Shown: in pieces, positions 1-64,000 of the stretch
How positions within the stretch are numbered: the first letter of the stretch is position 1
Layout: each line of letters begins with the position of its first letter
NCBI GenBank assembly: GCA_031256975.1
Contig: JAIRPN010000003.1
Span: 1-64,000 of the forward strand
Origin: Verrucomicrobiales bacterium
GTDB lineage: Bacteria > Verrucomicrobiota > Verrucomicrobiia > Methylacidiphilales > JAAUTS01
DNA: 64,000 nucleotides
Direction of reading: 5' to 3'
Program-made: the position numbers and the translations under genes
The notes under the pieces: generated by a model
Database searches by the model: none
What the model saw: the letters and a program-made list of their open reading frames with translations, nothing else
Told to the model about the DNA's origin: nothing

Positions 1-94
1 CCCTTTGGGAGGCTGCGAAGAGTGGCCGGTTAAGAAGCGGTAAAAAACCTGCAAGTCCTTGAAAATGAGAGACCTTGACAAACTGATCTGTTGT

Positions 95-142
95 TCGCGC
101 TCGCGCGCTCGCGCGCTCGCGCGCTCGCGCGCTCGCGCGCTC
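95..142. repeat. 8-bp tandem repeat, unit TCGCGCGC
   Basis: After a six-base partial unit, five perfect copies of TCGCGCGC follow at 101-140. The unit is almost self-complementary, so the tract can form hairpins or slip during replication. It lies in non-coding DNA about 370 bp upstream of the first gene. The pure GC content contrasts with the flanks. Copy number may vary between strains, which is an inference. Confidence 0.9.
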
Positions 143-509
143 CAAGCGTAGAGTTCTCTCCCTTCCTTCCAAAAACTCGCTCTCTTGTGTATACATTTTT
201 GCACAAAAGGAATGGGTATTAAACATTTTGCCACATTGTTCATTGTTGATGCCTGCCGGTTATGTTCCGCTTCAACCTGACAGGGACTCACTTCACGCCG
301 GCAGCGGCTGTTGTTTCAGTCAACCAAGCCTTGGTTTTCGGTCAGCCATGCGTTACTGCAACCTGACAGCAATTCGCTTCCTGCTGACAGTAACTTGTTT
401 CCAGTTCAACAGTGCGTTACTTCGCGCTTGTTATCCCTTTTGTCCGCCACGCCACAGGTCTTGGCGGCGGCACCTTAAACCCAACCCCTGAAAGGAAAAC
501 TCCCCCCGT
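143..509. other. Intergenic stretch without a convincing gene
   Basis: No open frame here looks like a protein. The word CAACCTGACAG occurs twice (around 275 and 360), and TGCCGG/CCGGCA arms enclose about 40 bases near 255-305. An AAAGGAAAA ribosome-binding site lies just before the gene at 510. The first 90 bases of the window also hold no recognisable feature. Confidence 0.5.
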
Positions 510-1223
510 ATGAACCCCAACCTCAACCGTCATCTCCCTCCCTATATGCCGCGCCAGGAAGCCTTGCTGCTGATCTGGATCGAACAATTCCTCAACGGCC
601 TCAAACCGATGCTCGGCCTGTTCCAGATCGAGCAGCAGGACTATGAGCAATATATGGAGGGTTTCGGGTCGCTCAAGAACGCCTACGACTGCCATGTCCA
701 CAGCGACGGCTTGGCGAAGGCCAACACCCGCTTCAAAGACTTGGTGTTCTATGATCGCAACCATTTGACGACAAGCGCGCCGCGCGAAGAAGGGGTAATC
801 TTCCCCGGAGTGAATACTCTCGAAGGCGGTTATGTCTGGCGACTGGCGGAACTGATCGAGGAAAAGATTTTACCCAATCCCGCCTGCTCGGAGGACATCA
901 AACGGCAGTTGCAAATCCTGCCGGTTGCCCATGCGGTGCCTTCGCCGGAACAACTGGTGGCGGAGCCGGACATCGTGTGCGACGGCTCCAAGGTCACGAT
1001 TCACACCACCATCCCCAAACCCGCCGACAGCCAGATCGTGCATGTGGACAAGCATGACGGCAAGGGCATGGTCAAGGAGCGGGAAACACCGAAGGCCAAC
1101 TGTGAATACCAGACCGAGTTGCCGGAAATAGAAACGTTGTGGACCTTCAAGGTGGCCCTGAGCATCAAGGGCCGCGAAGTCGGCACCGCTGCCTACGTCA
1201 ATGTGTTGGTCAAATGCACCTGA
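510..1223 (+). CDS. Hypothetical protein, 237 aa
   Basis: No family was recognised. The protein is soluble, with no signal peptide or membrane segment. Its first half is helical and rich in Gln, Leu and Glu. Its second half (about residues 150-237) looks beta-rich, with charged turns and a final valine-rich strand, perhaps an immunoglobulin-like fold. The start follows an AAAGGAAAA site at good spacing. Codon use resembles the neighbouring genes. It stands alone, about 200 bp before a large autotransporter, and nothing in the context points to a function. Confidence 0.7.
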   Translation: MNPNLNRHLPPYMPRQEALLLIWIEQFLNGLKPMLGLFQIEQQDYEQYMEGFGSLKNAYDCHVHSDGLAKANTRFKDLVFYDRNHLTTSAPREEGVIFPGVNTLEGGYVWRLAELIEEKILPNPACSEDIKRQLQILPVAHAVPSPEQLVAEPDIVCDGSKVTIHTTIPKPADSQIVHVDKHDGKGMVKERETPKANCEYQTELPEIETLWTFKVALSIKGREVGTAAYVNVLVKCT

Positions 1224-1380
1224 AAACATGCCCAGCCATCAAACCCCCTTGAAAACTGCCTGTTTTAGCGCCAAAGACGGTCAATCCACGCAGTTCATAT
1301 ATGAGTTTATGCAGTTGGCATAATTATTTTTGTCTATGTGACTATTGTACCACACAATATTAGCGGATTGAATACAAGTG

Positions 1381-1402
1381 CTTGTTAAGAACAAGAATTT
1401 TT
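1381..1402 (+). terminator. Small hairpin with T-run in the autotransporter leader
   Basis: CTTGTT and AACAAG form a six-base stem with a three-base loop, followed by AA and five T. It lies 23 bases before the start codon of the first autotransporter. The stem is weak, so it could be a leaky terminator, an attenuator, or chance in AT-rich leader DNA. A GAGGAG ribosome-binding site follows it. Confidence 0.3.
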
Positions 1403-1424
1403 AACAGAGTGAGGAGTAAAACAT

Positions 1425-4400
1425 ATGAAAAATAGTATTTATCTTAGATTGCTGACGTGTGTCTTCGTGTGTCTGGTGTCGGTTCCGGCGATTGCCGCGA
1501 CATGGACTGGAAACGCAAATGACCATAACTGGTTTACGGGCGGAAATTGGGACACGGGTTCCGTGCCCGGCCCGGGAAATACGGTTTATCTTACCGAGGA
1601 CTTGGCGACAATTAGCAGCGGGTCCTACACCTCGGTTGGAACCGTGACGGTGAACACCGGTGCCACTGGCAAGTTGACGGTTGATTCCAATGCCTTTCTG
1701 GATACGGGACTTTTTTACGTTGGTTCCGGTAGCGGGAATTCGGGAAAGATTCTGGTTGAGGAGGGTGCCACCATTTTTGCCAGTACGCTGCATGTCGGTT
1801 ACGACGGCGGATCGGGAGAGATCGAAATCAATGGTGGCGAGGTCAGGACTTCCTACTGGAATTTTTTAAATATCGGTTATTCAGGCTACGGGCAAGTTAC
1901 CGTCAATAATAACGGGCTGTTGAACAGTACCTGGGACATTAACGTCGGTTCCTACGGGACCGGAGTTTTGGTTGTCAATAGCGGCACGGCGCAAGCGGGG
2001 GCGGGGGGTTCCGACTGGGCGGTGATTATCGGCGGATATAGCAGCGGGGCTCCGGTGGGCAGCGGTACTGCGATCATTAACGGCGGTTTGTTGCAGGGTG
2101 GGGATTTTTATGTGGGGCGCAGCGGCACCGGCACATTGGAAATCAATAACGATGGCAAAGTCATCGTTTACGGTTGGGCAAAGATTGGCGGCGACACTTA
2201 TGAGGGCATGTACGGCACGGGTTATACCACGGTGAACGACCAGGGGGTGATGGAAACGAGGCAATCTCTTTATGTGGCCACCGGCGGCACGGCGGCTTTG
2301 ACCATCAATCAGCAAGGCCAGGTGTTAAACAAGGACAGCGCTTATATCGGTTACTACACCAGCGGCGTGGGGACTGTGACGGTCAATGACAATGGGTTGA
2401 TGGATAATCAAAATGATCTGCTGGTCGGTGTTTATGGCAGCGGCACGTTGGTCATGACCGGCGGCACGATTCGCAATGGCAGAAACGAGGTGATTGGCAG
2501 TGGCACGGGCTCGCAAGGTTCGGTGCTGGTCGGCGGCAGCGGCAATATGTACACGACCGGAACTTTGTATGTGGGCAATTCCGGCACCGGCAGGTTGACC
2601 GTGACGGACAATGGATTTGTGAGCAACGGCGGATTTGGCATTATCGGTACCGGCTCAAGCAGTACGGGTTCTGTTTTGGTGAGCGGGCAGGGCGAATGGC
2701 AGACTGCCGGGTTGTATGTTGGCAATTCGGGCAGCGGCATCCTGGAAATCAGCGGTAGCGGCAAGGTGAATAACACCGGCAGCGGCATAATCGGGGTTTA
2801 CGGCAAAGGAGTTGGGAGTGTCACCGTGACTGACCACGGGCAGTTGACGAGTAACGGGTTGTTTGTGGGCTATTCCGGCACTGGCAGTTTGAATGTGAAC
2901 GGGGGTGCGGTGCTTGTCGGGGGAACCGTTGTGGTCGCTGCAAATACCACAGCCAATGGTGCGATCACCCTGCGGAACGGAGGATTGCTGGCGGCCCAGG
3001 GCATTGTGAAGGGTTCCGGTGACGGCAGTCTTGATTTTGACGGCGGGGTGCTTTCCGCCTTGTCCGATAACAGCGATTTTATTGCCAATCTTGCCACGGT
3101 TGGCCTTGCTGGTGACGGCGGCACCATTAATACCAATGAATATAATATCTCGATCAACAATGTGTTTTCCGGCAGCGGTTCGCTTATCAAGCAAGGTTCC
3201 GGCACCCTGACGCTTGGCGCGGTCAACAGTTACACCGGAAATACCGTTGTCAGCGGAGGAGCCTTGGTGGCGGGGGTGCAGAATGCTATCGCCTCCAGCG
3301 GCGCGCTGATCATCCAGCAGGGCGCGCTATTTGACATGAATGGTCTCGACCAGAATGTCGGCCGATTGGTCAATGACGGTTTGGTGAATTTCTCGGCCAT
3401 TGGCAAGACTCTTACCGTCGATGGCGAGCTCAGTGGAAACGGCAGCTTCAAGATGGATGTCGATATTGCGGCAGGTTATGGTGACCGGATTGACGCGCTC
3501 GGTGTTGTCGATGGCAATCATCAATTACTTATCACTAATTTAAATAGTGACAACGTTACCGGCAACGAGGCCCCCCTGTTGGTGGTACAGACCACCAACG
3601 GAGTCGGCGCTTTCAGCGGCACCGCCGGCATCGGCATGTTCAATTACGCCTTGGAAAACGGCACAAAATTCAATTTGAGTGCCAACAACGGGTACCTCGG
3701 CCTGACTCACGAGGTTAGCTCCGGCGGTTCCAATGTACTCGCTGCGGCAGCGGCGCAAAGCATGGGCTGGCTGACACAGTTGGACACACTGGGCAAACGC
3801 ATGGGCGAGTTGCGCTTGAACCATGCAGCCAATCCCGCAAGCCTGACTGGCGGCTGGCTGGAGAATGCCTGGGTGAGAAGTTACGGGCAGCAGGTGAATT
3901 TTGGCAGCAAGGTTAGCGGCACCCCGTATCGGGAACAACTTTACGGCGTGGACTTGGGAACCGACAAGGCGTGGCAAATTGATGCTGAAAATCTGCTCTA
4001 CACCGGCGTGTTCATCGGCTACGGCAGCAGTGACCGTGACCTGCGTGACGGTTTCGGTTCGAACGGAAATACGGACAGCTATTATACCGGTTTCTATGGC
4101 ACCTGGCTGCACGACAGCGGCTGGTATGCCGATCTGGTCGGCAAGGCGCAATACTTTGACAACAGTTTCAACGCGCTGGATGCCAGCACCAATAGTACCA
4201 CCGGGGAATATAACAACTGGGGTATGGGTATCAGCTTGGAAGTGGGCAAGCAATTCAAGTTCAAGGACGGCTGGTTTGCCGAGCCACAGGCACAGATCAG
4301 CTACGTGCATTTCACCGACGCCAACTACCGGACCGGCGGCGACAATCAGTTTGCGGTCAGCCTGGGCGATGCCGACGTGGTGCAGTTCCGTGGCAGCTTG

Positions 4401-4676
4401 ATTCTGGGACGAACCATCACATTCGCCAAAAGCCAATCCATTATCCAGCCCTACATCAAGGTCGGCGGGGTGGAGCAGATCAGCAACGGCGGTTACGTGC
4501 GGGCCAGCGGCAGCGAATGGCGTCCGAATCTTGACGGAGCGAGGGGCGTGATTGGCGCGGGCATTGTTTACCAACTGGATGACCGCAACCAACTCCATTT
4601 CGACTACGAAGCCAGCTTTGGCGACAAATACGACAAACCCTGGGGATTAAACTTTGGCTACAGACACCAGTTTTGA
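1425..4676 (+). CDS. Autotransporter, PATR passenger and C-terminal beta-barrel, 1083 aa
   Basis: This is a type Va secreted surface protein. A signal peptide covers residues 1-24 and ends at AIA. The passenger (about 25-790) consists of repeated Gly/Ser/Thr/Asn-rich beta strands of the kind NSGTGxLTVTDNG, expected to form a right-handed beta-helix. One clear autotransporter-associated beta-strand repeat lies near residue 586 (KQGSGTLTLGAVNSYTG). The last 270-280 residues form the outer-membrane barrel, which ends in the terminal Phe typical of BAM substrates. The start has a GAGGAG site. The gene is a tandem paralogue of the next one, and their last 50 residues are nearly identical. The ligand or role of the passenger is unknown. 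Adhesion or surface structure is only an inference. Confidence 0.92.
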   Translation: MKNSIYLRLLTCVFVCLVSVPAIAATWTGNANDHNWFTGGNWDTGSVPGPGNTVYLTEDLATISSGSYTSVGTVTVNTGATGKLTVDSNAFLDTGLFYVGSGSGNSGKILVEEGATIFASTLHVGYDGGSGEIEINGGEVRTSYWNFLNIGYSGYGQVTVNNNGLLNSTWDINVGSYGTGVLVVNSGTAQAGAGGSDWAVIIGGYSSGAPVGSGTAIINGGLLQGGDFYVGRSGTGTLEINNDGKVIVYGWAKIGGDTYEGMYGTGYTTVNDQGVMETRQSLYVATGGTAALTINQQGQVLNKDSAYIGYYTSGVGTVTVNDNGLMDNQNDLLVGVYGSGTLVMTGGTIRNGRNEVIGSGTGSQGSVLVGGSGNMYTTGTLYVGNSGTGRLTVTDNGFVSNGGFGIIGTGSSSTGSVLVSGQGEWQTAGLYVGNSGSGILEISGSGKVNNTGSGIIGVYGKGVGSVTVTDHGQLTSNGLFVGYSGTGSLNVNGGAVLVGGTVVVAANTTANGAITLRNGGLLAAQGIVKGSGDGSLDFDGGVLSALSDNSDFIANLATVGLAGDGGTINTNEYNISINNVFSGSGSLIKQGSGTLTLGAVNSYTGNTVVSGGALVAGVQNAIASSGALIIQQGALFDMNGLDQNVGRLVNDGLVNFSAIGKTLTVDGELSGNGSFKMDVDIAAGYGDRIDALGVVDGNHQLLITNLNSDNVTGNEAPLLVVQTTNGVGAFSGTAGIGMFNYALENGTKFNLSANNGYLGLTHEVSSGGSNVLAAAAAQSMGWLTQLDTLGKRMGELRLNHAANPASLTGGWLENAWVRSYGQQVNFGSKVSGTPYREQLYGVDLGTDKAWQIDAENLLYTGVFIGYGSSDRDLRDGFGSNGNTDSYYTGFYGTWLHDSGWYADLVGKAQYFDNSFNALDASTNSTTGEYNNWGMGISLEVGKQFKFKDGWFAEPQAQISYVHFTDANYRTGGDNQFAVSLGDADVVQFRGSLILGRTITFAKSQSIIQPYIKVGGVEQISNGGYVRASGSEWRPNLDGARGVIGAGIVYQLDDRNQLHFDYEASFGDKYDKPWGLNFGYRHQF

Positions 4677-4689
4677 AGCAATACATTCA

Positions 4690-4762
4690 ACGCGGAGGCG
4701 CGGAGTTTGCTGAGGTTCTATTTAAATTAAAATAATCTCCGTGTTCTCTGCGCCTTTGCGGT
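4690..4762. repeat. Palindromic 3' element after autotransporter 1
   Basis: AGGCGC (4696-4701) pairs with GCGCCT (4750-4755), and GGAG (4702-4705) pairs with CTCC (4737-4740), around an AT-rich loop. The segment from the stop codon to the left arm matches the segment after autotransporter 2. The right half (CTCCGTGTTCTCTGCGCCTT) resembles a short dispersed repeat that I recall from many environmental genomes; that is memory and was not checked. Possible roles are mRNA 3' protection or weak termination. Confidence 0.55.
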
Positions 4763-4916
4763 TGGTCATCCGTCGTTGCATTGATTACGCGTTGAAGAAG
4801 TTCGTTAGCGAGGAGGTCAACATCCTGACATTAAAATAGGCTTTGTTTCGAGGTATTTTTATGATACAACGTGAGAATTATGTATATAAAGTATAATACA
4901 ATGAAAATTACCCCTT
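4763..4916. promoter_or_regulatory. AT-rich leader of autotransporter 2
   Basis: This is the likely promoter region of the second autotransporter. It contains TATATAAAGTATAATACA just before the gene, with TATAAT-like boxes but no convincing -35 box. There is a second ATG at 4900 in another frame, with near-repeated bases ATGAAAAT at 4900 and ATGAAAAT at 4917. The true start is taken as 4917 because only that frame gives a signal peptide. No clear Shine-Dalgarno sequence is visible. A GTTAGCG word sits at 4804. Confidence 0.4.
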
Positions 4917-7900
4917 ATGAAAATAAATACTGTAGAAATCATCCGGACGCCGGCCTGCCTTGCGGCGGTGGTGCTGGTATCCATCCTGTTTAGGCCCAGT
5001 CCCGCTGCCGCGCAAGCCTACTGGAACGTTTCCGGCACCGGTGATTGGAATATTGATGCCAACTGGAGCGGCAACATCACTCCCGACATCTCCGGCACGG
5101 CTATTATCAACAACTCTGGTACTGCCGTCATCCTTTCCGGCAGTTCCGGCCAATCCGACACTGTTTACGTGGGTTATTCCTCAGGCAGTAACGGTGGTCT
5201 CCTCATCAGTGGTTCACTCAGTGGTAAAGCCGGTTATATCGGCTACAATTCCGGTGCCAATGGCACAGTCGTGGTAAATGGAGCCGGTTACTGGGCCGCC
5301 ACCGGGAATGCTTTCGGCTCACTCTATGTTGGTTACAGTGGTACCGGAAATTTGACAATTACCGACAGCGGTTCGTTGCAAGCCATTGGTAACAGTTTTA
5401 TCGGCAGCAATAACACCGGAGTTGGCACCGTGACGGTCAACGGCTCGGGCTATTGGAATAGCGGTAATAGTAGTAGTGTTATTTATGTCGGTAATAGTGG
5501 CAGTGGTTCGCTGGTCATTGCCGACAGTGGTTCCGTAAATAGTGCAGGCAACATCTTCGTTGCTTACGCTGGCATTTCTGTTGGCAGCATAACTGTCACG
5601 GATTCCGGTTACTTGAACAATAATTCCGCCTATCTGAATATCGGCTATTCCGGTACCGCCACGCTGACTATCGCAGGCAGCGGCTCTGTGCGCGATAGCA
5701 CCGCCTATCTTGCCGCCAGTAATAACAGCGTCGGCAGCGCAACCATCAGCGGTTCCGGTTTCTGGAATAATACCAATACCCTGAGTATCGGTAATTACGG
5801 TACCGGCACCCTGGTTATCAACGAGAGCGGTTCCGTGAACAGTGCCACCGGTTACATCGGTACCAATGCCGTTGGTGTTGGCAGCGCGGCCGTCAGCGGC
5901 TCCGCATTTTGGAGTAATTCCGGCAACCTTTACGTTGGTTACTCCGGCACCGGCAGTCTAACAGTCACCGAAAGCGGCAGTATCCGTGTCGGGGGCACCA
6001 CTTTTATCGGCTACGGAGCTAGTGGTACCGGCGCCTTGAATCTGCAAGGCGGGCTGTTGGCCACGCGGGGAATCTCCAAAGGGCAGGGGAATGCCACTCT
6101 TAATCTCAACGGCAGTACCATTGTTGCCTTGGTCAATAACAACAACTTTTTCAACAACCTCGGCGATCTTGTTCTCAACGGCAGCGGTGTTGATGCCGGA
6201 CAAAGCACCCTGAAATTCGACACTAACGGCTACACCGTCACCGCCACCAACAATTTCAGTTTCACCGGCAGCAACCGCGCCTTTGAAAAAACCGGTGCGG
6301 GTACCCTGACCCTCAGCGGCAGCAGTGACTTGGGCGCCAGCGGCAACCTTTATGCCAACGGCGGTACTCTTGCCATTACCAAGTACTTGCGGAGTTGGTA
6401 CGGCTACATCGGCGAACTGGCGGGCCAAAGCGCCGCCGTCACTGTCAGTGGCACTTGGAGGAACACCGACAACCTCGTCGGTGGTAATCTCTATATTGGC
6501 GACTCAGGAACCGGCAATCTGACGATCACCGGCAACGGTTTGGTCACGAACAGCGAGGGTTTTATCGGCAACAATAACACCGGGGTTGGCTCTGTGACGG
6601 TGAGCGGCAACGGTTACTGGAACAACGACGGCGGCGGCTTCAATGTTGGCTATTCCGGCACCGGCAGTCTGACAATCACCGACAGCGGCTCGGTCAACGG
6701 TAACTATGGTTACATCGGCCATGACACCAACTCTAACGGCAGCGTGACGGTGAGTGGCAGCGGTTATTGGAACAACAACGGCGGCTCCCTTTACGTTGGT
6801 TACTCAGGCACCGGCAATCTGACAATCACCGACAGCGGTTCGGTCAGTGACCAGAGGGGTTACATCGGCCACGAAGACACCGGAGTGGGCACTGTGACCG
6901 TGAGCGGCTCGGGCTATTGGAATAATAGAGACGGCCTCTACGTGGGTGGCTACTTCGGCAGCGGTAGTCTGCTCATCACCGACAGCGGCTCGGTCAGCAG
7001 TAACTATAGTTACATCGGCGTCTATAACAAAGGTGCTGCGACAGTGAGCGGCAGCGGCTATTGGCAAAGCGCGAACACCCTCTATGTCGGCTACGTAAGC
7101 AGCGGCAGCCTGTCCATCCGGGACTGGGGCCGGGTCAACGCTGACGAGATCTATTCACAGAGCTCCCTCGGCACCCTCGACGTGACGCTCACGGACGGTC
7201 GCACCAGCGCTTACATTACTTCCGGCACCGCCATTCTGGACGGCACCTTGAACCTGAGCGGCGTCAGTGGCACCGTGCCGCAGACAGCCAGTGAAATAGG
7301 CAACGATCGCGTCCTGATTCTGGCAACCACCGATGGCATCGGCGGGGACTTTGCCAACATCATCATTGGCGGCGGCACTAGCACCGCGGACTACGCCACC
7401 ATCACCGCCGCCAAGAGCGCGGACGGCAAGAACTACGAGGCCGGGCTGTACCTGACCTGGTACACCGGCACCGCCACCGCCCACGGCAATTTCACTGTGG
7501 AGGGGACCTTCACCGTTGATCTGCCGCTGGTAGACCAGAACGCTGTCAACCAATCAGGCTGGGATGGCAAGAGCCTGACCAAGCTCGGCGACGGCACGCT
7601 GGTACTCAGTGCCAGCAACAGTTACAGCGGCGGCACGCTGATCGACAGCGGCACCCTCGTCGCCCAGGACGCCAACGCGCTTGGCAGCGGCACCGTGGGC
7701 CTGCACAGTGTCCTTGACCTGGATTTCACCGGCACGCTGAACAGCGGCAACCTGCTGTCGGGTACCGGCAGCCTGAACGTCCTGCAAGACGTGACCCTTG
7801 GCCACGCCAACGACGATTTCACCGGTCACACCACCGTCCTTGAAAATAGCAACCTGAGCCTCGGGGTGAGCAATGCCATTCAGCATAGCAGCGTGACCGT

Positions 7901-9233
7901 GAACAACGGCGGGGTTCTCAACCTCGGCGGTTTCAATCAAACAGTGGCGAACCTGACCAACAACGGGTTGGTGGACTTCAACCAGCTTGGCAAGAAGCTC
8001 ACGGTCACCGGGAACCTGGGTGGCAACGGTGACTTCCGCATCGACACCGACATCGCCGCCGGCACCGCCGACACCATCGAAGTGCAGGGGAGCAGCAGCG
8101 GCGACCACCGCCTGCTCATCACCAACTTGGGCAATACCCCCACCGGCAAGGAACAAGCCTTGCTGCTGGTGAACACCGCCGACGGTATCGCCACCTTCAG
8201 CGGCAGCGTGGGAGTCGGCATGTTCGACTATACCGTGCTCAACGGCGCAGCCCTCAATCTGGACGCAAGCGACTGGTATCTGTCCTTGGTCAGTTCGCAA
8301 CCGAGCAGTACCGGCGATGCGGTCTTGAATACCGCCGCGGCCATCAGTGGCTTTTGGTTCACGCAGATGGACAACCTGAACAAGCGCATGGGCGAGCTTC
8401 GCTATAACGACACCCTTCGACAAGCTCAGGGTGAGCGGGGTTTGGTGGAAAACGTCTGGGTGAGAAGCTATGGACAGCAAGTCAACCTCAATACCGGCAT
8501 TAGCGGCGTGAAGGGTTTCAGCGAAACGCAGTACGGTGTCGACCTCGGCACCGACAAGGCATGGTTGTTAGATAACAACAACACCCTCTACACCGGGGTC
8601 TTCGCCGGATACGGCGGTGCGGATAGAGATTTTCACAGCGGCTATAACGGTTCTACTGACAGCGGCTACGGCGGCTTGTACGGGACCTGGATCAATAAGG
8701 ATGGCTGGTACGCCGATGCCGTCGCCAAGGGCCAATACTTTGACACCAGTTTTGACGGGGAAGACCACGGTTCTTATAACAGCTACGGTGTTGGACTAAG
8801 CCTCGAACTGGGCAGGCAATTCCAATTCGCCGACGGTTGGTTTGCCGAGCCAAGCGTGCAAGTCAGTTATCTCCACTTGATGAACGATAATTACGCCACT
8901 ACGCAGGGCACGGAGGTGGACCTGAGCGACGCCGACGTTATTCAATTCTACGGTGGTGCCAGGTTAGGGCGGAACATCAAGCTGAACGACAAAGGCTGGC
9001 TGCAACCCTACGTCAAAGTGGGCGGCATCCAACAAATCAGCAGTGGCGGGCAGGTCCGCGCCGAAGGCGATGAATGGCGGCCTACCACCGATGGAGCCAG
9101 AGGTGTGATCGGCGCGGGCATCGTTTATCAATTCACCGACGCCGACCAACTGCACCTCGATTACGAGGCCAGCTTTGGCGATAAGTACGACAAGCCGTGG
9201 GGCCTGAACTTCGGCTATAGACATCAGTTTTGA
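4917..9233 (+). CDS. Autotransporter, repeat-rich passenger and beta-barrel, 1438 aa
   Basis: This is the larger paralogue of the preceding gene. A signal peptide of about 35 residues ends at AAAQA. The passenger has two blocks of beta-helix repeats (about residues 85-370 and 520-750) built from strings such as SGSGYWNN, LYVGYSGTG and LTITDSGSV. Autotransporter-associated beta-strand repeats lie near residues 456 and 887. The barrel covers about 1170-1438 and ends in GYRHQF, as in the first gene. Between passenger and barrel, ten residues (TLRQAQGERG) are encoded by an inserted short palindromic repeat that the paralogue lacks. The two genes probably arose by tandem duplication followed by passenger expansion. 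The passenger target is unknown. Confidence 0.92.
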   Translation: MKINTVEIIRTPACLAAVVLVSILFRPSPAAAQAYWNVSGTGDWNIDANWSGNITPDISGTAIINNSGTAVILSGSSGQSDTVYVGYSSGSNGGLLISGSLSGKAGYIGYNSGANGTVVVNGAGYWAATGNAFGSLYVGYSGTGNLTITDSGSLQAIGNSFIGSNNTGVGTVTVNGSGYWNSGNSSSVIYVGNSGSGSLVIADSGSVNSAGNIFVAYAGISVGSITVTDSGYLNNNSAYLNIGYSGTATLTIAGSGSVRDSTAYLAASNNSVGSATISGSGFWNNTNTLSIGNYGTGTLVINESGSVNSATGYIGTNAVGVGSAAVSGSAFWSNSGNLYVGYSGTGSLTVTESGSIRVGGTTFIGYGASGTGALNLQGGLLATRGISKGQGNATLNLNGSTIVALVNNNNFFNNLGDLVLNGSGVDAGQSTLKFDTNGYTVTATNNFSFTGSNRAFEKTGAGTLTLSGSSDLGASGNLYANGGTLAITKYLRSWYGYIGELAGQSAAVTVSGTWRNTDNLVGGNLYIGDSGTGNLTITGNGLVTNSEGFIGNNNTGVGSVTVSGNGYWNNDGGGFNVGYSGTGSLTITDSGSVNGNYGYIGHDTNSNGSVTVSGSGYWNNNGGSLYVGYSGTGNLTITDSGSVSDQRGYIGHEDTGVGTVTVSGSGYWNNRDGLYVGGYFGSGSLLITDSGSVSSNYSYIGVYNKGAATVSGSGYWQSANTLYVGYVSSGSLSIRDWGRVNADEIYSQSSLGTLDVTLTDGRTSAYITSGTAILDGTLNLSGVSGTVPQTASEIGNDRVLILATTDGIGGDFANIIIGGGTSTADYATITAAKSADGKNYEAGLYLTWYTGTATAHGNFTVEGTFTVDLPLVDQNAVNQSGWDGKSLTKLGDGTLVLSASNSYSGGTLIDSGTLVAQDANALGSGTVGLHSVLDLDFTGTLNSGNLLSGTGSLNVLQDVTLGHANDDFTGHTTVLENSNLSLGVSNAIQHSSVTVNNGGVLNLGGFNQTVANLTNNGLVDFNQLGKKLTVTGNLGGNGDFRIDTDIAAGTADTIEVQGSSSGDHRLLITNLGNTPTGKEQALLLVNTADGIATFSGSVGVGMFDYTVLNGAALNLDASDWYLSLVSSQPSSTGDAVLNTAAAISGFWFTQMDNLNKRMGELRYNDTLRQAQGERGLVENVWVRSYGQQVNLNTGISGVKGFSETQYGVDLGTDKAWLLDNNNTLYTGVFAGYGGADRDFHSGYNGSTDSGYGGLYGTWINKDGWYADAVAKGQYFDTSFDGEDHGSYNSYGVGLSLELGRQFQFADGWFAEPSVQVSYLHLMNDNYATTQGTEVDLSDADVIQFYGGARLGRNIKLNDKGWLQPYVKVGGIQQISSGGQVRAEGDEWRPTTDGARGVIGAGIVYQFTDADQLHLDYEASFGDKYDKPWGLNFGYRHQF
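6490..7110 (+). repeat. Coding repeat block in autotransporter 2 passenger
   Basis: Four to five successive units of about 45 codons each carry GYIG..TGVGSVTVSGSGYWNN, then YVGYSGTGNLTITDSGSV. DNA identity between neighbouring units is high, for example the near-identical stretches around 6650 and 6795, which suggests recent internal duplication or gene conversion. The block could expand or shrink by recombination. A more diverged block of the same type lies at about 5170-6030. Confidence 0.75.
8412..8438. repeat. In-frame short palindromic repeat (REP-like)
   Basis: The sequence ACCCTTCGACAAGCTCAGGG followed by TGAGCGG contains the palindrome CCCTTCGACAAGCTCAGGG (imperfect). I recall this as a very common dispersed bacterial repeat; that was not checked here. 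It is inserted in frame and encodes TLRQAQGERG in the linker before the beta-barrel. The paralogous gene has unrelated residues at this point. No second copy was found in this window. Confidence 0.7.
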
Positions 9234-9255
9234 AGCAACACATTCACCGCTGAGG

Positions 9256-9309
9256 CGCGGAGAACGAGGAGATTATTTTAATTTAAATAAAACCTCGGCG
9301 AACTCCGCG
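9256..9309. repeat. Palindromic 3' element after autotransporter 2
   Basis: CGCGGAG (9256-9262) pairs with CTCCGCG (9303-9309), and an inner GAGG pairs with CCTC around an AT-rich loop. It is the counterpart of the element after autotransporter 1, so the duplicated unit runs past the stop codons. It probably forms a stable hairpin at the mRNA 3' end. Confidence 0.6.
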
Positions 9310-9345
9310 ATTCGGCATGAGATTCTGAAACTCTTTCCCGCAGAG

Positions 9346-9451
9346 CAATTGGCAGGTTTAAGTTCCCCTTATCCTGCCGTTGCCACGATGAAAAGTAAGG
9401 CGGCAGCTGCACACCGCCTCTCATAACCCCGCGAAAGCGGGAAGCAAAGGC
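9346..9451 (+). ncRNA. Candidate structured RNA, three hairpins before a terminator
   Basis: Three hairpins follow each other: GGCAGG/CCTGCC with flanking CAA/TTG (9346-9382), AGGCGG/CCGCCT (9398-9419), and CCCGC-GAAA-GCGGG with a GNRA-type loop (9428-9441). An intrinsic terminator for the plus strand follows directly. No open frame covers the region. It could be a small RNA, the structured 3' UTR of the autotransporter mRNA, or a fragment of a known RNA family that I do not recognise. SRP RNA and c-di-GMP riboswitch cores were looked for and not found. Confidence 0.35.
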
Positions 9452-9484
9452 CAGGCGATTCTTAAGGGATCGCCTGATTTTTTA
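9452..9484 (+). terminator. Rho-independent terminator
   Basis: CAGGCGAT (9452-9459) and ATCGCCTG (9469-9476) form a perfect eight-base stem with a nine-base loop, followed after one A by a T-run of six. Its orientation ends plus-strand transcription from the autotransporter or the small structured RNA. It sits directly against the end of the convergent efflux operon. Confidence 0.85.
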
Positions 9485-10903
9485 TTTCGCCGAGCTTGCG
9501 GTGCTGTCCGGTTGTTGCTGCTCCCAGCCGCCGCCGAGCGACTTGTAGAGGTCGACGATGACGGTGAGCTGGTGCAATTGGGTTTGCGCCAGCTGGATTT
9601 GGGTGGGGAACAATTGCTGCTGGGCGTTGATCACTTCCAGGTAATCGGCCTTGCCCGCCTTGTAACGCAGCAGGGAGAGGCGCACTGATTCCTGCGAGGA
9701 GTCGACCGCCTGTGCCTGTTGCTGGCGCACGGATTCGAGTTTTTCATGGGTGATCAGCGCGTTGGAAACTTCCTGCAGGGAGTTGAGTACGGTCTGGTCG
9801 TAAGTCAGTTCCGCTTCCTTGAAGGCGGCCTTGGCCTGTTTGTATTCCGCCTGCAATTGCCCGCCGTTGAAGATCGGGCCGGACATGGTGGCGGCCAGCG
9901 ACCAGGCGTTGGCGGAACCGGCGGTGAAGGTTGAGAGGGCCGGGCTGACTTTGCCGAGCAGCGAGGTCAGGCCGATCTGCGGGAAGAATTGCGCCACGGC
10001 GACGCCGATGTCGGCATTGGCGGCGCGGAGCCTGGCTTCCGCCTCGAGGATGTCGGGACGGCGGCGCAGCAGGGCGGAGGGAATGCCGGCGGGAATTTCC
10101 GGCGGCAGTTTCTGGCCGAGCAGGGTGCTGTCGCGCTTGACAGGCCCCGGGGGAAGGCCCAGCAGGATGTTGATCTGGTTTTCCTTCACCGCGATCTGGC
10201 GTTCGAGTTCCGGGATGGCGGCGGCGGTGGAGGCGAGCGAGGTCCTGGCGCGCGAGACATCGAGGTCGGACGCGGTACCGGCGTTGAGGCGGGTCTGGAA
10301 CAGTTGGAGGCTTTCGGTGAATGACTTGGTGGTGTCGACGGCGATTTGTTTTTCCAGGTCGAGCTCGAGCAACTCGAAATAGTTGCGCGCGACATCGGCG
10401 ATCAGCGAGGTCAGCACCCCGTCGCGGACTTCCTCGCTGGCGAGGTAACGCGCGGTGGCGGCCTCGTCGGAGCGGCGCAAACGGCCCCAGATGTCGATTT
10501 CCCACGCCACGTCCAGGGTGGTGAGCGCGTAGTTGCTGGTGTCGCCGTTGTTCGGGAACGGCGAGCTCTGGAATGAATTGCGTTCGCGGCTGACCCCGCC
10601 GTTGTAGCTGAGGTTGGGATAGAAGCGCGACTTGGCTTGTGAGGCCAGCGCGCGGGATTGTTCCACGCGGGTGACGGCGATGCGCAGGTCGTAATTGTTC
10701 TTCAAGGCATCGCTGAGCAGTTGCTGCAGGGTGGGATCCTGGAATACCTGCCACCAGGGCAGGTCGGCGAGGCTGCGTTCCCCGGCCTGGTCCTGGCCGC
10801 GGAACGTGCCGGGAAGATGCTCGGCGGTCGGCGCCTTGTAATCGGGCCCGACCGCGCAGGCGGCGAGCAGGACGGAGGTGGTCAGCAATAAAAGGATTCT
10901 CAT
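9482..10903 (-). CDS. RND efflux outer-membrane factor (OprM/NodT family lipoprotein)
   Basis: This is the outer-membrane channel of a tripartite drug efflux pump. Residues 1-16 are a lipoprotein signal (LLAAC, acylated Cys16), followed by VGPDYKAP, which is typical of NodT-type factors. Two outer-membrane-efflux repeats follow. The length of 473 aa is normal for the family. The ATG overlaps the stop of the pump gene by four bases (ATGA), so the two are translationally coupled. It is the last gene of the MFP-pump-channel operon. Its substrate cannot be read from the sequence. Confidence 0.95.
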   Translation of the reverse strand: MRILLLLTTSVLLAACAVGPDYKAPTAEHLPGTFRGQDQAGERSLADLPWWQVFQDPTLQQLLSDALKNNYDLRIAVTRVEQSRALASQAKSRFYPNLSYNGGVSRERNSFQSSPFPNNGDTSNYALTTLDVAWEIDIWGRLRRSDEAATARYLASEEVRDGVLTSLIADVARNYFELLELDLEKQIAVDTTKSFTESLQLFQTRLNAGTASDLDVSRARTSLASTAAAIPELERQIAVKENQINILLGLPPGPVKRDSTLLGQKLPPEIPAGIPSALLRRRPDILEAEARLRAANADIGVAVAQFFPQIGLTSLLGKVSPALSTFTAGSANAWSLAATMSGPIFNGGQLQAEYKQAKAAFKEAELTYDQTVLNSLQEVSNALITHEKLESVRQQQAQAVDSSQESVRLSLLRYKAGKADYLEVINAQQQLFPTQIQLAQTQLHQLTVIVDLYKSLGGGWEQQQPDSTASSAK

Positions 10904-13900
10904 ACGTTTTTTACCGGTTCGGATTGTGGCGCGGGCACGGGTTTTTTCTTCCAGCCCAGTTTCATCACCGTGACATAGAACACCGGGGTGAGGAACAGGC
11001 CGAACAGGGTGACGCCGATCATGCCGGAGAACACCGCGATGCCCATGGCCTGGCGCATCTCGGAACCTGCGCCCTTGGAGATGACCAGTGGCACCACGCC
11101 CGCGATGAAGGCGATGGAGGTCATCAGGATCGGGCGCAAACGCAGGCGGCAGGCTTCGATGACCGCCTGCATGGAGCTCATGCCTTCGTCCTGTTTTTGT
11201 TTGGCGAACTCGATGATCAGGATGGCGTTCTTGCAGGCCAGGCCGACCAGCACGATCAGGCCGATCTGGGTGAAGATATTGTTGTCACTGCCATCGAGCC
11301 AGACACCGCTGATGGCGAACAGCAGGCACATCGGTACGATCAGGATGATTGCCAGTGGCAAACGCAAACTTTCATACAACGCGGCGAGCACCAGAAACAC
11401 CAGCAGGATGCAAAGCGGATACACATACACGGCGGTGTTGCCCGCGAGGATGCGCTGGTAGGTGAGGTCGGTCCATTCCATCTTCATGCCCTGCGGCAGA
11501 TTCTGGTCGGCGATGTTGCTCATCAACTCCTCGACCTGTCCGGAACTGTAGCCGGGCGCGGGGCCGCCGTTGATTTCCGCGGCGGGATAACCGTTGTAAC
11601 GCATGGCGCGGTCAGGACCGTGGGTTTCCTTGATGGTGACGAGGGCGCTGAGCGGCACCATCTGTCCGGCGGCGTTGCGGGTTTTCAACCGGGTGATGTC
11701 CTCGGAATGTTCGCGGAACTGCGCCTCCGATTGAGCGATCACTTGGAAGGTGCGGCCGAAGCGGTTGAAGTCATTGACGTACAACGAACCCAGATAGATC
11801 TGCAGGGTTTCAAATAAATTTTGCAAGGGCACGCCCTGGGTCTTGGCTTTCACGCGGTCGATTTCCGCGTCGAGCTGCGGCACGTTGACGGTGAAGGTGG
11901 AAAACAAACCGCCGAAGCCGGGGGTCTGCATGCCTTTGCCCATCAGGTCCTGCACGCTTTGGTACAAGGCGTCGTTGCCGAGGTCGGCGCGATCCTCGAT
12001 GTAGCATTTGAAACCGCCGATGGTGCCGAGGCCCATCACCGGGGGCGCGGGTACGGCCAGTACGAAAGCTTCCTGGATGGCGGCGCCGAATTTCTGGTTG
12101 AGTGCCGACATGATGGCCATGCCGCTGAGGTCGGGCGTGGTGCGTTCCTCAAAGGGCTTGAGGGTGAAGAACACAATGCCGGAACTGGACGACACGCTGA
12201 AGCCGTTGATGCTCAGGCCGGGGAAGGACACGGCGTGCTCGACGCCGGGTTGTTTCAGCCCGATCTCGCTCATGTGTCTCAACACTTCCTCGGTGCGGTT
12301 GATCGAGGCGCCTTCCGGCAATTGCGCGAAGGCCACCAGGTATTGCTTGTCCTGAATCGGCACGAAGCCGCTGGGCACCTTGCTGAAGCTCCAGCCGGTC
12401 ATGAACAGCAGTCCGCAGTACAGGAGCAGCATGATGAAGCTCTTGCGTACCACACCGCCGACGGCGGCGGAATATTTTTTGCCCGACCAGGCGAATGCCT
12501 TGTTGAAGGGGCGGAAGAACCAGCCGAGCAGGGCGTCCATGATGCGGGTGAAGAAATCTTTCGGCGCGTGATGGCTTTTCAATAACAAGGCGCTGAGAGC
12601 GGGCGACAGGGTGAGGGAATTGAACGCCGAGATTACCGTCGAGATGGCAATGGTGATGGCGAATTGCTTGTAGAATTGTCCGGTCAGGCCGCTGATGAAG
12701 GCGGTCGGTATGAATACTGCGCATAATACCAAGGCGGTGGCAACGATCGGTCCGGTGACTTCCTTCATCGCCTGCTTGGTGGCGTCGATGGGCGAGAGGC
12801 CGAGCGCGATGTTGCGCTCGACGTTTTCCACCACCACGATGGCGTCGTCGACCACGATACCGATGGCCAGCACCAGGCCGAACAGGGACAGGGCGTTGAT
12901 GCTAAAACCGAGCGCATGCATTACCGCGAAGGTGCCGACGAGGGAGACCGGCACCGCTGCCAGCGGGATGATCGAGGCCCGCCAGGTTTGCAGGAACAGG
13001 ATCACCACGATGACCACCAGAATCAACGCCTCGAACAAGGTGTGTACCACTGCCTCGATGGAGTGTTTGATAAATACCGTGGGATCGTAGTTGATGGAAT
13101 AATCCAAGCCCTGCGGGAAATTCTTTTTCAACTCCTTCATGGTATCGCGCACGTTTTGTGCCAGTTGCAAGGCGTTGGCGCCGGGGAGCTGGAAGATCGG
13201 GATGGCGACGGCGGGTTCATTGTCGATGCGCGAACGCAGGGCGTAGGACGAAGCGTCCAATTCGATGCGGGCGACGTCCTTCAGCAGGGTTTTTTCGCCG
13301 TTGGGCCCGGTTTTCAAAATGATGTTGCCGAATTCCTCCTCGTCGATCAGCCGGCCCTTGGCATTGATCTGCAACTCAAAGGCAACTTTGCTTTTGACCG
13401 GAGGCTGGCCGACCGCGCCGGCGGCGACCTGGATGTTTTGCTCGCGAATCGCTGCCACCACGTCACTGGCGGTCAGGTCGCGCGCGGCAATCTTGTTGGG
13501 ATCGAGCCAGACGCGCATGGCGTAGTCGCCGGAACCGAACAGTTGCACCGAACCCGCGCCCGGCAGACGGGCCAGCACATCCTTGACTTGCAGGTTGGCG
13601 TAATTGCGCAGGTAAACTTCATTGTAACGATGATCGGGCGAGATGAGGTGAACCACCATCACGATGTCGGAAGATTGCTTGTTAGTGGTGACACCGAGCT
13701 GGCGCACTTCCTCAGGCAGTTTCGATAATGCCTGCGATACGCGGTTTTGCACCTGCACCTGTGCCTTGTCGACATCGGTGCCCAGCTTGAAGGTGATGGT
13801 TAGCGACATCACACCGTCACTGGTCGACTGCGAGTACATGTAGATGGAATTCTCGACGCCGTTAATGGCTTCTTCCAGGGGCACCGCTACGGTTTCGGCA

Positions 13901-14076
13901 ATGGTCTTGGGGTTGGCGCCGGGGTAGGTGGCTTGCACCACCACCGTAGGCGGCACGACTTCCGGGTACTCGCTGATCGGCAGTTGGAACATGGAGATCA
14001 GGCCAATCAGGAAAATGATGGTCGAGAGCACCCCGGCAAAGATCGGCCGGGTGATGAAGAAATGGGAAAAATTCAT
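10900..14076 (-). CDS. RND multidrug efflux pump, HAE1 family (AcrB/MexB-like)
   Basis: This is the inner-membrane proton-driven pump of the tripartite system. The N-terminus is typical (MNFSHFFITRPIFAGVLS), followed by two large periplasmic loops and 12 membrane segments. The DD pair in transmembrane helix 4 (IGIVVDDAIVVVENVER, near residue 405) is the proton-relay signature. The 1058 residues match AcrB-class pumps. It lies 32 bp after the membrane-fusion gene and overlaps the channel gene by four bases. The family suggests hydrophobic and amphiphilic drugs, but the spectrum is not visible here. Confidence 0.96.
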   Translation of the reverse strand: MNFSHFFITRPIFAGVLSTIIFLIGLISMFQLPISEYPEVVPPTVVVQATYPGANPKTIAETVAVPLEEAINGVENSIYMYSQSTSDGVMSLTITFKLGTDVDKAQVQVQNRVSQALSKLPEEVRQLGVTTNKQSSDIVMVVHLISPDHRYNEVYLRNYANLQVKDVLARLPGAGSVQLFGSGDYAMRVWLDPNKIAARDLTASDVVAAIREQNIQVAAGAVGQPPVKSKVAFELQINAKGRLIDEEEFGNIILKTGPNGEKTLLKDVARIELDASSYALRSRIDNEPAVAIPIFQLPGANALQLAQNVRDTMKELKKNFPQGLDYSINYDPTVFIKHSIEAVVHTLFEALILVVIVVILFLQTWRASIIPLAAVPVSLVGTFAVMHALGFSINALSLFGLVLAIGIVVDDAIVVVENVERNIALGLSPIDATKQAMKEVTGPIVATALVLCAVFIPTAFISGLTGQFYKQFAITIAISTVISAFNSLTLSPALSALLLKSHHAPKDFFTRIMDALLGWFFRPFNKAFAWSGKKYSAAVGGVVRKSFIMLLLYCGLLFMTGWSFSKVPSGFVPIQDKQYLVAFAQLPEGASINRTEEVLRHMSEIGLKQPGVEHAVSFPGLSINGFSVSSSSGIVFFTLKPFEERTTPDLSGMAIMSALNQKFGAAIQEAFVLAVPAPPVMGLGTIGGFKCYIEDRADLGNDALYQSVQDLMGKGMQTPGFGGLFSTFTVNVPQLDAEIDRVKAKTQGVPLQNLFETLQIYLGSLYVNDFNRFGRTFQVIAQSEAQFREHSEDITRLKTRNAAGQMVPLSALVTIKETHGPDRAMRYNGYPAAEINGGPAPGYSSGQVEELMSNIADQNLPQGMKMEWTDLTYQRILAGNTAVYVYPLCILLVFLVLAALYESLRLPLAIILIVPMCLLFAISGVWLDGSDNNIFTQIGLIVLVGLACKNAILIIEFAKQKQDEGMSSMQAVIEACRLRLRPILMTSIAFIAGVVPLVISKGAGSEMRQAMGIAVFSGMIGVTLFGLFLTPVFYVTVMKLGWKKKPVPAPQSEPVKNV

Positions 14077-14108
14077 GACTGTAAGGAATCGCTAATGACG
14101 GAACGGGA

Positions 14109-15302
14109 TTATTGTTGCGCCGTTTTGGTGCCGGCTGCAACTGGTGTACTGGCGACCTGTTCCTGCGGCGTCACCGGCAGGCCGGGGCGCGCGCGGTACA
14201 GGCCGTTGACCACGATTTTTTCGCCGGGTTGCAGGCCGGAGCGGATGATGCGCTTGCCGTCGATGACGGGACCGAGTTGCACCTGTTGGTATTGCACGAC
14301 ATTTTTGTCATTGAGGGTCAGCACGAATTTTTGTCCCTGGTCGGTGCCGACGGCGGTTTCGTCCACCACGATGGCGGCGTACTGCTTGGTGGCGGGAACG
14401 CGCACGCGGGCGAACAATCCGGGAACGATGCGGCCGTCCGGATTGGGAAATACCACGCGCATGACAATGGTGCCGCTGTTGGCGTTAACATGGTTGTCGA
14501 ATGACTCGACATAGCCCTGGTGCGGATAACCGTTTTCATCGGTCAGGGCGAGTTGCACGGGAATCTTGCCATTGGAGTCGTTGCTTTGGGCGGACAACTC
14601 ACTTGCCAGTTTGTTGAATTTGAGCAGCGAGGTTTCATCCACGTCGGCATAGACGTAAATCGGATCAACCGACACCAGGGTGGTCAGCAGGGTTGCGGAA
14701 CCGGCGTCGCCGCTGACGTAATTGCCCGCAGTGAGCAAAGCACGGCTAACCTTGCCGGTGATGGGAGCGCGAACCTTGGTGTAATCCAGGTCGAGTTGTG
14801 CCGATTCCAATTGCGCCTTGGTCGCTAACAGCGCGGCCTTGGCTTCCTGGTATTGTGCTTCGGCATTGTCGGCCTCCTCGATGGAAAGGGCATGGTCGGC
14901 CAGCAGCGAGGCCGCGCGCTTGGCGTCGCGTTCGGAATTGTCCAGCCGCACCTTGGCTTGTTCGTATTCCGCCTGACGGCGGTCAACCTCGGCCTGGTAC
15001 CAGCGCGGATCAATTTGGAATAACACATCGCCCTTTTTTACCAGTTGTCCGGCCTGGAACAGGACTTCGTCGATATGGCCGTTAACCCGCGGACGGACTT
15101 CCACCGCCTCGACGGCCTCGGTTCTTCCGGTAAATTCCTCCCATTCAACCACTTCTTGTTGTTGTGCCGGGGCGATGGTCACTACCGGCGGTTTTTGCAT
15201 CGGAGCGGAGGCTTGCTGGCGGTTGCAGCCGCTGATCAGGAACAAAATTCCGCCAATGGTGAACAAGGAATACCCCACCCGTAAAAATCTATCTATTTTC
15301 AT
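14109..15302 (-). CDS. RND efflux periplasmic adaptor (AcrA/MexA-like lipoprotein)
   Basis: This is the membrane-fusion protein linking pump and channel. The start at 15302 is preferred over an upstream in-frame codon because a GGGGAG site precedes it and it begins the lipoprotein signal MKIDRFLRVG, with Cys26 in LISGC. Domains run in the usual order: barrel-sandwich/lipoyl half, a coiled-coil hairpin (about 95-175), the second lipoyl half, beta-barrel and membrane-proximal domain. It is the first gene of the operon and is transcribed away from a TetR regulator 102 bp distant, which is the usual control arrangement. Confidence 0.95.
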   Translation of the reverse strand: MKIDRFLRVGYSLFTIGGILFLISGCNRQQASAPMQKPPVVTIAPAQQQEVVEWEEFTGRTEAVEAVEVRPRVNGHIDEVLFQAGQLVKKGDVLFQIDPRWYQAEVDRRQAEYEQAKVRLDNSERDAKRAASLLADHALSIEEADNAEAQYQEAKAALLATKAQLESAQLDLDYTKVRAPITGKVSRALLTAGNYVSGDAGSATLLTTLVSVDPIYVYADVDETSLLKFNKLASELSAQSNDSNGKIPVQLALTDENGYPHQGYVESFDNHVNANSGTIVMRVVFPNPDGRIVPGLFARVRVPATKQYAAIVVDETAVGTDQGQKFVLTLNDKNVVQYQQVQLGPVIDGKRIIRSGLQPGEKIVVNGLYRARPGLPVTPQEQVASTPVAAGTKTAQQ

Positions 15303-15404
15303 AATAATTAACTCCCCAAGCAAATCTGTAGCGTTTACTATGGATTTGGAGTGGAAAACCTAACGCGATGTTGTAAAGTGTCAAATAATTTTATAACGAA
15401 CACT

Positions 15405-16025
15405 ATGAAAATCATATCTAAGCCGGTTAAGCAACGCGGACGGCCCCGTTCCTTTGACCGGGACGAGGCGCTGGAACAGGCCATGGAAGTCTTTTGGCGT
15501 TACGGTTACGAATCCGCGTCGATCAGCGACCTGACCGCGGCAATGGGGATTACCCCTCCCAGCCTGTATGCCGCCTTTGGCAATAAGGAACAGTTATTCC
15601 TGGAGGCGGTGGAGCGCTATCTGGCCGCCAACCATGAAAGGTTGTCATCTTACCTGGATAATCCGGGAACGGCGCGCGAGGGGGTGGCGAGACTGCTCAG
15701 GGAAATCTCCTGCATGATGACCGATTGCGAATGCCCGAAAGGCTGCATGGTGGTGATGTCGGCGTTGAATTGTTCGGAGTCATCGGCACACATCCAGAAA
15801 ATCATGGCCAAGCACCGCAAGGCCTCGGAAGTACGGATCCGGAATCGGATCGAAAGGGGGATGCGGGAGGGTGACGTTCCCGCTGATACCAATGCAGCGG
15901 TGCTGGCGGTTTTCTTTTCAACCGTGATCGAGGGAATGTCGATTCAGGCCAAGGACGGGGCATCCGCCAGAAAGATCCAGTCCGCCATCGACACGGCCAT
16001 GCAGGCCTGGCCGCAATCAAAGTGA
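15405..16025 (+). CDS. TetR/AcrR family repressor, likely of the efflux operon
   Basis: The N-terminal helix-turn-helix (about residues 15-60) contains RPRSFDRDEALEQAM, SISDLTAAMGITPPSLYAAFGNKEQLF. The C-terminal part resembles the AcrR/YxaF-type ligand domain with Cys residues near CECPKGC. The ATG at 15405 is chosen because longer in-frame extensions add unrelated residues. It is divergent from the adaptor gene, so the 102-bp gap should hold both promoters and the operator. No clean operator palindrome was found there. Regulation of the pump is inferred from position. Confidence 0.88.
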   Translation: MKIISKPVKQRGRPRSFDRDEALEQAMEVFWRYGYESASISDLTAAMGITPPSLYAAFGNKEQLFLEAVERYLAANHERLSSYLDNPGTAREGVARLLREISCMMTDCECPKGCMVVMSALNCSESSAHIQKIMAKHRKASEVRIRNRIERGMREGDVPADTNAAVLAVFFSTVIEGMSIQAKDGASARKIQSAIDTAMQAWPQSK

Positions 16026-16214
16026 GGGAAGCAGTATCCCTTGCGAAGGGTTTTGATTAAAAAATCCCCGGCAGAAATCCAACAGGTTTTGGTTGGTTGA
16101 AGTGTAATCGATCAGGAAAATCGCAAGGGCAACCAGAATTCCCAACAGCAGAATACACAGGTTCGCCTTTGTAATCGTGTCCATTCTTCTCAGTCGTTTG
16201 AAGCTTCTGCGCAT
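16017..16214 (-). CDS. Small single-pass membrane protein, 65 aa or 55 aa
   Basis: The frame encodes one strongly hydrophobic segment (LCILLLGILVALAIFLI) after a short basic N-terminus. A second in-frame ATG at 16184, after AGAAGA, would give 55 residues. It is convergent with the TetR gene, and their ends overlap by nine bases. No family was recognised. It is supported only by the open frame and membrane segment, so it may not be a real gene. Confidence 0.4.
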   Translation of the reverse strand: MRRSFKRLRRMDTITKANLCILLLGILVALAIFLIDYTSTNQNLLDFCRGFFNQNPSQGILLPSL

Positions 16215-16328
16215 TTCTTATGGATTATCGACCTTGTATTAGTTTATTTGATTTTTGGGTGGCATCAAATGAATTTTTGCCATGCCCTATTACCGTCTGG
16301 CGATGCGGTTTGACCGGAAGGCCAAGGG

Positions 16329-16826
16329 TTATTGTTGCCGGGAGAGGGAGGGGCGGCTTAGAGACAGCCGGTTATTGAAATTCTGGAGGTACCGGGCGAC
16401 CAATTGGGGATCTTTTTTCAACACCAGCAGGTTCTCGGCATTATTATGTTCCGCCGCCTTGGTGAAATTGAATGAACCGGTAATGATGGTGGCCCGGTCA
16501 ATGATCATGATCTTCGAGTGGGCGATGGCGGGGCGGTAGTCAATGTACACCGGGATGCCGGCATTCAACAAAAAGGTGGCGGCGCTGTATTTGGCTTTTT
16601 CGTTGGATTTGTCGAGGATGGCGGTGATGGTAACCCCGCGTTTGTGGGCGTTGACCAAGGCCTGGGCAATCGGCGCGCTGGTGAAGCTGTAGGCTTGCAA
16701 TAGGATTTCACTTTTAGCCTGGTTGATTTCGCCGACCACCGCATCCTGTGCGCCGCCGTCCGGGGAAAAATACACCTTGGCGTCGGCCGCGGAACTGTGG
16801 TTCAGCGGAACGATGGCACAAAGCAA
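16329..16826 (-). CDS. Phospholipase D-like nuclease, exported; 5' end out of frame
   Basis: This is a single-domain PLD-superfamily protein of the Nuc/phosphodiesterase type. The HKD motif is HSKIMIIDRATIITGSFNFT near residues 103-122. As given, the frame starts at a TTG inside a hydrophobic stretch ending AVSSAADAK-like (PLNHSSAADAK), so the signal peptide is cut. An ATG at 16866 reads MHKTG and would continue into the missing signal peptide (RIIICILALL) if one G of the GGGG run near 16850 were removed. The base count from that ATG to the TTG is 40, which is one too many. This is either a sequence error or a real frameshift. A periplasmic nuclease or phosphodiesterase is likely. Confidence 0.8.
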   Translation of the reverse strand: MLCAIVPLNHSSAADAKVYFSPDGGAQDAVVGEINQAKSEILLQAYSFTSAPIAQALVNAHKRGVTITAILDKSNEKAKYSAATFLLNAGIPVYIDYRPAIAHSKIMIIDRATIITGSFNFTKAAEHNNAENLLVLKKDPQLVARYLQNFNNRLSLSRPSLSRQQ

Positions 16827-16908
16827 TGCCAGTATGCAGATGATGATTCTCCCCGGTTTTATGCATCACACCATAATCCCGGATTGTGTCATCGCAAGGG
16901 CGACGACT

Positions 16909-17769
16909 TTACAAATCTCCCATGCGGCCTTCCTGGAAGTCCTCGAAGGCTTGTTGGATTTCGCTGCGGGTGTTCATTACGAACGGACCATAACCGACAA
17001 TGGGTTCATGAATCGGCTGACCGCTCATCAATAACAGCTTGGCGTCGGATTTCGCGGTTAGCGTGATCCGGTCGCCATCGCGGGAGAATACTGCCAGTTC
17101 GGTTGCACCGGCCTGCTGCCCGTCGTTAGCGTCCACTTTGCCTTGCAAGACCAATACCGCGGTATTGTGTCCATCGGTCAGGGGCAGTTCGACGGATTTG
17201 CCCGCGTTTAGCGTGATGTCCCAAAGATTGATCGGGGTGAAAGTTTTTGCCGCCCCGTTTTGACCTTCGAAATCACCGCTAATGACGCGCACGGAGCCTG
17301 CGTTGTCCGGCAACATGACGTTGGGAATCTGCGCCTTGGGCAGGGTCTGGTATCCGGCCTTGGCGCGTTTGTCCTTGGCGGGAAGATTGATCCACAACTG
17401 CACCATTTGCATCGGGCCGCCCTTTTGCACGAATTCCTTGGAATGAAATTCCTCGTGCACGATGCCGCTGGCGGCGGTCATCCATTGCACGTCGCCGGGG
17501 CCGATCTTGCCGCCATTGCCGGCGGAATCGCGATGTTCCAGTTCGCCTTGGTAGACCACGGTGACCGTTTCGAAGCCGCGGTGCGGGTGTCCGCCGACAC
17601 CGCGTGCTTCCTTGCCAGGAGGGAATTCATAAGGGGCGGCGTAATCGAGCAATAGAAATGGGCTCAACTCTTGCCCCAGGTTGTTGTAATCAAAGATTGA
17701 GCGGACAGGAAAGCCATTGCCAACCCAATGCATGGCTGGGCTTGGATGGATGCGCAATAATTTTTTCAT
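16909..17769 (-). CDS. Pirin family protein (bicupin)
   Basis: Two cupin domains are visible. The N-terminal one carries the metal-binding set GGHPHRGFETVTVVYQGELEHRDS plus HEEFH, matching YhhW-type pirins, which often have quercetinase activity. The C-terminal domain (about 185-280) is the usual pirin_C region. Length is 286 aa, as expected. It lies 54 bp after the isochorismatase-like gene on the same strand. Both may form a small redox or detoxification unit, which is an inference. The in vivo substrate is unknown. Confidence 0.92.
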   Translation of the reverse strand: MKKLLRIHPSPAMHWVGNGFPVRSIFDYNNLGQELSPFLLLDYAAPYEFPPGKEARGVGGHPHRGFETVTVVYQGELEHRDSAGNGGKIGPGDVQWMTAASGIVHEEFHSKEFVQKGGPMQMVQLWINLPAKDKRAKAGYQTLPKAQIPNVMLPDNAGSVRVISGDFEGQNGAAKTFTPINLWDITLNAGKSVELPLTDGHNTAVLVLQGKVDANDGQQAGATELAVFSRDGDRITLTAKSDAKLLLMSGQPIHEPIVGYGPFVMNTRSEIQQAFEDFQEGRMGDL

Positions 17770-17823
17770 ATGGCGGCCGGTATTTGACGAGAGCAGGGAA
17801 TATCCCCGCTCCCACGCAGGAGT

Positions 17824-18450
17824 TTATTTTTTGGCTGCGTTGTAACTGGCGATGAGATTCTGGTAGCCGGGAATATGGCTGGCGAACAGTTGGCCCAATC
17901 CCTCGATATCGTTCCGCCAGTCGCGGTGTAATTCCGAAGCGGCGGCCATCCAGTTCATGAGTTGCGCCCCGGCGGCGGTCATGCGCGCCCAGGCGGAGTG
18001 GCGGGTGACTTCATTGAAAGTTCCCGATGCATCGGTGATGACAAACACCTCGAAGCCTTCCTGCAAGGCGGAGAGGGTGGGGAAGGCGACGCAGATTTCG
18101 GTGAGGATGCCGGCGATCAGGAGTTGCTTACGTCCGGTTGCCTTGACGGCCTTGACGAAATCCTCGTTGTCCCAAGCGTTAATTTGCCCCGGCCTGGCGA
18201 TGAGCGGTGCATTCGGCAGAATCGCGCGGATGGCGGGATCGATCGGGCCGTTTGGACCGTCTTCGAAACTGGTGGTCAAAACGGTCGGGAGCTTGAAGTA
18301 AACGGCCAGGTCCGCCAGCGCGAGGTAACTGTTGCGGAATTCACCGGGGGTGAAATCCTGCACCAGATTGGCAAGGCCGGACTGGTGATCCACCAGCAGC
18401 ACGGCTGCGTTATTTTTATCCAGACGGTTGTATTTGAATGTTGTACTCAT
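17824..18450 (-). CDS. Isochorismatase-like cysteine hydrolase (YcaC type)
   Basis: The catalytic triad pattern of the isochorismatase superfamily is present: Asp in LLVDHQSG near residue 22, and Cys in GILTEICVAFPTL near 118 with the characteristic cis-peptide neighbourhood. The 208-residue length and the C-terminal tail match YcaC-like hydrolases of unknown substrate. It is upstream of the pirin gene on the same strand. A TTG-rich AT tract of about 137 bp separates it from accA and shows nothing recognisable. Confidence 0.9.
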   Translation of the reverse strand: MSTTFKYNRLDKNNAAVLLVDHQSGLANLVQDFTPGEFRNSYLALADLAVYFKLPTVLTTSFEDGPNGPIDPAIRAILPNAPLIARPGQINAWDNEDFVKAVKATGRKQLLIAGILTEICVAFPTLSALQEGFEVFVITDASGTFNEVTRHSAWARMTAAGAQLMNWMAAASELHRDWRNDIEGLGQLFASHIPGYQNLIASYNAAKK

Positions 18451-18587
18451 GGGTTCTCCTTGGGTTGCTTGTTTAGTAAGTTTCGTTGTCTTCCGACAAA
18501 TTGAAACTTATCCCAATACCGGTGAGTACCAAAATATTTTGTTGGTTGGGAAGTGATACCTGAAAGGTATTGAGCCGCCTGGGATTG

Positions 18588-19547
18588 TTATTCCGTAAAC
18601 TTGCCGTAATGGCGGTAGCGTTCGTAACGCTGTTCGAGCAATTGCTTGGCGCCAAGCTTGCTGACTTCGTCCAGGTGCTTGACCAGTTCCCCGCGCAATG
18701 ACTCGGTGGCCTTGTCCCAGTTGTAATGGGCGCCGCCTTGCGGCTCGGGGATGATGGTGTCGACCAACTTCATGCGCAGCAGATTTTCAGCGCTCATCTT
18801 GAGGGCCTCCGCAGCCTGCGGGGCGTAGGCGCGGTCTTTCCAGAGGATGCTGGCGCAACCTTCCGGCGAGATCACGGAGTAATAAGCGTTTTCCAGGATC
18901 AACACCCGGTCGGCCACGCCGATGCCGAGTGCGCCACCACTGCCGCCTTCGCCGATCACCACGGCGATGATTGGGACTTCAAGGTTGAACATTTCGCGGA
19001 TGTTGACCGCGATGGCCTCGGCGATGTGGCGTTCCTCGGCGGCAATGCCGGGATAAGCGCCGGGGGTGTCAATGAAACAGATGATGGGGAGCTTGAACTT
19101 ATGCGCCATTTTCATCAGGCGCAGGGCCTTGCGGTAACCCTCGGGATGGGCGCAACCGAAGTTGCGCATGATGTTTTCCTTGGTATTGCGGCCTTTCTGG
19201 TGGCCGAGTACCAGCACCGGTTTGCCGTCGATTTCACCGACACCGCCAACCAGGGCCTTGTCGTCGCTATACAGGCGGTCGCCGTGCAATTCCGTGAAAT
19301 TGCTGACGATCCGCTCGATATAATCGAGGGCATAAGGGCGGGCGGGATGTCGGACGATTTGCACGCGTTGCCAGGGAGTCAGGTTTTCGTAAATCCGTTT
19401 CCGTGTCTTTACAATTTTAGCCTTGAGCGAATTGATTTCAACATGCAGGTCGATGTTGTGCTTGGCGGAATGTCCAAGCAGTTCGGCCAGCATTTTCTCA
19501 AGCTCGACCAACGGTTTTTCAAATTCCAGTGGAGTAACAGCCTTCAT
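18588..19547 (-). CDS. accA: Acetyl-CoA carboxylase carboxyltransferase subunit alpha
   Basis: AccA transfers the carboxyl group from biotin to acetyl-CoA, together with AccD, in the first step of fatty-acid synthesis. The protein is full length (319 aa). The N-terminal coiled region (LEFEKPLVELEKML) is typical, as are HPARPYALDYI and the crotonase-like core with FIDTPGAYPG, IGEGGSGGALG and SPEGCASILWKD. No accB, accC or accD lies nearby. It is transcribed divergently from sufT with a 133-bp gap that holds one CCGTTAGCG word at 19608. Confidence 0.97.
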   Translation of the reverse strand: MKAVTPLEFEKPLVELEKMLAELLGHSAKHNIDLHVEINSLKAKIVKTRKRIYENLTPWQRVQIVRHPARPYALDYIERIVSNFTELHGDRLYSDDKALVGGVGEIDGKPVLVLGHQKGRNTKENIMRNFGCAHPEGYRKALRLMKMAHKFKLPIICFIDTPGAYPGIAAEERHIAEAIAVNIREMFNLEVPIIAVVIGEGGSGGALGIGVADRVLILENAYYSVISPEGCASILWKDRAYAPQAAEALKMSAENLLRMKLVDTIIPEPQGGAHYNWDKATESLRGELVKHLDEVSKLGAKQLLEQRYERYRHYGKFTE

Positions 19548-19680
19548 TTCAGATTACGAAGCCAAATAATTTGGAGCAGTGTGCCAGGATTACAAGATTA
19601 TTTCTTACCGTTAGCGTTGCTAATGGAAGGGGTGAAAAATTCAGGTGGTTTCATCAAACTTTGCGGATATACTATATCCC

Positions 19681-20226
19681 ATGTCATCTGAAAACGCCAT
19701 TACATTGCTGCGGGATGTTTCCGCCGTGCAGATTCCCAACGGGAACAAAGTTATCCTGAAACAGGGTTCGACCGTGATTTTAACCCAGTCATTGGGCGGC
19801 AGTTTCACCGTGCATGTGGCGGAGCTGGGCGGCTTGTACCGTGTCGCGGGCGAGGATGCCGACGCGCTTGGCCAGGAGAAACCACAGGAGGCGGTTGCCG
19901 GGGATCATGCGGTACTGGACGACAAAATTTGGGGGGCGTTGAAAACCTGCTACGATCCGGAAATTCCGGTCAACATCGTCGACCTCGGACTGATTTACAG
20001 CATGGTGGTTAGCGACTTGCCGGACGGCAAAAACAAAGTGAACGTCAAAATGACGCTAACCGCGCCCGGCTGCGGCATGGGGCCTTCGATCGCGGCTGAC
20101 GCGAAAAACAAGATTCTGGCCTTGAAGGAAGTCGGCGAAGCCGAGGTGGAAGTGGTCTGGGAACCGCAGTGGAATCCGAATATGATCACCAAGGATGGCA
20201 AGGCCCGTCTGGGGATTCCGGATTGA
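19681..20226 (+). CDS. sufT: SufT-like Fe-S assembly factor (DUF59/MIP18 family)
   Basis: The C-terminal half is a DUF59 domain with DPEIPVNIVDLGLIYSM and TAPGCGMGPSIA, whose Cys is important in this family. An N-terminal extension of about 80 residues (HVAELGGLYRV) matches the SufT architecture. SufT helps mature Fe-S proteins. The start at 19681 is used rather than an upstream in-frame ATG, because family members start there. It is a single gene without other suf genes nearby. Its stop codon lies in the left arm of a large inverted repeat. Confidence 0.88.
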   Translation: MSSENAITLLRDVSAVQIPNGNKVILKQGSTVILTQSLGGSFTVHVAELGGLYRVAGEDADALGQEKPQEAVAGDHAVLDDKIWGALKTCYDPEIPVNIVDLGLIYSMVVSDLPDGKNKVNVKMTLTAPGCGMGPSIAADAKNKILALKEVGEAEVEVVWEPQWNPNMITKDGKARLGIPD

Positions 20227-20357
20227 TGTTATTTAAGATTTAAGATGTTAGATTTAAGATTCCCAATAGTTGCGCCTCCGGCGTATTTGCATCTGATTCG
20301 CCGGAGGCGCTAACTGTGAAAATCTTAAATCTAACATCTTAAATCTTAAATAACATC
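20225..20357. repeat. Large inverted repeat: perfect 37-bp arms, palindromic core
   Basis: The arms at 20225-20261 and 20321-20357 are perfect reverse complements. They contain ATTTAAGATTTAAGATGTTA. Inside them, TGCGCCTCCGGCG and CGCCGGAGGCGC continue the stem, leaving a loop of about 15 bases. The element lies between two convergent genes, overlaps the sufT stop codon and carries the last codons of the opposite gene. It should form a very stable hairpin on either transcript, so a bidirectional terminator or a miniature mobile element are both possible. Confidence 0.95.
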
Positions 20358-20905
20358 AGCCGTTCAGCGGATGTTAGTTCACGCCACTCGCCGGGTTGCA
20401 ATCCGCCAATGGTGAAATCACCGATTTTCCAACGCACCAAGCGCAAAGTCGGATGACCGATCGACGCCGTCATGCGGCGGACTTGGCGGTTTTTCCCTTC
20501 CACCAAATCCAACGCTAACCACGAAGTCGGCACGTTCTTGCGGAAACGAATCGGCGGATTGCGCGGCGGCAATTCGGGTTCGGACGCCAACAGCGAGACT
20601 TGGCAGGGACGGGTTTTGTAGCCTTGGATTGTCACGCCTTTGGCAAGTTTTTTCAAGGCGGCGTCATCCGGTATGCGTTCGACCTGCACCAAGTAGCTGC
20701 GTTGGTGTCCATGCTCCGGTGTCAGCAATTTTGCCGTTAGCGTTGCTTCGTCGCTTAGCAGCAGCAGTCCTTCCGAATCGGCGTCGAGGCGGCCGATGGG
20801 ATAGACATTCTTGGGAAACTTGAAGGCCGACAGATTGCCATTGGCGGAACCATCCGCTGTGAACTGGCTCAGGACGCAGAAAGGTTTGTAAAATGCCAAA
20901 AGCAT
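20339..20905 (-). CDS. Pseudouridine synthase, RluE/RsuA family without S4 domain
   Basis: The catalytic motif GRLDADSEGLLLLSD (Asp near residue 44) and the later EGKNRQVRRM are diagnostic of the RsuA/RluB/RluE group. The protein is short (about 188 aa) and starts directly with the catalytic domain, as RluE does, which suggests 23S rRNA modification. The ATG at 20905 is preferred; an in-frame TTG lies two codons upstream. The final residues MLFKI and the stop are encoded by the arm of the large inverted repeat. It is divergent from the Nudix gene, with the start codons only 18 bp apart. Confidence 0.9.
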   Translation of the reverse strand: MLLAFYKPFCVLSQFTADGSANGNLSAFKFPKNVYPIGRLDADSEGLLLLSDEATLTAKLLTPEHGHQRSYLVQVERIPDDAALKKLAKGVTIQGYKTRPCQVSLLASEPELPPRNPPIRFRKNVPTSWLALDLVEGKNRQVRRMTASIGHPTLRLVRWKIGDFTIGGLQPGEWRELTSAERLMLFKI

Positions 20906-20923
20906 GGACAATCTTTATGCCAC

Positions 20924-21454
20924 ATGACGAATCCGGACAATGATGAAATTCTGGCGGCAGGAAAATTTTTGCAACTGCGCCGCCGCGGGACTTGGGAAAT
21001 CGCCGACCGCATCAACTCGCGCATGGGCGTGGTGGTGATCGCGGTGACCAGGGAGCGCGAGTTGTTGCTGGTGGAGCAATTCCGGATTCCGGTGGACCGC
21101 AACGTGATCGAATTTCCTGCCGGGATTGTCGGTGACGATGCCGACAAGGTTGGCGAGGAAGCCGGGACTGCCGCCCTGCGCGAGTTGCAGGAGGAAACCG
21201 GTTACGCTAACGGTGAAATGCACTTCCTGATGTGCGGACCGACTTCGCCGGGGCTAACCTCGGAAGTGGTGGCTTTGTTTTTGGCCACCGGCCTGGAACA
21301 CGTGGCTGACGGCGGCGGTGTCGACGGCGAAAACATCACCCTGCATCGCGTGCCGTTGGCGGCCTTGGAAACCTGGCTCGAAGCCAAGGCCGCAGCAGGC
21401 TGCATGATCGACCCGAAGGTTTATTTGTCGCTGTATTTTACCAGGGATTTGTGA
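20924..21454 (+). CDS. Nudix hydrolase, ADP-ribose pyrophosphatase-like
   Basis: The Nudix box reads GEEAGTAALRELQEETGYA near residues 77-95, with the catalytic REL..EE core intact. The preceding strand EFPAGIV is typical of ADP-sugar pyrophosphatases, and SPGLTSEVVALFLA fits the NudF/NUDT5 group. Length is 176 aa. It probably cleaves ADP-ribose or a related nucleotide sugar. The gene shares a tiny divergent promoter region with the pseudouridine synthase and converges on the DUF4202 gene two bases after its stop. Confidence 0.92.
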   Translation: MTNPDNDEILAAGKFLQLRRRGTWEIADRINSRMGVVVIAVTRERELLLVEQFRIPVDRNVIEFPAGIVGDDADKVGEEAGTAALRELQEETGYANGEMHFLMCGPTSPGLTSEVVALFLATGLEHVADGGGVDGENITLHRVPLAALETWLEAKAAAGCMIDPKVYLSLYFTRDL

Positions 21455-21456
21455 CG

Positions 21457-22053
21457 CTATGCGCCAGCCAATGCTTCTTGGATCAGCGCCAGTTGGTCGG
21501 GAGGGTAGGATAATTTCAACGCTTCCTGGTGCGCTAACGGCGACATTTTTTTCCAAGTCTTTTGCAGGATGGAAATCATTTTTTCCTTATCGGTCTTGCG
21601 GATTAAATCGCCGAGCTGGTATTGCAAGGTGACCAGGCACAGGGCGTCTTCCAGCACTTGGACTTCGGGATCCTGCGCGAGATTCTTTTTCAGGTTCAAG
21701 GTTTGTACCCGCTCGATGAATTCCCCGGGAAAACCGAGTTGGCGCAGGATTTCACCGGATTTTTTGGCATGAAAGGATTTTAGTTCGGTCCGCCATTGCA
21801 GGTAACCGGCACGGGTCGGCGGGTAGGAGTTGCGCGGAATCTCCCAGCGGCACAAATGCTGGCAGCGGGAGGCCAATCGCAAGGCGGGTGAGGCATTTGG
21901 GCTGAGTTTTTCGACCCAGTCGCTGAGGCAGCGGGCGTAAAATAATTCATACGGCAGGCTTTGTCCGTTGATTTCGATGTGGTGGGGATCGGCGTTGTTG
22001 GCTTCATCAAAGAGCCGGATGGCTTCCTGCAAGGACGGGTTATGTTGGTGCAT
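21457..22053 (-). CDS. DUF4202 family protein
   Basis: The order of conserved segments matches DUF4202 as I recall it: FDEANNADPHHIEINGQ, LPYELFYARCLSDWVEKL, RCQHLCRWEIPRNSYP, GYLQWRTELKSFHA, DPEVQVLEDALCLV and KTWKKMSPLAHQEAL. The many conserved His and Asp residues suggest a metal-dependent HD-like fold, but no function is established. The ATG at 22053 is chosen by family alignment; another in-frame ATG lies at 22083. It follows an AraC-like gene on the same strand. Confidence 0.85.
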   Translation of the reverse strand: MHQHNPSLQEAIRLFDEANNADPHHIEINGQSLPYELFYARCLSDWVEKLSPNASPALRLASRCQHLCRWEIPRNSYPPTRAGYLQWRTELKSFHAKKSGEILRQLGFPGEFIERVQTLNLKKNLAQDPEVQVLEDALCLVTLQYQLGDLIRKTDKEKMISILQKTWKKMSPLAHQEALKLSYPPDQLALIQEALAGA

Positions 22054-22104
22054 GGTGATTGGGGCAATATAGCGGACCGGCATGGGGCGGGCAAGCGGGC
22101 GGGT

Positions 22105-22521
22105 TTAACCGCGGCGGTGGCGTTGGCGCCAGAAGCGCGGGCGGATTTTTTCGACACGCAGGAAAAATTGGCTGAAGACGGCGAGGGAACCGAAGCCGAG
22201 GCGTTGTGAGATTTCCGTCAGGGGCAGGTCGGTGTTGGCAAGCAGGTCGCGGGCGGTGAGGCGGATATATTCGTCCACCCAGGACAGGGCGCTGATGCCG
22301 CTCATGGCTTGAATGGCGGGGGCAAGGGTGCCGGGCTGGACTGCCATGCGCAGGGCGTAGAATTCGACCGGGCGTTTGCCGTGCTGATGGATTAAGGCGG
22401 CAAAGAGGTTGATGAAATCATTGTTGCGGGCGGGAGCGGTGCCGCCGGGATGATTGAGGGGAAGGAATACGTCGGCGGGAAGAATTTTGGGGTAAGCGGT
22501 GGAGTCGGTGGGGGTTTCCAT
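22105..22521 (-). CDS. AraC-family helix-turn-helix protein, 138 aa
   Basis: The C-terminal half (about 75-138) is an AraC-type DNA-binding domain: WVDEYIRLTARDLLANTDLP, then LTEISQRLGFGSLAVFSQFF. The N-terminus is short and has no cupin or other sensor domain that I can recognise. The usual family length is nearer 280 aa, so this is a compact or truncated regulator. The start at 22521 is used because an upstream in-frame ATG at 22590 would place the N-terminus inside the repeat array. The array directly upstream is a plausible target for autoregulation. Confidence 0.8.
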   Translation of the reverse strand: METPTDSTAYPKILPADVFLPLNHPGGTAPARNNDFINLFAALIHQHGKRPVEFYALRMAVQPGTLAPAIQAMSGISALSWVDEYIRLTARDLLANTDLPLTEISQRLGFGSLAVFSQFFLRVEKIRPRFWRQRHRRG

Positions 22522-22553
22522 GGTGGTTGAACGGGGAAATTTGGGTTGGTTAC

Positions 22554-22763
22554 TGGTGGAGAAGTTTGTCGATTCTATATAAATAGTCAAATTTATAGAA
22601 TTGACAATGGATAATTATATTAATAATGGATGAATAATAGAATTGTTAGCCTATAATTAGATTAATCATGGGTATTTTATAGAATTGTCGGCTGCTGATT
22701 CTATTAATCAGGGGTGATTGATATAATTGTTGTTCGGCGATTCCATGAATTTTACTGTGGGCC
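22554..22763. repeat. Degenerate AT-rich tandem array, 42-bp period (21-bp half units)
   Basis: The octamer TAGAATTG starts at 22596, 22638 and 22680, and TATAATTG at 22722, always exactly 42 bp apart. A further diverged unit precedes them from 22554. Each 42-bp unit has a second half with ATTAATNA-like bases at 21 bp. Units agree at roughly 70% by eye. Spacing equals four helical turns, so the conserved words lie on one DNA face. The array lies just upstream of the AraC-like gene and after the end of the TIGR03790 gene. Confidence 0.8.
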
Positions 22764-22813
22764 TGGATTTTACCAGGGCTGCCGGGGGCTTTGCATAAAA
22801 AGCCGCGTAGTGC

Positions 22814-24502
22814 TTATTGCTGGCGGTTGGGATGCGGCAGGACGGGTTGCAAATTGGCGGATAGCTTGTTCCAGCCGTGTTCCTTGGCCTTGGCTTGGGC
22901 GATTTTGGGAACATCGAAAAATTGTGCTTCCTTGGGATGGCTGGCGATGAGCGATTCGTAAACACCGAAGGCCTCCTGCAGGCGGTTTTGTGACAAATAA
23001 TAATCCGCCAATTTGAGGGGAACGCGGATGACCGCATTCGGCGATTCGGGGTTGGCGATGGCTTTTTGATAGGCGCCAACGACGGTCTCCGCGGGTTGTT
23101 GCAGTCCCTGCAAAATCCCGGCATAACCCTCCCAGAAATAACCCGCGTTGCCGGCTTTCTCGGCGAGAGTGCCAAGTTGCCGGAGCTTGTCCTCCTGCGC
23201 CTTGTCCGGCTGTTCGGCAATCACCCTTGCCAGGCGGAGCAATAGCCAGGGCAGGTTCGGGTCGTGGCTGTCATTGGCGGTGGCGACGTCACGCAAGAGT
23301 TGATGCGGGTAGGGACGATACAGCGGGTCGCCCACCATGGTGACCATCCAGGACAGGACGGGCTGGGATTTATAGGCGGCTTCGCCAAAGGAAAGCCCGG
23401 ACAGCAGGCTGTTGGTGAAAATCTCCACGTTTGGCGTGAAACTGACATAAGGCTCGTAAACACAACCCATGGTGGCGGCGGCTCCCTTGCTGATCAGGGG
23501 GCCGGCCCAACGACGGTCGGTGCTGCGCAGGGTTTCCGCGCTGAACGAGTGGATGTGATAGGCGATGGCGCCGGGACGGAAACGGAATCCGGGTTGCAGG
23601 AACGGGCCGGTGCAATCCCCGGTGTACCAGCCGAAATACAGCGCGGCGTTGTCCCACGGGGTATTGATCGGCACCACTTCGGGATTCGTATCCAAACTGG
23701 TTTCGAAACCTGACTTTTGCGTGTTGGCGGCGGCGTTGCGAATCCCTTCGTCGGCGGCGAAATAGCCGCTGGCATGGTCGGTGATATTGCGTGAGTCGAA
23801 ATAGGCCCGCCCGGTGAGCTCGGTTTTTTCAACGCTAATGGCGGCGTCAATCATGCGTTTGACATCCTCGGCCAGGGGAGCGTCCAGCCGGGCGACCAGG
23901 ATGACCCAGTCGGCATAGGGTTGGGAGAAATGCTGGATCAGCGTGGCCGAGTAATAAGGATTGGGAATAAAGGCCCAGCGGGGCACGCCCTGGCAGGGTA
24001 ATAATGCAAGCTCGGAATCCACGGCGGCGGCATTGGTTTTAAGCGTGTCCGGCACGCCGGTCGGCGGGGTGATTGCCGGATCTTCGGCAACGCGCAACGG
24101 GATGCCACGGATCAGCACGATGCACCAGATCGGGTTGTTCAGGGTCTGTTCAATGCCAAACTCGCGCGCGTTCCAGGTCAGTGTGCGATGGCTGCGTTGA
24201 AACCATCCTTTTTGGGTGAGGTAGGTATTGATCGGTGCTTCAATTTGTTCCTGATAAACCTTGCGGGAAATGGTTTCGTCGGTGGGACATTCGATGCCGA
24301 GCACCTTGTCCGCCGGAATTTGCCGGGCGGCGGCGTAATATTCAGCCAGTGATTTGCTTTGCTGGTCGTTGGCGTTGTACACCACCAGAACATGTTGCGG
24401 AAGTTCCCAATTGTCATTAGCGCCGGGTGGGGCGGATTCCTCGGCCCGGCAGGCGATGCCGGACGCTAACAGCAAGAGGAACAACAGATGCCGGCGGTTC
24501 AT
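22814..24502 (-). CDS. TIGR03790 family protein with C-terminal helical repeats
   Basis: The exported protein has a signal peptide (residues 1-20, LLLLASGIACRAEE). The TIGR03790 core includes LPQHVLVVYNANDQQSKSLAEYYAAARQIP and the downstream segments with RGIPLRV and GCVYEPYV. This family of unknown function is frequent in Verrucomicrobiota, Planctomycetes and Acidobacteria. Residues after about 420 look like TPR-type helical pairs (AEKAGNAGYFWEGYAG, LADYYLSQNRLQEAFGVYESL). Its ATG overlaps the stop of the metallo-hydrolase gene by four bases, so the two are co-translated. Confidence 0.85.
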   Translation of the reverse strand: MNRRHLLFLLLLASGIACRAEESAPPGANDNWELPQHVLVVYNANDQQSKSLAEYYAAARQIPADKVLGIECPTDETISRKVYQEQIEAPINTYLTQKGWFQRSHRTLTWNAREFGIEQTLNNPIWCIVLIRGIPLRVAEDPAITPPTGVPDTLKTNAAAVDSELALLPCQGVPRWAFIPNPYYSATLIQHFSQPYADWVILVARLDAPLAEDVKRMIDAAISVEKTELTGRAYFDSRNITDHASGYFAADEGIRNAAANTQKSGFETSLDTNPEVVPINTPWDNAALYFGWYTGDCTGPFLQPGFRFRPGAIAYHIHSFSAETLRSTDRRWAGPLISKGAAATMGCVYEPYVSFTPNVEIFTNSLLSGLSFGEAAYKSQPVLSWMVTMVGDPLYRPYPHQLLRDVATANDSHDPNLPWLLLRLARVIAEQPDKAQEDKLRQLGTLAEKAGNAGYFWEGYAGILQGLQQPAETVVGAYQKAIANPESPNAVIRVPLKLADYYLSQNRLQEAFGVYESLIASHPKEAQFFDVPKIAQAKAKEHGWNKLSANLQPVLPHPNRQQ

Positions 24503-25275
24503 AATTCGAGACGCAAACCGTCATACGCCAAAAACACGCCATCAGGCAAAGTCTTTTGCCGTTCCTGATGGGAAACGTTGTGAGTAAGGTGGGTTAGATA
24601 GGTGATTTTCGCGCCAACCCGGCGTCCGGCGGCAATGGCGGCTTCGATGTGCAAGTGGGTCGGGTGGGGCTGTTCGCGCAGGCCGTCGATGATGAGCAGG
24701 GGAATATCGCGCAGGGCCCCGGCCATACTGTCGGTCAATGCCGCGCAGTCTGGAAGGTAGGCGGCTTTGCGCACGCCGCGATCGAGAATGATGTAGCCGA
24801 AAGTCGGGGTGTTGCCGTGTGGGACGTCGATGGGGATGAATCCGGTATTGCCGATGGAAAACTCGCCGTTAGCGGCGACAATGTGCGGTTGCGCGCGCAC
24901 GTAGGTACTGACCTTCAGGTTGGAATCGAAAGCGTAGGGGAAAATGCGTTGCAGGGCATCGATGGTGAACTGTGAACCGTAGACAGGCAGCGATGTCCCG
25001 GTGATTTCGCAAAAACGGCGCAGGTCGTCGAATCCCATGATGTGGTCGGTGTGGCAATGGGTGTATACCGTCGCATCAACCTGTTGCAGTCGATGGGCCA
25101 GGGCTTGCATGCGGAAATCAGGACCGGTATCGATGACAACCTGCCGGTCGTTTTGGATCAGCAAGGAGGAACGAAAGCGTTTGTTTTTCGGGTCGGATGA
25201 GGCACAGACGGCGCAATCACACCCGATCATGGGAACGCCTTGGGAGGTGCCGGTTCCTAGAAACAATAAGTGCAT
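24499..25275 (-). CDS. MBL-fold metallo-hydrolase, PhnP-like
   Basis: It begins MHLLFLGTGTSQGVPMIGCDC, with the Cys pair and the metal motif HCHTDHIMGFDDLR typical of PhnP and related cyclic-phosphate phosphodiesterases. Further ligands are in DVPHGN and near THLTHNVSH. Length is 258 aa, normal. No phn genes are close, so a role in phosphonate use is not supported. It may act on cyclic phosphates or other phosphodiesters. It is divergent from recN and coupled to the downstream TIGR03790 gene. Confidence 0.9.
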   Translation of the reverse strand: MHLLFLGTGTSQGVPMIGCDCAVCASSDPKNKRFRSSLLIQNDRQVVIDTGPDFRMQALAHRLQQVDATVYTHCHTDHIMGFDDLRRFCEITGTSLPVYGSQFTIDALQRIFPYAFDSNLKVSTYVRAQPHIVAANGEFSIGNTGFIPIDVPHGNTPTFGYIILDRGVRKAAYLPDCAALTDSMAGALRDIPLLIIDGLREQPHPTHLHIEAAIAAGRRVGAKITYLTHLTHNVSHQERQKTLPDGVFLAYDGLRLEL

Positions 25276-25355
25276 CCGGAAATTAAACCACGGAACTGGC
25301 CGAACACACGGAAAATTTGTTTTGTCTTCGCCTCCCGCTTGGCTACTTTTCCGAG

Positions 25356-27026
25356 ATGCTGCGGTCTTTGCGCATCAAAAATCTGGCCTTGATAGACGAC
25401 CTGACTTGGGAGCTGGGCGAGGGGTTGAACATCCTCACCGGCGAGACGGGTGCGGGCAAATCCATTTTGATCGACGCCTTCAACCTGCTGCTTGGCGAAC
25501 GCGCGGAAAAAAGCTTGGTACGTGACGGGGCGGAGGAGTGCGTGGTGGAGGGCAGCATTGCGAACGCTGGATTTTTGAATCCGTTGCTTGAGGAGAACGG
25601 ATTGGAACTTTGTCAGGACGGGGAGTTGTTCCTGAAGCGCAGCTTCGGTGTGAGCAAGGGGGGCAAACAATTCATCAATGGCAGTCCGGCCCCGCTGCAA
25701 GTGTTGAAAAAGATCGGCGATGTGCTGGCGGACATGCACGGGCCGCACGATCACCAGTCGTTGTTATCCAATGCCAGTCAGCTACGGGCGTTGGACGCTT
25801 ATTCCGGCCTGGAGCCCCGGCGCGATGAGGTTGCCGCGTTGTTCCATGCCTGGCAGCGCTTGCGGGCCGAGATGGATGAGTTGAACAACACTCCGGTTGG
25901 CGATTTGCAGCAGCAATTGGACTTTCTTGACCGGCAAATCGAAGAGATAAGCGACGCCAAGTTGAACGAAGCCGAGGAAGAACAGTTGGAACGCGATTAC
26001 CGGGTGGGCAGCAACTCACGACGTATTCTGGAGATTGCCGGGGCGATTGAAACCCTGTTGAGCGACGGTGAAGGTGATGTGCTTTCGTTGTTAGCGTCAG
26101 TGCAGAAACAATTCGCGGAGTGGCAGCATCTTGATCCGGACATTTCGCCGTTAGCGGAACAAAACACGGCGGTTGTCACGCAATTGCAGGAATTGGCCCG
26201 TGACATTCGCGAGCGGGCGGAAGCTACGGAACTGGATGCCGAGCGATTGCAGCAGATCGAGGAACGAATCAATCTGGTGCAGGGTTTGAAACGAAAGTAT
26301 GGCAGCACCGTTAACGCCATTCTGGAGCGCCTGGCGGAATTGCAAGGCAAACGCGCGGGGCTCGCCAATCGTGAGGAACGGGCGCGTGAGCTTAAAAAAT
26401 TGATCGCTGATGCCGAGCAATCGCTAATGGTGAAGTCCGAGGCGTTGAGCAAGGATCGCAAGAAGGCGGCTCCGGCGTTGGCGAAGGAAATTTCAAGGCA
26501 GCTAAAGGATTTGGGCTTCAAACAAGCCGACCTGTCGATCCAATTGGAACGTCATATCACGGTTAGCGTTGATGGTTTGGACAAGGCGGAGTTTTGTTTC
26601 GCGCCGAATCCGGGGGAATCCGCCAAGCCGCTAAAGGCGATCGCCTCCAGCGGTGAAATGGCCAGGGTGATGCTGGCCATCAAGAGTGTGTTGGCGGAGG
26701 AGGATTCGATCCCGATCCTGATCTTCGACGAGGTGGATGCTAATGTCGGCGGGGAAACCGCGCTGGCTGTCGGCAAGCGTTTACGTGCCTTGGCTAAGGG
26801 CCACCAGGTGCTTTGCATTACGCATTTGCCGCAAGTGGCCGCGGCGGGACAGCAGCATTTCTCGGTGCAGAAAAATATCGCCAAGGGCCGGACTGTCACG
26901 CAATTGGACACGCTAACCGGCAAGGCGAGGGTGCAGGAGCTGGCCCGGATGCTGGGAGACAAAGGCAGCACAGCCCAGTCTCTGGCTGAGTCGTTGCTCA
27001 AGCAATTTGACGGTTCCGGGAAATAA
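25356..27026 (+). CDS. recN: DNA repair protein RecN
   Basis: RecN is an SMC-like ATPase that acts early in double-strand-break repair. Walker A is GETGAGKS at residues 29-36. The coiled-coil arms span about 160-360. The C-terminal half holds SSGEMARVMLAIK (ABC signature) and ILIFDEVDANVGG (Walker B). The start at 25356 (MLRSLRIKNLALI) matches the family; an upstream in-frame ATG at 25317 adds unrelated residues. The length of 556 aa is normal. The gene is rich in GTTAGCG words (26090, 26150, 26562 and 26911). Confidence 0.97.
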   Translation: MLRSLRIKNLALIDDLTWELGEGLNILTGETGAGKSILIDAFNLLLGERAEKSLVRDGAEECVVEGSIANAGFLNPLLEENGLELCQDGELFLKRSFGVSKGGKQFINGSPAPLQVLKKIGDVLADMHGPHDHQSLLSNASQLRALDAYSGLEPRRDEVAALFHAWQRLRAEMDELNNTPVGDLQQQLDFLDRQIEEISDAKLNEAEEEQLERDYRVGSNSRRILEIAGAIETLLSDGEGDVLSLLASVQKQFAEWQHLDPDISPLAEQNTAVVTQLQELARDIRERAEATELDAERLQQIEERINLVQGLKRKYGSTVNAILERLAELQGKRAGLANREERARELKKLIADAEQSLMVKSEALSKDRKKAAPALAKEISRQLKDLGFKQADLSIQLERHITVSVDGLDKAEFCFAPNPGESAKPLKAIASSGEMARVMLAIKSVLAEEDSIPILIFDEVDANVGGETALAVGKRLRALAKGHQVLCITHLPQVAAAGQQHFSVQKNIAKGRTVTQLDTLTGKARVQELARMLGDKGSTAQSLAESLLKQFDGSGK

Positions 27027-27069
27027 ATGCTCGCGCAGGCGGCCTGTTTGTTGTTAGCGTTGCCGTCTT

Positions 27070-27744
27070 ATGAAAATCACCTTATTGCCGGTTCTTCTTT
27101 TGGGGTTGGTTGTTAGCGGCAGCAACGTGGCGCGCGCTGACCTGACCATGGTGCAGGACACCCAATACGGCCAGCAGGCCCAGCGGGTGACGGTAAAGAT
27201 CAAGGGTGACAAGATGCGTATTGACGGCATGCCGATGAATTACATGATCATGGACGTCAACAGTGGCAATACTTTTGTGATTATGCCGGCGCAGCGGGTC
27301 TATGTGAAGATGGCCGGTTCTACACTGGCCGCGGCCATGCAGAAGGTTGGCGGAGAGAACCGGGCAGGGGACGCCCAGTTTGTGGCGACGGGCCAGACAG
27401 AAAAAATCGGTGATTATGATACGGAAATTTTCACCGTGGAAACACCACGCTTGAAAGGCAAGTATTGGGTTGCCAGGAATTACCCCGATTATGAACAAAT
27501 CAAGGAAGAGGTGTGCAAGCTAAGTTCCGGTTTTATGATGAATGCCGCAAAAGGCAGGATTCCGGACATCGGGCAATTGCCGGGTATCCCGGTAAAAACC
27601 GAGATCGAGGTGCAGCATCCTATGCCCATGACTGTACAATCCATTTTGATATCCGCCAACCAAGATCCGATTAGTGATGATACCTTCGTTATTCCCGGAG
27701 ACTTTCACCAATTGCAAGTCCCGGAATCAACTCTAACCAAGTAA
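27070..27744 (+). CDS. DUF4412-like exported protein
   Basis: A signal peptide covers residues 1-23 (ending VARA). The rest is beta-rich, with KIKGDKMRIDGMPMNYMIMDVNSGNTFVIMPAQRVYVKM, the pattern of DUF4412 proteins, which resemble LolA-type folds with a long hydrophobic groove. Function is unknown. It starts 43 bp after recN, and a GTTAGCG word lies in that gap and another in the signal-peptide codons. It may share the recN transcript. A 255-bp intergenic region follows. Confidence 0.8.
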   Translation: MKITLLPVLLLGLVVSGSNVARADLTMVQDTQYGQQAQRVTVKIKGDKMRIDGMPMNYMIMDVNSGNTFVIMPAQRVYVKMAGSTLAAAMQKVGGENRAGDAQFVATGQTEKIGDYDTEIFTVETPRLKGKYWVARNYPDYEQIKEEVCKLSSGFMMNAAKGRIPDIGQLPGIPVKTEIEVQHPMPMTVQSILISANQDPISDDTFVIPGDFHQLQVPESTLTK

Positions 27745-27914
27745 AGTTAATTTTTGCGACAATCACTTGGCAGGCGTCTTATTTTGGCGTTGAAATGGTC
27801 CATTTCGGTGTTGCTTTACCCAAACTTTTATGTATTTTCAGCGTAAGAAAGAACGCTAGCAGTTCATTTTCTGGGGGTTAGATAAATATGAAGAGTGGGT
27901 ATTTCTGCTTGGAA

Positions 27915-27957
27915 TGTGAGATATTCACAAAATATGGGATGCGGAGGGGTTATAACC
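27915..27957. promoter_or_regulatory. Two palindromes upstream of the Tad operon
   Basis: TGTGA-GATAT-TCACA (27915-27929) is an inverted repeat that resembles a CRP/FNR-type site but has a five-base spacer instead of six. GGTTATAACC (27948-27957) is a perfect ten-base palindrome. Both lie 40-85 bp upstream of cpaB in a 255-bp AT-rich region and are candidate operators for the pilus genes. No matching regulator is encoded close by. The rest of the gap (27745-27999) shows no recognisable pilin gene or riboswitch. Confidence 0.4.
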
Positions 27958-27999
27958 GTTGACGCTGTGGGCTGTTCTATTTATTAAGGACAATAATCA

Positions 28000-28875
28000 A
28001 TGGCACTCAATAAAGGTTTTAATTTGTTAATTGTGGTAGCAGTCATCGCGGCTGCTATCTGTATTTATTTAGTCATCAAAGTGGTGGATTCTGCCAACCA
28101 GCAAACGCAAAAAGCGCTGGCGCAAGCCCGTAACAACCAAGCGGTGGAAACCGAGACAATCCTGGTTGCCAAGCAGGATATCTCAATTGGCCAGACCTTT
28201 AAAAAGGAAGATGTCGACACCAAGGATTTTCCGAAAACATTGGTTCCGGCCACCGCTTTGCATAAGTTTGAAGATTTGAACGGCAAAGTTTCGCAGACCT
28301 TCATTCCGCAGGGGGATTTGTTGCTGTCGGTGAAAGTTGGCACCATCGAACAATTGCCGCGGCCTTCATTGCAGGTTACGGTTGGTAGCCGTTTAGTCAC
28401 CATCCGGGTGGATGACACCAAGGGCAACGCTTATCTGGTGCGCAATGGTGATTATGTGGATTTGTTGCTGACGGTGGATGTGCCGAAGTATACCAAGGAT
28501 GCTGACGGACAATGGCTGAACGTCTCGGCGACCAAGACATTATTGCAAAACGTCAAAGTATTTGATGTGGATCATGGCACGGTGGTGGTGAGTGATCCGA
28601 ATGGCGGCAAGGGCCAAGCTCCGGAAGGACAGCGTTTGGGCATGGGTAGCACGGCGACTTTCGAGGTTTCACCGGAAGATGCCGAGATTATCATCAATGC
28701 GGAAAACAAGGGAAAGATATCGCTGATGCTGCGTCGTTATGATGATCGCTCGGTTGCTGACACCAAGGGATATGTGGAAACCCAACTGACCGAGGACATC
28801 AAGCCTTACACTCAAGTGCCGGTGGAGCAGAAGCCCGCCGCACCGGAGCCGCCGAAGAAGAAAGCATTTTATTAA
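28000..28875 (+). CDS. cpaB: Flp/Tad pilus assembly protein CpaB (RcpC)
   Basis: The membrane-anchored periplasmic subunit has a transmembrane segment at about residues 8-28. An SAF domain (ETILVAKQDISIGQTFKKEDVDTKDFP) follows, then a CpaB C-terminal domain with SRLVTIRVDDTKGNAYLVRNGDYVDLLLT. The tail is Pro/Lys-rich. The length is 291 aa. CpaB is thought to stabilise the secretin. It is the first gene of a six-gene plus-strand Tad operon and is followed 27 bp later by the secretin gene. Confidence 0.93.
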   Translation: MALNKGFNLLIVVAVIAAAICIYLVIKVVDSANQQTQKALAQARNNQAVETETILVAKQDISIGQTFKKEDVDTKDFPKTLVPATALHKFEDLNGKVSQTFIPQGDLLLSVKVGTIEQLPRPSLQVTVGSRLVTIRVDDTKGNAYLVRNGDYVDLLLTVDVPKYTKDADGQWLNVSATKTLLQNVKVFDVDHGTVVVSDPNGGKGQAPEGQRLGMGSTATFEVSPEDAEIIINAENKGKISLMLRRYDDRSVADTKGYVETQLTEDIKPYTQVPVEQKPAAPEPPKKKAFY

Positions 28876-28902
28876 AATTTAGATTGGGATGGGGAGTAGT
28901 AT

Positions 28903-30615
28903 ATGAAGAATTACTTAAAATGGACAGCCGTGTGTTTGTTCCTTACTTGCGCGGGAATCCTTTCGACCGAGGCAGCCGATAACGCTCCGGCAGGAAATGT
29001 GCAGGAGATCAAGGCTTTCATGGGGCAAAGCATCGTGATACCGGTTGAAAGTCCGGATACGGTGGTGATTGACCGAAAAGATATCGTCGATTACGCCAAG
29101 GATTTGCCACCGGATGAACAACGCCCGATTCTCACCGCCTTGCGTTACGGAGACGCCAGTATCAAGGTAACCAAGGGCGGCAAAGACCAGATTTTCCATG
29201 TCAGCGTGCAGGATCCGAATCAAAACGACCAAAGCCTGCTGATTCAACAATTGGTTGGTGATCCCAATCTGCATGTCCGTTTTGCCGGGCAGTCCGTTAT
29301 TTTGGAAGGAGAGGTGAAGGACGATATCACCCAACAAAAAGCCCTACGGGTCGCCTCGGCTTTTTCGAAAAATATCATCAACTTTTTGACGATCTCCGAT
29401 CCCCTGCAGATTAACATCAAGGTACAGGTGTTGACGGTGGACATGAACAAGCTGTCCGCGATTGGTATGCAATACCGCGGAAACCGGGCCGACTTGGACG
29501 GCCATCCGATAAACGGCATGGGTGTTGGCTTGGCTTTCATGAATTTCGGCAAAGGCAGCGCACCGTTTTTTAATATTACCCGTCTCTATGACGAGGGCTT
29601 CCCGCTGGGTCAGGATGATTTGGCTGCCATGCTGAACCTGCGCATGAATCAGGATGTGGCAAAATTACTGCAGGCCCCGACCCTGACCACAATCAACGGC
29701 CAGCCCGCATACTTTTTGGTCGGCCAGGACGTCCCGTTGCAATCAACCACGTTTATCGGCACCACGGGCAACAGCACCACCTCGGCTACTTATCGTGCAA
29801 TTGGTATTTCCCTGCTGATCACGCCGATTGTCGATGACTATGGTGCCATGAACCCCAGTATTTACCAAAACGGTTCCACCTCGTCATCAGGCGGCGAGAG
29901 CACGCCGACGGCGTTGAACACTTATACCCTACAGTCATCGCCGGACAGCACCACCAAGACGGCCAATACCATTGATGAAAACGGCTTGATCCGGCTGTTT
30001 GTAAGGCCCGAAGTGACTTCGGTCGCTCCGGTCAATACCAATACCACTGTCAGCCAGGACTTCCCGACTTTTGACCGTAAATACATGGAAACCCGCGTGG
30101 CTTTGCGTCATAAGGAGTCATTGGTTCTGGGCGGCTTAATTGACGATCAATCGGAAAAGAATTTTGAGGCCATCCCTTTCATCAGCCAGATTCCGATTCT
30201 GGGCGAATTGTTCAAAAACCGCAATAACACCAATTCCAGGCGCGAGCTGATCTTTGTACTGACTCCTGAAATTATCAGTGCCAACTATACACCTCCAGGC
30301 AGCAGGCATTACGACCCGCAATCTTCCGAAATGCAGGATTTGATGTCGCAGAGCGGAGTATCCTATTACAGCGTCAAGCCGACCCGCATCAACGCGTCTG
30401 AAATCACGCCGCGTCAGATTGCTGGCTCGCAAGTGGTGGCCTCAGTCACGCCGGAACAGGCGGTAAGGGCGGTTGTCGAGACGCCGGCTCCCGCGGCAAA
30501 TAATGCCGACAACAATAACGCTGCTCAGCCCTCGGGGAACCAAGCCCCGGCTGGTAGCGAAGCTCCTGCCAGCACGGATTCGACGCAAAAACCCGAAGAA
30601 CAAAAAATGCAATAG
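28903..30615 (+). CDS. cpaC: Tad secretin (CpaC/RcpA, type II/III secretion family)
   Basis: This is the outer-membrane pore of the Tad machine. A signal peptide ends near residue 24 (TEAADN). The pilus-and-secretion N-domain (IVIPVESPDTVVIDRKDIVDYA) is followed by a BON-like region and the secretin core. The core has LLQAPTLTTINGQPAYFLVGQDVP and RKYMETRVALRHKESLVLGGLI, then IPILGELFKNRNN and ELIFVLTPEII. A low-complexity Ala/Pro/Asn tail of about 60 residues is poorly conserved. A GGGGAG site precedes the start. The 570-aa length is somewhat above average because of the tail. Confidence 0.93.
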   Translation: MKNYLKWTAVCLFLTCAGILSTEAADNAPAGNVQEIKAFMGQSIVIPVESPDTVVIDRKDIVDYAKDLPPDEQRPILTALRYGDASIKVTKGGKDQIFHVSVQDPNQNDQSLLIQQLVGDPNLHVRFAGQSVILEGEVKDDITQQKALRVASAFSKNIINFLTISDPLQINIKVQVLTVDMNKLSAIGMQYRGNRADLDGHPINGMGVGLAFMNFGKGSAPFFNITRLYDEGFPLGQDDLAAMLNLRMNQDVAKLLQAPTLTTINGQPAYFLVGQDVPLQSTTFIGTTGNSTTSATYRAIGISLLITPIVDDYGAMNPSIYQNGSTSSSGGESTPTALNTYTLQSSPDSTTKTANTIDENGLIRLFVRPEVTSVAPVNTNTTVSQDFPTFDRKYMETRVALRHKESLVLGGLIDDQSEKNFEAIPFISQIPILGELFKNRNNTNSRRELIFVLTPEIISANYTPPGSRHYDPQSSEMQDLMSQSGVSYYSVKPTRINASEITPRQIAGSQVVASVTPEQAVRAVVETPAPAANNADNNNAAQPSGNQAPAGSEAPASTDSTQKPEEQKMQ

Positions 30616-30660
30616 GGGACTTATGGGATTGGTAATTTGTGATTTGGGATCAGCTGCGTT

Positions 30661-31806
30661 ATGAGCGAATTTTTCCTGGTTCATCAGGAGCCGATTGTCT
30701 GCCAGGCCATCAAGGAAGCGATTGCGAGCAATCGTGGGTTCAAGCTGGTGGGGCAGGCCGCTTCCAGTGCGGAGCTGCTGTCCAAGATCGGCAGCTCGAA
30801 TGCCAGGGTGTTGCTACTGCAGTCGCGCCTATCTGATACCGATGCCTTGGCATTGATTGGGCAGATTACTGCCAAGAAGCCGGGCATCTATATAGTTCCG
30901 ATTCTTCAGGGCAATGAGACGGCGGATATTTGGCAAAAGATTTTGCAGTACAATTTGCGTGATGTCCTGTTGCCTCCTTTTAATGCACAAAATATCGCGC
31001 AAGTTTTGACGCAGTCTGCCCAGCATTCCATGAGCAGCACCCAGGCGGTCAGCGCTTCCGCTGCCAATTCCTATGTGGTTGCCGTGGCCGGTGCCCGTGG
31101 CGGCGTCGGAAAAACGATTTTTGCCGTGAATCTGGCGATCGCCATGACAAGGCAGCGGGCAAAAACCTGCCTGGTTGATTACAGCATGAATGCCGGGGAT
31201 TTTTATACCATGCTGGATCAGGTTCCTCGCAATACCATTGCTGACGCCATTTCCCAAGGAGGAACTCTGGATGTGAGTTTATTGACCAATTTGGTCGCTG
31301 AACACAACCTGGGGTTCAAGTTCCTGGCCTGTCCAAATGATGACTTTGACTTTTATGGATTTGATCTGGAGCAGGCCAAAAATTTATTAATCGAGAGCCG
31401 CCTGTTATCGGAATACGTATTGGTGGACACCGGAGCCTATGACCTGCCGCCCACCAATGCTGCTTTGCAAGAAGCGGATGTCATCTATCTGTTGACCACA
31501 CGTGATCTTTCGCGCCTCATGGCCTTGCACCGGTGGATCAAGAATCTGGAAACCGATATCAATCCCGAAAAAATCAAAGTGATTGTCAATAATGCCGAGA
31601 TCGGGGACGAATTGAAGGAGCACGAAATTGAGGAAATTTTGCAGCATCCGATTACCGCGTATCTTCCGACTTGTGCTGCGGAAACGACCTATAGCATTAA
31701 TAGCGGTAAACCATTGATTACCGCACTGCCGGATCACCCGTTTTCGATAGTTATTAACAAATTGGCGGAATATACCATTGCTCGCTGGGCTACCAGCGGA
31801 GGATAG
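30661..31806 (+). CDS. cpaE: CpaE/TadZ-type MinD-like ATPase
   Basis: An N-terminal receiver-like domain (about 1-120) has lost the phospho-acceptor pattern. A MinD/ParA-type ATPase follows, with deviant Walker A AGARGGVGKT near residues 145-153 and VDTGAYDLPP as the switch region. TadZ-type proteins place the Tad machine at the cell pole. The 45-bp gap from the secretin contains a short TTTGTGATTTGGGAT-like repeat. The product is 381 aa, and the gene is followed 23 bp later by cpaF. Confidence 0.9.
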   Translation: MSEFFLVHQEPIVCQAIKEAIASNRGFKLVGQAASSAELLSKIGSSNARVLLLQSRLSDTDALALIGQITAKKPGIYIVPILQGNETADIWQKILQYNLRDVLLPPFNAQNIAQVLTQSAQHSMSSTQAVSASAANSYVVAVAGARGGVGKTIFAVNLAIAMTRQRAKTCLVDYSMNAGDFYTMLDQVPRNTIADAISQGGTLDVSLLTNLVAEHNLGFKFLACPNDDFDFYGFDLEQAKNLLIESRLLSEYVLVDTGAYDLPPTNAALQEADVIYLLTTRDLSRLMALHRWIKNLETDINPEKIKVIVNNAEIGDELKEHEIEEILQHPITAYLPTCAAETTYSINSGKPLITALPDHPFSIVINKLAEYTIARWATSGG

Positions 31807-31829
31807 TGATTTAAAGGGGAGCATGCAAA

Positions 31830-33281
31830 ATGAGACCAATTCCACCCGGGTACGGAAGTAGTAGCGGTGTCAGGCCGGCAACGCCCAGGCCTCCCGGGCT
31901 GTTGCGCCCTGCTAGTGTGCCGACTCCTGCCCCAGTACCGGGGCCGGGACGTCCGGTTGCTCCACTGACTCCGGTACACGGGCAGCCTTCCACCGGCAGC
32001 AATGCAGCAGCCGACTTTTTACTGCAATTCAAGCGAACCCTGCTGCCTTATTTGATCCAGCGCATTAACCCGCAACTGCTCAACAATGAGAACCAGGAAT
32101 TGCTCAAGCAAACGATCGAGCAACTGATCGACGAAAAGCTTAATGCGGACAAAATTCCGATTGGCAAGGCGTTGCGCGACAAGTTGATCAACGATGTCAT
32201 CAATGAAATGGTGGGATTTGGTCCGTTGGAAGAGTTGCTGCAGGATGACCGAATCACTGAAATCATGGTGAACGGCGCGCAAAAGATTTACATTGAACAA
32301 GCGGGCAAGGTGACGCTGTCGAATGTCAAATTTGTTGATGAAGCCAGCGCGCGCCGGGTAATCGACAAGATTCTTTCGCCGCTGGGACGCCGTGTGGACG
32401 AATCCAGTCCGATCTGCGACGCCCGGTTGCCCGATGGATCCCGTGTTAATGTGGTGATTCCGCCTTGCGCGCTGGATGGCAGCACCATCACTATTCGTAA
32501 ATTCAGCAAAAACAAACTGACCATCGAACGTCTGATGGAATTCAAGGCGTTGTCCCGTGGCATGAGTTTGTTCCTGCAATGCGCTGTTCGCGGGGCCTTG
32601 AACATCGTTATTAGCGGCGGTACGGGCTCGGGTAAGACCACCATGCTGAACGCGCTTTCCAACTTTATTCCCAATGACGACCGCATCATTACCGTCGAAG
32701 ATGCCGCGGAATTGCAGCTCATGCAGGATCACGTGGTCAGGCTTGAGTCAAAGCCGCCGAACATTGAGGGCAAGGGGGCGATTACCATACGTGATTTGGT
32801 GAAAGCCTGCTTGCGTATGCGTCCCGACCGTATCGTCATTGGCGAGTGTCGTGGCGGCGAGGCCTTGGACATGTTGCAGGCCATGAATACCGGTCACGAT
32901 GGCTCGCTGACAACGACCCACGCCAATTCACCGCGTGAAGCCCTGGCGCGTATTTCCACTTTGGTGATGATGGCGGGCGTTGAATTGCCCGAAAAGGCCA
33001 TCAAGGAGCAGATAGCGGGTGCCGTTCATCTGTTCGTGCAATGCAGCCGTCTGCAGGATGGCTCCCGTCGTATCACCCATATCACCGAGGTGCAGGGGAT
33101 GGAAGGGACCACCATTACCATGCAGGATTTGTTTGTGTTTGAGCAAACTGGGTTGACGCCGGAAGGCAAGGTCAAGGGGGTATTCCGCGGACGTGGAATC
33201 ATCCCAAAGTGTATTGAACATTTGAGAGCACACGGGGAAAACATCCCGATTGAAGTATTCCAGACGACCATGGAGGTTTAA
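31830..33281 (+). CDS. cpaF: Tad secretion ATPase CpaF/TadA
   Basis: This is the hexameric ATPase powering pilus assembly. A Pro/Gly-rich N-terminus of about 50 residues precedes the helical N-domain. [21 protein letters not shown] is typical. Walker A is [12 protein letters not shown] near residue 263, followed by the Asp box, Walker B and a His box ([19 protein letters not shown]). The length of 483 aa is normal. The next gene starts one base after its stop, so translation is coupled. Confidence 0.96.
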
Positions 33282-34256
33282 ATGATTGCTGCAATGTCCA
33301 TATCCATATTGTTGTTTTTCATCGTAGCGGCGATGGCCATTGCCAATTTGTTATTTCGGCAGAATCAGTCGGTACTCAAGGAGCGTGTCAAAAAATTACA
33401 GGAAATTCCCGAGGAAATACGCGACGAATTGCGACAGGTGCCAAGCGAGCGTAAAAGCCTGCTTAGCACGGTTGATATTGAACCCATGCTTGGTCGTTTT
33501 ACCAATGAGGGCTATTTTAGAAACTTGGAAACAGACCTTGCCCGTGCAGATATTCCCTTGAGGGTCTCGGAATTTATTATTTTACGTTTTGCAATTGCAG
33601 GCATTACTGGCGCCCTCGTGTGTTTGCTGGTCAAGAGTATTTTATTGGGCGGGTTGATTTTTGTGTTGATGTTGTTTGCACATCTTCCGGTGCTGTGGTG
33701 GAGAAAGAAAGCCAGAGTATCCAAGTTTGAGCTGCAATTGGCCGAATTTTTGGTGCTGATTGTCAATTCATTGAGAGCGGGACAAACTTTCATGCAGGGA
33801 TGTCAAGTTGCGGTGAAGGAATCACCCAATCCAATAGCTGCTGAATTCAAGCAAGTAATCAAGGAAATTAATTTGGGCCTACCTGAAGCCGACTCTCTGG
33901 AAAACATGTTAAAGCGTGTGCCCAGCGAGGATTTGAAGATCGTGGTTAGTGCTTATGTCATTCAGAAAAAAGTTGGCGGTAATTTGGCGGAAATCCTAGA
34001 AACCACGGCGGCAACCATCCGTGAGCGGCTTAAAATCTTTGGACAAATCAAGGTTTTGACCACACAGGGAAAATTGTCGGGATTGATCGTTGGTGGCCTG
34101 CCCTTTTTGATCGGCAGTGCCTTGTCGGTTATCAGCCCGGCGTATTTCATGCCCCTGATTACCACCACGCCAGGGTACTGTCTGGTTGGAGGTGCCTTGC
34201 TGATGCAGTTGATTGGTTCGTTGTTAATCTGGAAAATCGTGGATATCGAGGTGTAA
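33282..34256 (+). CDS. tadB: Tad inner-membrane platform protein TadB
   Basis: This is a type II secretion F-domain protein. An N-terminal membrane segment (ILLFFIVAAMAIANLLF) is followed by two mid-protein helices (FAIAGITGALVCLLVKSILLGGLIFVLMLFA). A cytoplasmic domain carries ELQLAEFLVLIVNSLRAGQTFMQGC, and C-terminal membrane helices follow. The gene lies directly after cpaF and two bases before tadC. TadB and TadC form the platform on which the ATPase acts. The length is 324 aa. Confidence 0.93.
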   Translation: MIAAMSISILLFFIVAAMAIANLLFRQNQSVLKERVKKLQEIPEEIRDELRQVPSERKSLLSTVDIEPMLGRFTNEGYFRNLETDLARADIPLRVSEFIILRFAIAGITGALVCLLVKSILLGGLIFVLMLFAHLPVLWWRKKARVSKFELQLAEFLVLIVNSLRAGQTFMQGCQVAVKESPNPIAAEFKQVIKEINLGLPEADSLENMLKRVPSEDLKIVVSAYVIQKKVGGNLAEILETTAATIRERLKIFGQIKVLTTQGKLSGLIVGGLPFLIGSALSVISPAYFMPLITTTPGYCLVGGALLMQLIGSLLIWKIVDIEV

Positions 34257-34258
34257 TT

Positions 34259-35215
34259 ATGATGCTGATGATTCTATTGATTAGCATTAGTTGTTTGGTT
34301 TTCTTCATTAGCCTGGCAAAGGCGATCGTTAAGTTGCAAGAAAAGCCAACCAGCCTTGCGGCTCGTGCCCGTTCGGTGCAGGAAAAGACTGGAACTAAGG
34401 GGGGAACCGCATTGCGTGATGAGGAAGAAATGGACAAAAGCTTGGTGACCCGCGTATTGCTGCCTTTGGCCGGTCGTTCATCGGGGGTATTTTCCAGTAT
34501 TACGCCTGTTAGTATGTTAAAAAGGGCGGATGAAAATATTCTGCAGGCCGGGTTGTCGGAAAAGGTGACAGGTATTCAATTAATGACATTATCGTGGATA
34601 TTCACTTTTTTCATGCCGGCGTTTATTTTCATTATTTTCATGCCCAGTGTGGCGCAACATAAAGTGTCCATGTCGATAGTTGGACTGGGGTGTTTATTCG
34701 GCGCATTTTTAGGCTATCGGATGCCATTGGGTATTGTGCAATCCCGGGCCAAAAAACGTCAAAAAGAAATCCAGCTGGCGCTGCCGTTTACTTTTGATCT
34801 GATCAGTGTTAGCGTATCGGCCGGTATGGCCTTTGACGGGGCCATGCAGGTCGTTTCCGAACGAACCAGCGGGTCCTTGTCCGAGGAACTGCGTCGCACC
34901 TTGCGCGAAATTAACCTGGGAATTTCCCGCGATGAGGCGTTGAATAATTTGGTAAAACGGACCGGTGTTGATGATTTGCGTAGCTTTGTGGCGGCCGTGA
35001 ACTACATTTCCAAGTTGGGTGGCAGTTTGGTGAGTGTCATCGAGGTGCAAACTGACGCTTTGCGTGTGAAACGCCGCCAGCGGGCGGAGAAAAAAGCCAA
35101 TCAGGCTCCGGTGAAGATTATGATTCCGCTGGTGCTGTTTATTTTTCCCTGCCTGTTTATTGTCATTTTGGGGCCGGCCGTGGTGACTTTATTAACCAAG
35201 AATATGCCTTTCTAA
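34259..35215 (+). CDS. tadC: Tad inner-membrane platform protein TadC
   Basis: This is the second F-domain protein of the platform, 318 aa. Membrane segments lie near residues 1-20, 105-155 and at the C-terminus (IMIPLVLFIFPCLFIVILGPAVV). The core contains ALPFTFDLISVSVSAGMAFDGAMQVV, RTLREINLGISRDEALNNL and ALRVKRRQRAEKKANQAPVK, characteristic of TadC. It is the last gene of the Tad cluster. No pilin (flp), prepilin peptidase, or tadD, tadE or tadG follows, so those must lie elsewhere. Confidence 0.93.
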   Translation: MMLMILLISISCLVFFISLAKAIVKLQEKPTSLAARARSVQEKTGTKGGTALRDEEEMDKSLVTRVLLPLAGRSSGVFSSITPVSMLKRADENILQAGLSEKVTGIQLMTLSWIFTFFMPAFIFIIFMPSVAQHKVSMSIVGLGCLFGAFLGYRMPLGIVQSRAKKRQKEIQLALPFTFDLISVSVSAGMAFDGAMQVVSERTSGSLSEELRRTLREINLGISRDEALNNLVKRTGVDDLRSFVAAVNYISKLGGSLVSVIEVQTDALRVKRRQRAEKKANQAPVKIMIPLVLFIFPCLFIVILGPAVVTLLTKNMPF

Positions 35216-35280
35216 GCTTCCCCGTTCAACCTGTATACATCATTCTTGAATCTCATAATAAAATCCATATACTATCATGC

Positions 35281-35781
35281 GTGTTAATAGGTGTCGCTCT
35301 TGGCTCGAACCTCGGTAATCGTCGCAAGCAGTTGGACGACGCGGTTGATTTTTTGCAAACCCTTTCTCCGTGCCTATTGCTGTCTTCCTACTATGTTTCG
35401 CAGCCGGTTGACTGTCCCCCGGGGTCGGATTATTTTTACAATGCTGTGGCCCAGATCGAATATAAAGGTGATTTGCTGAATTTGCTCGATAGTTTCCAGA
35501 AGTATGAAATTGAGCAAGGGAGGGGCCTTAAGTCGGCGCGAGAGCTCAATGCGCCAAGGCCGATTGATTTGGATATCTTGTATGCGGATGACCAACGAAT
35601 GGCAGAAGAGCGCTTGACTTTGCCGCACGAACGCATGACCGAACGTTTGTTTGTATTGGAGCCCCTGGCGGAGATCCGTCCCGATTGGCAACAACCCGGA
35701 ACAACAGTGACCGCAAAGGAATTATTGCATACCTGCCGGATGAAATTTGGAAAAGAGCAAGTATGTCTGAGAATCGTGTAA
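35281..35781 (+). CDS. folK: Hydroxymethyldihydropteridine diphosphokinase FolK
   Basis: FolK pyrophosphorylates 6-hydroxymethyl-dihydropterin in folate synthesis. The frame starts at a GTG (35281) and gives LIGVALGSNLGNR at the N-terminus. SSYYVSQPVD, and the signature ELNAPRPIDLDILYADD, which holds the Mg-binding Asp pair, are present. The 166-aa length is normal. An ATG at 35277 is in the wrong frame. Its 3' end overlaps panB by 19 bp, joining folate and pantothenate synthesis in one transcript. Confidence 0.92.
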   Translation: MLIGVALGSNLGNRRKQLDDAVDFLQTLSPCLLLSSYYVSQPVDCPPGSDYFYNAVAQIEYKGDLLNLLDSFQKYEIEQGRGLKSARELNAPRPIDLDILYADDQRMAEERLTLPHERMTERLFVLEPLAEIRPDWQQPGTTVTAKELLHTCRMKFGKEQVCLRIV

Positions 35782-36530
35782 CTTGGCAAGATATCCGGGA
35801 TTGGCATACCAGCCAGCCTATTCTGGCGCTAACAGCCTACGATTATCCCACGGCGAGGCATCTCGACGAGGCCGGGGTGGATATTTTGCATGTGGGAGAT
35901 TCCCTTGGTATGGCGATTTTGGGGTATGATGATACCACGGAGGTTACCCTTGGGGACATTATCCATCATACCAAAGCCGTGTCCCGGGCGCGGCGTCACG
36001 CATTGGTAACCGCTGATTTGCCGTACCGGACTTACGAGACTGCAGATCAAGCGGTAAACAATGCCCGTCGATTGATCGAGGCGGGAGCCGACGCTGTGAA
36101 GCTTGAAGGAGGCGAGGCGATATTGCCGCAAATTCGGGCAGTATTGGCGGCGGGTATCCCCGTCATGGGGCATTTGGGGTTGTTGCCGCAGCATATCAAG
36201 GAAGAGGGAGGGATTTACCGTAAAAAAGGCAAGACCAATGATGAAGTCACACGCCTGCATCGCGATGCCCAATTGATCCAGGATGCGGGTGTCTTTGCCA
36301 TTGTATTGGAGGCGGTAGTTAGCGATGTGGCCACTGAACTGACCCGGCAATTGAAAGTGCCGACGATAGGCATTGCCTCGGGGGCAGGTAAAACCGGACA
36401 GATTCGCGTAATTCATGACGTGCTCGGCCTGACCCCTTGGTTTGCTTTTCCCCACGTGAAGCCATTGGTCAATCTCGCCCAGGAGATTCAAGATGCGGTG
36501 CGCAGGTTGAAACAACAAATCAATGATTAA
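35763..36530 (+). CDS. panB: Ketopantoate hydroxymethyltransferase
   Basis: PanB makes ketopantoate from 2-oxoisovalerate and methylenetetrahydrofolate, the first committed step to pantothenate and CoA. The start at 35763 (MSENRVTWQDIRDW) lies inside the folK end. Typical segments are LTAYDYPTARHLDEAGVDILHVGDSLGM with the metal-binding Asp, DLPYRTY, VKLEGG, VMGHLGLLPQ and TIGIASGAG. The length is 255 aa. Coupling with folK makes sense because the enzyme needs a folate cofactor. Confidence 0.96.
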   Translation: MSENRVTWQDIRDWHTSQPILALTAYDYPTARHLDEAGVDILHVGDSLGMAILGYDDTTEVTLGDIIHHTKAVSRARRHALVTADLPYRTYETADQAVNNARRLIEAGADAVKLEGGEAILPQIRAVLAAGIPVMGHLGLLPQHIKEEGGIYRKKGKTNDEVTRLHRDAQLIQDAGVFAIVLEAVVSDVATELTRQLKVPTIGIASGAGKTGQIRVIHDVLGLTPWFAFPHVKPLVNLAQEIQDAVRRLKQQIND

Positions 36531-36543
36531 GCCGTGCAGGCAT

Positions 36544-37023
36544 TTAATTGGGATATTCAATTACCACGATATTGTGGCGAGGTTGCCCGTCATTGGTGCT
36601 GTTCCAGTTTGCCAATGTGATGGGCTGGGAGCCAGGTGTAATCCGTGCCTGTAAATCCGCTTGTTCCGATGTGCGGGTGTCGTCGATCAGATTAATCTTG
36701 AATAATAGCGAGCGGTTTGGCGATGCGTTACTGATTACAATGCGGGAGCGTATCTTGTTTTTATCGTCATTGAAGGCCCTGTCCAAATCGTTGGCCGGCA
36801 CCGACCAATGGCAGCGCACTGCCAGTTTATGAACGCTGTTGTCATCGGTTAAAAAATAAACCGACAAGGTACCGGGTTGGGCGGACAAGCCCTGCTGCTG
36901 TTTGTAAGCTTGAATCAAGGCCGGTGCTGCCGGATCCGGTTTGGTGAACTGGCTGTTATCGGCGGCCTTTCCCGATGCTACCAAGCTGAGCGTTAAAACC
37001 ATTAACCCATAACGAATCAACAT
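36544..37023 (-). CDS. Hypothetical exported protein, 159 aa
   Basis: No family was recognised. The start at 37023 (MLIRYGLMVLTLSLVASGKAADN) follows a GGGGTG site and opens a clear signal peptide of about 21 residues. An in-frame ATG at 37104 would add 27 unrelated residues. The mature part is beta-rich and polar, with VYFLTDDNSVHKLAVRCHW and NIVVIEYPN at the end. It converges on panB with a 13-bp gap and precedes nothing on its strand. A periplasmic or secreted role is inferred only from the signal. Confidence 0.7.
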   Translation of the reverse strand: MLIRYGLMVLTLSLVASGKAADNSQFTKPDPAAPALIQAYKQQQGLSAQPGTLSVYFLTDDNSVHKLAVRCHWSVPANDLDRAFNDDKNKIRSRIVISNASPNRSLLFKINLIDDTRTSEQADLQARITPGSQPITLANWNSTNDGQPRHNIVVIEYPN

Positions 37024-37104
37024 AAGCACCCCACGTTTTGCTGAATTATTATTTTCCCTCTTTTGAAGAGGAGCCCTCATGAACCCCTGATAACAGCTAT
37101 ACAC

Positions 37105-37180
37105 CCGCTGCCAATGATGTCAATGGGGTAAAGGGTGGGGAAGAATTCCCAATCATCCCTCATCAATCGCAAATGAGGAG
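37105..37180. other. Short gap before the tRNA gene
   Basis: The 76 bp between the exported-protein gene's upstream frame and the tRNA contain no gene. The stretch CAATCATCCCTCATCAATCG lies next to the tRNA 3' end, and no attachment-site duplication was noticed. No integrase is present in the window. Confidence 0.4.
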
Positions 37181-37252
37181 AGCCGGCTATCGGGATTGAA
37201 CCGATGACCCTCTGATTACAAATCAGATGCACTACCACTGTGCTAAGCCGGC
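37181..37252 (-). tRNA. tRNA-Thr (anticodon TGT)
   Basis: The reverse strand folds as a 72-base cloverleaf. Its acceptor stem is GCCGGCT/AGCCGGC. The D-arm is GCAC-AGTGGTA-GTGC, and the anticodon arm is TCTGA-TTTGTAA-TCAGA with TGT at positions 34-36. The T-arm is ATCGG-TTCAATC-CCGAT, and the discriminator base is T. CCA is not encoded. The gene lies 77 bp downstream of the MFS transporter gene on the same strand. Ends may be off by one base. Confidence 0.95.
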
Positions 37253-37329
37253 GCGGGGAAAATCCTATGCGATTTTGCCTTCAGTGCAAGCCGGGATTGC
37301 GTGTCTTCGTGTCCGACGGTTGCCTGTTG

Positions 37330-38511
37330 TCAGCGATTTTTGGGCAGACTGAAAATCAGCATTGCGCCGAGCATGGATAATACCGCGCTGTAACCAAAAG
37401 CCGCGACGGTGCCGTACATGGACCAAAGAGCGCCAACCACGATGCTGGATACCAGATCGCCGATACCATTTACGGTGGCCAGCACGCCAAAAGCCATGCC
37501 GTGGTGTTCTTCGGCCACCAATTCGGCACAAAGCGAGTCCTCCAGGGTTTCTTCCAGTGCCACGTTGATGCCTCCCAGAATGAAAATAAGAATCAGGGTA
37601 TAAATGCCAATCGGCAGGACAATGCAACACAGGCACATGGCAGTCAGGATCAGGTAACCGCCTGCCAATAGATGTTTTTTCGGGAAACGGTCGGCCAACA
37701 ACCCGCCAAGATAAGCGAACGCAGCATAGAAAACATTGTGCAGGACATATAACCCGACGGCAATACCCGCTGCTTTTGTCGCTCCCATGACAGGTGTCAG
37801 CTGTTGGGTGGCGAATAAAATCAGCATGGTGTGGGCAAACGCTCCCAAACCGGAAACGCCTGCGCCAATCACAAACCTGCGGTAATTCCCGGGCAGCAAC
37901 CCGATTCTTTCGGAAAATGACAGATGGGGTACGGGAATCCGTTGCTTTTCGGTAACGACAAAAGCGATTAATCCCACGGCGATCAGGCTGGGCACAAGGG
38001 TGATTATGAACAAGGCCGGGTAGCTGTGGTTGAGCAATGGCAACAAGGCCAGCGCGGAGACCGGCCCGACAATGGCGCCAAGCGTGTCCATCATCCGCTC
38101 AAAGCCAAATGCCCGGCCATAGGTTTCCTTGGTGACTGAGGCCGCTAGCAGTGCCTTGCGGATGGGAGTTCTTGTCCCTCGGCCGAGCCATGCCGTTGAA
38201 CGAGCCAGCAAGACATGCCATGCCGAAGTTGCCAGAGCGAACGAAGCGGTGCCCAGCGCCGTGACCAAATAGCCGAGCACGGCCACTGGCTTTCGGCGCG
38301 GCAATTTATCGGTGTAATACCCCGACCACATCTTGGCGAAACTGGACAGCCCGTCGGAACAGCCCTCGATGAATCCCAGCCATGCGGCGGCGACTCCCAT
38401 GCCGGCAAGGAAGGTTGGCAGTACGGAGGTCGCCATTTCATGCGACCAGTCGCTGAATAACGAAGCCAACCCAATGCCCAGAACCGTCCGGTTCAACCAT
38501 TTTTTAGTCAT
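37330..38511 (-). CDS. MFS transporter, last gene of the riboswitch operon
   Basis: This is a 12-helix major facilitator of 393 aa. The first helices read LNRTVLGIGLASLFSDWSHEMATSVLP. The loop between helices 2 and 3 has the MFS signature with GYYTDKLPRRKPVAVLGY. The second half repeats it in GLLADRFPKKHLLAGGYL. Its start overlaps the phosphoesterase stop by four bases. The substrate cannot be read. Position at the end of an operon behind a fluoride riboswitch suggests a role in fluoride or glycolysis stress, which is inference. It is not related to CrcB or CLC-F fluoride transporters. Confidence 0.9.
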   Translation of the reverse strand: MTKKWLNRTVLGIGLASLFSDWSHEMATSVLPTFLAGMGVAAAWLGFIEGCSDGLSSFAKMWSGYYTDKLPRRKPVAVLGYLVTALGTASFALATSAWHVLLARSTAWLGRGTRTPIRKALLAASVTKETYGRAFGFERMMDTLGAIVGPVSALALLPLLNHSYPALFIITLVPSLIAVGLIAFVVTEKQRIPVPHLSFSERIGLLPGNYRRFVIGAGVSGLGAFAHTMLILFATQQLTPVMGATKAAGIAVGLYVLHNVFYAAFAYLGGLLADRFPKKHLLAGGYLILTAMCLCCIVLPIGIYTLILIFILGGINVALEETLEDSLCAELVAEEHHGMAFGVLATVNGIGDLVSSIVVGALWSMYGTVAAFGYSAVLSMLGAMLIFSLPKNR

Positions 38512-39233
38512 GCCGCAAATTTTCCTCCGGAACGCAACACATTGAACAATGGGGAGGCGACTCCTGCTTCCAAGCCCAGCCCGCGGTAAGCGTGTATGGT
38601 GGCTTCAACATCGTAGTCCACGGCATGAAAGGTGATTTTCCCGTCTTCCCAGAGAACATACGATGCGCGTGGATCATGATTCTTGGGTTGCCCGACACTG
38701 CCGGGATTGATGACGATGGTTTTGCCAATTTTGAGCTTCATCGGGACATGGGTGTGCCCCACGAACAAATAATCAGGTGATCCTGCCGCCGCAATTTCCT
38801 CTTCCCATTCGGAGGTTGTGGCATCCTTGGGCAGATAAGTGAACAGGGCATCGCGCGGGGTGGCATGACAGGCGACACAACGATGTTCCCCAAGTACGAA
38901 TTGTCGCAACGGTTGCAGGGTGGAGAGAAATTCTTTCTGCTTCTTGCTGGTCAGTTGGATGGTGATTTTCTGCATGGTCAGCGCCAGTAACCGATAGGAA
39001 GATGAACATCTCGGGTCGGCTCCAAGGCCGACCGCATGGTCATGGTTGCCTTGAAGAAACAGGTTGCCTGCCTTCGCCACTTGCAGGGCCCAGTCCACGC
39101 ACTCGGCCGGTTGCGGGCCATAATTGACCAAATCCCCCAGACAGATGATCCTGTCCACGGTCAATTCCGCCCGCAACACGGCTTCCAGTACCGCCCAGTT
39201 GGCGTGGATGTCTGACAAAATAAGGACACGCAT
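38508..39233 (-). CDS. Metallophosphoesterase, YfcE/MJ0936-type
   Basis: The calcineurin-like metal motifs appear in order: DIHANWAVLEAVL (DxH), GDLVNYGPQPAECVDW (GDxxxxG), GNHDHAVG (GNHD), HATPRDALF and GHTHVPM. The length of 241 aa fits small bacterial phosphodiesterases of this group. It sits third in the eno operon, six bases after the 70-residue membrane protein gene and overlapping the MFS gene by four bases. The natural substrate is unknown. A link to phosphorylated metabolites that build up when enolase is inhibited is speculative. Confidence 0.9.
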   Translation of the reverse strand: MRVLILSDIHANWAVLEAVLRAELTVDRIICLGDLVNYGPQPAECVDWALQVAKAGNLFLQGNHDHAVGLGADPRCSSSYRLLALTMQKITIQLTSKKQKEFLSTLQPLRQFVLGEHRCVACHATPRDALFTYLPKDATTSEWEEEIAAAGSPDYLFVGHTHVPMKLKIGKTIVINPGSVGQPKNHDPRASYVLWEDGKITFHAVDYDVEATIHAYRGLGLEAGVASPLFNVLRSGGKFAA

Positions 39234-39239
39234 GGGAAC

Positions 39240-39452
39240 CTAACGTTTTTCCCGATTGTTAAGCGCCCACAAAATCAGCAGCACTGTGCCGCCGGTCAGG
39301 CTGGCGGGAAGGCAATAACCCCAGGCAAAGCAGTACCAGCGGTAAAAGAAACCCGCATACTCGGGGTGAAAACTGTCCAGCCCGGCCAGTCCCAATGCCG
39401 CGAGAAAAGTCCCGGCAAGGAGGGCGCTGAAAAGGTGCAATGCGCGTTTCAT
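39240..39452 (-). CDS. Small membrane protein, 70 aa, in the eno operon
   Basis: No family was recognised. Two hydrophobic helices are visible, at about residues 7-25 (FSALLAGTFLAALGLAGL) and 47-63 (LPASLTGGTVLLILWAL), joined by an aromatic loop (YAGFFYRWYCFAWGYC). It is half the size of CrcB and lacks its conserved GGxxGAxxRY segment, so it is not a normal fluoride channel. It lies three bases after eno and six before the phosphoesterase, so co-transcription is near certain. Its presence behind the riboswitch makes it worth testing. Confidence 0.75.
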   Translation of the reverse strand: MKRALHLFSALLAGTFLAALGLAGLDSFHPEYAGFFYRWYCFAWGYCLPASLTGGTVLLILWALNNREKR

Positions 39453-39455
39453 GGT

Positions 39456-40721
39456 TTAATTCCCGGCGAAGTCCGCGCGCGCGCCCAGTTCTTTCTCGAT
39501 GGACAGCAGGCGGTTGAACTTGGCGATGCGCTCGCTGCGGCAACCGGAGCCGGTCTTGATGTGCGCGGCACTGGTGGCAACCGCCAGGTCGGCAATGAAG
39601 GTGTCCTCCGTTTCACCGGAACGATGTGAAATGTAATAGCCGTAGTGGTTTTTGCGCGCCAGCCCGATGCAATCCAGGGTTTCGCTCACCGTGCCGATCT
39701 GGTTCAGCTTGATCAGGATGGAGTTCGCCGTTTTGCGATCGATGGCATCCTGCAGGATTGCCGGATTGGTGCACAGCAAATCGTCACCGACCAATTCCAC
39801 TTTGCTGCCCAGTTCCGCGGTGATCTGTTGCCAGCCCGTCCAGTCCTTTTCTCCCAACGGATCTTCCAGCAGGATGATCGGGTATTTGTCCAGCCACGAG
39901 CGCCACAGGGCGATCATCTCCCCGCTGCTGTTGCTGTGCTGGTCGGACTTGAAGAACTTGTAACGGCCATTGTCCCACATCTCGCTGGTGGCCGGGTCGA
40001 GACACAGGGAAATATCCCTGCCGGGTTGATAACCCGCCTTTTGGATCGCCTCCAGAATGACCTCGATGGCTTCCTCGTTTGACTTGAGATCGGGCGCGAA
40101 ACCTCCCTCGTCACCCACGCCGGTGCTCAGTCCCCTGGCATGCAACAAGGACTTCAACGCGTGAAAAGTCTCCATGGCCATGCGGATGGACTCGGCAAAG
40201 TTGGCTGCCTTGTGCGGGGCGATTTTGAATTCCTGGAAGTCCACATTGTTGTCGGCATGCTTGCCGCCGTTGATTACGTTGAGGCAGGGGACCGGCAGTC
40301 GGCAGGCATTTTCACCGCCGAGGTACCGGTAGAGTGGCTGGCCCAGTGATTGCGCGGCGGCACGAGCCACCGCCATGGAGACTCCGAGAATGGCGTTGGC
40401 GCCGAGACGTGACTTGTTCGGCGTGCCGTCCAGTTCGATCATGCGCTTGTCAATCTCCCGCTGGGCGGTGATGTCCATCCCTTTCAATGCCTTGGCGATT
40501 TCCCCTTCGATATGGGCAACGGCCTTCCGGACTCCCTTGCCCCCGTAGCGGTTCTTTTCATTGTCCCGCAATTCGGTGGCTTCCCGTTCCCCCGTGGAAG
40601 CCCCGGAGGGCACGCAGGCGCCGGCCTGGCTGCCGTCGTTGAGAATGACTGTGGCGGAAACCGTGGGATTACCCCGCGAATCGAGAATTTCCAGCCCGTG
40701 GATGTCGGCGATGGTCTTCAT
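39456..40721 (-). CDS. eno: Enolase
   Basis: Enolase converts 2-phosphoglycerate to phosphoenolpyruvate and is inhibited by fluoride plus phosphate. Full length (421 aa) with [16 protein letters not shown] at the N-terminus, the catalytic loop [20 protein letters not shown], metal ligands near [11 protein letters not shown] and the signature [16 protein letters not shown], then [18 protein letters not shown]. An AAAGGA site precedes the ATG. Its start codon overlaps the stop of a 33-codon leader ORF (ATGA), and a fluoride riboswitch lies upstream. It heads a four-gene operon. Confidence 0.98.
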
Positions 40722-40819
40722 AATGTCCTTTTGGTATTGGGTTGAACTGCACAGGAAAAGACCACGGGACAGGGGATGAGTTGGGACTCCCGCCTGCCTG
40801 ATGATGGTGTTGTAAACAT
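40718..40819 (-). CDS. 33-codon leader ORF between riboswitch and eno
   Basis: An AGGAGGAGT Shine-Dalgarno (40821-40829) sits five bases before an ATG. The frame runs 33 codons and stops in a TGA that overlaps the eno ATG by four bases. The peptide starts [12 protein letters not shown] and has no recognised family. The Shine-Dalgarno is complementary to the 3' strand of the aptamer (ACTCCT). This makes a ligand-controlled leader peptide, translationally coupled to eno, the simplest reading. The peptide itself may have no function. Confidence 0.55.
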
Positions 40820-40832
40820 AACTCCTCCTGTT

Positions 40833-40904
40833 CAGGTAGGAGTCATCAGCTTCCCGAACCGGGAAGCGGTTTGACCTTGCGAAGGCCAGGCAGATTCCAT
40901 TGCC
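40833..40904 (-). ncRNA. Fluoride riboswitch (crcB RNA motif) controlling eno
   Basis: Read on the minus strand, the conserved parts occur in order. They are GGCAATGGAATCTGCC, a small CCTTCGCAAGG hairpin, AAACCGC, a hairpin TTCCCGGTTCGGGAA, and GCTGATGACTCCTACC. These match the crcB motif as I know it, including the GATGG, AACCGC and CTGATGACTCCTACC blocks and the GGAAT/ACTCC pseudoknot (one mismatch). Fluoride riboswitches upstream of eno are known. A 3' ACTCCT can pair alternatively with AGGAGT of the leader-ORF ribosome-binding site, giving a translational ON switch. Confidence 0.9.
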
Positions 40905-40910
40905 GCCGTT

Positions 40911-40938
40911 AACGTAACCCTGGCAGTTATTCTGTCAA
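40911..40938 (-). promoter_or_regulatory. Promoter of the riboswitch-eno transcript
   Basis: On the minus strand a perfect TTGACA (40933-40938) is followed after 16 bases by TACGTT (40911-40916), a weak -10 box. Transcription would start near 40904, exactly at the first G of the aptamer, which supports both calls. No alternative box fits as well in the 320-bp region between eno and the TetR gene. Confidence 0.6.
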
Positions 40939-41008
40939 GAATATATGCGGATACGCGGTGATTAATCTGAGCCGGATAGGGATTCGCCGGAGGGTGTTGG
41001 GAGGTTTG

Positions 41009-41023
41009 ACTATGGGGCATAGT
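41009..41023. promoter_or_regulatory. Palindrome ACTATG-GGG-CATAGT, candidate TetR operator
   Basis: A perfect six-base inverted repeat with a three-base centre lies 19 bp before the ATG of the TetR gene, overlapping a TTGACT box at 41006-41011 and next to TATAAC at 41026. Position over the presumed promoter fits autorepression by the TetR protein. It may also affect the divergent eno promoter about 75 bp away. Confidence 0.5.
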
Positions 41024-41041
41024 TGTATAACTTGGTAAACC

Positions 41042-41711
41042 ATGTCACGCAGCAGAAGAAGATTGGAACCATTCAATAACAAACGCGGGGTCCAAGACCC
41101 GGGCCAGGATTTTGCTGGCGGCGGGGAAGGTGTTTGCGGCCAAAGGCTACGAAGCCGCCACTATTCGTGACGTTGCCGCCGAAGCCAAGACCCAGGTGGG
41201 CGGTATCATGCACCATTTTGTGACCAAGGACGACCTTTACCTTGCGGTGATCAAGACCTTTATCCTGGACAGCGGACGCTGGGATTACATCTTCGAGCCC
41301 TTGTCGCATAAGAAGAAAGTAACCCCGCAGTTGCTGGAAGAACTGATCGGGGAGTGTGTCAAGCGCTACATGTATCAAAACCGCCCAGGACAACAGCCCT
41401 TTGAAAACCTGCTGGGACTCCGGCTGGCTGTCGACGAAGTGCCCACCATCGAAGAAATAAGGTTCAAGGTTGCCGGCATCGCCTGTGATCAAATCAATGC
41501 CGTATTGAAACAAGCCTATCCGCAACTGACCGAAAAGCAGATGCTGGACTGGCGAACATCGTTTTATGCCCTCCTGCTGTTTCCGGAAACCACGCAGCGC
41601 TCCATCCACGGACGCGAATTGCCGCCGGGGTACCATAGGGAAAGTGCCAAAAGGGTGACTGCCGATGCGTGCGCCCTGCTGCGTGCCAAGGCGTCAAGTC
41701 GTCGCTCCTAA
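41042..41711 (+). CDS. TetR family regulator with a one-base frameshift near its 5' end
   Basis: The body from about 41091 encodes a TetR helix-turn-helix: SKTRARILLAAGKVFAAKGY, then ATIRDVAAEAKTQVGGIMHHFVTKDDLY, followed by an effector domain. No ATG or GTG exists in that frame; only a TTG at 41112, which would cut the first helix. An ATG at 41042 begins MSRSRRRLEPFNNKRG in another frame and joins the helix-turn-helix smoothly if one G of GGGG (41087-41090) is removed. Either the base is an error or the gene is broken or uses an odd start. The target is unknown; a palindrome lies upstream. Confidence 0.75.
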
Positions 41712-41723
41712 GTTGATCACGGC

Positions 41724-41904
41724 GGTGGTAAACCGACTTCGCAAGGCACCACCCTGCAGGCTTCTTACATCGATCCGGCAAATTGGACAAGCAGCCGCAG
41801 ATGTGGGAATACCATCTTTGTTTTCTCTGCGGGTGATAAAACAGTGAACACCAGTAGAGTAGCCGGCGTCCGGTTGTCTGGGAATGGTTGAACCGGGCGC
41901 CGGC
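41724..41904. other. Three consecutive hairpins in a convergent gap
   Basis: GGTGGT/ACCACC (41724-41753), CCGCAGA/TCTGCGG (41795-41832) and a long stem GCCGGCGtCCGGTT/AACCGGgCGCCGGC (41862-41904) with a 15-base loop occur in a 214-bp gap between the TetR gene and the PEP-CTERM protease gene. The last hairpin is the strongest and could terminate either transcript, but no long T-run follows on the plus side. The first two may be part of a structured RNA. No known RNA family was recognised. Confidence 0.55.
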
Positions 41905-41925
41905 CAGGGTTTTGATGCCGTTGGA

Positions 41926-42753
41926 TTAGTTGGCAGCAAAATGTTTTTTGCGCTGGCAAAGGAGCAGGATGATGGGACAACCCAGTAATAACAAGGCCCA
42001 GCACGCCGGTTCCGGGATGTAGGAAACCGAGGAGACGATGGTATTGATATCGTCGCTGTAAGAGCTGAGATCGATCAGGAGGGTATAATAACCTCCGTTA
42101 TCGTCAGTGGCGATAGCGTCTAATAAGCCGCTTAGTTCCCACTGGCCGGTGGTGGAATTGTACACAAATCCGGCCCCGCCGGAATCGCCGCTGATTGCCT
42201 GGGTGGTGTTGTTGATCGAGTTATATTTGACGTAGTAGTAAGTGGAAGTGTGTCCGTTATCCAGGGTTAACTCGTAATTAACGCCGTTGATAGTGCCGGT
42301 TCCCCAGGCCTTGGTGCCGCCACCGTAGCCGATCATGACAACGGACTGGCCGGTGCTGGCGGAGGAGCTGCTGATGGTGAGTGTGGGCAAATCCAGCGCG
42401 GTCGAAATTTGAAATAGCACCAAGTCTGTATTGCCAATGGTTGTCACGCTGTCGGCGATGATGGTGTAGGTAACTCCATCCAAGGTGTAGGTGTTCGATG
42501 ACAAATCGACATGTGCCGCACTGATGACCCAGCCATTACCCAGATAAACAGCGGAGGCCCCGCCTACGGTGCCGACGTAATCCCAACCGGTGACGGATGA
42601 GGAGCCCCAGCCGGTGTTCCAATAACGAATATTCGTCGTGGTAGGCTCATTGCTGTTGTAGACTGTGCCGCTGGTTACGACCACGACAGCGTGGAGCCGA
42701 TTGGTCAAGGCCAGACTGCATAACAAGAATCCCATCAAAATGACTTTAACCAT
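41926..42753 (-). CDS. Trypsin-like serine protease with PEP-CTERM sorting signal
   Basis: A signal peptide covers residues 1-22. The catalytic triad of chymotrypsin-fold proteases is visible: His in GNGWVISAAHV (near 81), Asp in GNTDLVLFQI (near 110) and Ser in ISGDSGGAGF (near 190). The C-terminus is a PEP-CTERM signal: IPEP near 246, a hydrophobic helix and a basic end (QRKK). Such proteins are processed by an exosortase, which is not encoded here. Length is 275 aa. The Ser/Thr/Asn-rich sequence fits a secreted or surface enzyme. Confidence 0.9.
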   Translation of the reverse strand: MVKVILMGFLLCSLALTNRLHAVVVVTSGTVYNSNEPTTTNIRYWNTGWGSSSVTGWDYVGTVGGASAVYLGNGWVISAAHVDLSSNTYTLDGVTYTIIADSVTTIGNTDLVLFQISTALDLPTLTISSSSASTGQSVVMIGYGGGTKAWGTGTINGVNYELTLDNGHTSTYYYVKYNSINNTTQAISGDSGGAGFVYNSTTGQWELSGLLDAIATDDNGGYYTLLIDLSSYSDDINTIVSSVSYIPEPACWALLLLGCPIILLLCQRKKHFAAN

Positions 42754-42856
42754 GCCGAGTTAAGACACCGCGTCCGCGGGAAACATCACAGATATTTTCG
42801 CGAACCACGCAGTTATTTTTGTGATAATCGGGATGGCCTTGGCGTCTTACAGGTAA

Positions 42857-43438
42857 ATGAACACCAGAGTATTGGCATGGGGTTGGCGGGGTTTTCGATG
42901 GGTTGCAGGCATCTGGCTAGCGGCCATTTTGCTGTGTGCGGGCAGTGGAAGTGTCATAGCGCAGGATCTGGCGACAATCCAGGATGGCAGTAATATTGAT
43001 CTGAGCCAGATTACCGACGCGTTTGTCCGCAACATGAAGCTGTTGGACCAGTATCTGGCACAGGCCGTGCCCAATGAACAAACGCATCAAATGATGCTGG
43101 TGGTGATGTCCAAATCGAGCGACATCGCCCGTTATTACCGCTCGGGAGGAGGGGCTGACAAACGGCGGAAGTTGCTGGAGCAACAGGAAGCCCTGAAGGC
43201 CAAGAAGGGATTTACCAAGGCGGACCAGGCGAAGCTCGATAGCCTTACGACGCAAATCAGTGATCTGGATCCTGACGGTATGTTCAGCAAGGCGCGCAGC
43301 GACCTTGGACAGTCCATCAGTGAATTGCAACGGCTGCTCGGCTTGTACCAAAGCAGCGATCCAGACGTCACCAATCTAGTCCGGTTAATCCAGGAGCATA
43401 TCCAGTATTATCAAACTGCAATGGGGAAATACCAATGA
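42857..43438 (+). CDS. Hypothetical exported helical protein, 193 aa
   Basis: No family was recognised. A long basic N-terminus precedes a signal sequence (VAGIWLAAILLCAGSGSVIAQ). The mature protein is almost all helical and polar, with KRRKLLEQQEALKAKKGFTKADQAKLDSLTTQISDL and ISELQRLLGLYQSS, which look like coiled coils. Its stop overlaps the next gene's ATG by four bases, so the two products probably act together in the periplasm. It is first in a five-gene run ending in an ECF sigma module. Confidence 0.7.
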   Translation: MNTRVLAWGWRGFRWVAGIWLAAILLCAGSGSVIAQDLATIQDGSNIDLSQITDAFVRNMKLLDQYLAQAVPNEQTHQMMLVVMSKSSDIARYYRSGGGADKRRKLLEQQEALKAKKGFTKADQAKLDSLTTQISDLDPDGMFSKARSDLGQSISELQRLLGLYQSSDPDVTNLVRLIQEHIQYYQTAMGKYQ

Positions 43439-44244
43439 GAATACCAGTTGTGATCTTGAGTTTTGGATTGATTGGCTGCCTTGAGGCCGGAGCGCAGGAA
43501 CCTCGTGCGGGAGATCCGGTGGGAAGCGGCACGATGCGCCCCCCTGCCACGGCTGCCGCGTCTTCGCCTGCCAAGGATTCCGGCAATGAGTTTACCTTGG
43601 GGTCCCAGTCGGTAGGCAATGTGGGTGAATTGATCAAGAAGGTCGGCGAACAAAATGACACGGCCAAGAAACGGATCGCTGAAATCGATGCCTATGTGAA
43701 TCCGATTCTGGGCGGCATTGCCAATCAGCTCTATGGCATTTCTGACGATGAGTACCAGTTTTTGATGTCGGAATCCCGGGCGCGTCGTTCCGCCATGGTG
43801 TTTCGACAGCAGCAGCAGGCCGACTCCCAGACCCAGGCAGGTATTTTGGAGTATTACAACAGTGCCTATACCGCCTTGCAGGGCCGGGACTTTTGGTTTG
43901 GCAATGAACAAAGCCTGGTGCCGCAGGACAATGCCTTATATCAATTGATGAAAACGGATATCATGGCGGCGCTGGCGAAGCGTCCGGATGGTGAAAAAAT
44001 CAGGGGTATGTTGACCGAACGTGAAACCTTGGCGAGCCGGCTGTCAACCAACCTGCCGCTGTACAACTATTTGTCCCAGCGCCGGAAGTGGTGGACGAAT
44101 TACCCTGAATACATGAAGGCCGTGCAACAGGAAGCTGCCGGTGCCGATTCGAATACGAACACGGAGTTCGGGCCGCCTGACTTTCCGGGTGGTTTTGGCG
44201 GCAATAGGGGAGGAGGTGGCAGCAATGGGTCGAGAGCACGGTAA
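43435..44244 (+). CDS. Hypothetical exported protein with Gly/Asn-rich tail, 269 aa
   Basis: No family was recognised. A signal peptide or lipoprotein-like start (VVILSFGLIGCLEAGAQ) is followed by a Pro/Ala-rich linker. A helical middle (residues 60-230) has KKVGEQNDTAKKRIAEIDAYV and SESRARRSAMVFRQQQQAD, and the end is Gly/Asn/Ser-rich. Translation is coupled to the previous gene. Cys15 in LIGC could be a lipid attachment site. The pair is conserved in arrangement only within this window as far as I can tell. Confidence 0.7.
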   Translation: MRIPVVILSFGLIGCLEAGAQEPRAGDPVGSGTMRPPATAAASSPAKDSGNEFTLGSQSVGNVGELIKKVGEQNDTAKKRIAEIDAYVNPILGGIANQLYGISDDEYQFLMSESRARRSAMVFRQQQQADSQTQAGILEYYNSAYTALQGRDFWFGNEQSLVPQDNALYQLMKTDIMAALAKRPDGEKIRGMLTERETLASRLSTNLPLYNYLSQRRKWWTNYPEYMKAVQQEAAGADSNTNTEFGPPDFPGGFGGNRGGGGSNGSRAR

Positions 44245-44315
44245 TAATGCGGGGAGTCGGTTTTTATTGCCGGAAGGTTTTTTGTTAGCAAAGGCGGCCA
44301 AGGAGTGTCTTATTA

Positions 44316-44924
44316 GTGAAAATGGCACAAGACTGTCCCGAAATGGCCGACGCGGATGTGTCGGCCTGCTTGGTGCGTGTGCGTCAGGGGGACGAGACGG
44401 CCATCCGTGCCCTGATACAGTATATGTATCCATTGGTTTATAAGCTGGTACGGGCGAATCTACCCCGTCCCGGGGAAGAAGAGGACTTGGTACAAATGGT
44501 GCTGGTCAGGGTATTCAAGGGACTGGATCAATTTTCCGGTCAGGTGCCATTCAAGCATTGGGTTTCCCGTGTGGCGGTCAATACCTGCTTGAACGTGATC
44601 CGCCATGCCAAACGACGCCCTGAGATACGCATGTCCGATCTCAGCGAAGAGGAGGAACGGGTCGTGCAGGCCCTGTCGGTTTCCGGCCAGGATTTTGACC
44701 GGGAATTGGGGCTGGCGGCCAGGGACTTGGTACAGAATCTGATTTTAGGGTTGAAACCCAAGGAGCAATTACTGGTAAGATTGGTTTATCTTGAAGGTTT
44801 TTCCATCAAGGAGGCGAGCTTGTCCACCGGCTGGAGCATGGGAGCGATTACCATGCGGCTTAGCAGGGCCAAAAGCAAAATGAAGCGGCGTTATGAAGTT
44901 TTGAGCAAACAGGAAAGAGGATGA
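44316..44924 (+). CDS. ECF-type RNA polymerase sigma factor
   Basis: Sigma region 2 is visible at about residues 20-95 (ALIQYMYPLVYKLVRANL, EEEDLVQMVLVRVFKGLDQF, FKHWVSRVAVNTCLNVIRHAKRR). Region 4 covers about 140-195 (LGLKPKEQLLVRLVYLEGFSIKEAS, then WSMGAITMRLSRAKSKMKRR). The GTG start at 44316 is favoured by an AAGGAG site ten bases upstream; an ATG lies two codons later. Its end overlaps the next gene (ATGA), which encodes a small membrane protein that probably serves as its anti-sigma factor. The length is 202 aa. Confidence 0.9.
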   Translation: MKMAQDCPEMADADVSACLVRVRQGDETAIRALIQYMYPLVYKLVRANLPRPGEEEDLVQMVLVRVFKGLDQFSGQVPFKHWVSRVAVNTCLNVIRHAKRRPEIRMSDLSEEEERVVQALSVSGQDFDRELGLAARDLVQNLILGLKPKEQLLVRLVYLEGFSIKEASLSTGWSMGAITMRLSRAKSKMKRRYEVLSKQERG

Positions 44925-45226
44925 TTATGAATCAAAATTCATCAGAGGATCAATTGCAGAAGCTGCTGATAGCCGCTCAGGGAGTCGAGGTGCCGGTACC
45001 CAAGCCTTCCGCGTGGTTTGAACAACGGATGCTTGCCGCTTTGCGGGAGGAGCCCTTGGTGGGCTTTCCGGTAATTGAGGGCAAATTTATTTTTCGCATC
45101 ATGGCTGGGGCTGCATTGTGCATGATCCTCAGCCTGATACTGCCCTTGACCCAATCCAGGAATCCCTACATGGAAGCCTTGGCACAAATCAACAAGACGG
45201 CGCAACTGGAAGTAGGCCATGACTAA
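44921..45226 (+). CDS. Small single-pass membrane protein, possible anti-sigma factor
   Basis: The protein has 101 residues. A cytoplasmic part of about 60 residues (EDQLQKLLIAAQGVEVPVPKPSAWFEQRMLAAL) precedes one membrane helix (FRIMAGAALCMILSLILPL) and a short periplasmic end. Size, topology and translational coupling to the sigma gene resemble CnrY-type anti-sigma factors. No zinc-binding HxxxCxxC motif is seen, so it is not a ZAS-type protein. It overlaps the Spy/CpxP-like gene by eight bases. The anti-sigma role is inference. Confidence 0.65.
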   Translation: MIMNQNSSEDQLQKLLIAAQGVEVPVPKPSAWFEQRMLAALREEPLVGFPVIEGKFIFRIMAGAALCMILSLILPLTQSRNPYMEALAQINKTAQLEVGHD

Positions 45227-45653
45227 TTCCAAATTCAGGCTGACGCTGGTGTTGATTGGCATGTTTGTATTCGGGGCCGTTAGCGGCATTGCCTTGAATA
45301 CCTTTTGGCGCCCTTATTTCCCATCGCCGCCGCATCAAGGGGATATTCAGAGGCATATACTGGAATTTTTAACCCAAAGACTGGGTCTGAGTGAACAGCA
45401 GCAGGAACAAATCAGGCCGATTATAGCTGATTTTTCACGTCAGGTTGAGGAATTTCATCGGCAATCTGTTTCCCAATTGGATGAATTATCCCGGCAAACG
45501 GACGAGAAGATTAGCCAATTTCTGACACCGGAACAAAAGCTGGAACTGCAACGCATGGCCAGTGAGCGGGCGCAGGGATTTAAACGGCATGGTCCGGATA
45601 TGCGTGGGCTGCCGCCACCGCAGCATGGCCCGCCGCCGTTGCCAAAAGGTTGA
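45219..45653 (+). CDS. Spy/CpxP/CnrX-like periplasmic sensor, membrane-anchored
   Basis: An N-terminal membrane anchor (LTLVLIGMFVFGAVSGIAL) is followed by a helical hairpin with FLTQRLGLSEQQQEQIRPIIADF and QFLTPEQKLELQRM, the LTxxQ-type repeats of the Spy/CpxP/ZraP/CnrX family. The tail is rich in Pro and His (HGPDMRGLPPPQHGPP) and could bind metal. With the sigma factor and small membrane protein it resembles the CnrYXH metal-response module. Length is 144 aa. A CCGTTAGCG word lies in the anchor codons at 45287. Confidence 0.8.
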   Translation: MTNSKFRLTLVLIGMFVFGAVSGIALNTFWRPYFPSPPHQGDIQRHILEFLTQRLGLSEQQQEQIRPIIADFSRQVEEFHRQSVSQLDELSRQTDEKISQFLTPEQKLELQRMASERAQGFKRHGPDMRGLPPPQHGPPPLPKG

Positions 45654-45671
45654 TTTATCATAACAAAATCA

Positions 45672-45794
45672 ATGTCTTATTCCGTGGTGAGAAGCGACTT
45701 GCCGGGATTTTTCTTCATAGTCTTGGTTGTGGGGGCTATTGTCGACAGTACATTAGGCAAGACCATCGTGGCGGTGAAATATCCCGGAAAGTGA
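45672..45794 (+). CDS. Possible 40-aa membrane peptide
   Basis: An ATG at 45672 opens a 40-codon frame with one hydrophobic stretch (FFFIVLVVGAIVDSTLG) and the ending IVAVKYPGK. There is no obvious ribosome-binding site and no family match. It lies 18 bp after the sensor gene in a convergent gap and could be part of the same operon. Evidence is limited to the frame and hydrophobicity. Confidence 0.25.
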   Translation: MSYSVVRSDLPGFFFIVLVVGAIVDSTLGKTIVAVKYPGK

Positions 45795-45823
45795 TGGGCG
45801 GAGATGCTGTTCAAAATACTTTA

Positions 45824-45901
45824 GTAGGGGCAGGGCTTGCCCTGCCCTTGTTACTTTATTTTCAGATGTTGCCGTGAGGGTAGGGCAAGCCCTACCCCTA
45901 C
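45824..45901. terminator. Inverted pair of GC-rich palindromes, bidirectional terminator candidate
   Basis: The arm at 45824-45849 contains GGGCAGGGCTTGCCCTGCCC, itself palindromic. The arm at 45876-45901 contains GGGTAGGGCAAGCCCTACCC. The two are reverse complements with three mismatches in 26, around a 26-base AT-rich loop. The element sits between convergent genes, just at the pyk stop codon. The unit resembles a dispersed repeat seen in many environmental genomes (from memory). Confidence 0.65.
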
Positions 45902-45904
45902 GTC

Positions 45905-47344
45905 CTAATGCCGGTAGTAATGCAGGGTGCGGAGTTGTACCGACCAGTAGCGTTTTTCGTGGGTGATCTGGTCGGTGAGGACGACGACCTTGCTGCCCTC
46001 GGGCAATAGCTTTTGGTCGAGGATCATGTTGCGGGCGATGTCCACGTTGACTAGGTGGCTTTCTTCGAAGTCCATCAGCATCGGGTAGACGGCATAACGC
46101 AGGCAGAGGCGGCGTGCCAGTTCAGCATCGGGGGTAAAGACGAAGATGGTGGCGGTGGAGGGGCGTTGTGCGGAGCAGAGTTGCGCGCTGATGCCGCTGC
46201 GGGTGAAGACCAGCAATGCGTCGGCCTGCATCTGGTTGGCGAGTTTAACCGCCGAGGCGGCGGCGTGGTCGCGACTGTCGTTCAGCGGCAGGACGGCGTG
46301 GTATTCGGTCTGGTCGTTCTTTTCAATGCAGTTGGCCACTTTGTCCAGCACTTGCACGCATTTGACCGGGTATTTGCCGACGGTGGTTTCCCCGGAGAGC
46401 ATGATGGCGTCGGTGCGCTCGAACACGGCGTTGGCGACGTCGGTGATTTCCGCGCGGGTGGGCAGCGGGTTCTGGATCATGCTTTCCAGCATGTGGGTGG
46501 CGACGATGACGGGCTTGCCGACGTTGAGGCATTTGTTGACGATGTTGCGCTGGACGATGGGGAGTTCCTCGTAGGGCCACTCGATGCCGAGGTCGCCGCG
46601 CGCAACCATGATGCCGTCGGCCTCGCGGATGATTTCCTCGATGTTGTGTACCGCCGACTGATCCTCGATCTTGGCGATGATGAAGGTGTCGGGGCGTCCC
46701 TCGGCGGCAAGGACCTGTCGCAGCAGGGAGACGTCGTTGGCTTCGCGCACGAAGGACAGCGCGACGATGTCCACGCCGATTTCGGCGCCAACCCTCAGGT
46801 CGCCCAGGTCTTTCTCGGTGAGGGCGGGGAGTTTGACCTTGATGCCGGGGAGGTTGATGTGGCGGCGGCTGCCCATGACGCCGGGGGTGAGGACCTGGCA
46901 GACCAGTTCCTGGTTGCGTTTCTCCTTCACCATCATTTCGATGACGCCGTTGTCCACCAGCACGATGTCGCCGACCTTGATGTCGTCGACCAACGAGTCG
47001 TAGTTGGTGTCGACGGAGCGTTCCTCGACGGAGATGTGCCCGCGCACGGTGAAGGTAAAGGTGTCGCCGATCTTGAGGTCGAGCTTGTTGGGCAGGTCGC
47101 CGGTGCGGATGGCGGGGCCCTGGGTGTCCATCAGAATGGCGGTGGAGCGCCCGAGTTCCTGGCTGACCTGCCGGATGGCGGGGACGATCTTGCGCACCCA
47201 GTCGTGGGCGGCGTGGGACATGTTGAGACGGAAGACATTGACGCCGGCCAGGATCAGTTCGCGCAGAATTTCGGGGGAATCGGTGGCGGGGCCCAGAGTA
47301 GAAACGATTTTGGTTTTTCTCACGGGGACAGGATAGGGCAGCAT
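45905..47344 (-). CDS. pyk: Pyruvate kinase
   Basis: The last step of glycolysis, phosphoenolpyruvate to pyruvate with ATP formation. The start at 47344 (MLPYPVPVRKTKIVSTLGPATD) is chosen after a GGGGT site; a GTG seven codons later is possible, and an upstream frame extension lacks family similarity. MDTQGPAIRTGDLP, the catalytic MVARGDLGIEWPYEELP, the KIEDQSAV lysine and MLSGETTVGKYPVKCV are present. The length is 479 aa with the usual C-terminal domain. It is divergent from the alcohol dehydrogenase gene. Confidence 0.97.
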   Translation of the reverse strand: MLPYPVPVRKTKIVSTLGPATDSPEILRELILAGVNVFRLNMSHAAHDWVRKIVPAIRQVSQELGRSTAILMDTQGPAIRTGDLPNKLDLKIGDTFTFTVRGHISVEERSVDTNYDSLVDDIKVGDIVLVDNGVIEMMVKEKRNQELVCQVLTPGVMGSRRHINLPGIKVKLPALTEKDLGDLRVGAEIGVDIVALSFVREANDVSLLRQVLAAEGRPDTFIIAKIEDQSAVHNIEEIIREADGIMVARGDLGIEWPYEELPIVQRNIVNKCLNVGKPVIVATHMLESMIQNPLPTRAEITDVANAVFERTDAIMLSGETTVGKYPVKCVQVLDKVANCIEKNDQTEYHAVLPLNDSRDHAAASAVKLANQMQADALLVFTRSGISAQLCSAQRPSTATIFVFTPDAELARRLCLRYAVYPMLMDFEESHLVNVDIARNMILDQKLLPEGSKVVVLTDQITHEKRYWSVQLRTLHYYRH

Positions 47345-47416
47345 ACCCCGAAAGGCAAATCCGGATGCGGCTGCATATCTTCTTGTGACCCGGCGGGAGG
47401 GGAGTAGGATTTGCGG

Positions 47417-48559
47417 ATGCAAAACTTCACTTTCAAGAATCCCACGGAGATATTATTCGGCAAGGGGACCATTGCGAAGATTGGCAGCCGGATACCGGCT
47501 GATAAGCCGGTGTTGCTGTTGTACGGCGGCGGTTCGATCAAGCGCAACGGGGTGTATGACCAGGTGAGAGCGGCGTTGCGGAATCATCCGGCGCTGCATG
47601 AGTTCGGCGGTGTCGAAGCCAATCCGCTGTTCGAAACCTGCATGCAGGCGGTGGAACTGGTCAAAGGGCAGAAGATTGGGTTTATCCTTGCCGTGGGTGG
47701 CGGGTCGGTGCTGGACGCGGCGAAATTCATCGCGGCGGCGGTGAATTATGACGGTGATCCCTGGGGGATTCTGCAAGCCCATGGACAGGGATTGAAGTCG
47801 GCGCTGCCGATTGGCACGGTGTTGACGCTGCCGGCGACCGGGTCGGAAGCCAATGGCAATTCGGTGATTTCACGCCGGGAGACGCAGGAGAAGCTGGCAT
47901 TTGGTTCCCCGCTGGTATTTCCGGTATTTTCGGTGCTGGATCCGGAGACTACATTTACTTTGCCGCGGAAACAGGTGCGCAACGGGATTGTCGATTCTTT
48001 CATGCATGTGATGGAGCAATACATGACTTATCCGTCGCAGGCCCCCTTGCAGGACCGTTTTGCCGAGGGGGTAGTGCAGACTTTGATAGAGACCGGGCCG
48101 GTGACATTGGACAACCCGCAGGATTATGAGTCGCGGGCGGCATTTATGTGGAGCGCGACGCTGGCGTTGAACATGCTGATCGGCGCGGGAGTTCCCCAGG
48201 ACTGGTCGACGCATGGCATCGGGCATGAATTGACGGCATTTTACGGACTGGATCACGCGGAAACACTGGCGATTATCCTGCCGGGGGTGTGGCGGCACCA
48301 GTTTGCGCGCAAGAAAGAGAAGCTGGAGCAATATGGCCGGCGGGTATGGGGGGTGGATACGGCGGAGCAGGCGATTGCGAAGACGGAGGAGTTTTTAAAA
48401 TCACTGGGGATGCCGGTCCGGCTGGCGGATTACAAGATTGACGTAAAGGAGGCGGCGGGGAAGATCCGCGCCCGTTTTGCGGAGCGCGGCACCAAGTTGG
48501 GAGAGCATGGCGACATCGGGCCGGAGCAGGTGGCGGAGATTGTGCTGGGCAGGGCGTAA
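47417..48559 (+). CDS. yqhD: Iron-containing alcohol dehydrogenase, YqhD type
   Basis: This is an NADPH-dependent aldehyde reductase. The sequence follows E. coli YqhD closely along its whole length: NFTFKNPTEILFGKGTI, ILAVGGGSVLDAAKFIAAA, LTLPATGSEANGNSVIS and DRFAEGVVQTLIETGP. The metal-binding region is GVPQDWSTHGIGHELTAFYGLDHAETLAI, with Asp and His ligands. The 380-aa length is normal. The GGGS motif indicates NADPH use. It probably detoxifies short aldehydes. The start at 47417 follows AGGA at good distance; it is 73 bp from the divergent pyk start. Confidence 0.93.
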   Translation: MQNFTFKNPTEILFGKGTIAKIGSRIPADKPVLLLYGGGSIKRNGVYDQVRAALRNHPALHEFGGVEANPLFETCMQAVELVKGQKIGFILAVGGGSVLDAAKFIAAAVNYDGDPWGILQAHGQGLKSALPIGTVLTLPATGSEANGNSVISRRETQEKLAFGSPLVFPVFSVLDPETTFTLPRKQVRNGIVDSFMHVMEQYMTYPSQAPLQDRFAEGVVQTLIETGPVTLDNPQDYESRAAFMWSATLALNMLIGAGVPQDWSTHGIGHELTAFYGLDHAETLAIILPGVWRHQFARKKEKLEQYGRRVWGVDTAEQAIAKTEEFLKSLGMPVRLADYKIDVKEAAGKIRARFAERGTKLGEHGDIGPEQVAEIVLGRA

Positions 48560-48568
48560 TTATTGAAT

Positions 48569-49255
48569 ATGAGTGGCAAATTGTATGTGGTGGCGACACC
48601 GATTGGCAACCTGGAGGATTTGACCTTGCGGGCCTTGCGGGTGTTGAAGGAAGTAAACTTGATCGCGGCGGAGGATACGCGGCACACGGGGTTGCTGTTG
48701 AAGCATTTCAGCATCGAGACTCCGCAGGCGAGTTATCACAAGTTCAACGAGGCGAAGCGTCTCGGTGAATTTGTCCAGCGTTTCGCCAACGGGGAAAGTA
48801 TCGCGCTGGTCAGCGACGCGGGCATGCCGGGAGTGTCGGACCCCGGTGAACGGTTGATTCGCGAATGCCTGGAACAAGGGGTGGATGTGGAAGTGATTCC
48901 GGGGCCGTCGGCGGTGTTGCACGCGCTGGTGGCGTCGGGGTTGAAAATCACGCCGTTTTATTTCGGCGGTTTCCTGCCGGTCAAGGGCGGGGCGCGGCAG
49001 AAGGAACTGGCGGCGGCCGAGGAACGCGAGAGCACCAGCATTTACTTTGAATCGCCTTACCGTATCATGCGGACCCTGGAGGATTGCGTGACCGTCATCC
49101 CCGACGCAGTGGTTTGCGTGGCGCGTGAACTGACCAAGAAGTTTGAGGAGGTCAAACGCGGGAGGCCGGAAGAAGTGTTGCAGTATTTCCGCGGGGAAGG
49201 AAAGGCCAAGGGGGAGATCACTTTTCTGGTACAGGGCCGCAATGAGCGGAATTGA
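48569..49255 (+). CDS. rsmI: 16S rRNA (cytidine-1402-2'-O)-methyltransferase
   Basis: RsmI methylates the ribose of C1402 in 16S rRNA. Typical segments are GKLYVVATPIGNLEDLTLRAL, the AEDTRHTGLLLKHF motif, ALVSDAGMPGVSDPGERLI and VIPGPSAVLHALVASGL, with the later FYFESPYRI-like stretch and CVARELTKKFEEVKRG. The length of 228 aa is shorter than E. coli RsmI (286 aa) because the C-terminal domain is missing, which is common outside Proteobacteria. The ATG at 48569 is used instead of a TTG two codons upstream. Confidence 0.94.
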   Translation: MSGKLYVVATPIGNLEDLTLRALRVLKEVNLIAAEDTRHTGLLLKHFSIETPQASYHKFNEAKRLGEFVQRFANGESIALVSDAGMPGVSDPGERLIRECLEQGVDVEVIPGPSAVLHALVASGLKITPFYFGGFLPVKGGARQKELAAAEERESTSIYFESPYRIMRTLEDCVTVIPDAVVCVARELTKKFEEVKRGRPEEVLQYFRGEGKAKGEITFLVQGRNERN

Positions 49256-49285
49256 CAGCTAAGTCATTGATGCCTAATAAGAAGT

Positions 49286-49891
49286 ATGCGATTTTTTATT
49301 TTAATGAGTGTGTTGGGTTTGCTGGGTTCGCCGTTGGTGGCGGATCAGGTGCTGGCCCAGTCCCAGGAACCGTTGCCTGCCGCGGCTCCCGCCGCACCTG
49401 CCAAGGCCAATACCGGCAATGCCAGTTTGACTTCTCCCGCCAACGCCCAGGCTCCCGAGCAGGAGGCTTGGGATTTGCCGGTGCAATTGGATCCCAAGGT
49501 ACAGATTGGCAAGATTTTTGATTTTCTGAACGATCCGAAACTGACCAAGACCGGGGACAACAAGGTGATCCAGGAGGAGTTCGACTATTTCAATTACGGC
49601 GCGGTGACCAAGGCGCAGCGGGAAGCGCGCAAGGGGCATTATTATATCGTGAGTTTCACCAACGAGGGGCCCGCCACCGACCTGAGCATTCGCATGGATT
49701 TCCGCCAGTTGCTGTCGCGCGACACGGTCAATACGCTGGAAGTTCCGTTCAAGGGCGCCAAGGGCGATTACAAGCAGCAGTTCGTGATTGCCGGGGACAT
49801 GTACCGCGCCTATGGCGACGTGAATTCCTGGCGCATCTCGGTGGTCAGGGACGGCAAGATCGTGGCGCAGAAAAAATCCTACGTGTGGTAA
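49286..49891 (+). CDS. Hypothetical exported protein ahead of exbB, 201 aa
   Basis: No family was recognised. The signal peptide (FFILMSVLGLLGSPLVADQVLAQ) is followed by an Ala/Pro-rich linker and a beta-rich domain (about 65-201) containing HYYIVSFTNEGPATDLSIRMDFRQL and WRISVVRDGKIVAQKKSYVW. It lies 12 bp before exbB and 30 bp after rsmI, so it belongs to the ExbB/ExbD/TonB transcript. It may be a periplasmic partner of the energised TonB system, which is inferred from position only. Confidence 0.7.
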   Translation: MRFFILMSVLGLLGSPLVADQVLAQSQEPLPAAAPAAPAKANTGNASLTSPANAQAPEQEAWDLPVQLDPKVQIGKIFDFLNDPKLTKTGDNKVIQEEFDYFNYGAVTKAQREARKGHYYIVSFTNEGPATDLSIRMDFRQLLSRDTVNTLEVPFKGAKGDYKQQFVIAGDMYRAYGDVNSWRISVVRDGKIVAQKKSYVW

Positions 49892-49903
49892 AGGACGCCA
49901 ATC

Positions 49904-50659
49904 ATGAACCTGAGTTTGTTTGAGATTATCCAACGCGGCGGCCCGGTGATGGGCTTGCTGTTCCTGTGCAGCGTACTGGCCATCGGCGTGTTTGCCGAGC
50001 GCCTGATTTTCTTTCATCGCTGCTCGATCAATCTCAACCATTTTCTCAAGGGCATCACCAACCTGCTGCGGCAGGGGCGCTATGACGAGGCGGTTGAGCG
50101 TTGCGACGAGGCCTACGGCCCGGCGGTGAAGGTGGTCCAGACCGGCATCATCAAGCGTGAATTGCCGAAGTCGGAGCTGCGCGAGGTCTTGCAGGAGGCG
50201 GCCCAGTTGCAAATCCCCCGTTTGGAGAGCAACATGATTTTATTATCGACCATCGCCAGCATCGCGCCGCTGCTCGGATTGCTCGGCACGGTGATCGGCA
50301 TGTTCAAGACTTTCGAGCAGATGAACATCAGCGTGGGCGCGGCGCCCATCAGTGATTTGTCGGGCGGCATCTGGGAAGCCTTGATGACCGCCGCCGCCGG
50401 CTTGATGGTGGCGATTCCCTGCTACGTGGCTTACAATTACCTGACCATCCGGCTGAATGCGATTGTCGCCGACATCGAGCGGGCGGGCATCGAGATTGTG
50501 CAACTGGTCAACGAAAAGCCCGAGACCAGCCAGGAGACTCCCGCCGAGAAAAAAGTCGTGGCGATGGTCCAGCCGGAAAAGGACAAGAAACCCGATGCGA
50601 AACCCGAGGTCAAGGAAGATGCCGACAAGGAAAAGCGCATCAACTATTGGCCCAAATAG
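49904..50659 (+). CDS. exbB: MotA/TolQ/ExbB proton channel protein
   Basis: ExbB-type proteins use the proton gradient to energise TonB. Three membrane helices are visible: GPVMGLLFLCSVLAIGVFAERL, then TIASIAPLLGLLGTVIGMFKTF with the conserved Thr, and WEALMTAAAGLMVAIPCYVAYNYL. The cytoplasmic tail after residue 200 is long and highly charged (EKKVVAMVQPEKDKKPDAKPEVKEDADKEK), which is unusual. Length is 251 aa. It is followed 18 bp later by exbD. Confidence 0.93.
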   Translation: MNLSLFEIIQRGGPVMGLLFLCSVLAIGVFAERLIFFHRCSINLNHFLKGITNLLRQGRYDEAVERCDEAYGPAVKVVQTGIIKRELPKSELREVLQEAAQLQIPRLESNMILLSTIASIAPLLGLLGTVIGMFKTFEQMNISVGAAPISDLSGGIWEALMTAAAGLMVAIPCYVAYNYLTIRLNAIVADIERAGIEIVQLVNEKPETSQETPAEKKVVAMVQPEKDKKPDAKPEVKEDADKEKRINYWPK

Positions 50660-50677
50660 ACGGGTTGTTCCGAATCC

Positions 50678-51100
50678 ATGAAATTGCGACGCAGCATCAA
50701 GCCGATCAGCGGTCCTTTTGACATGACCCCGTTGATCAACGTGGTGTTGCTGTTGCTGGTATTCTTTCTGCTGAGCTCGACCTTTGTCATCCAGCCCGGT
50801 ATCAAGGTGAATCCGCCGGCGGCGATGACCCTGAGCGGCCTGCGGGATTCCCGTTATGTCATCAATGTGACGGCCCAGGACCCGCCGTTGATTTTCTTCA
50901 ACAACCAGATCACCAACATGGATAATCTGGAACAGGAATTGAAGCAAATCGCCCAAAAACAACCGGGGGTCAATGTGGTTTTGCGTGCCGACCAGAATGT
51001 GTCGCACGGCGTGGTTACCGACATTCTCAACCGGGCCTTTGCTGCCGGGGTCAATGTGTTGATTGCCACCCAGCCGGCCGTGCCTGCCGCCACGCCGTAA
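50678..51100 (+). CDS. exbD: ExbD/TolR biopolymer transport protein
   Basis: This is the partner of ExbB. One membrane helix carries the essential Asp-like region (MTPLINVVLLLLVFFLLSSTF) with the conserved P-L-I-N-V pattern, where Asn replaces the usual Asp (DxxxxLL in most ExbD). The periplasmic domain ends with VVLRADQNVSHGVVTDILNRAFAAGV, typical of the family. Length is 140 aa. The Asn at the position where ExbD normally has the proton-carrying Asp deserves attention. TonB starts one base after the stop. Confidence 0.9.
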   Translation: MKLRRSIKPISGPFDMTPLINVVLLLLVFFLLSSTFVIQPGIKVNPPAAMTLSGLRDSRYVINVTAQDPPLIFFNNQITNMDNLEQELKQIAQKQPGVNVVLRADQNVSHGVVTDILNRAFAAGVNVLIATQPAVPAATP

Positions 51101-51101
51101 A

Positions 51102-51896
51102 ATGAATGCGTTGCCGCTACACGAGCTTTGGGAAAAACTGTTTCCGCAGGAACGACGCTGGTTGTCCTGGCTGATTATTCTGGTGTTGGTATTGCACTTG
51201 GCAGCGTTTGCTTTGTTGAGAATCAGGCAGGCCGCGCCGCTAACATCCAAGGCTCCCTTGCTGCAAACCACGGCGCTGACGGCGCTTTCATCGGGACCCG
51301 ACAAAATGTCTGCTGCCACGGTTGCCGGGGATTTGGTATGGCTCGACTGGCGGGATCCCAGCGCGCCGATTCTGCCGCGTGGTCCGTTGCCGGCGCTGCC
51401 TTCCGGGATATTGCCGGGGGAGATGTCGGGCTTGTCCAAACCCCTGGCTTCGGGAAGTTCCGTGGTTTCGGTGGCGGCGAAGTTGAACACCGAATTGCCG
51501 TCGATTGTGCAGCAGGTGCAGGGATCGCTGTTCGCCTTTCGCCCGACTCCCAAGGAAGTGCAAATTGAAACACCGCCGCAGCTCAGCGGTACGGTGGTGG
51601 AAATCAGCGGGGACTTGTCGGGACGCGCGGTGGTGAAAAAGACCGACCTGCCGCAGCCGGAGGTTGACCGCAATTTGCGCGTGACCATTTGCCAGTTGGC
51701 GGTGAACGCAGGCGGGATGGTGGAAAATGTGCTGGTCGACAGCTCCTGCGATGATCCGGCAATCGACCAGTTGGCGGTGCAGGAATTGAAAAACTGGCAA
51801 TTCGCTCCCGGTTCGGGATTACAGTGGGGCAAGGCGATCGTTTACTGGCATTTCAAGGGCAAGAGCGCGTCCCCTGCTGCGGAGAACAATCCATGA
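51102..51896 (+). CDS. TonB-like energy transducer
   Basis: An N-terminal membrane anchor (WLSWLIILVLVLHLAAFALL) is followed by a periplasmic linker and a C-terminal TonB-type domain. The latter has VTICQLAVNAGGMVENVLVDSSCDDPAIDQLAVQELKNWQF and GLQWGKAIVYWHFKG, in the pattern of TonB_C (the NAxGxV, A..A...W.F pattern). Length is 264 aa. The linker is shorter and less Pro-rich than in E. coli TonB. It overlaps the zinc-ribbon gene by four bases. No TonB-dependent receptor is encoded in this window. Confidence 0.85.
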   Translation: MNALPLHELWEKLFPQERRWLSWLIILVLVLHLAAFALLRIRQAAPLTSKAPLLQTTALTALSSGPDKMSAATVAGDLVWLDWRDPSAPILPRGPLPALPSGILPGEMSGLSKPLASGSSVVSVAAKLNTELPSIVQQVQGSLFAFRPTPKEVQIETPPQLSGTVVEISGDLSGRAVVKKTDLPQPEVDRNLRVTICQLAVNAGGMVENVLVDSSCDDPAIDQLAVQELKNWQFAPGSGLQWGKAIVYWHFKGKSASPAAENNP

Positions 51897-52135
51897 GCAT
51901 GGAAATTTCCTCATTCTTTTGGCTGTATATTGCACTTTTCCTTGCGGTGATCTTCGGGGCTTGGCTAAGCTTTGCGTGGCGTTGTCGCAAGATCCGGCAG
52001 GGTGCGCACAAAGCCTACGCATGTCCCAGTTGCGGGGAAAAAATTCGCGTCAAGAACGAGGTGGTCTTTGTGCGTTGCCCGCATTGCGGCGCGCGGATCG
52101 CCATTGGCGAATTGCTCGAACGGGGCAGGCATTAG
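51893..52135 (+). CDS. Small membrane protein with zinc ribbon, 80 aa
   Basis: One membrane helix (FFWLYIALFLAVIFGAWLSF) is followed by a basic stretch and a cytoplasmic zinc ribbon: CPSCGEK and CPHCGARI, each CxxC, about 20 residues apart. No specific family was recognised. The ATG overlaps the TonB stop by four bases, and guaA starts nine bases after its end, so it is locked into the operon. It may link the TonB system to a cytoplasmic partner; that is conjecture. Confidence 0.75.
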   Translation: MSMEISSFFWLYIALFLAVIFGAWLSFAWRCRKIRQGAHKAYACPSCGEKIRVKNEVVFVRCPHCGARIAIGELLERGRH

Positions 52136-52144
52136 AATTTAATT

Positions 52145-53689
52145 ATGGAAACAACGGAACGCATTATCATTCTGGACTTCGGTTCACAGTACACACAAGT
52201 CATCGCACGCCGCGTGCGGGAATTTCAGGTTTTCTCGGAAATCCTTCCCTACACGACCAGCGCGAAAGCCATCGCCGAGCGTCAGCCGAAAGGCATTATT
52301 TTGTCGGGCGGCCCGGCCAGCGTGTATTCGCCGAAGGCGCCGCAGGTCGATCCGGAACTGTTTAAATTGGGCATCCCGGTGCTGGGCATTTGCTATGGCA
52401 TGCAGTTGATCGCCAAGAACCTTGGCGGCAAGGTGCACAAGAGCACGCATCGTGAGTATGGCCGCGGCACGCTAACGGTGAAGTCAACCAGCAAGCTGTT
52501 CGCCAAGCTGCCGAAGAAACTGGAAATCTGGAACAGTCATGGCGACAAATTGATCGGGGCGCCGAAGGGCTTCAAGGCCATCGCGGTGACCGAGAATGCC
52601 CCGTTTGCGGCGATCGAGCACACTAACGACCATATTTACGGCATTCAATTCCACCCCGAAGTGGCACACACGCCGAGGGGCAAGGAGATCCTGGGCAATT
52701 TCATCAAGGGCATCTGCAAATGCAAGGGTACCTGGACCACGGCCTCGTTCATCGACCGCACGGTGGCGGAAATTCGCGAGCAGGTTGGCAAGAGCAAGGT
52801 GATTCTCGGCCTGAGCGGCGGGGTCGATTCCAGTGTGGCGGCGGCCTTGATTCACAAGGCGATCGGCCGCCAGTTGACCTGTATCTATGTCGACAACGGC
52901 ATGATGCGTGCCAATGAAACCGAGAGTGTGAAACGGATCTTTGCCAACGGCCTGGGCCTGAAATTGGTGGTGGTGAACGCGTCGAAGAGCTTTTTGTCGA
53001 AGCTCAAGGGTGTCACCGATCCGGAAAAGAAGCGTAAGATCATCGGCGCGGAATTCATCCGTGTGTTCGAGGCGGCGAAGAAATCAGCCGGCAAGGCCGA
53101 ATTCCTGGCGCAGGGCACGGTTTATCCGGACGTGATCGAGAGTATTTCCATCGACGGCAACCCGGCGGCGATGATCAAGTCACACCACAATGTCGGCGGT
53201 TTGCCGAAGAACATGAAGTTCAAGCTGGTCGAGCCGCTGAAGCAGTTGTTCAAGGATGAAGTCCGCCAAGTGGGTGAGGCTCTCGGCTTGCCGAAGGAAA
53301 TGGTCTGGCGGCAGCCGTTCCCGGGACCGGGTTTGGCGGTGCGCTGTCTTGGCGAAATCACCGAGGAGAAATTGCGCATCCTGCGCGAGGCCGACCGGAT
53401 CATCGTCGAGGAGATGAAGAAGTCCGATTGGTATTACAAGGTTTGGCAATCTTTCGGTGTGTTGCTCCCGGTACGCAGCGTCGGCGTGATGGGTGATGAG
53501 CGGACCTATGATTACACCATCGCCATGCGCTGCGTGAACAGCCAGGACGCGATGACCGCCGACTGGACCCGTTTGCCGCACGAATTGCTGGCCAAGATTT
53601 CCAACCGCGTTATCAATGAAGTGCGCGGCGTGAACCGCATGGTGCTGGACATCAGCTCCAAGCCTCCGGCCACCATCGAGTGGGAATAA
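52145..53689 (+). CDS. guaA: GMP synthase (glutamine-hydrolysing)
   Basis: GuaA makes GMP from XMP. The N-terminal class I amidotransferase has GICYGMQ (catalytic Cys near 84) and [14 protein letters not shown] with the His-Glu pair. The ATP-pyrophosphatase domain begins with [17 protein letters not shown] near residue 220. The dimerisation domain ends TIEWE as in all GuaA. Length is 514 aa. It follows the ExbB/ExbD/TonB operon so tightly that it may share its transcript. A GTTAGCG inverted pair follows the stop. Confidence 0.98.
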
Positions 53690-53699
53690 CAGGATTGGG

Positions 53700-53727
53700 C
53701 GCTAACGGCGGACCCTTGCCGTTAGCG
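53700..53727. terminator. Hairpin from an inverted pair of CCGTTAGCG words
   Basis: CGCTAACGGC (53700-53709) and GCCGTTAGCG (53718-53727) are perfect ten-base inverted repeats around an eight-base loop, eleven bases after the guaA stop. TGTATTTT follows, a weak T-run. The arms are two copies of the word that is over-represented in the whole window, arranged as uptake-sequence pairs are in Neisseria terminators. Confidence 0.75.
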
Positions 53728-53821
53728 TGTATTTTCAGCCCATAATTCCTGCTTTCCATCGGATGATTATCTGCTACTGTGCGCGGGAGCCTTGAACGCC
53801 AAGGTATTAGAAGGAAACCCG

Positions 53822-55084
53822 ATGAAGCATCTCTCATATAAGCAGGCGGACTTTGTTGAACGTGTCAAGGAACTGAATCAAGGTGCGGAACCGCCGCACG
53901 AAATTGTGCAGCAGGTCCGGCAAATCCTGAGCCAGGTGAAGTCCGGAGGTGACATGGCCTTGCTGGAAATCAACAATCGTTTTTCCCCGGAACCGATCAC
54001 CCGGGCCGAGATGGAATTGAAGGCCAAGCCCAAGATTCCGAAACCGGCAATCAAGGATGCGTTGAAAAAGGCGCATCGCAACATCGAGAAATTTTACAAG
54101 GCGCGAATCCCGAAATCCTCGGTAAGCAAGAATTCCGAGGGTGCGTTGGTGGGCGAGATTTACCAGCCGTTGCGCCGTGTGGGAATTTATGTGCCGGGCG
54201 GGACTGCGCCGTTGGTGTCCTCGGCGCTCATGACGGTTACTTTGGCGAAGACCGCCGGAGTTAAGTCGATTGTTGTTTGCACGCCGGGGCCGGTGAATCC
54301 AGTATTGTATTATGCGATCCGGCTGGCGGGGGCCGATGAAGTTTACCAAGTTGGCGGCGCGCAGGCGATTGCGGCTATGGCTTTCGGTACTTCCAGCATC
54401 AAGCCGGTGAACAAGATTTACGGGCCGGGCAACGTGTATGTGGTGGAGGCCAAACGGCAGGTTTACGGCCGTGTTGGCATTGATTTGATCCCGGGACCCA
54501 GCGAGGTTGCGGTGCTGGCGGATAACAACGCCAAGGCGTCCTTTGTTGCCGCCGACATGCTGGCACAGGCCGAGCACGGCCCGCGCAGCCGGATTTTCCT
54601 GGTTAGCGACAGCGAGAAGATGATTGAGAAAGTAAAGGCGGAGATTGAAAAACAAATCCAGTCACTTGACCGCATCCAGTATTTGCGCGAGACGCTAAAT
54701 CTGGGCTGTTATTTTGTCTTGGTCAAAAATCTGAAGCAGGGTGTCGAGGTTATCGAGACCATCGCACCTGAACACTTGTCGTTAGCGTGCAAGGATGCGA
54801 AAAAACTGGCCGAGACCGTGCATCATTGCGGCGGGATATTTGTCGGCGATTACTCGCCGGTTGCGGCGGGCGATTATGCGGCGGGACCGAGCCACGTATA
54901 TCCTACCAATGGCTCGGCGGTCGCGTTTAGCGGCCTGACCATCGACCAGTTCTTCCGCAAGACCAGCTTTATCCGTTATGAACGGTCCTCGCTGAAAAAA
55001 GGTGCGAAGACCATTGAGACGCTGGCGGAAGTGGAAGGATTGACCGCGCACAAAAAATCAGTGTCGATTCGTTTTGCAAAATAG
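53822..55084 (+). CDS. hisD: Histidinol dehydrogenase
   Basis: HisD performs the last two oxidations of histidine synthesis. The start at 53822 (MKHLSYKQADFVERV) lies inside a longer frame beginning at 53792. Diagnostic segments are GRVGIYVPGGTAPLVSSALMT-like (RRVGIYVPGGTAPL), AGADEVYQVGGAQAIAAMAFGT, IYGPGNVYVVEAKR and DLIPGPSEVAVLAD. Catalytic residues lie in HCGGIFVGDYSPVAAGDYAAGPSHVYPT. The length is 420 aa. It heads a hisD-hisB-hisH cluster, with hisB 18 bp downstream. Confidence 0.97.
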   Translation: MKHLSYKQADFVERVKELNQGAEPPHEIVQQVRQILSQVKSGGDMALLEINNRFSPEPITRAEMELKAKPKIPKPAIKDALKKAHRNIEKFYKARIPKSSVSKNSEGALVGEIYQPLRRVGIYVPGGTAPLVSSALMTVTLAKTAGVKSIVVCTPGPVNPVLYYAIRLAGADEVYQVGGAQAIAAMAFGTSSIKPVNKIYGPGNVYVVEAKRQVYGRVGIDLIPGPSEVAVLADNNAKASFVAADMLAQAEHGPRSRIFLVSDSEKMIEKVKAEIEKQIQSLDRIQYLRETLNLGCYFVLVKNLKQGVEVIETIAPEHLSLACKDAKKLAETVHHCGGIFVGDYSPVAAGDYAAGPSHVYPTNGSAVAFSGLTIDQFFRKTSFIRYERSSLKKGAKTIETLAEVEGLTAHKKSVSIRFAK

Positions 55085-55102
55085 TTTACGGTTGGGTTAA
55101 GA

Positions 55103-55687
55103 ATGAGAAAAAGTTCAATTAAGCGCGATACCAAGGAAACGCAGATTCGTCTGAAACTGGACATTGATGGCCAGGGAATTTCCAAGATCAAAACCGGCAT
55201 TGGTTTCTTCGACCACATGCTGACATTGTTCAGCAAGCATTCGTTAATTGATCTGGAGGTGGTCGCTAACGGTGATCTTGAGGTGGACTATCATCACACG
55301 GTTGAGGATGTCGGTATTGTACTCGGCCAGGCGTTGAAGGAGGCAATCGGCGACAAGCGGGGTATCCAGCGTTACGGCTGGGCTTATTTGCCGATGGACG
55401 AAACCCTGACGCGCGCCGTGGTGGACCTGAGCAACCGTTTTTACTTGGAATTCCGTGTGCCGGCGGAACGGCGCAAGGCAGGGGATTTCCCGCTGCAATT
55501 GTTGGAAGAGTTCTTTCGTGCGGTGGCGGTGAACGCGGGCATGAATCTGCACATGGAATTGCTATACGGTCGTGATTCGCACCATATTGCCGAATCGCTG
55601 TTCAAGGGCTTTGCCAAGGCTCTGGACATGGCCTGCCGCAGGGATCCGCGGGTGAAGGGCTTGCCGAGCACCAAAGGTAAGCTTTAA
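55103..55687 (+). CDS. hisB: Imidazoleglycerol-phosphate dehydratase
   Basis: HisB dehydrates imidazoleglycerol phosphate. It is the monofunctional form (194 aa). Metal-binding motifs are FFDHMLTLFSKHSLIDLEV, YHHTVEDVGIVLGQAL and HHIAESLFKGFAKALDMAC. It starts RKSSIKRDTKETQIRLKLDI and ends with LPSTKGKL, as in most HisB proteins. It lies 18 bp after hisD and 11 bp before hisH. Confidence 0.97.
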   Translation: MRKSSIKRDTKETQIRLKLDIDGQGISKIKTGIGFFDHMLTLFSKHSLIDLEVVANGDLEVDYHHTVEDVGIVLGQALKEAIGDKRGIQRYGWAYLPMDETLTRAVVDLSNRFYLEFRVPAERRKAGDFPLQLLEEFFRAVAVNAGMNLHMELLYGRDSHHIAESLFKGFAKALDMACRRDPRVKGLPSTKGKL

Positions 55688-55698
55688 TTACACGTGTT

Positions 55699-56316
55699 GT
55701 GAAAGTCGGACTGATTGATTACGGCAGGGGCAACCTGCACAGCGTGAACAAGGCGCTGGAATCCCTTGGGGTCGAGGTGGAAATGCTCGCTAATGGCGAA
55801 AAATTTTCCACCAAGGACGTGCTGGTTTTGCCGGGCGTCGGTGCCTTTGGTGATGCCATGCAAAATCTTGATGAACGCGGCTTGGTGCAGCCGATTCAGG
55901 ATTGGGTCAAGGCCGGAAAACCGTTCCTTGGAATTTGCGTGGGTTGCCAGTTGTTGTTTGACGACGGCGATGAGAGCCCGGGAGCCCGTGGTTTGGGGCT
56001 GATCAAGGGCCGGGTGGTGCGTTTTCCTTCCTCGGTCGGCAAAATCCCGCACATGGGTTGGAATGAAGTGCAAGTGACGAAAGCCGGGGAAAACCTGTTC
56101 GATGGAATCCGGGAACCTTATTTCTACCATGTGCACTCTTATTTTCCTGAAGTTGCTGATTCCTCGCTGGTGGCCTGTTGGACCGAATACGAAGGGATAC
56201 GTTTTGCCAGTGGTGTGACCAAGGGCAACCTGGCCGCATTTCAGTTTCACCCCGAAAAGAGCCAGTCAAACGGGTTGCAACTGATCGGGAATTTTTTGCG
56301 CCAGTTTGGCCGTTAG
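55699..56316 (+). CDS. hisH: Imidazole glycerol phosphate synthase glutaminase subunit
   Basis: HisH supplies ammonia to HisF. The GTG at 55699 starts VKVGLIDYGRGNLHSVNKALE. The catalytic Cys is in FLGICVGCQLLFDDGDE (near residue 80), and His and Glu are in AFQFHPEKSQSNGLQLI. The 205-aa length is normal. hisF and hisA, usual neighbours, are absent here. A CCGTTAGCG word overlaps the last codons and stop (56310-56318). Confidence 0.95.
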   Translation: MKVGLIDYGRGNLHSVNKALESLGVEVEMLANGEKFSTKDVLVLPGVGAFGDAMQNLDERGLVQPIQDWVKAGKPFLGICVGCQLLFDDGDESPGARGLGLIKGRVVRFPSSVGKIPHMGWNEVQVTKAGENLFDGIREPYFYHVHSYFPEVADSSLVACWTEYEGIRFASGVTKGNLAAFQFHPEKSQSNGLQLIGNFLRQFGR

Positions 56317-56364
56317 CGGTAAAAAAGATTGGTAAAATCATGTTAGCCCGTATAGTCCAGTGAC

Positions 56365-56820
56365 ATGATTAAACGATCGCTTTGCCTGCTGGCATTTTCG
56401 ATTTTGATGGCTGCCTGCGGCGGTGGCAAATATGAACACAGTGAAATCCCGGCCACTACCGGTAATAATACTGCTCCCCAAACTACCCAGCCTGCGGCTC
56501 CGGCTGTCCAATCACCGTCCCAATCGACAATAACTCCGGCGCCATCGGGAGTGTCGTCATCCAACAGCAAACCGGTGATCTATGATTATCCCGGCAGCAC
56601 ACGGCAGATCGGTCTGGCTCCGGGGGCGAATTCTTCCGCATCGTCGTCTGCCTCCGCTGCGACAGCTTCCACTCATTCCGGCAAAACCTATACGGTGCAA
56701 AGTGGTGATTCCCTGTGGCGCATTGCCAACAGCCACGGTGTCACGGTTAGCGCTCTCAAGCAGGCAAACGGCCTGACCAGTGACACGATCAAGCCGGGAC
56801 AGGTCCTGCAGATTCCTTAA
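56365..56820 (+). CDS. LysM-domain lipoprotein, 151 aa
   Basis: A lipoprotein signal ([10 protein letters not shown], Cys18) is followed by a low-complexity Pro/Ser/Thr/Ala linker and one LysM domain at the C-terminus. The LysM domain reads [43 protein letters not shown]. It should be anchored in the outer membrane and bind peptidoglycan. It lies 23 bp before the YfhO-like gene. A close paralogue lies at 60192, starting with the same MIKR and ending with the same LysM pattern. Such proteins often act in cell-wall maintenance. Confidence 0.88.
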
Positions 56821-56843
56821 TTGGAGGAATTGAAATTCTTTCT

Positions 56844-59180
56844 ATGATCAGAGATTGGTATCAGCGGTTGTCTCAATTTGCTTACGAAAAGCGTATTCAT
56901 ATCGGTTGGTGCTGGGCGCTGGGCCTTTTGGCTGCCTGCCTGCTGGGCAAATACCTGTTTTCCGATGACATGGTGCTTTCCAAGGAAGGCACGGATGTTT
57001 CCAATTATTTTTACTATTCCTACACACTGGCATGGGATGGTCTGTCTCAAGGTCACCTAGTGAAATGGAATCCCTACGTTTATGGCGGTCAGCCCTTTTT
57101 GGGACCGTTTCAATCGGCGTTGCTTTATCCTGTGACTTGGATATTGACGTTTCTGCCGGTGTCCATGGCGTTGAACTGGACGGTGTTCCTGCACCTCTGG
57201 TTACTGGGCACGGGCATGTATGCCTGGTCGGTTTATCGTGGGCTGAAACCGCTGGCGGCTTTTGCGGTCGGAGTTGCCATGATGTTGGGCGGGCCATTTT
57301 TCGTGCATGTTTACGCCGGTCACATTCCGAACATTTGTTCCATGGCTTGGGCGCCGTTTGTCTTCTGGGGCATAGACGGCTGGTTGCGGCAACGTCATGG
57401 TGGCTGGCTGTTGTTGTCAGCCGCCGCGGCCGCAATGCAAATTTACGCGGGACATCCGCAATATTTTTATTACACCGCGATTACGGCGGGCCTTTATTCG
57501 TTGATCTTCCTGTTCGACGCTAATCACAAAAAATCGGCGGCAGTCGGATTGTTGCTGATTTATCCGTTGGCTATGTTGTTGGCGGCGGCGCAATTGTTGC
57601 CCGGTTTGAGCGCCACCAGCGAGTCGGTGCGCATGGGGGGCGCTAACTATGAATTCGCCTCGATGTTCGCGTTTCCATTTGAGAATCTTTTCACATTGTT
57701 GTCCCCCTGGTTTTTCGGCGACATGGAAGCGATGCCATACTGGGGTAAATGCTATCTATGGGAAATGCAGCTATACTGCGGGATTGGCATTCTGTTGTTA
57801 GCGGTATTCGGATTCTGCCAGTTTGGCAGGCAACGCAAGTTCCAGTTCCTGATCCTGTTCGGCATCCTTACGCTGTTGGCGGTCGGGTCGCGAACACCCT
57901 TGTACCAAGTATTGTATCATGTCTTGCCGGGTTACAGCATGTTCCGTGGTACATCGAAGTTCATCTTTTTTTTGGCATTGTTTGGCACGCTGATTGGCGG
58001 ACATGGCTTGAGCCTATTGATCGAGGGCAAGCGCCCGTTCCGCTGGCTGGCATGGACCGGCATAGGACTTGGCGCGGTACTGGCCCTGATCGGGCTTTCA
58101 TTGCAGGGACAAATCAGTGGTTGGTTCAACGACTTGCTGCAAACCTTGGGTGGTTCGGAATCTTATTTGGCGGGCAAACTCTTCGCCAAAGATGCCAATG
58201 CGCTGGCCGCTCAGAATTTCAGCGCCCACAGCCTGTTTTTCTCCAGCGTTTGGTTTTGCGTTTTTGGCAGTCTCTTTTTGGCCATACGACGTTGGAGGCA
58301 AGCCATCTGGATATTCGTAGCGATGATCGTGCTGGATTCCATTTTGTTCATCTGGCCAGTTCTTACCGGTTTTTCCGTTGACACAATCTCCTATCAACAG
58401 GTGGCGGAAGTGTTGAAAAAAAACCCGGGTGATTATCGTACATTGAATTTGTTCAATCCGGAGGCTAATGTGATGCTACGTTCCGAGGGACTGTGGGGTT
58501 ATGATCCCTTTGTACTGAAGCGTTATGCGGAATTCATGTTTTTTAGCCAGAAACAGAATCCGGACATGGCCTCACAGAATTTGCAGATCACGGAAAATTC
58601 GCCGCTGTTTGCCTTATTGCGTGGACGTATCGCCTTTGTGCCGAAACAGCAGGGGCTTTCGGTGGAGCCTTTGCAGGAGCAGATCTTCCCGCGTTTTTTT
58701 GTGGTGTCGAAGTATCGCGTGTTACAAAAACGCGATGAAATCCTGCAGACCTTGATGGATCCCTCGTTCAATCCAAGAAAGGAGGCAATTCTTGAGGAGG
58801 AACCAAATCTGCCGCCTGATCCGGGTGAACCGCAATACCAGATTCGTTTGCTCAGTTATTCATCGGATCACTGGACAATAGAAATCCTGACTGCCCATTC
58901 GGCGATTCTGATGATGACGGATGCTTACTCCAAGGACTGGAAAGTGATCGGCTTGCCGGGTAGCGTGCAGACCAATTATCATCTGCTACCTGCTGATTAT
59001 GCCCTGCGAGGAATCCCCTTGGCACCGGGGCGCCATGTGATCACGATTGAATACCAGCCGGGTGGTTTCTGGCGGGGACTGTTGATCAGTCAGATTGCCT
59101 GGCTGTTGCTGATAGGCGGCGCTTGCATACCGAGCCTGCGTGCACGGCTGGATTTGGGAAAACTGACGGCCGGTGCTTAG
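56844..59180 (+). CDS. YfhO-like polytopic membrane protein, 778 aa
   Basis: Thirteen or so membrane helices cover residues 20-530. The first periplasmic loop has DVSNYFYYSYTLAWDGLSQGHLVKWNPYVYGGQPFLG, with the Asp and Tyr pattern of GT-C glycosyltransferase-like YfhO proteins. The region after 540 is soluble, and a final helix lies near 745-765. YfhO members add sugars to teichoic or other surface polymers in some Firmicutes; the acceptor here is unknown. It converges with the methyltransferase, overlapping by four bases. Confidence 0.82.
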   Translation: MIRDWYQRLSQFAYEKRIHIGWCWALGLLAACLLGKYLFSDDMVLSKEGTDVSNYFYYSYTLAWDGLSQGHLVKWNPYVYGGQPFLGPFQSALLYPVTWILTFLPVSMALNWTVFLHLWLLGTGMYAWSVYRGLKPLAAFAVGVAMMLGGPFFVHVYAGHIPNICSMAWAPFVFWGIDGWLRQRHGGWLLLSAAAAAMQIYAGHPQYFYYTAITAGLYSLIFLFDANHKKSAAVGLLLIYPLAMLLAAAQLLPGLSATSESVRMGGANYEFASMFAFPFENLFTLLSPWFFGDMEAMPYWGKCYLWEMQLYCGIGILLLAVFGFCQFGRQRKFQFLILFGILTLLAVGSRTPLYQVLYHVLPGYSMFRGTSKFIFFLALFGTLIGGHGLSLLIEGKRPFRWLAWTGIGLGAVLALIGLSLQGQISGWFNDLLQTLGGSESYLAGKLFAKDANALAAQNFSAHSLFFSSVWFCVFGSLFLAIRRWRQAIWIFVAMIVLDSILFIWPVLTGFSVDTISYQQVAEVLKKNPGDYRTLNLFNPEANVMLRSEGLWGYDPFVLKRYAEFMFFSQKQNPDMASQNLQITENSPLFALLRGRIAFVPKQQGLSVEPLQEQIFPRFFVVSKYRVLQKRDEILQTLMDPSFNPRKEAILEEEPNLPPDPGEPQYQIRLLSYSSDHWTIEILTAHSAILMMTDAYSKDWKVIGLPGSVQTNYHLLPADYALRGIPLAPGRHVITIEYQPGGFWRGLLISQIAWLLLIGGACIPSLRARLDLGKLTAGA

Positions 59181-60070
59181 CGCTTGATGGCCAGAATTTC
59201 CATGCCGCCGCCGCGAAAATGGAAGGGCCGGTGTGCAAGCCCAAGTTTGCCAATGGTGTTTTGCAACAACGAACCGAACGATGAGGAATATTTTTTCAGC
59301 ACGCCGAGGATGTAGTTCAGATTGGTGATCTTGCCGCAGGGGCGGGCGTAAACCACCTGGAAGCCGCAATCCTCAAGTAGCTTAGTGATGGTCCTTGGCG
59401 AAAAATAATACAAGTGTTCCTCCGGTTTCATGTGCACCCATTGGCGGCGCATCAGGAAACGCCACCAACTGGCAAAGTTGGGTGTATGCAGCATGAATGC
59501 GCCCCCTGCGGCGAGCACACGATGGACTTCCCGCGCTTCGGCTTTTGGCTGGCCGTAATGCTCGATGACGTCGTTCATGACTACGGCATTAAAAGTACCG
59601 TCCGCAAATTTAACTTCCCGCAACGGTACATTGTGAATATTGAGGTTTAATTCGTTACGGGCGTAAGCAATGGCCTGGCCGGATAATTCAATACCCTGGG
59701 TTTCCCAGCCCCTTTCTCTTGCCTCTTCAAGCAAATAACCGAAGGCACAACCGATATCGAGGATTTTACCTTTGGGTACATGATTTTCCAGCTTGGCGAG
59801 TTGTTCCTGAAAGAATAGAACGTGCAGGTGACGGTCGGAGGCGTAATCGCTGTAACCGGTGAATTGATTATTCCCCCGCTGGAAATAGGAAGGATCGCGG
59901 TAAGTATCCAGGACGGCTTCCTGGCTGAGGCGGGGATTGACGTAGACCAGTCCGCACTGCCTGCACTGTACAATGGTATAATCCTTCCCGGACGAAGCTT
60001 GTTTGTTAAATACCACGCTAACATGGTCGGTGTCGCATATGGCGCAATTGATTTTTTCCAGAGATTGCAT
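59177..60070 (-). CDS. SAM-dependent methyltransferase with N-terminal zinc ribbon
   Basis: Residues 8-50 hold CAICDTD and CRQCGLVYVNPRLS, a CxxC/CxxC ribbon common in sugar and lipid methyltransferases. The class I fold follows with ILDIGCAFGYLLEEARERGWETQGIELS (motif I), FNAVVMNDVIEHYGQP and VLAAGGAFMLHTPNFASWW. The start at 60070 (MQSLEKINCAIC) is an ATG; a TTG extension is possible. Length is about 297 aa. Its neighbour YfhO suggests a role in surface glycan modification, by inference. Confidence 0.88.
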   Translation of the reverse strand: MQSLEKINCAICDTDHVSVVFNKQASSGKDYTIVQCRQCGLVYVNPRLSQEAVLDTYRDPSYFQRGNNQFTGYSDYASDRHLHVLFFQEQLAKLENHVPKGKILDIGCAFGYLLEEARERGWETQGIELSGQAIAYARNELNLNIHNVPLREVKFADGTFNAVVMNDVIEHYGQPKAEAREVHRVLAAGGAFMLHTPNFASWWRFLMRRQWVHMKPEEHLYYFSPRTITKLLEDCGFQVVYARPCGKITNLNYILGVLKKYSSSFGSLLQNTIGKLGLAHRPFHFRGGGMEILAIKR

Positions 60071-60191
60071 CTTAGAAGGGTGATAGTTTGCCAAAATTGG
60101 AAATATAAAAAAAGATTTTTATGTGAATATGGATGGGATTTTTGTGAAAATAAGTATGGTCATTTGCAAAACAGGTGTTTATTTAGAAAGC

Positions 60192-60524
60192 ATGATTAAG
60201 CGATTGGTTTGCATGGGCGCTGTTGCGGTTCTGGCCATTGGCTGCGCTGACAGCGGTAAGAAAACGGATAATCAACCGACAGCGGCAAGTGGTGACCCGA
60301 ATGCGGGCACTGTGGCGTATGGCGACCAGAATTCAACATTGCCTGCCAAGCCAGAGGCGGCTACTCCGGCAGTTTCGAATTCCGGCAAATCCTATACCGT
60401 GGTTAGCGGCGACTCCTTGTGGAAGATTGCGCGCAATAACGGCACCACCGTGGAAAAACTCAAGGCTGCCAATAACCTGACCACCGAGATGATTCATCCC
60501 GGCCAAGTGCTGGTGATTCCGTAA
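60192..60524 (+). CDS. LysM-domain lipoprotein, 110 aa
   Basis: This is a paralogue of the gene at 56365. The start at 60192 (MIKRLVCMGAVAVLAIGC, Cys18) gives a lipoprotein signal; a longer frame begins at 60123. A short linker precedes one LysM domain: YTVVSGDSLWKIARNNGTTVEKLKAANNLTTEMIHPGQVLVIP. It should be attached to the outer membrane and bind peptidoglycan. An intrinsic terminator follows 28 bp after the stop. A GTTAGCG word lies in the LysM codons at 60402. Confidence 0.88.
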   Translation: MIKRLVCMGAVAVLAIGCADSGKKTDNQPTAASGDPNAGTVAYGDQNSTLPAKPEAATPAVSNSGKSYTVVSGDSLWKIARNNGTTVEKLKAANNLTTEMIHPGQVLVIP

Positions 60525-60552
60525 GACGTTTCGAACTCATTGTTTCTTGAAG

Positions 60553-60584
60553 AGCACAACTCCTTTTGGGGCTGTGCTTTTTCT
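60553..60584 (+). terminator. Rho-independent terminator of the LysM gene
   Basis: AGCACA (60553-60558) pairs with TGTGCT (60573-60578), with inner CTCC/GGGG pairing possible, followed by TTTTTCTTT. It terminates plus-strand transcription after the second LysM lipoprotein gene. It separates that gene from the phased repeat array. Confidence 0.85.
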
Positions 60585-60632
60585 TTGTACCAGCGGGGCT
60601 TGGGACGGAAGAAGGTCGGTACATTAACCAAT

Positions 60633-60830
60633 CACGTATTGCATATGTTTCTGATATGCTAAGCATATTTTATGGATATGCACTGAATAGTTTAAATGTA
60701 TGCTGAGCATTTTGGCATTATATGCGGTGAATATAGTTAAAATATGCGTCGGATATTGAAAATATATGCCATGCATATTAATAAAATATGCATGGCATAT
60801 TGGCCAAGTATTCAGTCGATTTTAGCTTAT
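60633..60830. repeat. Phased array of TATGC-N3-GCATA palindromes, 22-bp period
   Basis: TATGC starts at 60655, 60677, 60699, 60721, 60743, 60765 and 60787, each exactly 22 bp after the last, with a degenerate TATTC at 60809 and a half unit from 60633. The second conserved word is GCATATT at offset 8, so intact units (for example 60655, 60765 and 60787) contain TATGC-N3-GCATA inverted repeats. The seven-base spacer after it is AT-rich and variable. The array lies between convergent genes (LysM and rhlE), so it is not a promoter. It could be a multi-site binding element. Confidence 0.9.
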
Positions 60831-60882
60831 AACAGCGGGGTTATGAACCGGGAGATGACCGGGAATTTGCGGGATTACCCTG

Positions 60883-62079
60883 TTAACGGCGTTTGCGACG
60901 GGAACTGCCGGTGCTCTTGCGACGACCGTCATTGGCACCACTTTCCTGCAGCAAGGTGGTGTAGGTGTAGTCGAAGTTTTCCAGTTTTACCCGCGGGATG
61001 GTCTTGTTGATGAGATATTCGATGGCGGTGATGTGTTCCTGCTCGGGCGCGGTGAAGATGGTGAGGGCGTCGCCGGTGCGATTGGCTCGTCCGGTACGGC
61101 CGATGCGATGGACGTAATCTTCGGGGTTTTCCGGCACGTCATAATTGATGACATGGCTGACTCCCTCGATGTCGAGCCCGCGTGCGGCAATGTCGGTGGC
61201 GACCAGGACTTCCACCTCGCCACTGCGAAATAGTTCCAAGGCTTTGGTGCGCTGGCCTTGGGAGCGGTCAGAGTGGATGACTTCGACCTTGTGTCCCTTG
61301 GTTTGCAGGGCGTTGCCGATCATGTCGGCACCGATCTTGGTGCGGGAAAAGATGATGACGCTTTCGTAGTTGGTGCGGTCGAGGAGGGCCATTAGCAACT
61401 CATCCTTTTGATTCATGGCCACTGGGTAAAGCACATGGCTGACGGTTGCGGCGGGATTGCTGCGCTGGCCGATGGCGATGGTTTGCGGTTCCTTCATGGC
61501 CCAACCGATGAGGTCTGCCAAGCGAGGCGGAATGGTGGCGGAAAAGAGCATGGTCTGGCGGTTAGCGTTGCAGTAACCGATGATCTTTCGCACGTCGGGC
61601 ATGAAACCCATGTCGAGCATGCGGTCGGCTTCGTCGAGGACCAACACCTCGATCTGGTTCAGTTTGACCGCACCGTTTTCGATATGGTCGATCAGGCGGC
61701 CGGGAGTGGCGATGATGATATCAGGTTTGCGGGCAAGCTCCTTGTTCTGGCCCTCGTATTTGACACCGCCATGCAGCAGGCAACTGGTCACAGAACTGAA
61801 AGCGGTAAAGTCATTACAAGCATCCTTGACCTGGGCGGCCAATTCACGGGTAGGTTCCAGGATCAGGCAGCGGGTATGGCTGTGTTTTTGCAGTTTGTGC
61901 AGAATGGGCAGTACGAAGGCGGCGGTCTTGCCGGTGCCGGTTTGTGCCGAGCCAATCAAATCCTTGCCGCTAATAATGATGGGGATGGCTTGGGCCTGGA
62001 TGGGGGTGGGGTCGATATAACGGAGCCGCTGCACCGCGTGCACGACGTCTTCTCCGAGTCCTAGATTGCTAAATGACAT
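60883..62079 (-). CDS. rhlE: DEAD-box RNA helicase, RhlE type
   Basis: The motifs appear in order: Q motif (SFSNLGLGEDVVHAVQRLRYIDPTPIQAQAIP), AQTGTGKTAAF (I), EPTRELAAQ (Ia), TPGRLIDH (Ib), VLDEADRMLDMGF (II), SATIPP (III), ARGLDIEGVSHVINYD (V) and HRIGRTGRANRTG (VI). The C-terminal tail is short and basic (RRKSTGSSRRKRR). Length is 398 aa from the ATG at 62079. RhlE-type helicases act in ribosome maturation and RNA turnover. It converges on the repeat array. Confidence 0.95.
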   Translation of the reverse strand: MSFSNLGLGEDVVHAVQRLRYIDPTPIQAQAIPIIISGKDLIGSAQTGTGKTAAFVLPILHKLQKHSHTRCLILEPTRELAAQVKDACNDFTAFSSVTSCLLHGGVKYEGQNKELARKPDIIIATPGRLIDHIENGAVKLNQIEVLVLDEADRMLDMGFMPDVRKIIGYCNANRQTMLFSATIPPRLADLIGWAMKEPQTIAIGQRSNPAATVSHVLYPVAMNQKDELLMALLDRTNYESVIIFSRTKIGADMIGNALQTKGHKVEVIHSDRSQGQRTKALELFRSGEVEVLVATDIAARGLDIEGVSHVINYDVPENPEDYVHRIGRTGRANRTGDALTIFTAPEQEHITAIEYLINKTIPRVKLENFDYTYTTLLQESGANDGRRKSTGSSRRKRR

Positions 62080-62179
62080 GTTGAACAAGGCTAGAGAAGG
62101 AGTGACAGTTGGGCGAGATATTATTTTGTCCAGTAAACAGGCCTTGTGCGGTGGCGTTTAGCATCTAGTTTATTCCTTT

Positions 62180-62938
62180 ATGTCGGAGTCGATTGTTGAG
62201 ATTAAGAACTTGCGCAAGGAGTTCGGGGAACTGGTGGCGATCGATGATTTGTCGTTCAATGTGGGCAAGGGGGAGATTGTCGGGTTGCTTGGCGCCAATG
62301 GCGCGGGCAAGACCACGGCGTTATCGATTTTGCTGGGGCTGATTACGCCGACTTCGGGAACCATCAGGATATTCGGTCGCGAACTGGAGCACAACCGGGT
62401 GGAAGTGTTGCGACGGATGAATTTCTCCTCGGCGTACACGTCGCTGCCCTCGAACCTGCGGGTGGAGGAGAATTTGATGGTGTTCGCGCGGTTGTATTCG
62501 ATTTCGAATGCGCGGCAAAAAATCAGCGAACTGCTGGAATTGCTGGAAATTTCCCACCTGCGCAAACGGGTGAGTGGTCGCTTGTCGTCGGGGGAATCGG
62601 CGCGGGTGAATTTGTGCAAGTCGTTGTTGAACGATCCCGAACTGCTGTTGCTGGACGAACCGACGGCCAGCCTGGATCCGGACATTGCCGACAAGGTGCG
62701 CAAGTGGTTGCGACAGGTGCAGCGGGAGAGGGGCATCGGCATGATTTACACCTCACACAACATGCGCGATGTGGAGGAGATTTGCGACCGGGTGTTGTTC
62801 ATGCAAAACGGCCGGATTTTTGCCGAAGGGACGCCGCAGTCAATCGTGGCGCAGTTCCATGAAAAGTCGTTGGAGTCGCTGTTCATCCGGGTGGCCCGCA
62901 GCGGCGATGTGGAAGTGATCGGGGAGGAAGCGAAATGA
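62180..62938 (+). CDS. ABC transporter ATP-binding protein
   Basis: Walker A is GANGAGKTTALS near residues 37-48. The signature is LSSGESARVNLCKSLL, where the usual LSGGQ is replaced by LSSGE. Walker B is LLLLDEPTASLDP, followed by the His switch in IYTSHNMRDVEE. The length is 252 aa. The sequence resembles exporter ATPases of the NodI/DrrA (ABC-2) type. Its stop overlaps the permease start by four bases. The substrate is unknown. Confidence 0.93.
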   Translation: MSESIVEIKNLRKEFGELVAIDDLSFNVGKGEIVGLLGANGAGKTTALSILLGLITPTSGTIRIFGRELEHNRVEVLRRMNFSSAYTSLPSNLRVEENLMVFARLYSISNARQKISELLELLEISHLRKRVSGRLSSGESARVNLCKSLLNDPELLLLDEPTASLDPDIADKVRKWLRQVQRERGIGMIYTSHNMRDVEEICDRVLFMQNGRIFAEGTPQSIVAQFHEKSLESLFIRVARSGDVEVIGEEAK

Positions 62939-63729
62939 ACGGTCGGGTGATTTTGGGTTTGGTATTGCGTTACATCTACATCATCCGGCGCAGTGTGCCG
63001 CGCATCATCGAGATGTTGTTTTGGCCGATGCTGGATTTGCTGGTCTGGGGCTTCCTGACAATTTATCTGCAAAAGATCAACCAGGACATTCCCGCGGCGG
63101 TGACGTTCTTGTTGGGGGCGATGATTTTTTGGGACGTCCTGTTCCGTTCGCAGCAGGGCATGACGGTGTCGTTTCTCGAGGATGTGTGGACCAAGAACAT
63201 CATCAATGTGTTCGTCGCGCCGGTGCGAATCCGTGAATTTCTGGCGGCCACGGCATTGGTGGGGTTGATCAAGGTGACCATTATCATTGTGGCGCTAACC
63301 ACGGTGGCGTTCCTGTTGTACGGTTTTAACCTGACGGTGATCGGCTGGGGATTGGTTCCATTGTTTGCCAACCTGATTGTGATGGGCTGGGGCATTGGCA
63401 TGGTGACCACGGCGCTAATCATGAGATTCGGGCAGGCGGTGGAGATGCTGGCCTGGGCGATTCCGTTCTTGTTCCAGCCCTTGTCGGCGGTGTTTTATCC
63501 AGTCAGTGTATTGCCGTCGTGGTTGCAGCCGCTGGCGCTGTGTTTGCCGTCCACCCATGTGTTCGAGGGCATGCGCGATGTGCTGGCGCATGGCGGATTC
63601 CCGATGCATCATTTGCTCTGGGCGATGTCGTTAAACGTGGTCTTTTTGCTGGCGGAAGCGTGGTTCTTCATGTGGATGTACCAGTCCACCCGTGAGAAGG
63701 GTTATCTCGCCAAGCTGGGCACCCAATAA
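62935..63729 (+). CDS. ABC-2 type transporter permease
   Basis: This six-helix permease of 264 aa matches NodJ/DrrB-type proteins. Helices include IEMLFWPMLDLLVWGFLTIYL, VTFLLGAMIFWDVLFRS, VGLIKVTIIIVALTTVAFLLYGF, LVPLFANLIVMGWGIGMVTTALIM and FLFQPLSAVFYPVSVLPSWLQPLALCLPSTHVFEGM, the last with the conserved P-LSAVFYP segment of ABC-2 exporters. It is translationally coupled to the ATPase gene. Together they should export a lipid, polysaccharide or drug; the sequence does not say which. Confidence 0.93.
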   Translation: MNGRVILGLVLRYIYIIRRSVPRIIEMLFWPMLDLLVWGFLTIYLQKINQDIPAAVTFLLGAMIFWDVLFRSQQGMTVSFLEDVWTKNIINVFVAPVRIREFLAATALVGLIKVTIIIVALTTVAFLLYGFNLTVIGWGLVPLFANLIVMGWGIGMVTTALIMRFGQAVEMLAWAIPFLFQPLSAVFYPVSVLPSWLQPLALCLPSTHVFEGMRDVLAHGGFPMHHLLWAMSLNVVFLLAEAWFFMWMYQSTREKGYLAKLGTQ

Positions 63730-63740
63730 GCGGTCGCTAA

Positions 63741-64000
63741 TCACGAAAGGATCAGCCCGATCACGCCGCCAACGGCGATTGCCGCCCCGATCAGGTTTCT
63801 CGTCGTTAGCCTGTCGCCGTCGAACCAATGGGTCAACGGCATGATGGCAATCGGCGTGGTGGCGACAATGGCCAGCACGATGCCGCTGGGGGTCGATGAC
63901 AAGGCCCATTGGAAACAGCTTACTCCGATTACCGGGCCGCACAATGCGTGCGCCAACAGCCAGCCGGAGGCGCTGTGGTTGGGTTTGGCGAAATTCCTCC
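63741..64000 (-). CDS. EamA/DMT-family transporter, C-terminal part only
   Basis: The frame is open to the window edge, and the gene continues beyond it on the 5' side. The visible 86 residues contain GWLLAHALCGPVIGVSCFQWALSSTPSGIVLAIVATTPIAIMP, LTHWFDGDRLTTRNLIGAAIAVGGVIGLIL. This is the last helices of an EamA repeat with the typical ATTPIxxxPL and GAxxxxxGVxxL patterns. It ends 11 bp from the convergent permease gene. The substrate cannot be inferred from this part. Confidence 0.85.
   Translation of the reverse strand, partial: RNFAKPNHSASGWLLAHALCGPVIGVSCFQWALSSTPSGIVLAIVATTPIAIMPLTHWFDGDRLTTRNLIGAAIAVGGVIGLILS

Follow-up and report, generated by a model that had tools for sequence, protein, structure and literature searches.

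An array of nine half-sites, alternately inverted and phased at 42 bp, lies between a gene for a short AraC-type protein and a TIGR03790-family gene in the DNA analyzed here, a stretch of 64,000 nucleotides from a Verrucomicrobiales genome (the window). The array works like a phased multi-site operator, at least putatively; that it is a cooperative, autoregulatory nine-site operator of the short AraC-type protein itself is a reading for which we consider the chances evenly balanced. The array belongs to a larger class of phased dyad arrays found in Verrucomicrobiota, and the majority of these stand upstream of genes from a different family, an un-named one designated NYLP. The features of the window that bear on this are given below.

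510 to 1223, plus strand: NYLP-family gene (NYLP search), with weak upstream periodicity (z 4.9, below threshold)
21457 to 22083, minus strand: DUF4202 gene (PF13875, E=1.4e-69)
22105 to 22521, minus strand: AraC-like gene, 138 aa, HTH_18 and little else (PF12833, E=1e-13)
22564 to 22752, no strand: nine alternately inverted half-sites of about 17-21 bp, consensus tnATTnATAgAATtgtc, period 42 bp (autocorrelation, dyad tests)
22814 to 24502, minus strand: TIGR03790-family gene (family search), whose 3' end adjoins the array on its far side
60635 to 60810, no strand: second array, period 22/44 bp, motif ATATGC..GCATAT, between convergent genes (periodicity and motif comparison)

The array at 22.5 kb is real. 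At a shift of 42 bp, the autocorrelation match between positions 22554 and 22763 was 0.577, and at 84 bp it was 0.50; in 3000 dinucleotide shuffles the former value was never reached, either at 42 bp or at any other period between 10 and 89 bp. A sequence-only reading of the region had placed TAGAATTG at 22596, 22638 and 22680 and TATAATTG at 22722, spaced exactly 42 bp with ATTAAT-like words midway, and all of this was confirmed in the sequence; its estimate that the units are about 70% alike agrees with the 71-75% identity found over 56 nt (spacing 42 and 42). The 21-bp half units that it described are present at a dyad spacing of 21 bp, but they are inverted and not direct. The direct match at 21 bp was 0.175 over the same region, below the shuffle mean of 0.296, and the halves scored 0.60 as inverted repeats versus 0.41 at the best direct offset. 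There is one dyad axis per 21 bp. The nine half-sites follow the strand order - + - + - + - + -, and their centres alternate at 25 and 17 bp with zero exceptions and zero indels. Aligned by strand, they gave the consensus tnATTnATAgAATtgtcnnnc (18.7 bits, mean identity 0.59). The strict alternation favors an operator, as does a column-permutation test in which the dyads exceeded what periodicity alone would give (p=0.004). A search covering 46% of the genome found no second copy of the array, only isolated 14-20-bp matches with E values of 1.6 or worse, so any action of the array is local.

The adjacent gene encodes, as the sequence-only reading had supposed, a short AraC-family regulator. HTH_18 (PF12833) matched residues 55-134 of the 138-aa protein with 51.8 bits against a cut-off of 33.6; it was the sole Pfam match, and no N-terminal ligand-binding or dimerisation domain was found. 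Members of the AraC/XylS family that consist of a DNA-binding domain only do exist. The start codon of the gene (ATG at 22521) is backed by an alignment with a paralog and lies 42 bp from the nearest half-site. Since the DUF4202 gene is located 21 bp downstream on the same strand, the two genes probably form one operon; DUF4202 was present in one of the seven genomes of the family, that is, in none of the six other than this one. A promoter scan revealed no site on the strand of the AraC-like gene, which counts against the operator reading.

Short AraC-type genes of this kind are rare. A profile of the three proteins (E<=1e-15) detected three genes in two of 384 genomes of the class, namely the window gene, a paralog in the same genome (G000:C8:193514-193939; G000 is the genome of the window) and one gene in the same-genus genome G002, with 42% (paralog) and 30% (G002) identity. 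The best upstream periods of the paralog and the G002 relative were 40 and 42 bp, respectively, and 0 of 1000 shuffles matched each of them (periods 12-79). The upstream DNA of both is unrelated in sequence to the window array, which suggests that the motif differs as the protein differs. The periodicity before these two relatives is weaker than that of the window array; their dyad permutation p values were 0.178 and 0.13, compared with 0.004. When 84 AT-rich segments of this genome were tiled in a fixed manner, one reached the score of the paralog and two reached that of the G002 gene. The two top segments were the 60.7-kb and 22.5-kb arrays, and the paralog segment fell outside the top eight, indicating that its signal depends on where the scanning window is placed. 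In a joint scan of 62 loci, overlapping copies included, in-class periodicity with z>=6 was confined to the two loci of the window array and to L031, a GC-rich 21-bp signal; the paralog and G002 loci stayed below z 6. The operator idea is plausible because the gene encodes an HTH_18 protein and because all three known short AraC-type genes have periodic upstream DNA.

If the array is such an operator, nine half-sites of about 17 bp, alternating in orientation and phased to whole helical turns (42 bp being four turns), would line one face of the DNA directly upstream of the promoter for the short AraC-type and DUF4202 genes, with a probable overlap with that promoter. The most likely binder would be the neighboring short AraC-type protein. 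Each monomer, having two helix-turn-helix units, would cover one half-site of about two turns, neighboring monomers would meet head-to-head and tail-to-tail, and cooperative filling of the sites may result in a steep autoregulatory switch.

The known tandem sites of AraC-type proteins are direct repeats about 21 bp apart. The array resembles AraC/XylS operators such as araI and Pm in that half-sites of about 17 bp recur every 21 bp or so beside an AraC-type gene, and the protein has the C-terminal HTH_18 domain of that family. It differs in having nine sites instead of two, in their alternating instead of direct orientation (the low direct match and the inverted halves described above), which speaks against the operator reading, and in a protein that has neither the N-terminal ligand-binding nor the dimerisation domain. 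Iteron and centromere arrays likewise place numerous protein sites in helical phase within AT-rich DNA, but no replication or partition protein was found among the five flanking genes scanned. CRISPR arrays have near-identical repeats and unique spacers, whereas the units here are 71-75% alike, continuous and spacerless. REP elements and the GTAG- and CGTC-tagged palindromes are short, intergenic and reported from a verrucomicrobium too (PMC3733652). The 22.5-kb array also comprises short intergenic palindromes, but REPs are one sequence dispersed in many copies over the genome, whereas the array has no other copy and its units stand at a fixed 21/42 bp. TIGR-Tas units yield guide RNAs of 36 nt, each with two spacers, and depend on a Nop-domain protein (PMC12045711); they are similar in being gene-linked tandem arrays with repeats constant within a locus and different between loci, but the Nop-domain (Tas) protein is absent among the neighbors of the array. 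The array thus stands outside the families tested, which were AraC-type operators (by orientation), CRISPR, TIGR and REP.

The wider class was examined by a uniform scan of stretches of four genomes (168-bp windows, periods 17-63, z>=8.5). In G000 (1,260,314 bases), nine clusters were found, eight of them with a period of 20-23 or 40-46 bp, and in G003, of the same genus (313,835 bases), 12 of 18 clusters were in class, and one of these 12, L173, is a 7-bp microsatellite when judged by eye. No cluster was found in 200,000 bases of G006 (same family), and neither of the two clusters in 400,000 bases of G012 (same order) was in class. The sequence-only reading had proposed a genome-wide autocorrelation and named a lack of further arrays as part of what would refute it; dyad arrays with periods of 21, 22 and 42 bp dominate the periodic DNA of the genome sample, so other such arrays do exist. 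The wider class is statistically well supported. Two of the eight in-class arrays of G000 are those of the window, at 22.5 kb and 60.7 kb; the others precede glnD/pdxJ (C8:156k), phoH (C9:171k), rpsL (C8:270k), a DUF6261 gene (C9:53k) and two NYLP genes (C4:46k and C5:2.9k). Nearly all eight are of distinct sequence. The gene names phoH, glnD, pdxJ, rpsL, fusA, LysM, DEAD helicase, rhodanese, pilus-like and DUF192 were assigned by eye from translations. Searches of open-access papers yielded no account of such a class of phased arrays.

NYLP is an un-named family of about 235 aa, whose members, as far as tested, matched nothing in Pfam or NCBIfam at the family cut-off; 'FN3-like' for the protein ends is a visual guess, and a single-sequence structure prediction for the window member gave a mean pLDDT of 36. 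When the class was searched with one member, 13 of 141 genomes gave matches. Of the 30 NYLP loci tested, a set in which L209 and L212, both at contig ends, nearly duplicate each other, 23 had an in-class array (z>=7.5) in the 600 bp upstream; among the seven misses were two loci whose upstream sequence was shorter than 130 bp and another with a 24-bp period. A fresh phylum-wide search provided 14 new loci, of which 10 had an in-class array and two of the four misses had less than 200 bp upstream, and the first 600 bp of the gene, used as a control, gave 0 of 14. Under the identical rule, ordinary long ORFs gave 5/569 (G000), 0/95 (G006) and 0/191 (G012). The arrays of G003 lie about 0-66 bp before the NYLP start codons. 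Among the three DUF6261 (PF19775) loci, two had an upstream in-class array and the third had an array with a 42-bp period on its opposite flank; arrays with periods of 41-42 bp adjoin the DUF6261 genes at G000:C9:53377-53545 (L180), L182 and L181.

Other recurrent elements were observed around NYLP genes. Several NYLP arrays of G003 are flanked on the far side by 8-bp repeats, and L121, L122, L129, L165 and L177 share the composite order of 8-bp repeats, a conserved flank of about 60 bp, a 21-bp dyad array and the NYLP gene, some of them with an adhesin-like gene behind the latter. In the window, six copies of the 8-bp unit CGCGCTCG occupy positions 96-142, about 370 bp before the NYLP gene. 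At L186, L187, L204, L208 and L191, a small conserved ORF (..WGDP.Y..EPGDPGY..), spotted by eye in other families of the class, apparently lies between the array and the NYLP gene.

The sequence-only reading had also grouped the 22.5-kb array with that at 60.7 kb. Both belong to the same architecture class, but their motifs are different. Among 120 pairs formed by 16 arrays of this genome, 12 exceeded z 4, but only the top five are reliable, since several of the weaker pairs join arrays of similar composition. The strongest match was between 60.7 kb and C2:121k (z 16.3), followed by the phoH array and an NYLP array on C12 (z 14.7), the NYLP array C4:183k with 60.7 kb (z 11.6) and with C2:121k (z 10.5), and the rpsL array with an NYLP array on C15 (z 10.3). 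The 22.5-kb motif had no partner in this comparison. The ATATGC..GCATAT motif is common to 60635-60810, G000:C2:121354-121489 (L236) and the NYLP array C4:183k. The matches fall on numerous in-phase diagonals and on the two strands alike, as would be expected if these were sets of sites for one trans-acting factor and not recent copies, which is consistent with an operator. The C2:121k partner, like the 60.7-kb array, lies between convergent genes, and as the latter thus stands between two gene ends, a promoter operator cannot explain the whole class. Conversely, two G003 NYLP proteins (L121 and L165) are nearly identical over the stretch compared, but their arrays have wholly different motifs, suggesting that motifs change more quickly than the genes linked to them.

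These arrays bear on who binds at 22.5 kb. Similar arrays precede genes that encode no DNA-binding domain, and some precede no gene start, so the class-wide binder could be another protein, either one factor for the class or one dedicated factor per motif, with the AraC-like gene as a target only. The abundance of same-architecture arrays before NYLP and DUF6261 genes and the motifs shared in trans favor this explanation, whereas the absence of a partner array for the 22.5-kb motif and the periodic DNA upstream of all three of the otherwise rare short AraC-type genes argue against it. We consider it possible, with a probability of roughly one in four.

It is improbable that the array is a decayed minisatellite, a functionless 42-bp unit duplicated in tandem by slippage. 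The modest identity of its units would suit such decay, as would its distribution: the TIGR03790 gene is present in six of the seven family genomes, and no array was found in the neighborhoods fetched from the five others that have the gene, so the array was gained or lost recently on an evolutionary scale. One of these neighborhoods (L068) showed a short 21-bp period (z 6.5) that by eye is a near-perfect TATCGGC repeat. Slippage does not readily account for a spacing that is exact across nine half-sites with zero indels at about 59% mean identity, for one period recurring with unrelated sequences, or for the enrichment before particular gene families relative to ordinary long ORFs. Furthermore, when columns were permuted with the period kept, 25 of 37 arrays had a dyad score significant at p<0.05, and for 17 of the 37 it was significant at p<0.01.

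It is less probable still that the array acts as RNA, through tandem hairpins in an mRNA 5' leader, even though the start codon is close and the folds of both strands are better than those of shuffled sequences (z -3.1 and -3.6). An RNA hairpin would favor G.U pairs, but the departures between arms on the gene-sense strand, pooled over 37 arrays (five without a qualifying stem) and not independent of one another, numbered 156 G.T and 208 A.C, and those of the three short-AraC arrays numbered 3 and 11, respectively. This lack of a G.U excess rules out leader hairpins as the main reading and argues for duplex DNA as the object recognized, and the 60.7-kb and C2:121k arrays lie between convergent genes. 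An Rfam scan of nine sources, L001 among them, gave no match on the array; its one match was an Acido-Lenti-1 RNA (RF01687, 38.1 bits) at L177:7026-7072.

Three further origins were rejected: a coding one (42 bp being 14 codons), as the array occupies the gap between two accepted genes; a conserved promoter of the TIGR03790 gene, which ends at the array and whose orthologs lack it; and a phage or plasmid one, as the AraC-family matches of the AraC-type protein there are all distant, at less than 60% identity. A scan of viral contigs found no relative of this protein, and DUF6261 and NYLP queries against plasmids returned nothing.

In summary, the earlier view of an operator within a shared class of elements is partly supported. 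We tentatively propose, with a confidence a little short of even, that Verrucomicrobiota contain an undescribed class of elements, locus-specific arrays in which palindromic half-sites are set in phase at two helical turns (21-22 or 41-44 bp) just upstream of an NYLP, DUF6261 or short AraC-type gene. Orphan arrays elsewhere in the genome, such as those at phoH, at rpsL and between convergent gene ends, would often share the motif of such an array, and the motif would evolve faster than the gene linked to it. Such turnover would suggest protein-DNA address systems that are private and quickly rewired. If this reading holds, these genomes would contain many small, self-contained protein-DNA recognition modules in which the site sequence changes fast and the geometry, two helical turns in alternating orientation, stays fixed. 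The arrays would then offer a natural experiment on the evolution of DNA-binding specificity and cooperative operators, and a first way into the function of a protein family that has no Pfam or NCBIfam name.

Follow-up and report, generated by a model that had tools for sequence, protein, structure and literature searches.

A helically phased palindromic array in a Verrucomicrobiales genome and its probable kinship with a class of array-gene elements

The array and its surroundings

What is a series of degenerate palindromes, held at exact 22-bp steps, doing in the gap between two converging genes? The series lies at positions 60632 to 60830 (no strand assigned) of the 64,000-nt stretch of Verrucomicrobiales contig JAIRPN010000003.1 that we analyzed, which we call the window, in a 2.76-Mb assembly of 19 contigs that is 87% complete. 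It comprises nine 22-bp units of the form ATATKC-NNN-GMATAT plus 7 A/T-rich bases, starting at 60632, 60654, 60676, 60698, 60720, 60742, 60764, 60786, and 60808. A sequence-only reading of the window had reported seven TATGC copies phased at 22 bp with degenerate flanks, and this is exactly what is found, with copies at 60655, 60677, 60699, 60721, 60743, 60765, and 60787, one degenerate unit before them (60633), and one after (60809). Identity is 0.60 at lag 22 and again at lag 44 across the array, a level never reached in 1,000 dinucleotide shuffles of it (best lag, maximum 0.44), and its lag-22 signal is the strongest within the 64-kb window. The same reading had described the units as TATGC-N3-GCATA palindromes; the unit is indeed palindromic, but only three of the nine units (60655, 60765, and 60787) carry that full form, and the consensus is really ATAT(G/T)C-NNN-G(C/A)ATAT with its A/T-rich spacer. 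The seven best units (60654 to 60800, no strand assigned) include exact copies of ATATKCNNNGMATAT at 60654, 60720, 60764, and 60786. ATAT appears at 11-bp intervals, alternating in orientation, and the GC content of the array is 31%, versus 55% for the window.

The array was correctly placed between convergent gene ends, after a terminator. To its left is a LysM-domain lipoprotein gene (60123 to 60524, plus strand; translation probably starts at 60193), followed on its 3' side by a terminator-like hairpin on the plus strand (60548 to 60582, AGCACA...TGTGCT and then a T-run), and to its right a convergent DEAD-box helicase gene (60883 to 62088, minus strand); a methyltransferase and an ABC transporter complete the gene neighborhood. 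A second LysM lipoprotein gene with a similar C-terminal domain (56365 to 56820) lies within 4 kb of the one at 60123 to 60524. Positions 60592 and 60834 hold a direct repeat of 8 bp, CAGCGGGG, which as a candidate target-site duplication was set aside as weak; it is not seen at the second of the arrays described below, on contig C2. An Rfam search gave no match at the array. Elsewhere in the window, a fluoride riboswitch (RF01734) scores above the Rfam gathering score at 40830 to 40913 on the minus strand, and two heptamer repeat tracts, of ATTTAAG (20231 to 20261) and AAATCTT (20320 to 20351), stand about 60 bp apart.

Reach of the motif and constraint on the half-sites

A genome-wide search for the motif, proposed as a check along with the original observation, returned two further arrays, so that the assembly holds three of the ATATKC type (C10:60632, the window array; C2:121342-121540; and C4:182826-183030) and nothing else above noise. 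Exact ATATKCNNNGMATAT sites number nine in the genome and all lie inside these arrays; no single exact site occurs outside them, and sites with one mismatch are about as numerous as in the control. With isolated exact sites absent, a search for an autoregulatory operator outside the arrays gave no candidate. Like the window array, the C2 array occupies a convergent gene gap.

Beyond this genome the motif is hardly met. A two-unit pattern with up to 3 mismatches was found in 0 of 97 relatives, and a 44-bp motif profile run over 384 genomes of the class gave only two weak matches, neither of them an array; weak motif-model matches in G104, G212, and contig C8 were likewise dismissed as not being arrays. 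BLAST of the array returned three chance-level matches in phages and none in 72,556 plasmid records. In two genomes of the same genus (G001 and G003) a gap of about 13 bp, without an array, separates the ends of the LysM and helicase genes, in G004 the gap is short and keeps the terminator but not the array, and in G006 the gap equivalent to the C2 site is about 20 bp and arrayless. On these comparisons the ATATKC arrays either arose in this lineage or have disappeared from others. Absence from close relatives had been named beforehand as grounds for doubting the array; at the 60.6-kb locus that absence is real, but the same architecture, with other motifs, recurs throughout the genus and the class. 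An exact-pattern scan for the motif, covering 84,980 genomes, mostly returned 11-bp direct repeats of Bacteroidales, which were recovered because the pattern has ATAT every 11 bp. These resemble our arrays in being intergenic and of helical period and in having ATAT steps, but they are direct repeats, no gene adjacent to them matches the gene family introduced below, and no common neighbor was found; we treat them as separate, since their neighbors do not match that family. Many such degenerate tandem repeats occur, several per genome, at loci L107, L112, L113, L119, L142, L145, L160, L163, and others, and some of them form long imperfect palindromes (L142).

We compared the 27 units of the three ATATKC arrays (C10, C2, and C4) column by column. 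Columns 1 to 4, 6, 10, and 12 to 15 are conserved, and in the N3 columns and the seven of the spacer identity is close to what composition predicts; core-column identity is 0.73 both within and between arrays, and variable-column identity is 0.34 within and 0.32 between them. The two half-sites vary independently, G5 occurring with A11 and T5 with C11, without compensation. Unit-order homology among the three arrays is absent in any register (p of 0.28 to 0.49), and duplication among them was rejected on that ground; same-locus arrays of sister species align at 85 to 89%. Neither of the marks of a decayed satellite, excess likeness of neighboring units and uniform column decay, is present in the window array. 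Because identity within arrays equals identity between arrays, and because conservation is limited to the half-sites and their spacing, these comparisons indicate that the window array is not simply a decayed satellite. Either selection made the three arrays converge on a common motif, or they are old copies whose positions are saturated apart from those of the half-sites; both origins imply constraint on the half-sites. The earlier suggestion that conserved spacing with degenerate sequence reflects selection for sites on one helix face is thus supported at the sequence level, with half-site columns kept and spacers near the level of composition.

A gene family with arrays upstream

The C4 array, whose motif is that of the window array, stops some 60 bp short of a gene for a 244-aa protein (C4:183080-183811) that has paralogs in the same genome. 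Among 61 copies of this family with at least 250 bp of upstream sequence, all from one bacterial class and scanned with lags of 15 to 30 left open, 57 have a phased array upstream, of period 21 (n = 50) or 22 (n = 7), a count that is inflated by orthologs, as copies in sister species are not independent, though its positives come from many families of the class. A score of at least 0.55 was reached by 55 of the 61 upstream regions versus 0.6% of 3,000 control pieces. The four copies without an array upstream are L235, L237, L239, and the copy in the window itself (510 to 1220, plus strand), a gene for a protein of about 240 aa with the helical and FN3 parts described below, whose upstream 21/22-bp signal is weak (score 0.39) and which follows an 8-bp microsatellite (CGCGCTCG, 96 to 142, plus strand). 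We found no published description of this pairing of array and gene, which is the larger finding here and, as far as the open literature shows, has so far gone undescribed.

The number of units in family-linked arrays ranges from 7 to 21 (median, 13.5). Tested against column shuffles, palindromy is significant (p < 0.05) in 45 of 56 arrays. Their motifs differ among paralogs (AGAGAAG, GACGAA, GTAGT, TTTTAC, CAGGAA, GCAGAAAG, GTGCAC, and others), and paralogs that are 90 to 92% identical nevertheless have unrelated array motifs. Coding heptads (21 bp being 7 codons) are excluded as a source for the 22-bp arrays. The full element in the genus runs from a conserved box (CCCGGC..AATTTT.CCC.CTTCATTCCCCATGCGGTT) through the array and a conserved spacer to the gene; many full elements have an 8-bp microsatellite before the box, and in several a sigma-70-like promoter (TTGACA-18-TAAnnT) lies upstream of the array, some 400 bp from the ATG. 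Elements L084 and L079 have box and spacer in common but unlike arrays, and therefore arrays have been replaced between fixed flanks; elements that closely resemble one another follow unrelated genes in G001 (C160, C88, and C94), and therefore elements disperse.

The family protein has no sequence match in Pfam, PHROG, or PDB. Its predicted structure (pLDDT 84) joins a helical N-terminal half to a C-terminal FN3 fold (Foldseek E value, 3.5e-4); a separate model of the helical half, built with 53 homologs, reaches a pLDDT of 89 and has no fold match among solved structures (best E value, 3.2), so that with an FN3 C terminus and an unmatched helical part the model offers no recognizable DNA-binding domain. 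Of the 384 genomes of the class, 44 have the family; they represent 26 genera, with copy numbers reaching seven or more per genome, and outside the class few genomes of the phylum sample carry it. A search by tblastn placed no member in plasmids or phages, and no relative was found on viral contigs. Array similarity tracks protein residues 1 to 11 (r = 0.43, Mantel p = 0.0025) and is uncorrelated with the protein body (Mantel p > 0.47). This correlation may reflect recognition by the tail or the mere physical linkage of the array to the 5' end of the gene, and our own genome supplies a counterexample in the window copy at 510 and the C15 copy, which have similar N-terminal tails but unlike arrays. 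Bodies and 5' ends of family genes recombine: in the pairs L079/L295 and L084/L087, identical N-terminal tails and like arrays accompany bodies that are only about 56% identical, and the reverse also occurs.

Not every array has its gene. A lag survey of 830 kb, about 30% of the genome, recovered 22-bp arrays at gene-linked sites (C4:46310, C4:182850, C5:2846, and C12:101410), a 21-bp array at a further such site (C15:45856), 22-bp arrays at gene-less sites (C10:60653, C2:121394, and C12:80371), and 42-bp arrays at window position 22595 and at C19:71593, other lags being sporadic. The second gene-less array of the window (22563 to 22760, no strand assigned) has a period of 42 (2 × 21) and half-sites ATAGAAT/ATTCTAT, with no family gene nearby. 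The one at C12:80371 (L287, 371 to 545), between genes, has a period of 22 and the motif GGTCGGG..CCCC, and that at C19:71593 (L293, 11593 to 11840) has a period of 42 and the motif GTCGTCGGCTGACGAC; the motifs of these three match no gene-linked array in the assembly. We call the window array solo because no family gene lies nearby, a six-frame profile search around 60.6 kb giving no match, and because it has its motif in common with the gene-linked C4 array. Neither the element box nor the 8-bp microsatellite stands beside it, and its flanks are unlike those of the full elements of its own genome. In G001 (contig C94) an array of the AGAGAAG motif retains the element box and lacks the gene, and in G002 (contig C160) an array with the motif and flanking box of a linked array is followed by a gene remnant in which a large internal deletion joins a 5' fragment to the 3' end. 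Sequence comparison of these two thus demonstrates gene loss as a route to solo arrays in the genus, and by analogy the window array could be a deletion derivative of a full element. A family gene of G003 (contig C108; L338, 2424 to 2546) is cut off at about 40 codons, and the AGAGAAG array ahead of it is intact. With its tandem 22-bp period and palindromic unit, the window array very probably belongs to the 21/22-bp array-gene class.

Among described repeats, BrickBuilt of Porphyromonas gingivalis combines a MITE with a minisatellite of 23-nt units and has leader and tail inverted repeats (PMC4596501). The likeness lies in tandem short units without spacers, in dispersed, multicopy intergenic placement, and in leader and tail blocks (PMC4596501), but our units are 21 or 22 bp and palindromic, their motif varies between copies, and one protein family is linked to them; in the window array, of unit 22 bp, conservation is of the motif only. 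REPs are high-copy palindromes of 20 to 40 bp tagged by GTAG/CGTC (PMC3733652), and REP/BIME sequences are, like ours, palindromic and intergenic, sometimes between convergent genes, but the ATATKC arrays are low in copy (three), lack the tag, and keep a strict two-turn period.

What the arrays may do

The window array might be neutral, a functionless decayed minisatellite whose period is kept by slippage and whose motif survives by chance. Tandem duplication does operate in the class, since some gene-linked arrays are near-identical minisatellites with lag identity up to 0.98 (L095 and L311), and arrays turn over between flanks that stay; the concentration of identity in the half-site columns of the window and sister arrays, equal within and between arrays, argues against neutrality, as do the period of 21 or 22 in all 57 positives across the scanned lags of 15 to 30 and the palindromy found across unrelated motifs, and we consider neutrality unlikely. 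It also seems improbable that the array works as RNA, transcribed as a leader that forms a chain of small hairpins, either a structured 5' untranslated region or the repeat-RNA antitoxin of a type III toxin-antitoxin system. In such systems (toxIN) a repeat array specific to the gene copy directly precedes the gene, an architecture that a repeat array before a family gene resembles; the promoter ahead of the array in several full elements means that it would be transcribed there, and folding of the window array is, on either strand, stronger than that of mononucleotide shuffles (z = −5.8 and −5.7). Palindromy alone accounts for that folding, however, and the window array sits between convergent genes after a terminator; the gene here encodes a predicted helical and FN3 protein with no ToxN-like match, the unit is 21 or 22 bp, and the pair statistics speak against RNA hairpins, palindrome mismatches on the gene strand (G·T, 246; A·C, 360) following composition. 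Action as DNA is favored over action as RNA, on these sequence statistics, because there is no wobble excess on either strand, because the period is held to 21 or 22, a helical quantity of DNA, and because the half-sites vary independently rather than in compensation.

A DNA site need not concern the gene family at all. The array could organize the chromosome or buffer supercoiling at gene ends, as gyrase- or NAP-binding BIME clusters do, and the convergent gaps of the C10 and C2 arrays, the position of C12:80371 between genes, and a two-turn phasing suited to a wrapped or filamentous complex agree with such a role; we nonetheless give it a small chance, as there are only three arrays of the motif and none in relatives, several unrelated motifs occur in one genome, and the linkage of the array class is overwhelmingly with a single gene family. 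The sequence-only reading had likened the array to an iteron, a centromere-like array, or a nucleoid-protein array; in spirit, as phased protein sites, that was right, but it left the identity unspecific. Iterons and ParR-parC centromeres of the pSK41 type are series of protein sites that recur with helical spacing along a single face of the DNA, an arrangement suited to a cooperative filament, and phased iterated sites whose orientation alternates every 11 bp recall both them and parC-like arrays. A specific iteron or centromere system finds no support, with no Rep, ParB, or ParR-type gene beside the window array and no Rep, ParA, or ParB-like gene at any of the three loci, and chromosomal capture of a plasmid-type iteron or of a partition centromere is highly improbable: plasmid records contain nothing similar, the three contexts are chromosomal with conserved housekeeping neighbors, several unrelated motifs are found per genome, and the neighbor protein, where there is one, is of the helical and FN3 type.

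We think it probable, from its sequence features, that the array is a DNA-binding array, and we lean, with modest confidence, toward the fuller reading in which the window array is a solo member of the array-gene class that would act as a tandem array of binding sites for a dimeric protein. A dimer would occupy each dyad, and, with sites two turns apart facing one side of the helix, some nine dimers could assemble cooperatively as a filament. Where a full element has its array between promoter and gene, the array might act as a tandem operator or roadblock, and solo arrays might recruit the same protein in trans. The candidate binder would be either the family protein, in which the variable N-terminal tail alone follows the array motif, or some other factor. 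That the family protein binds the array is doubtful in our judgment, and slow coevolution of a binder is hard to reconcile with paralogs that are 90 to 92% identical and have unrelated motifs.

The signal that was picked out by eye in one intergenic gap shows how such a gap can hold the solo form of a widespread element. Near-universal pairing with arrays, in two dozen genera or more, gives a strong clue that the unannotated protein family has a function tied to them, and near-identical paralogs with differing motifs at fixed period and symmetry offer a natural test of array sequence against helical phase and protein tail in recognition. We tentatively raise the possibility of a new type of element, a dispersed array-gene module of one phylum in which each paralog would have its own palindromic motif at exactly two turns, array and N-terminal tail would be inherited as a recognition cassette while the body is exchanged among copies, and solo arrays would act in trans. 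If this is true, the module would be a multispecificity DNA-addressing system without known counterpart.
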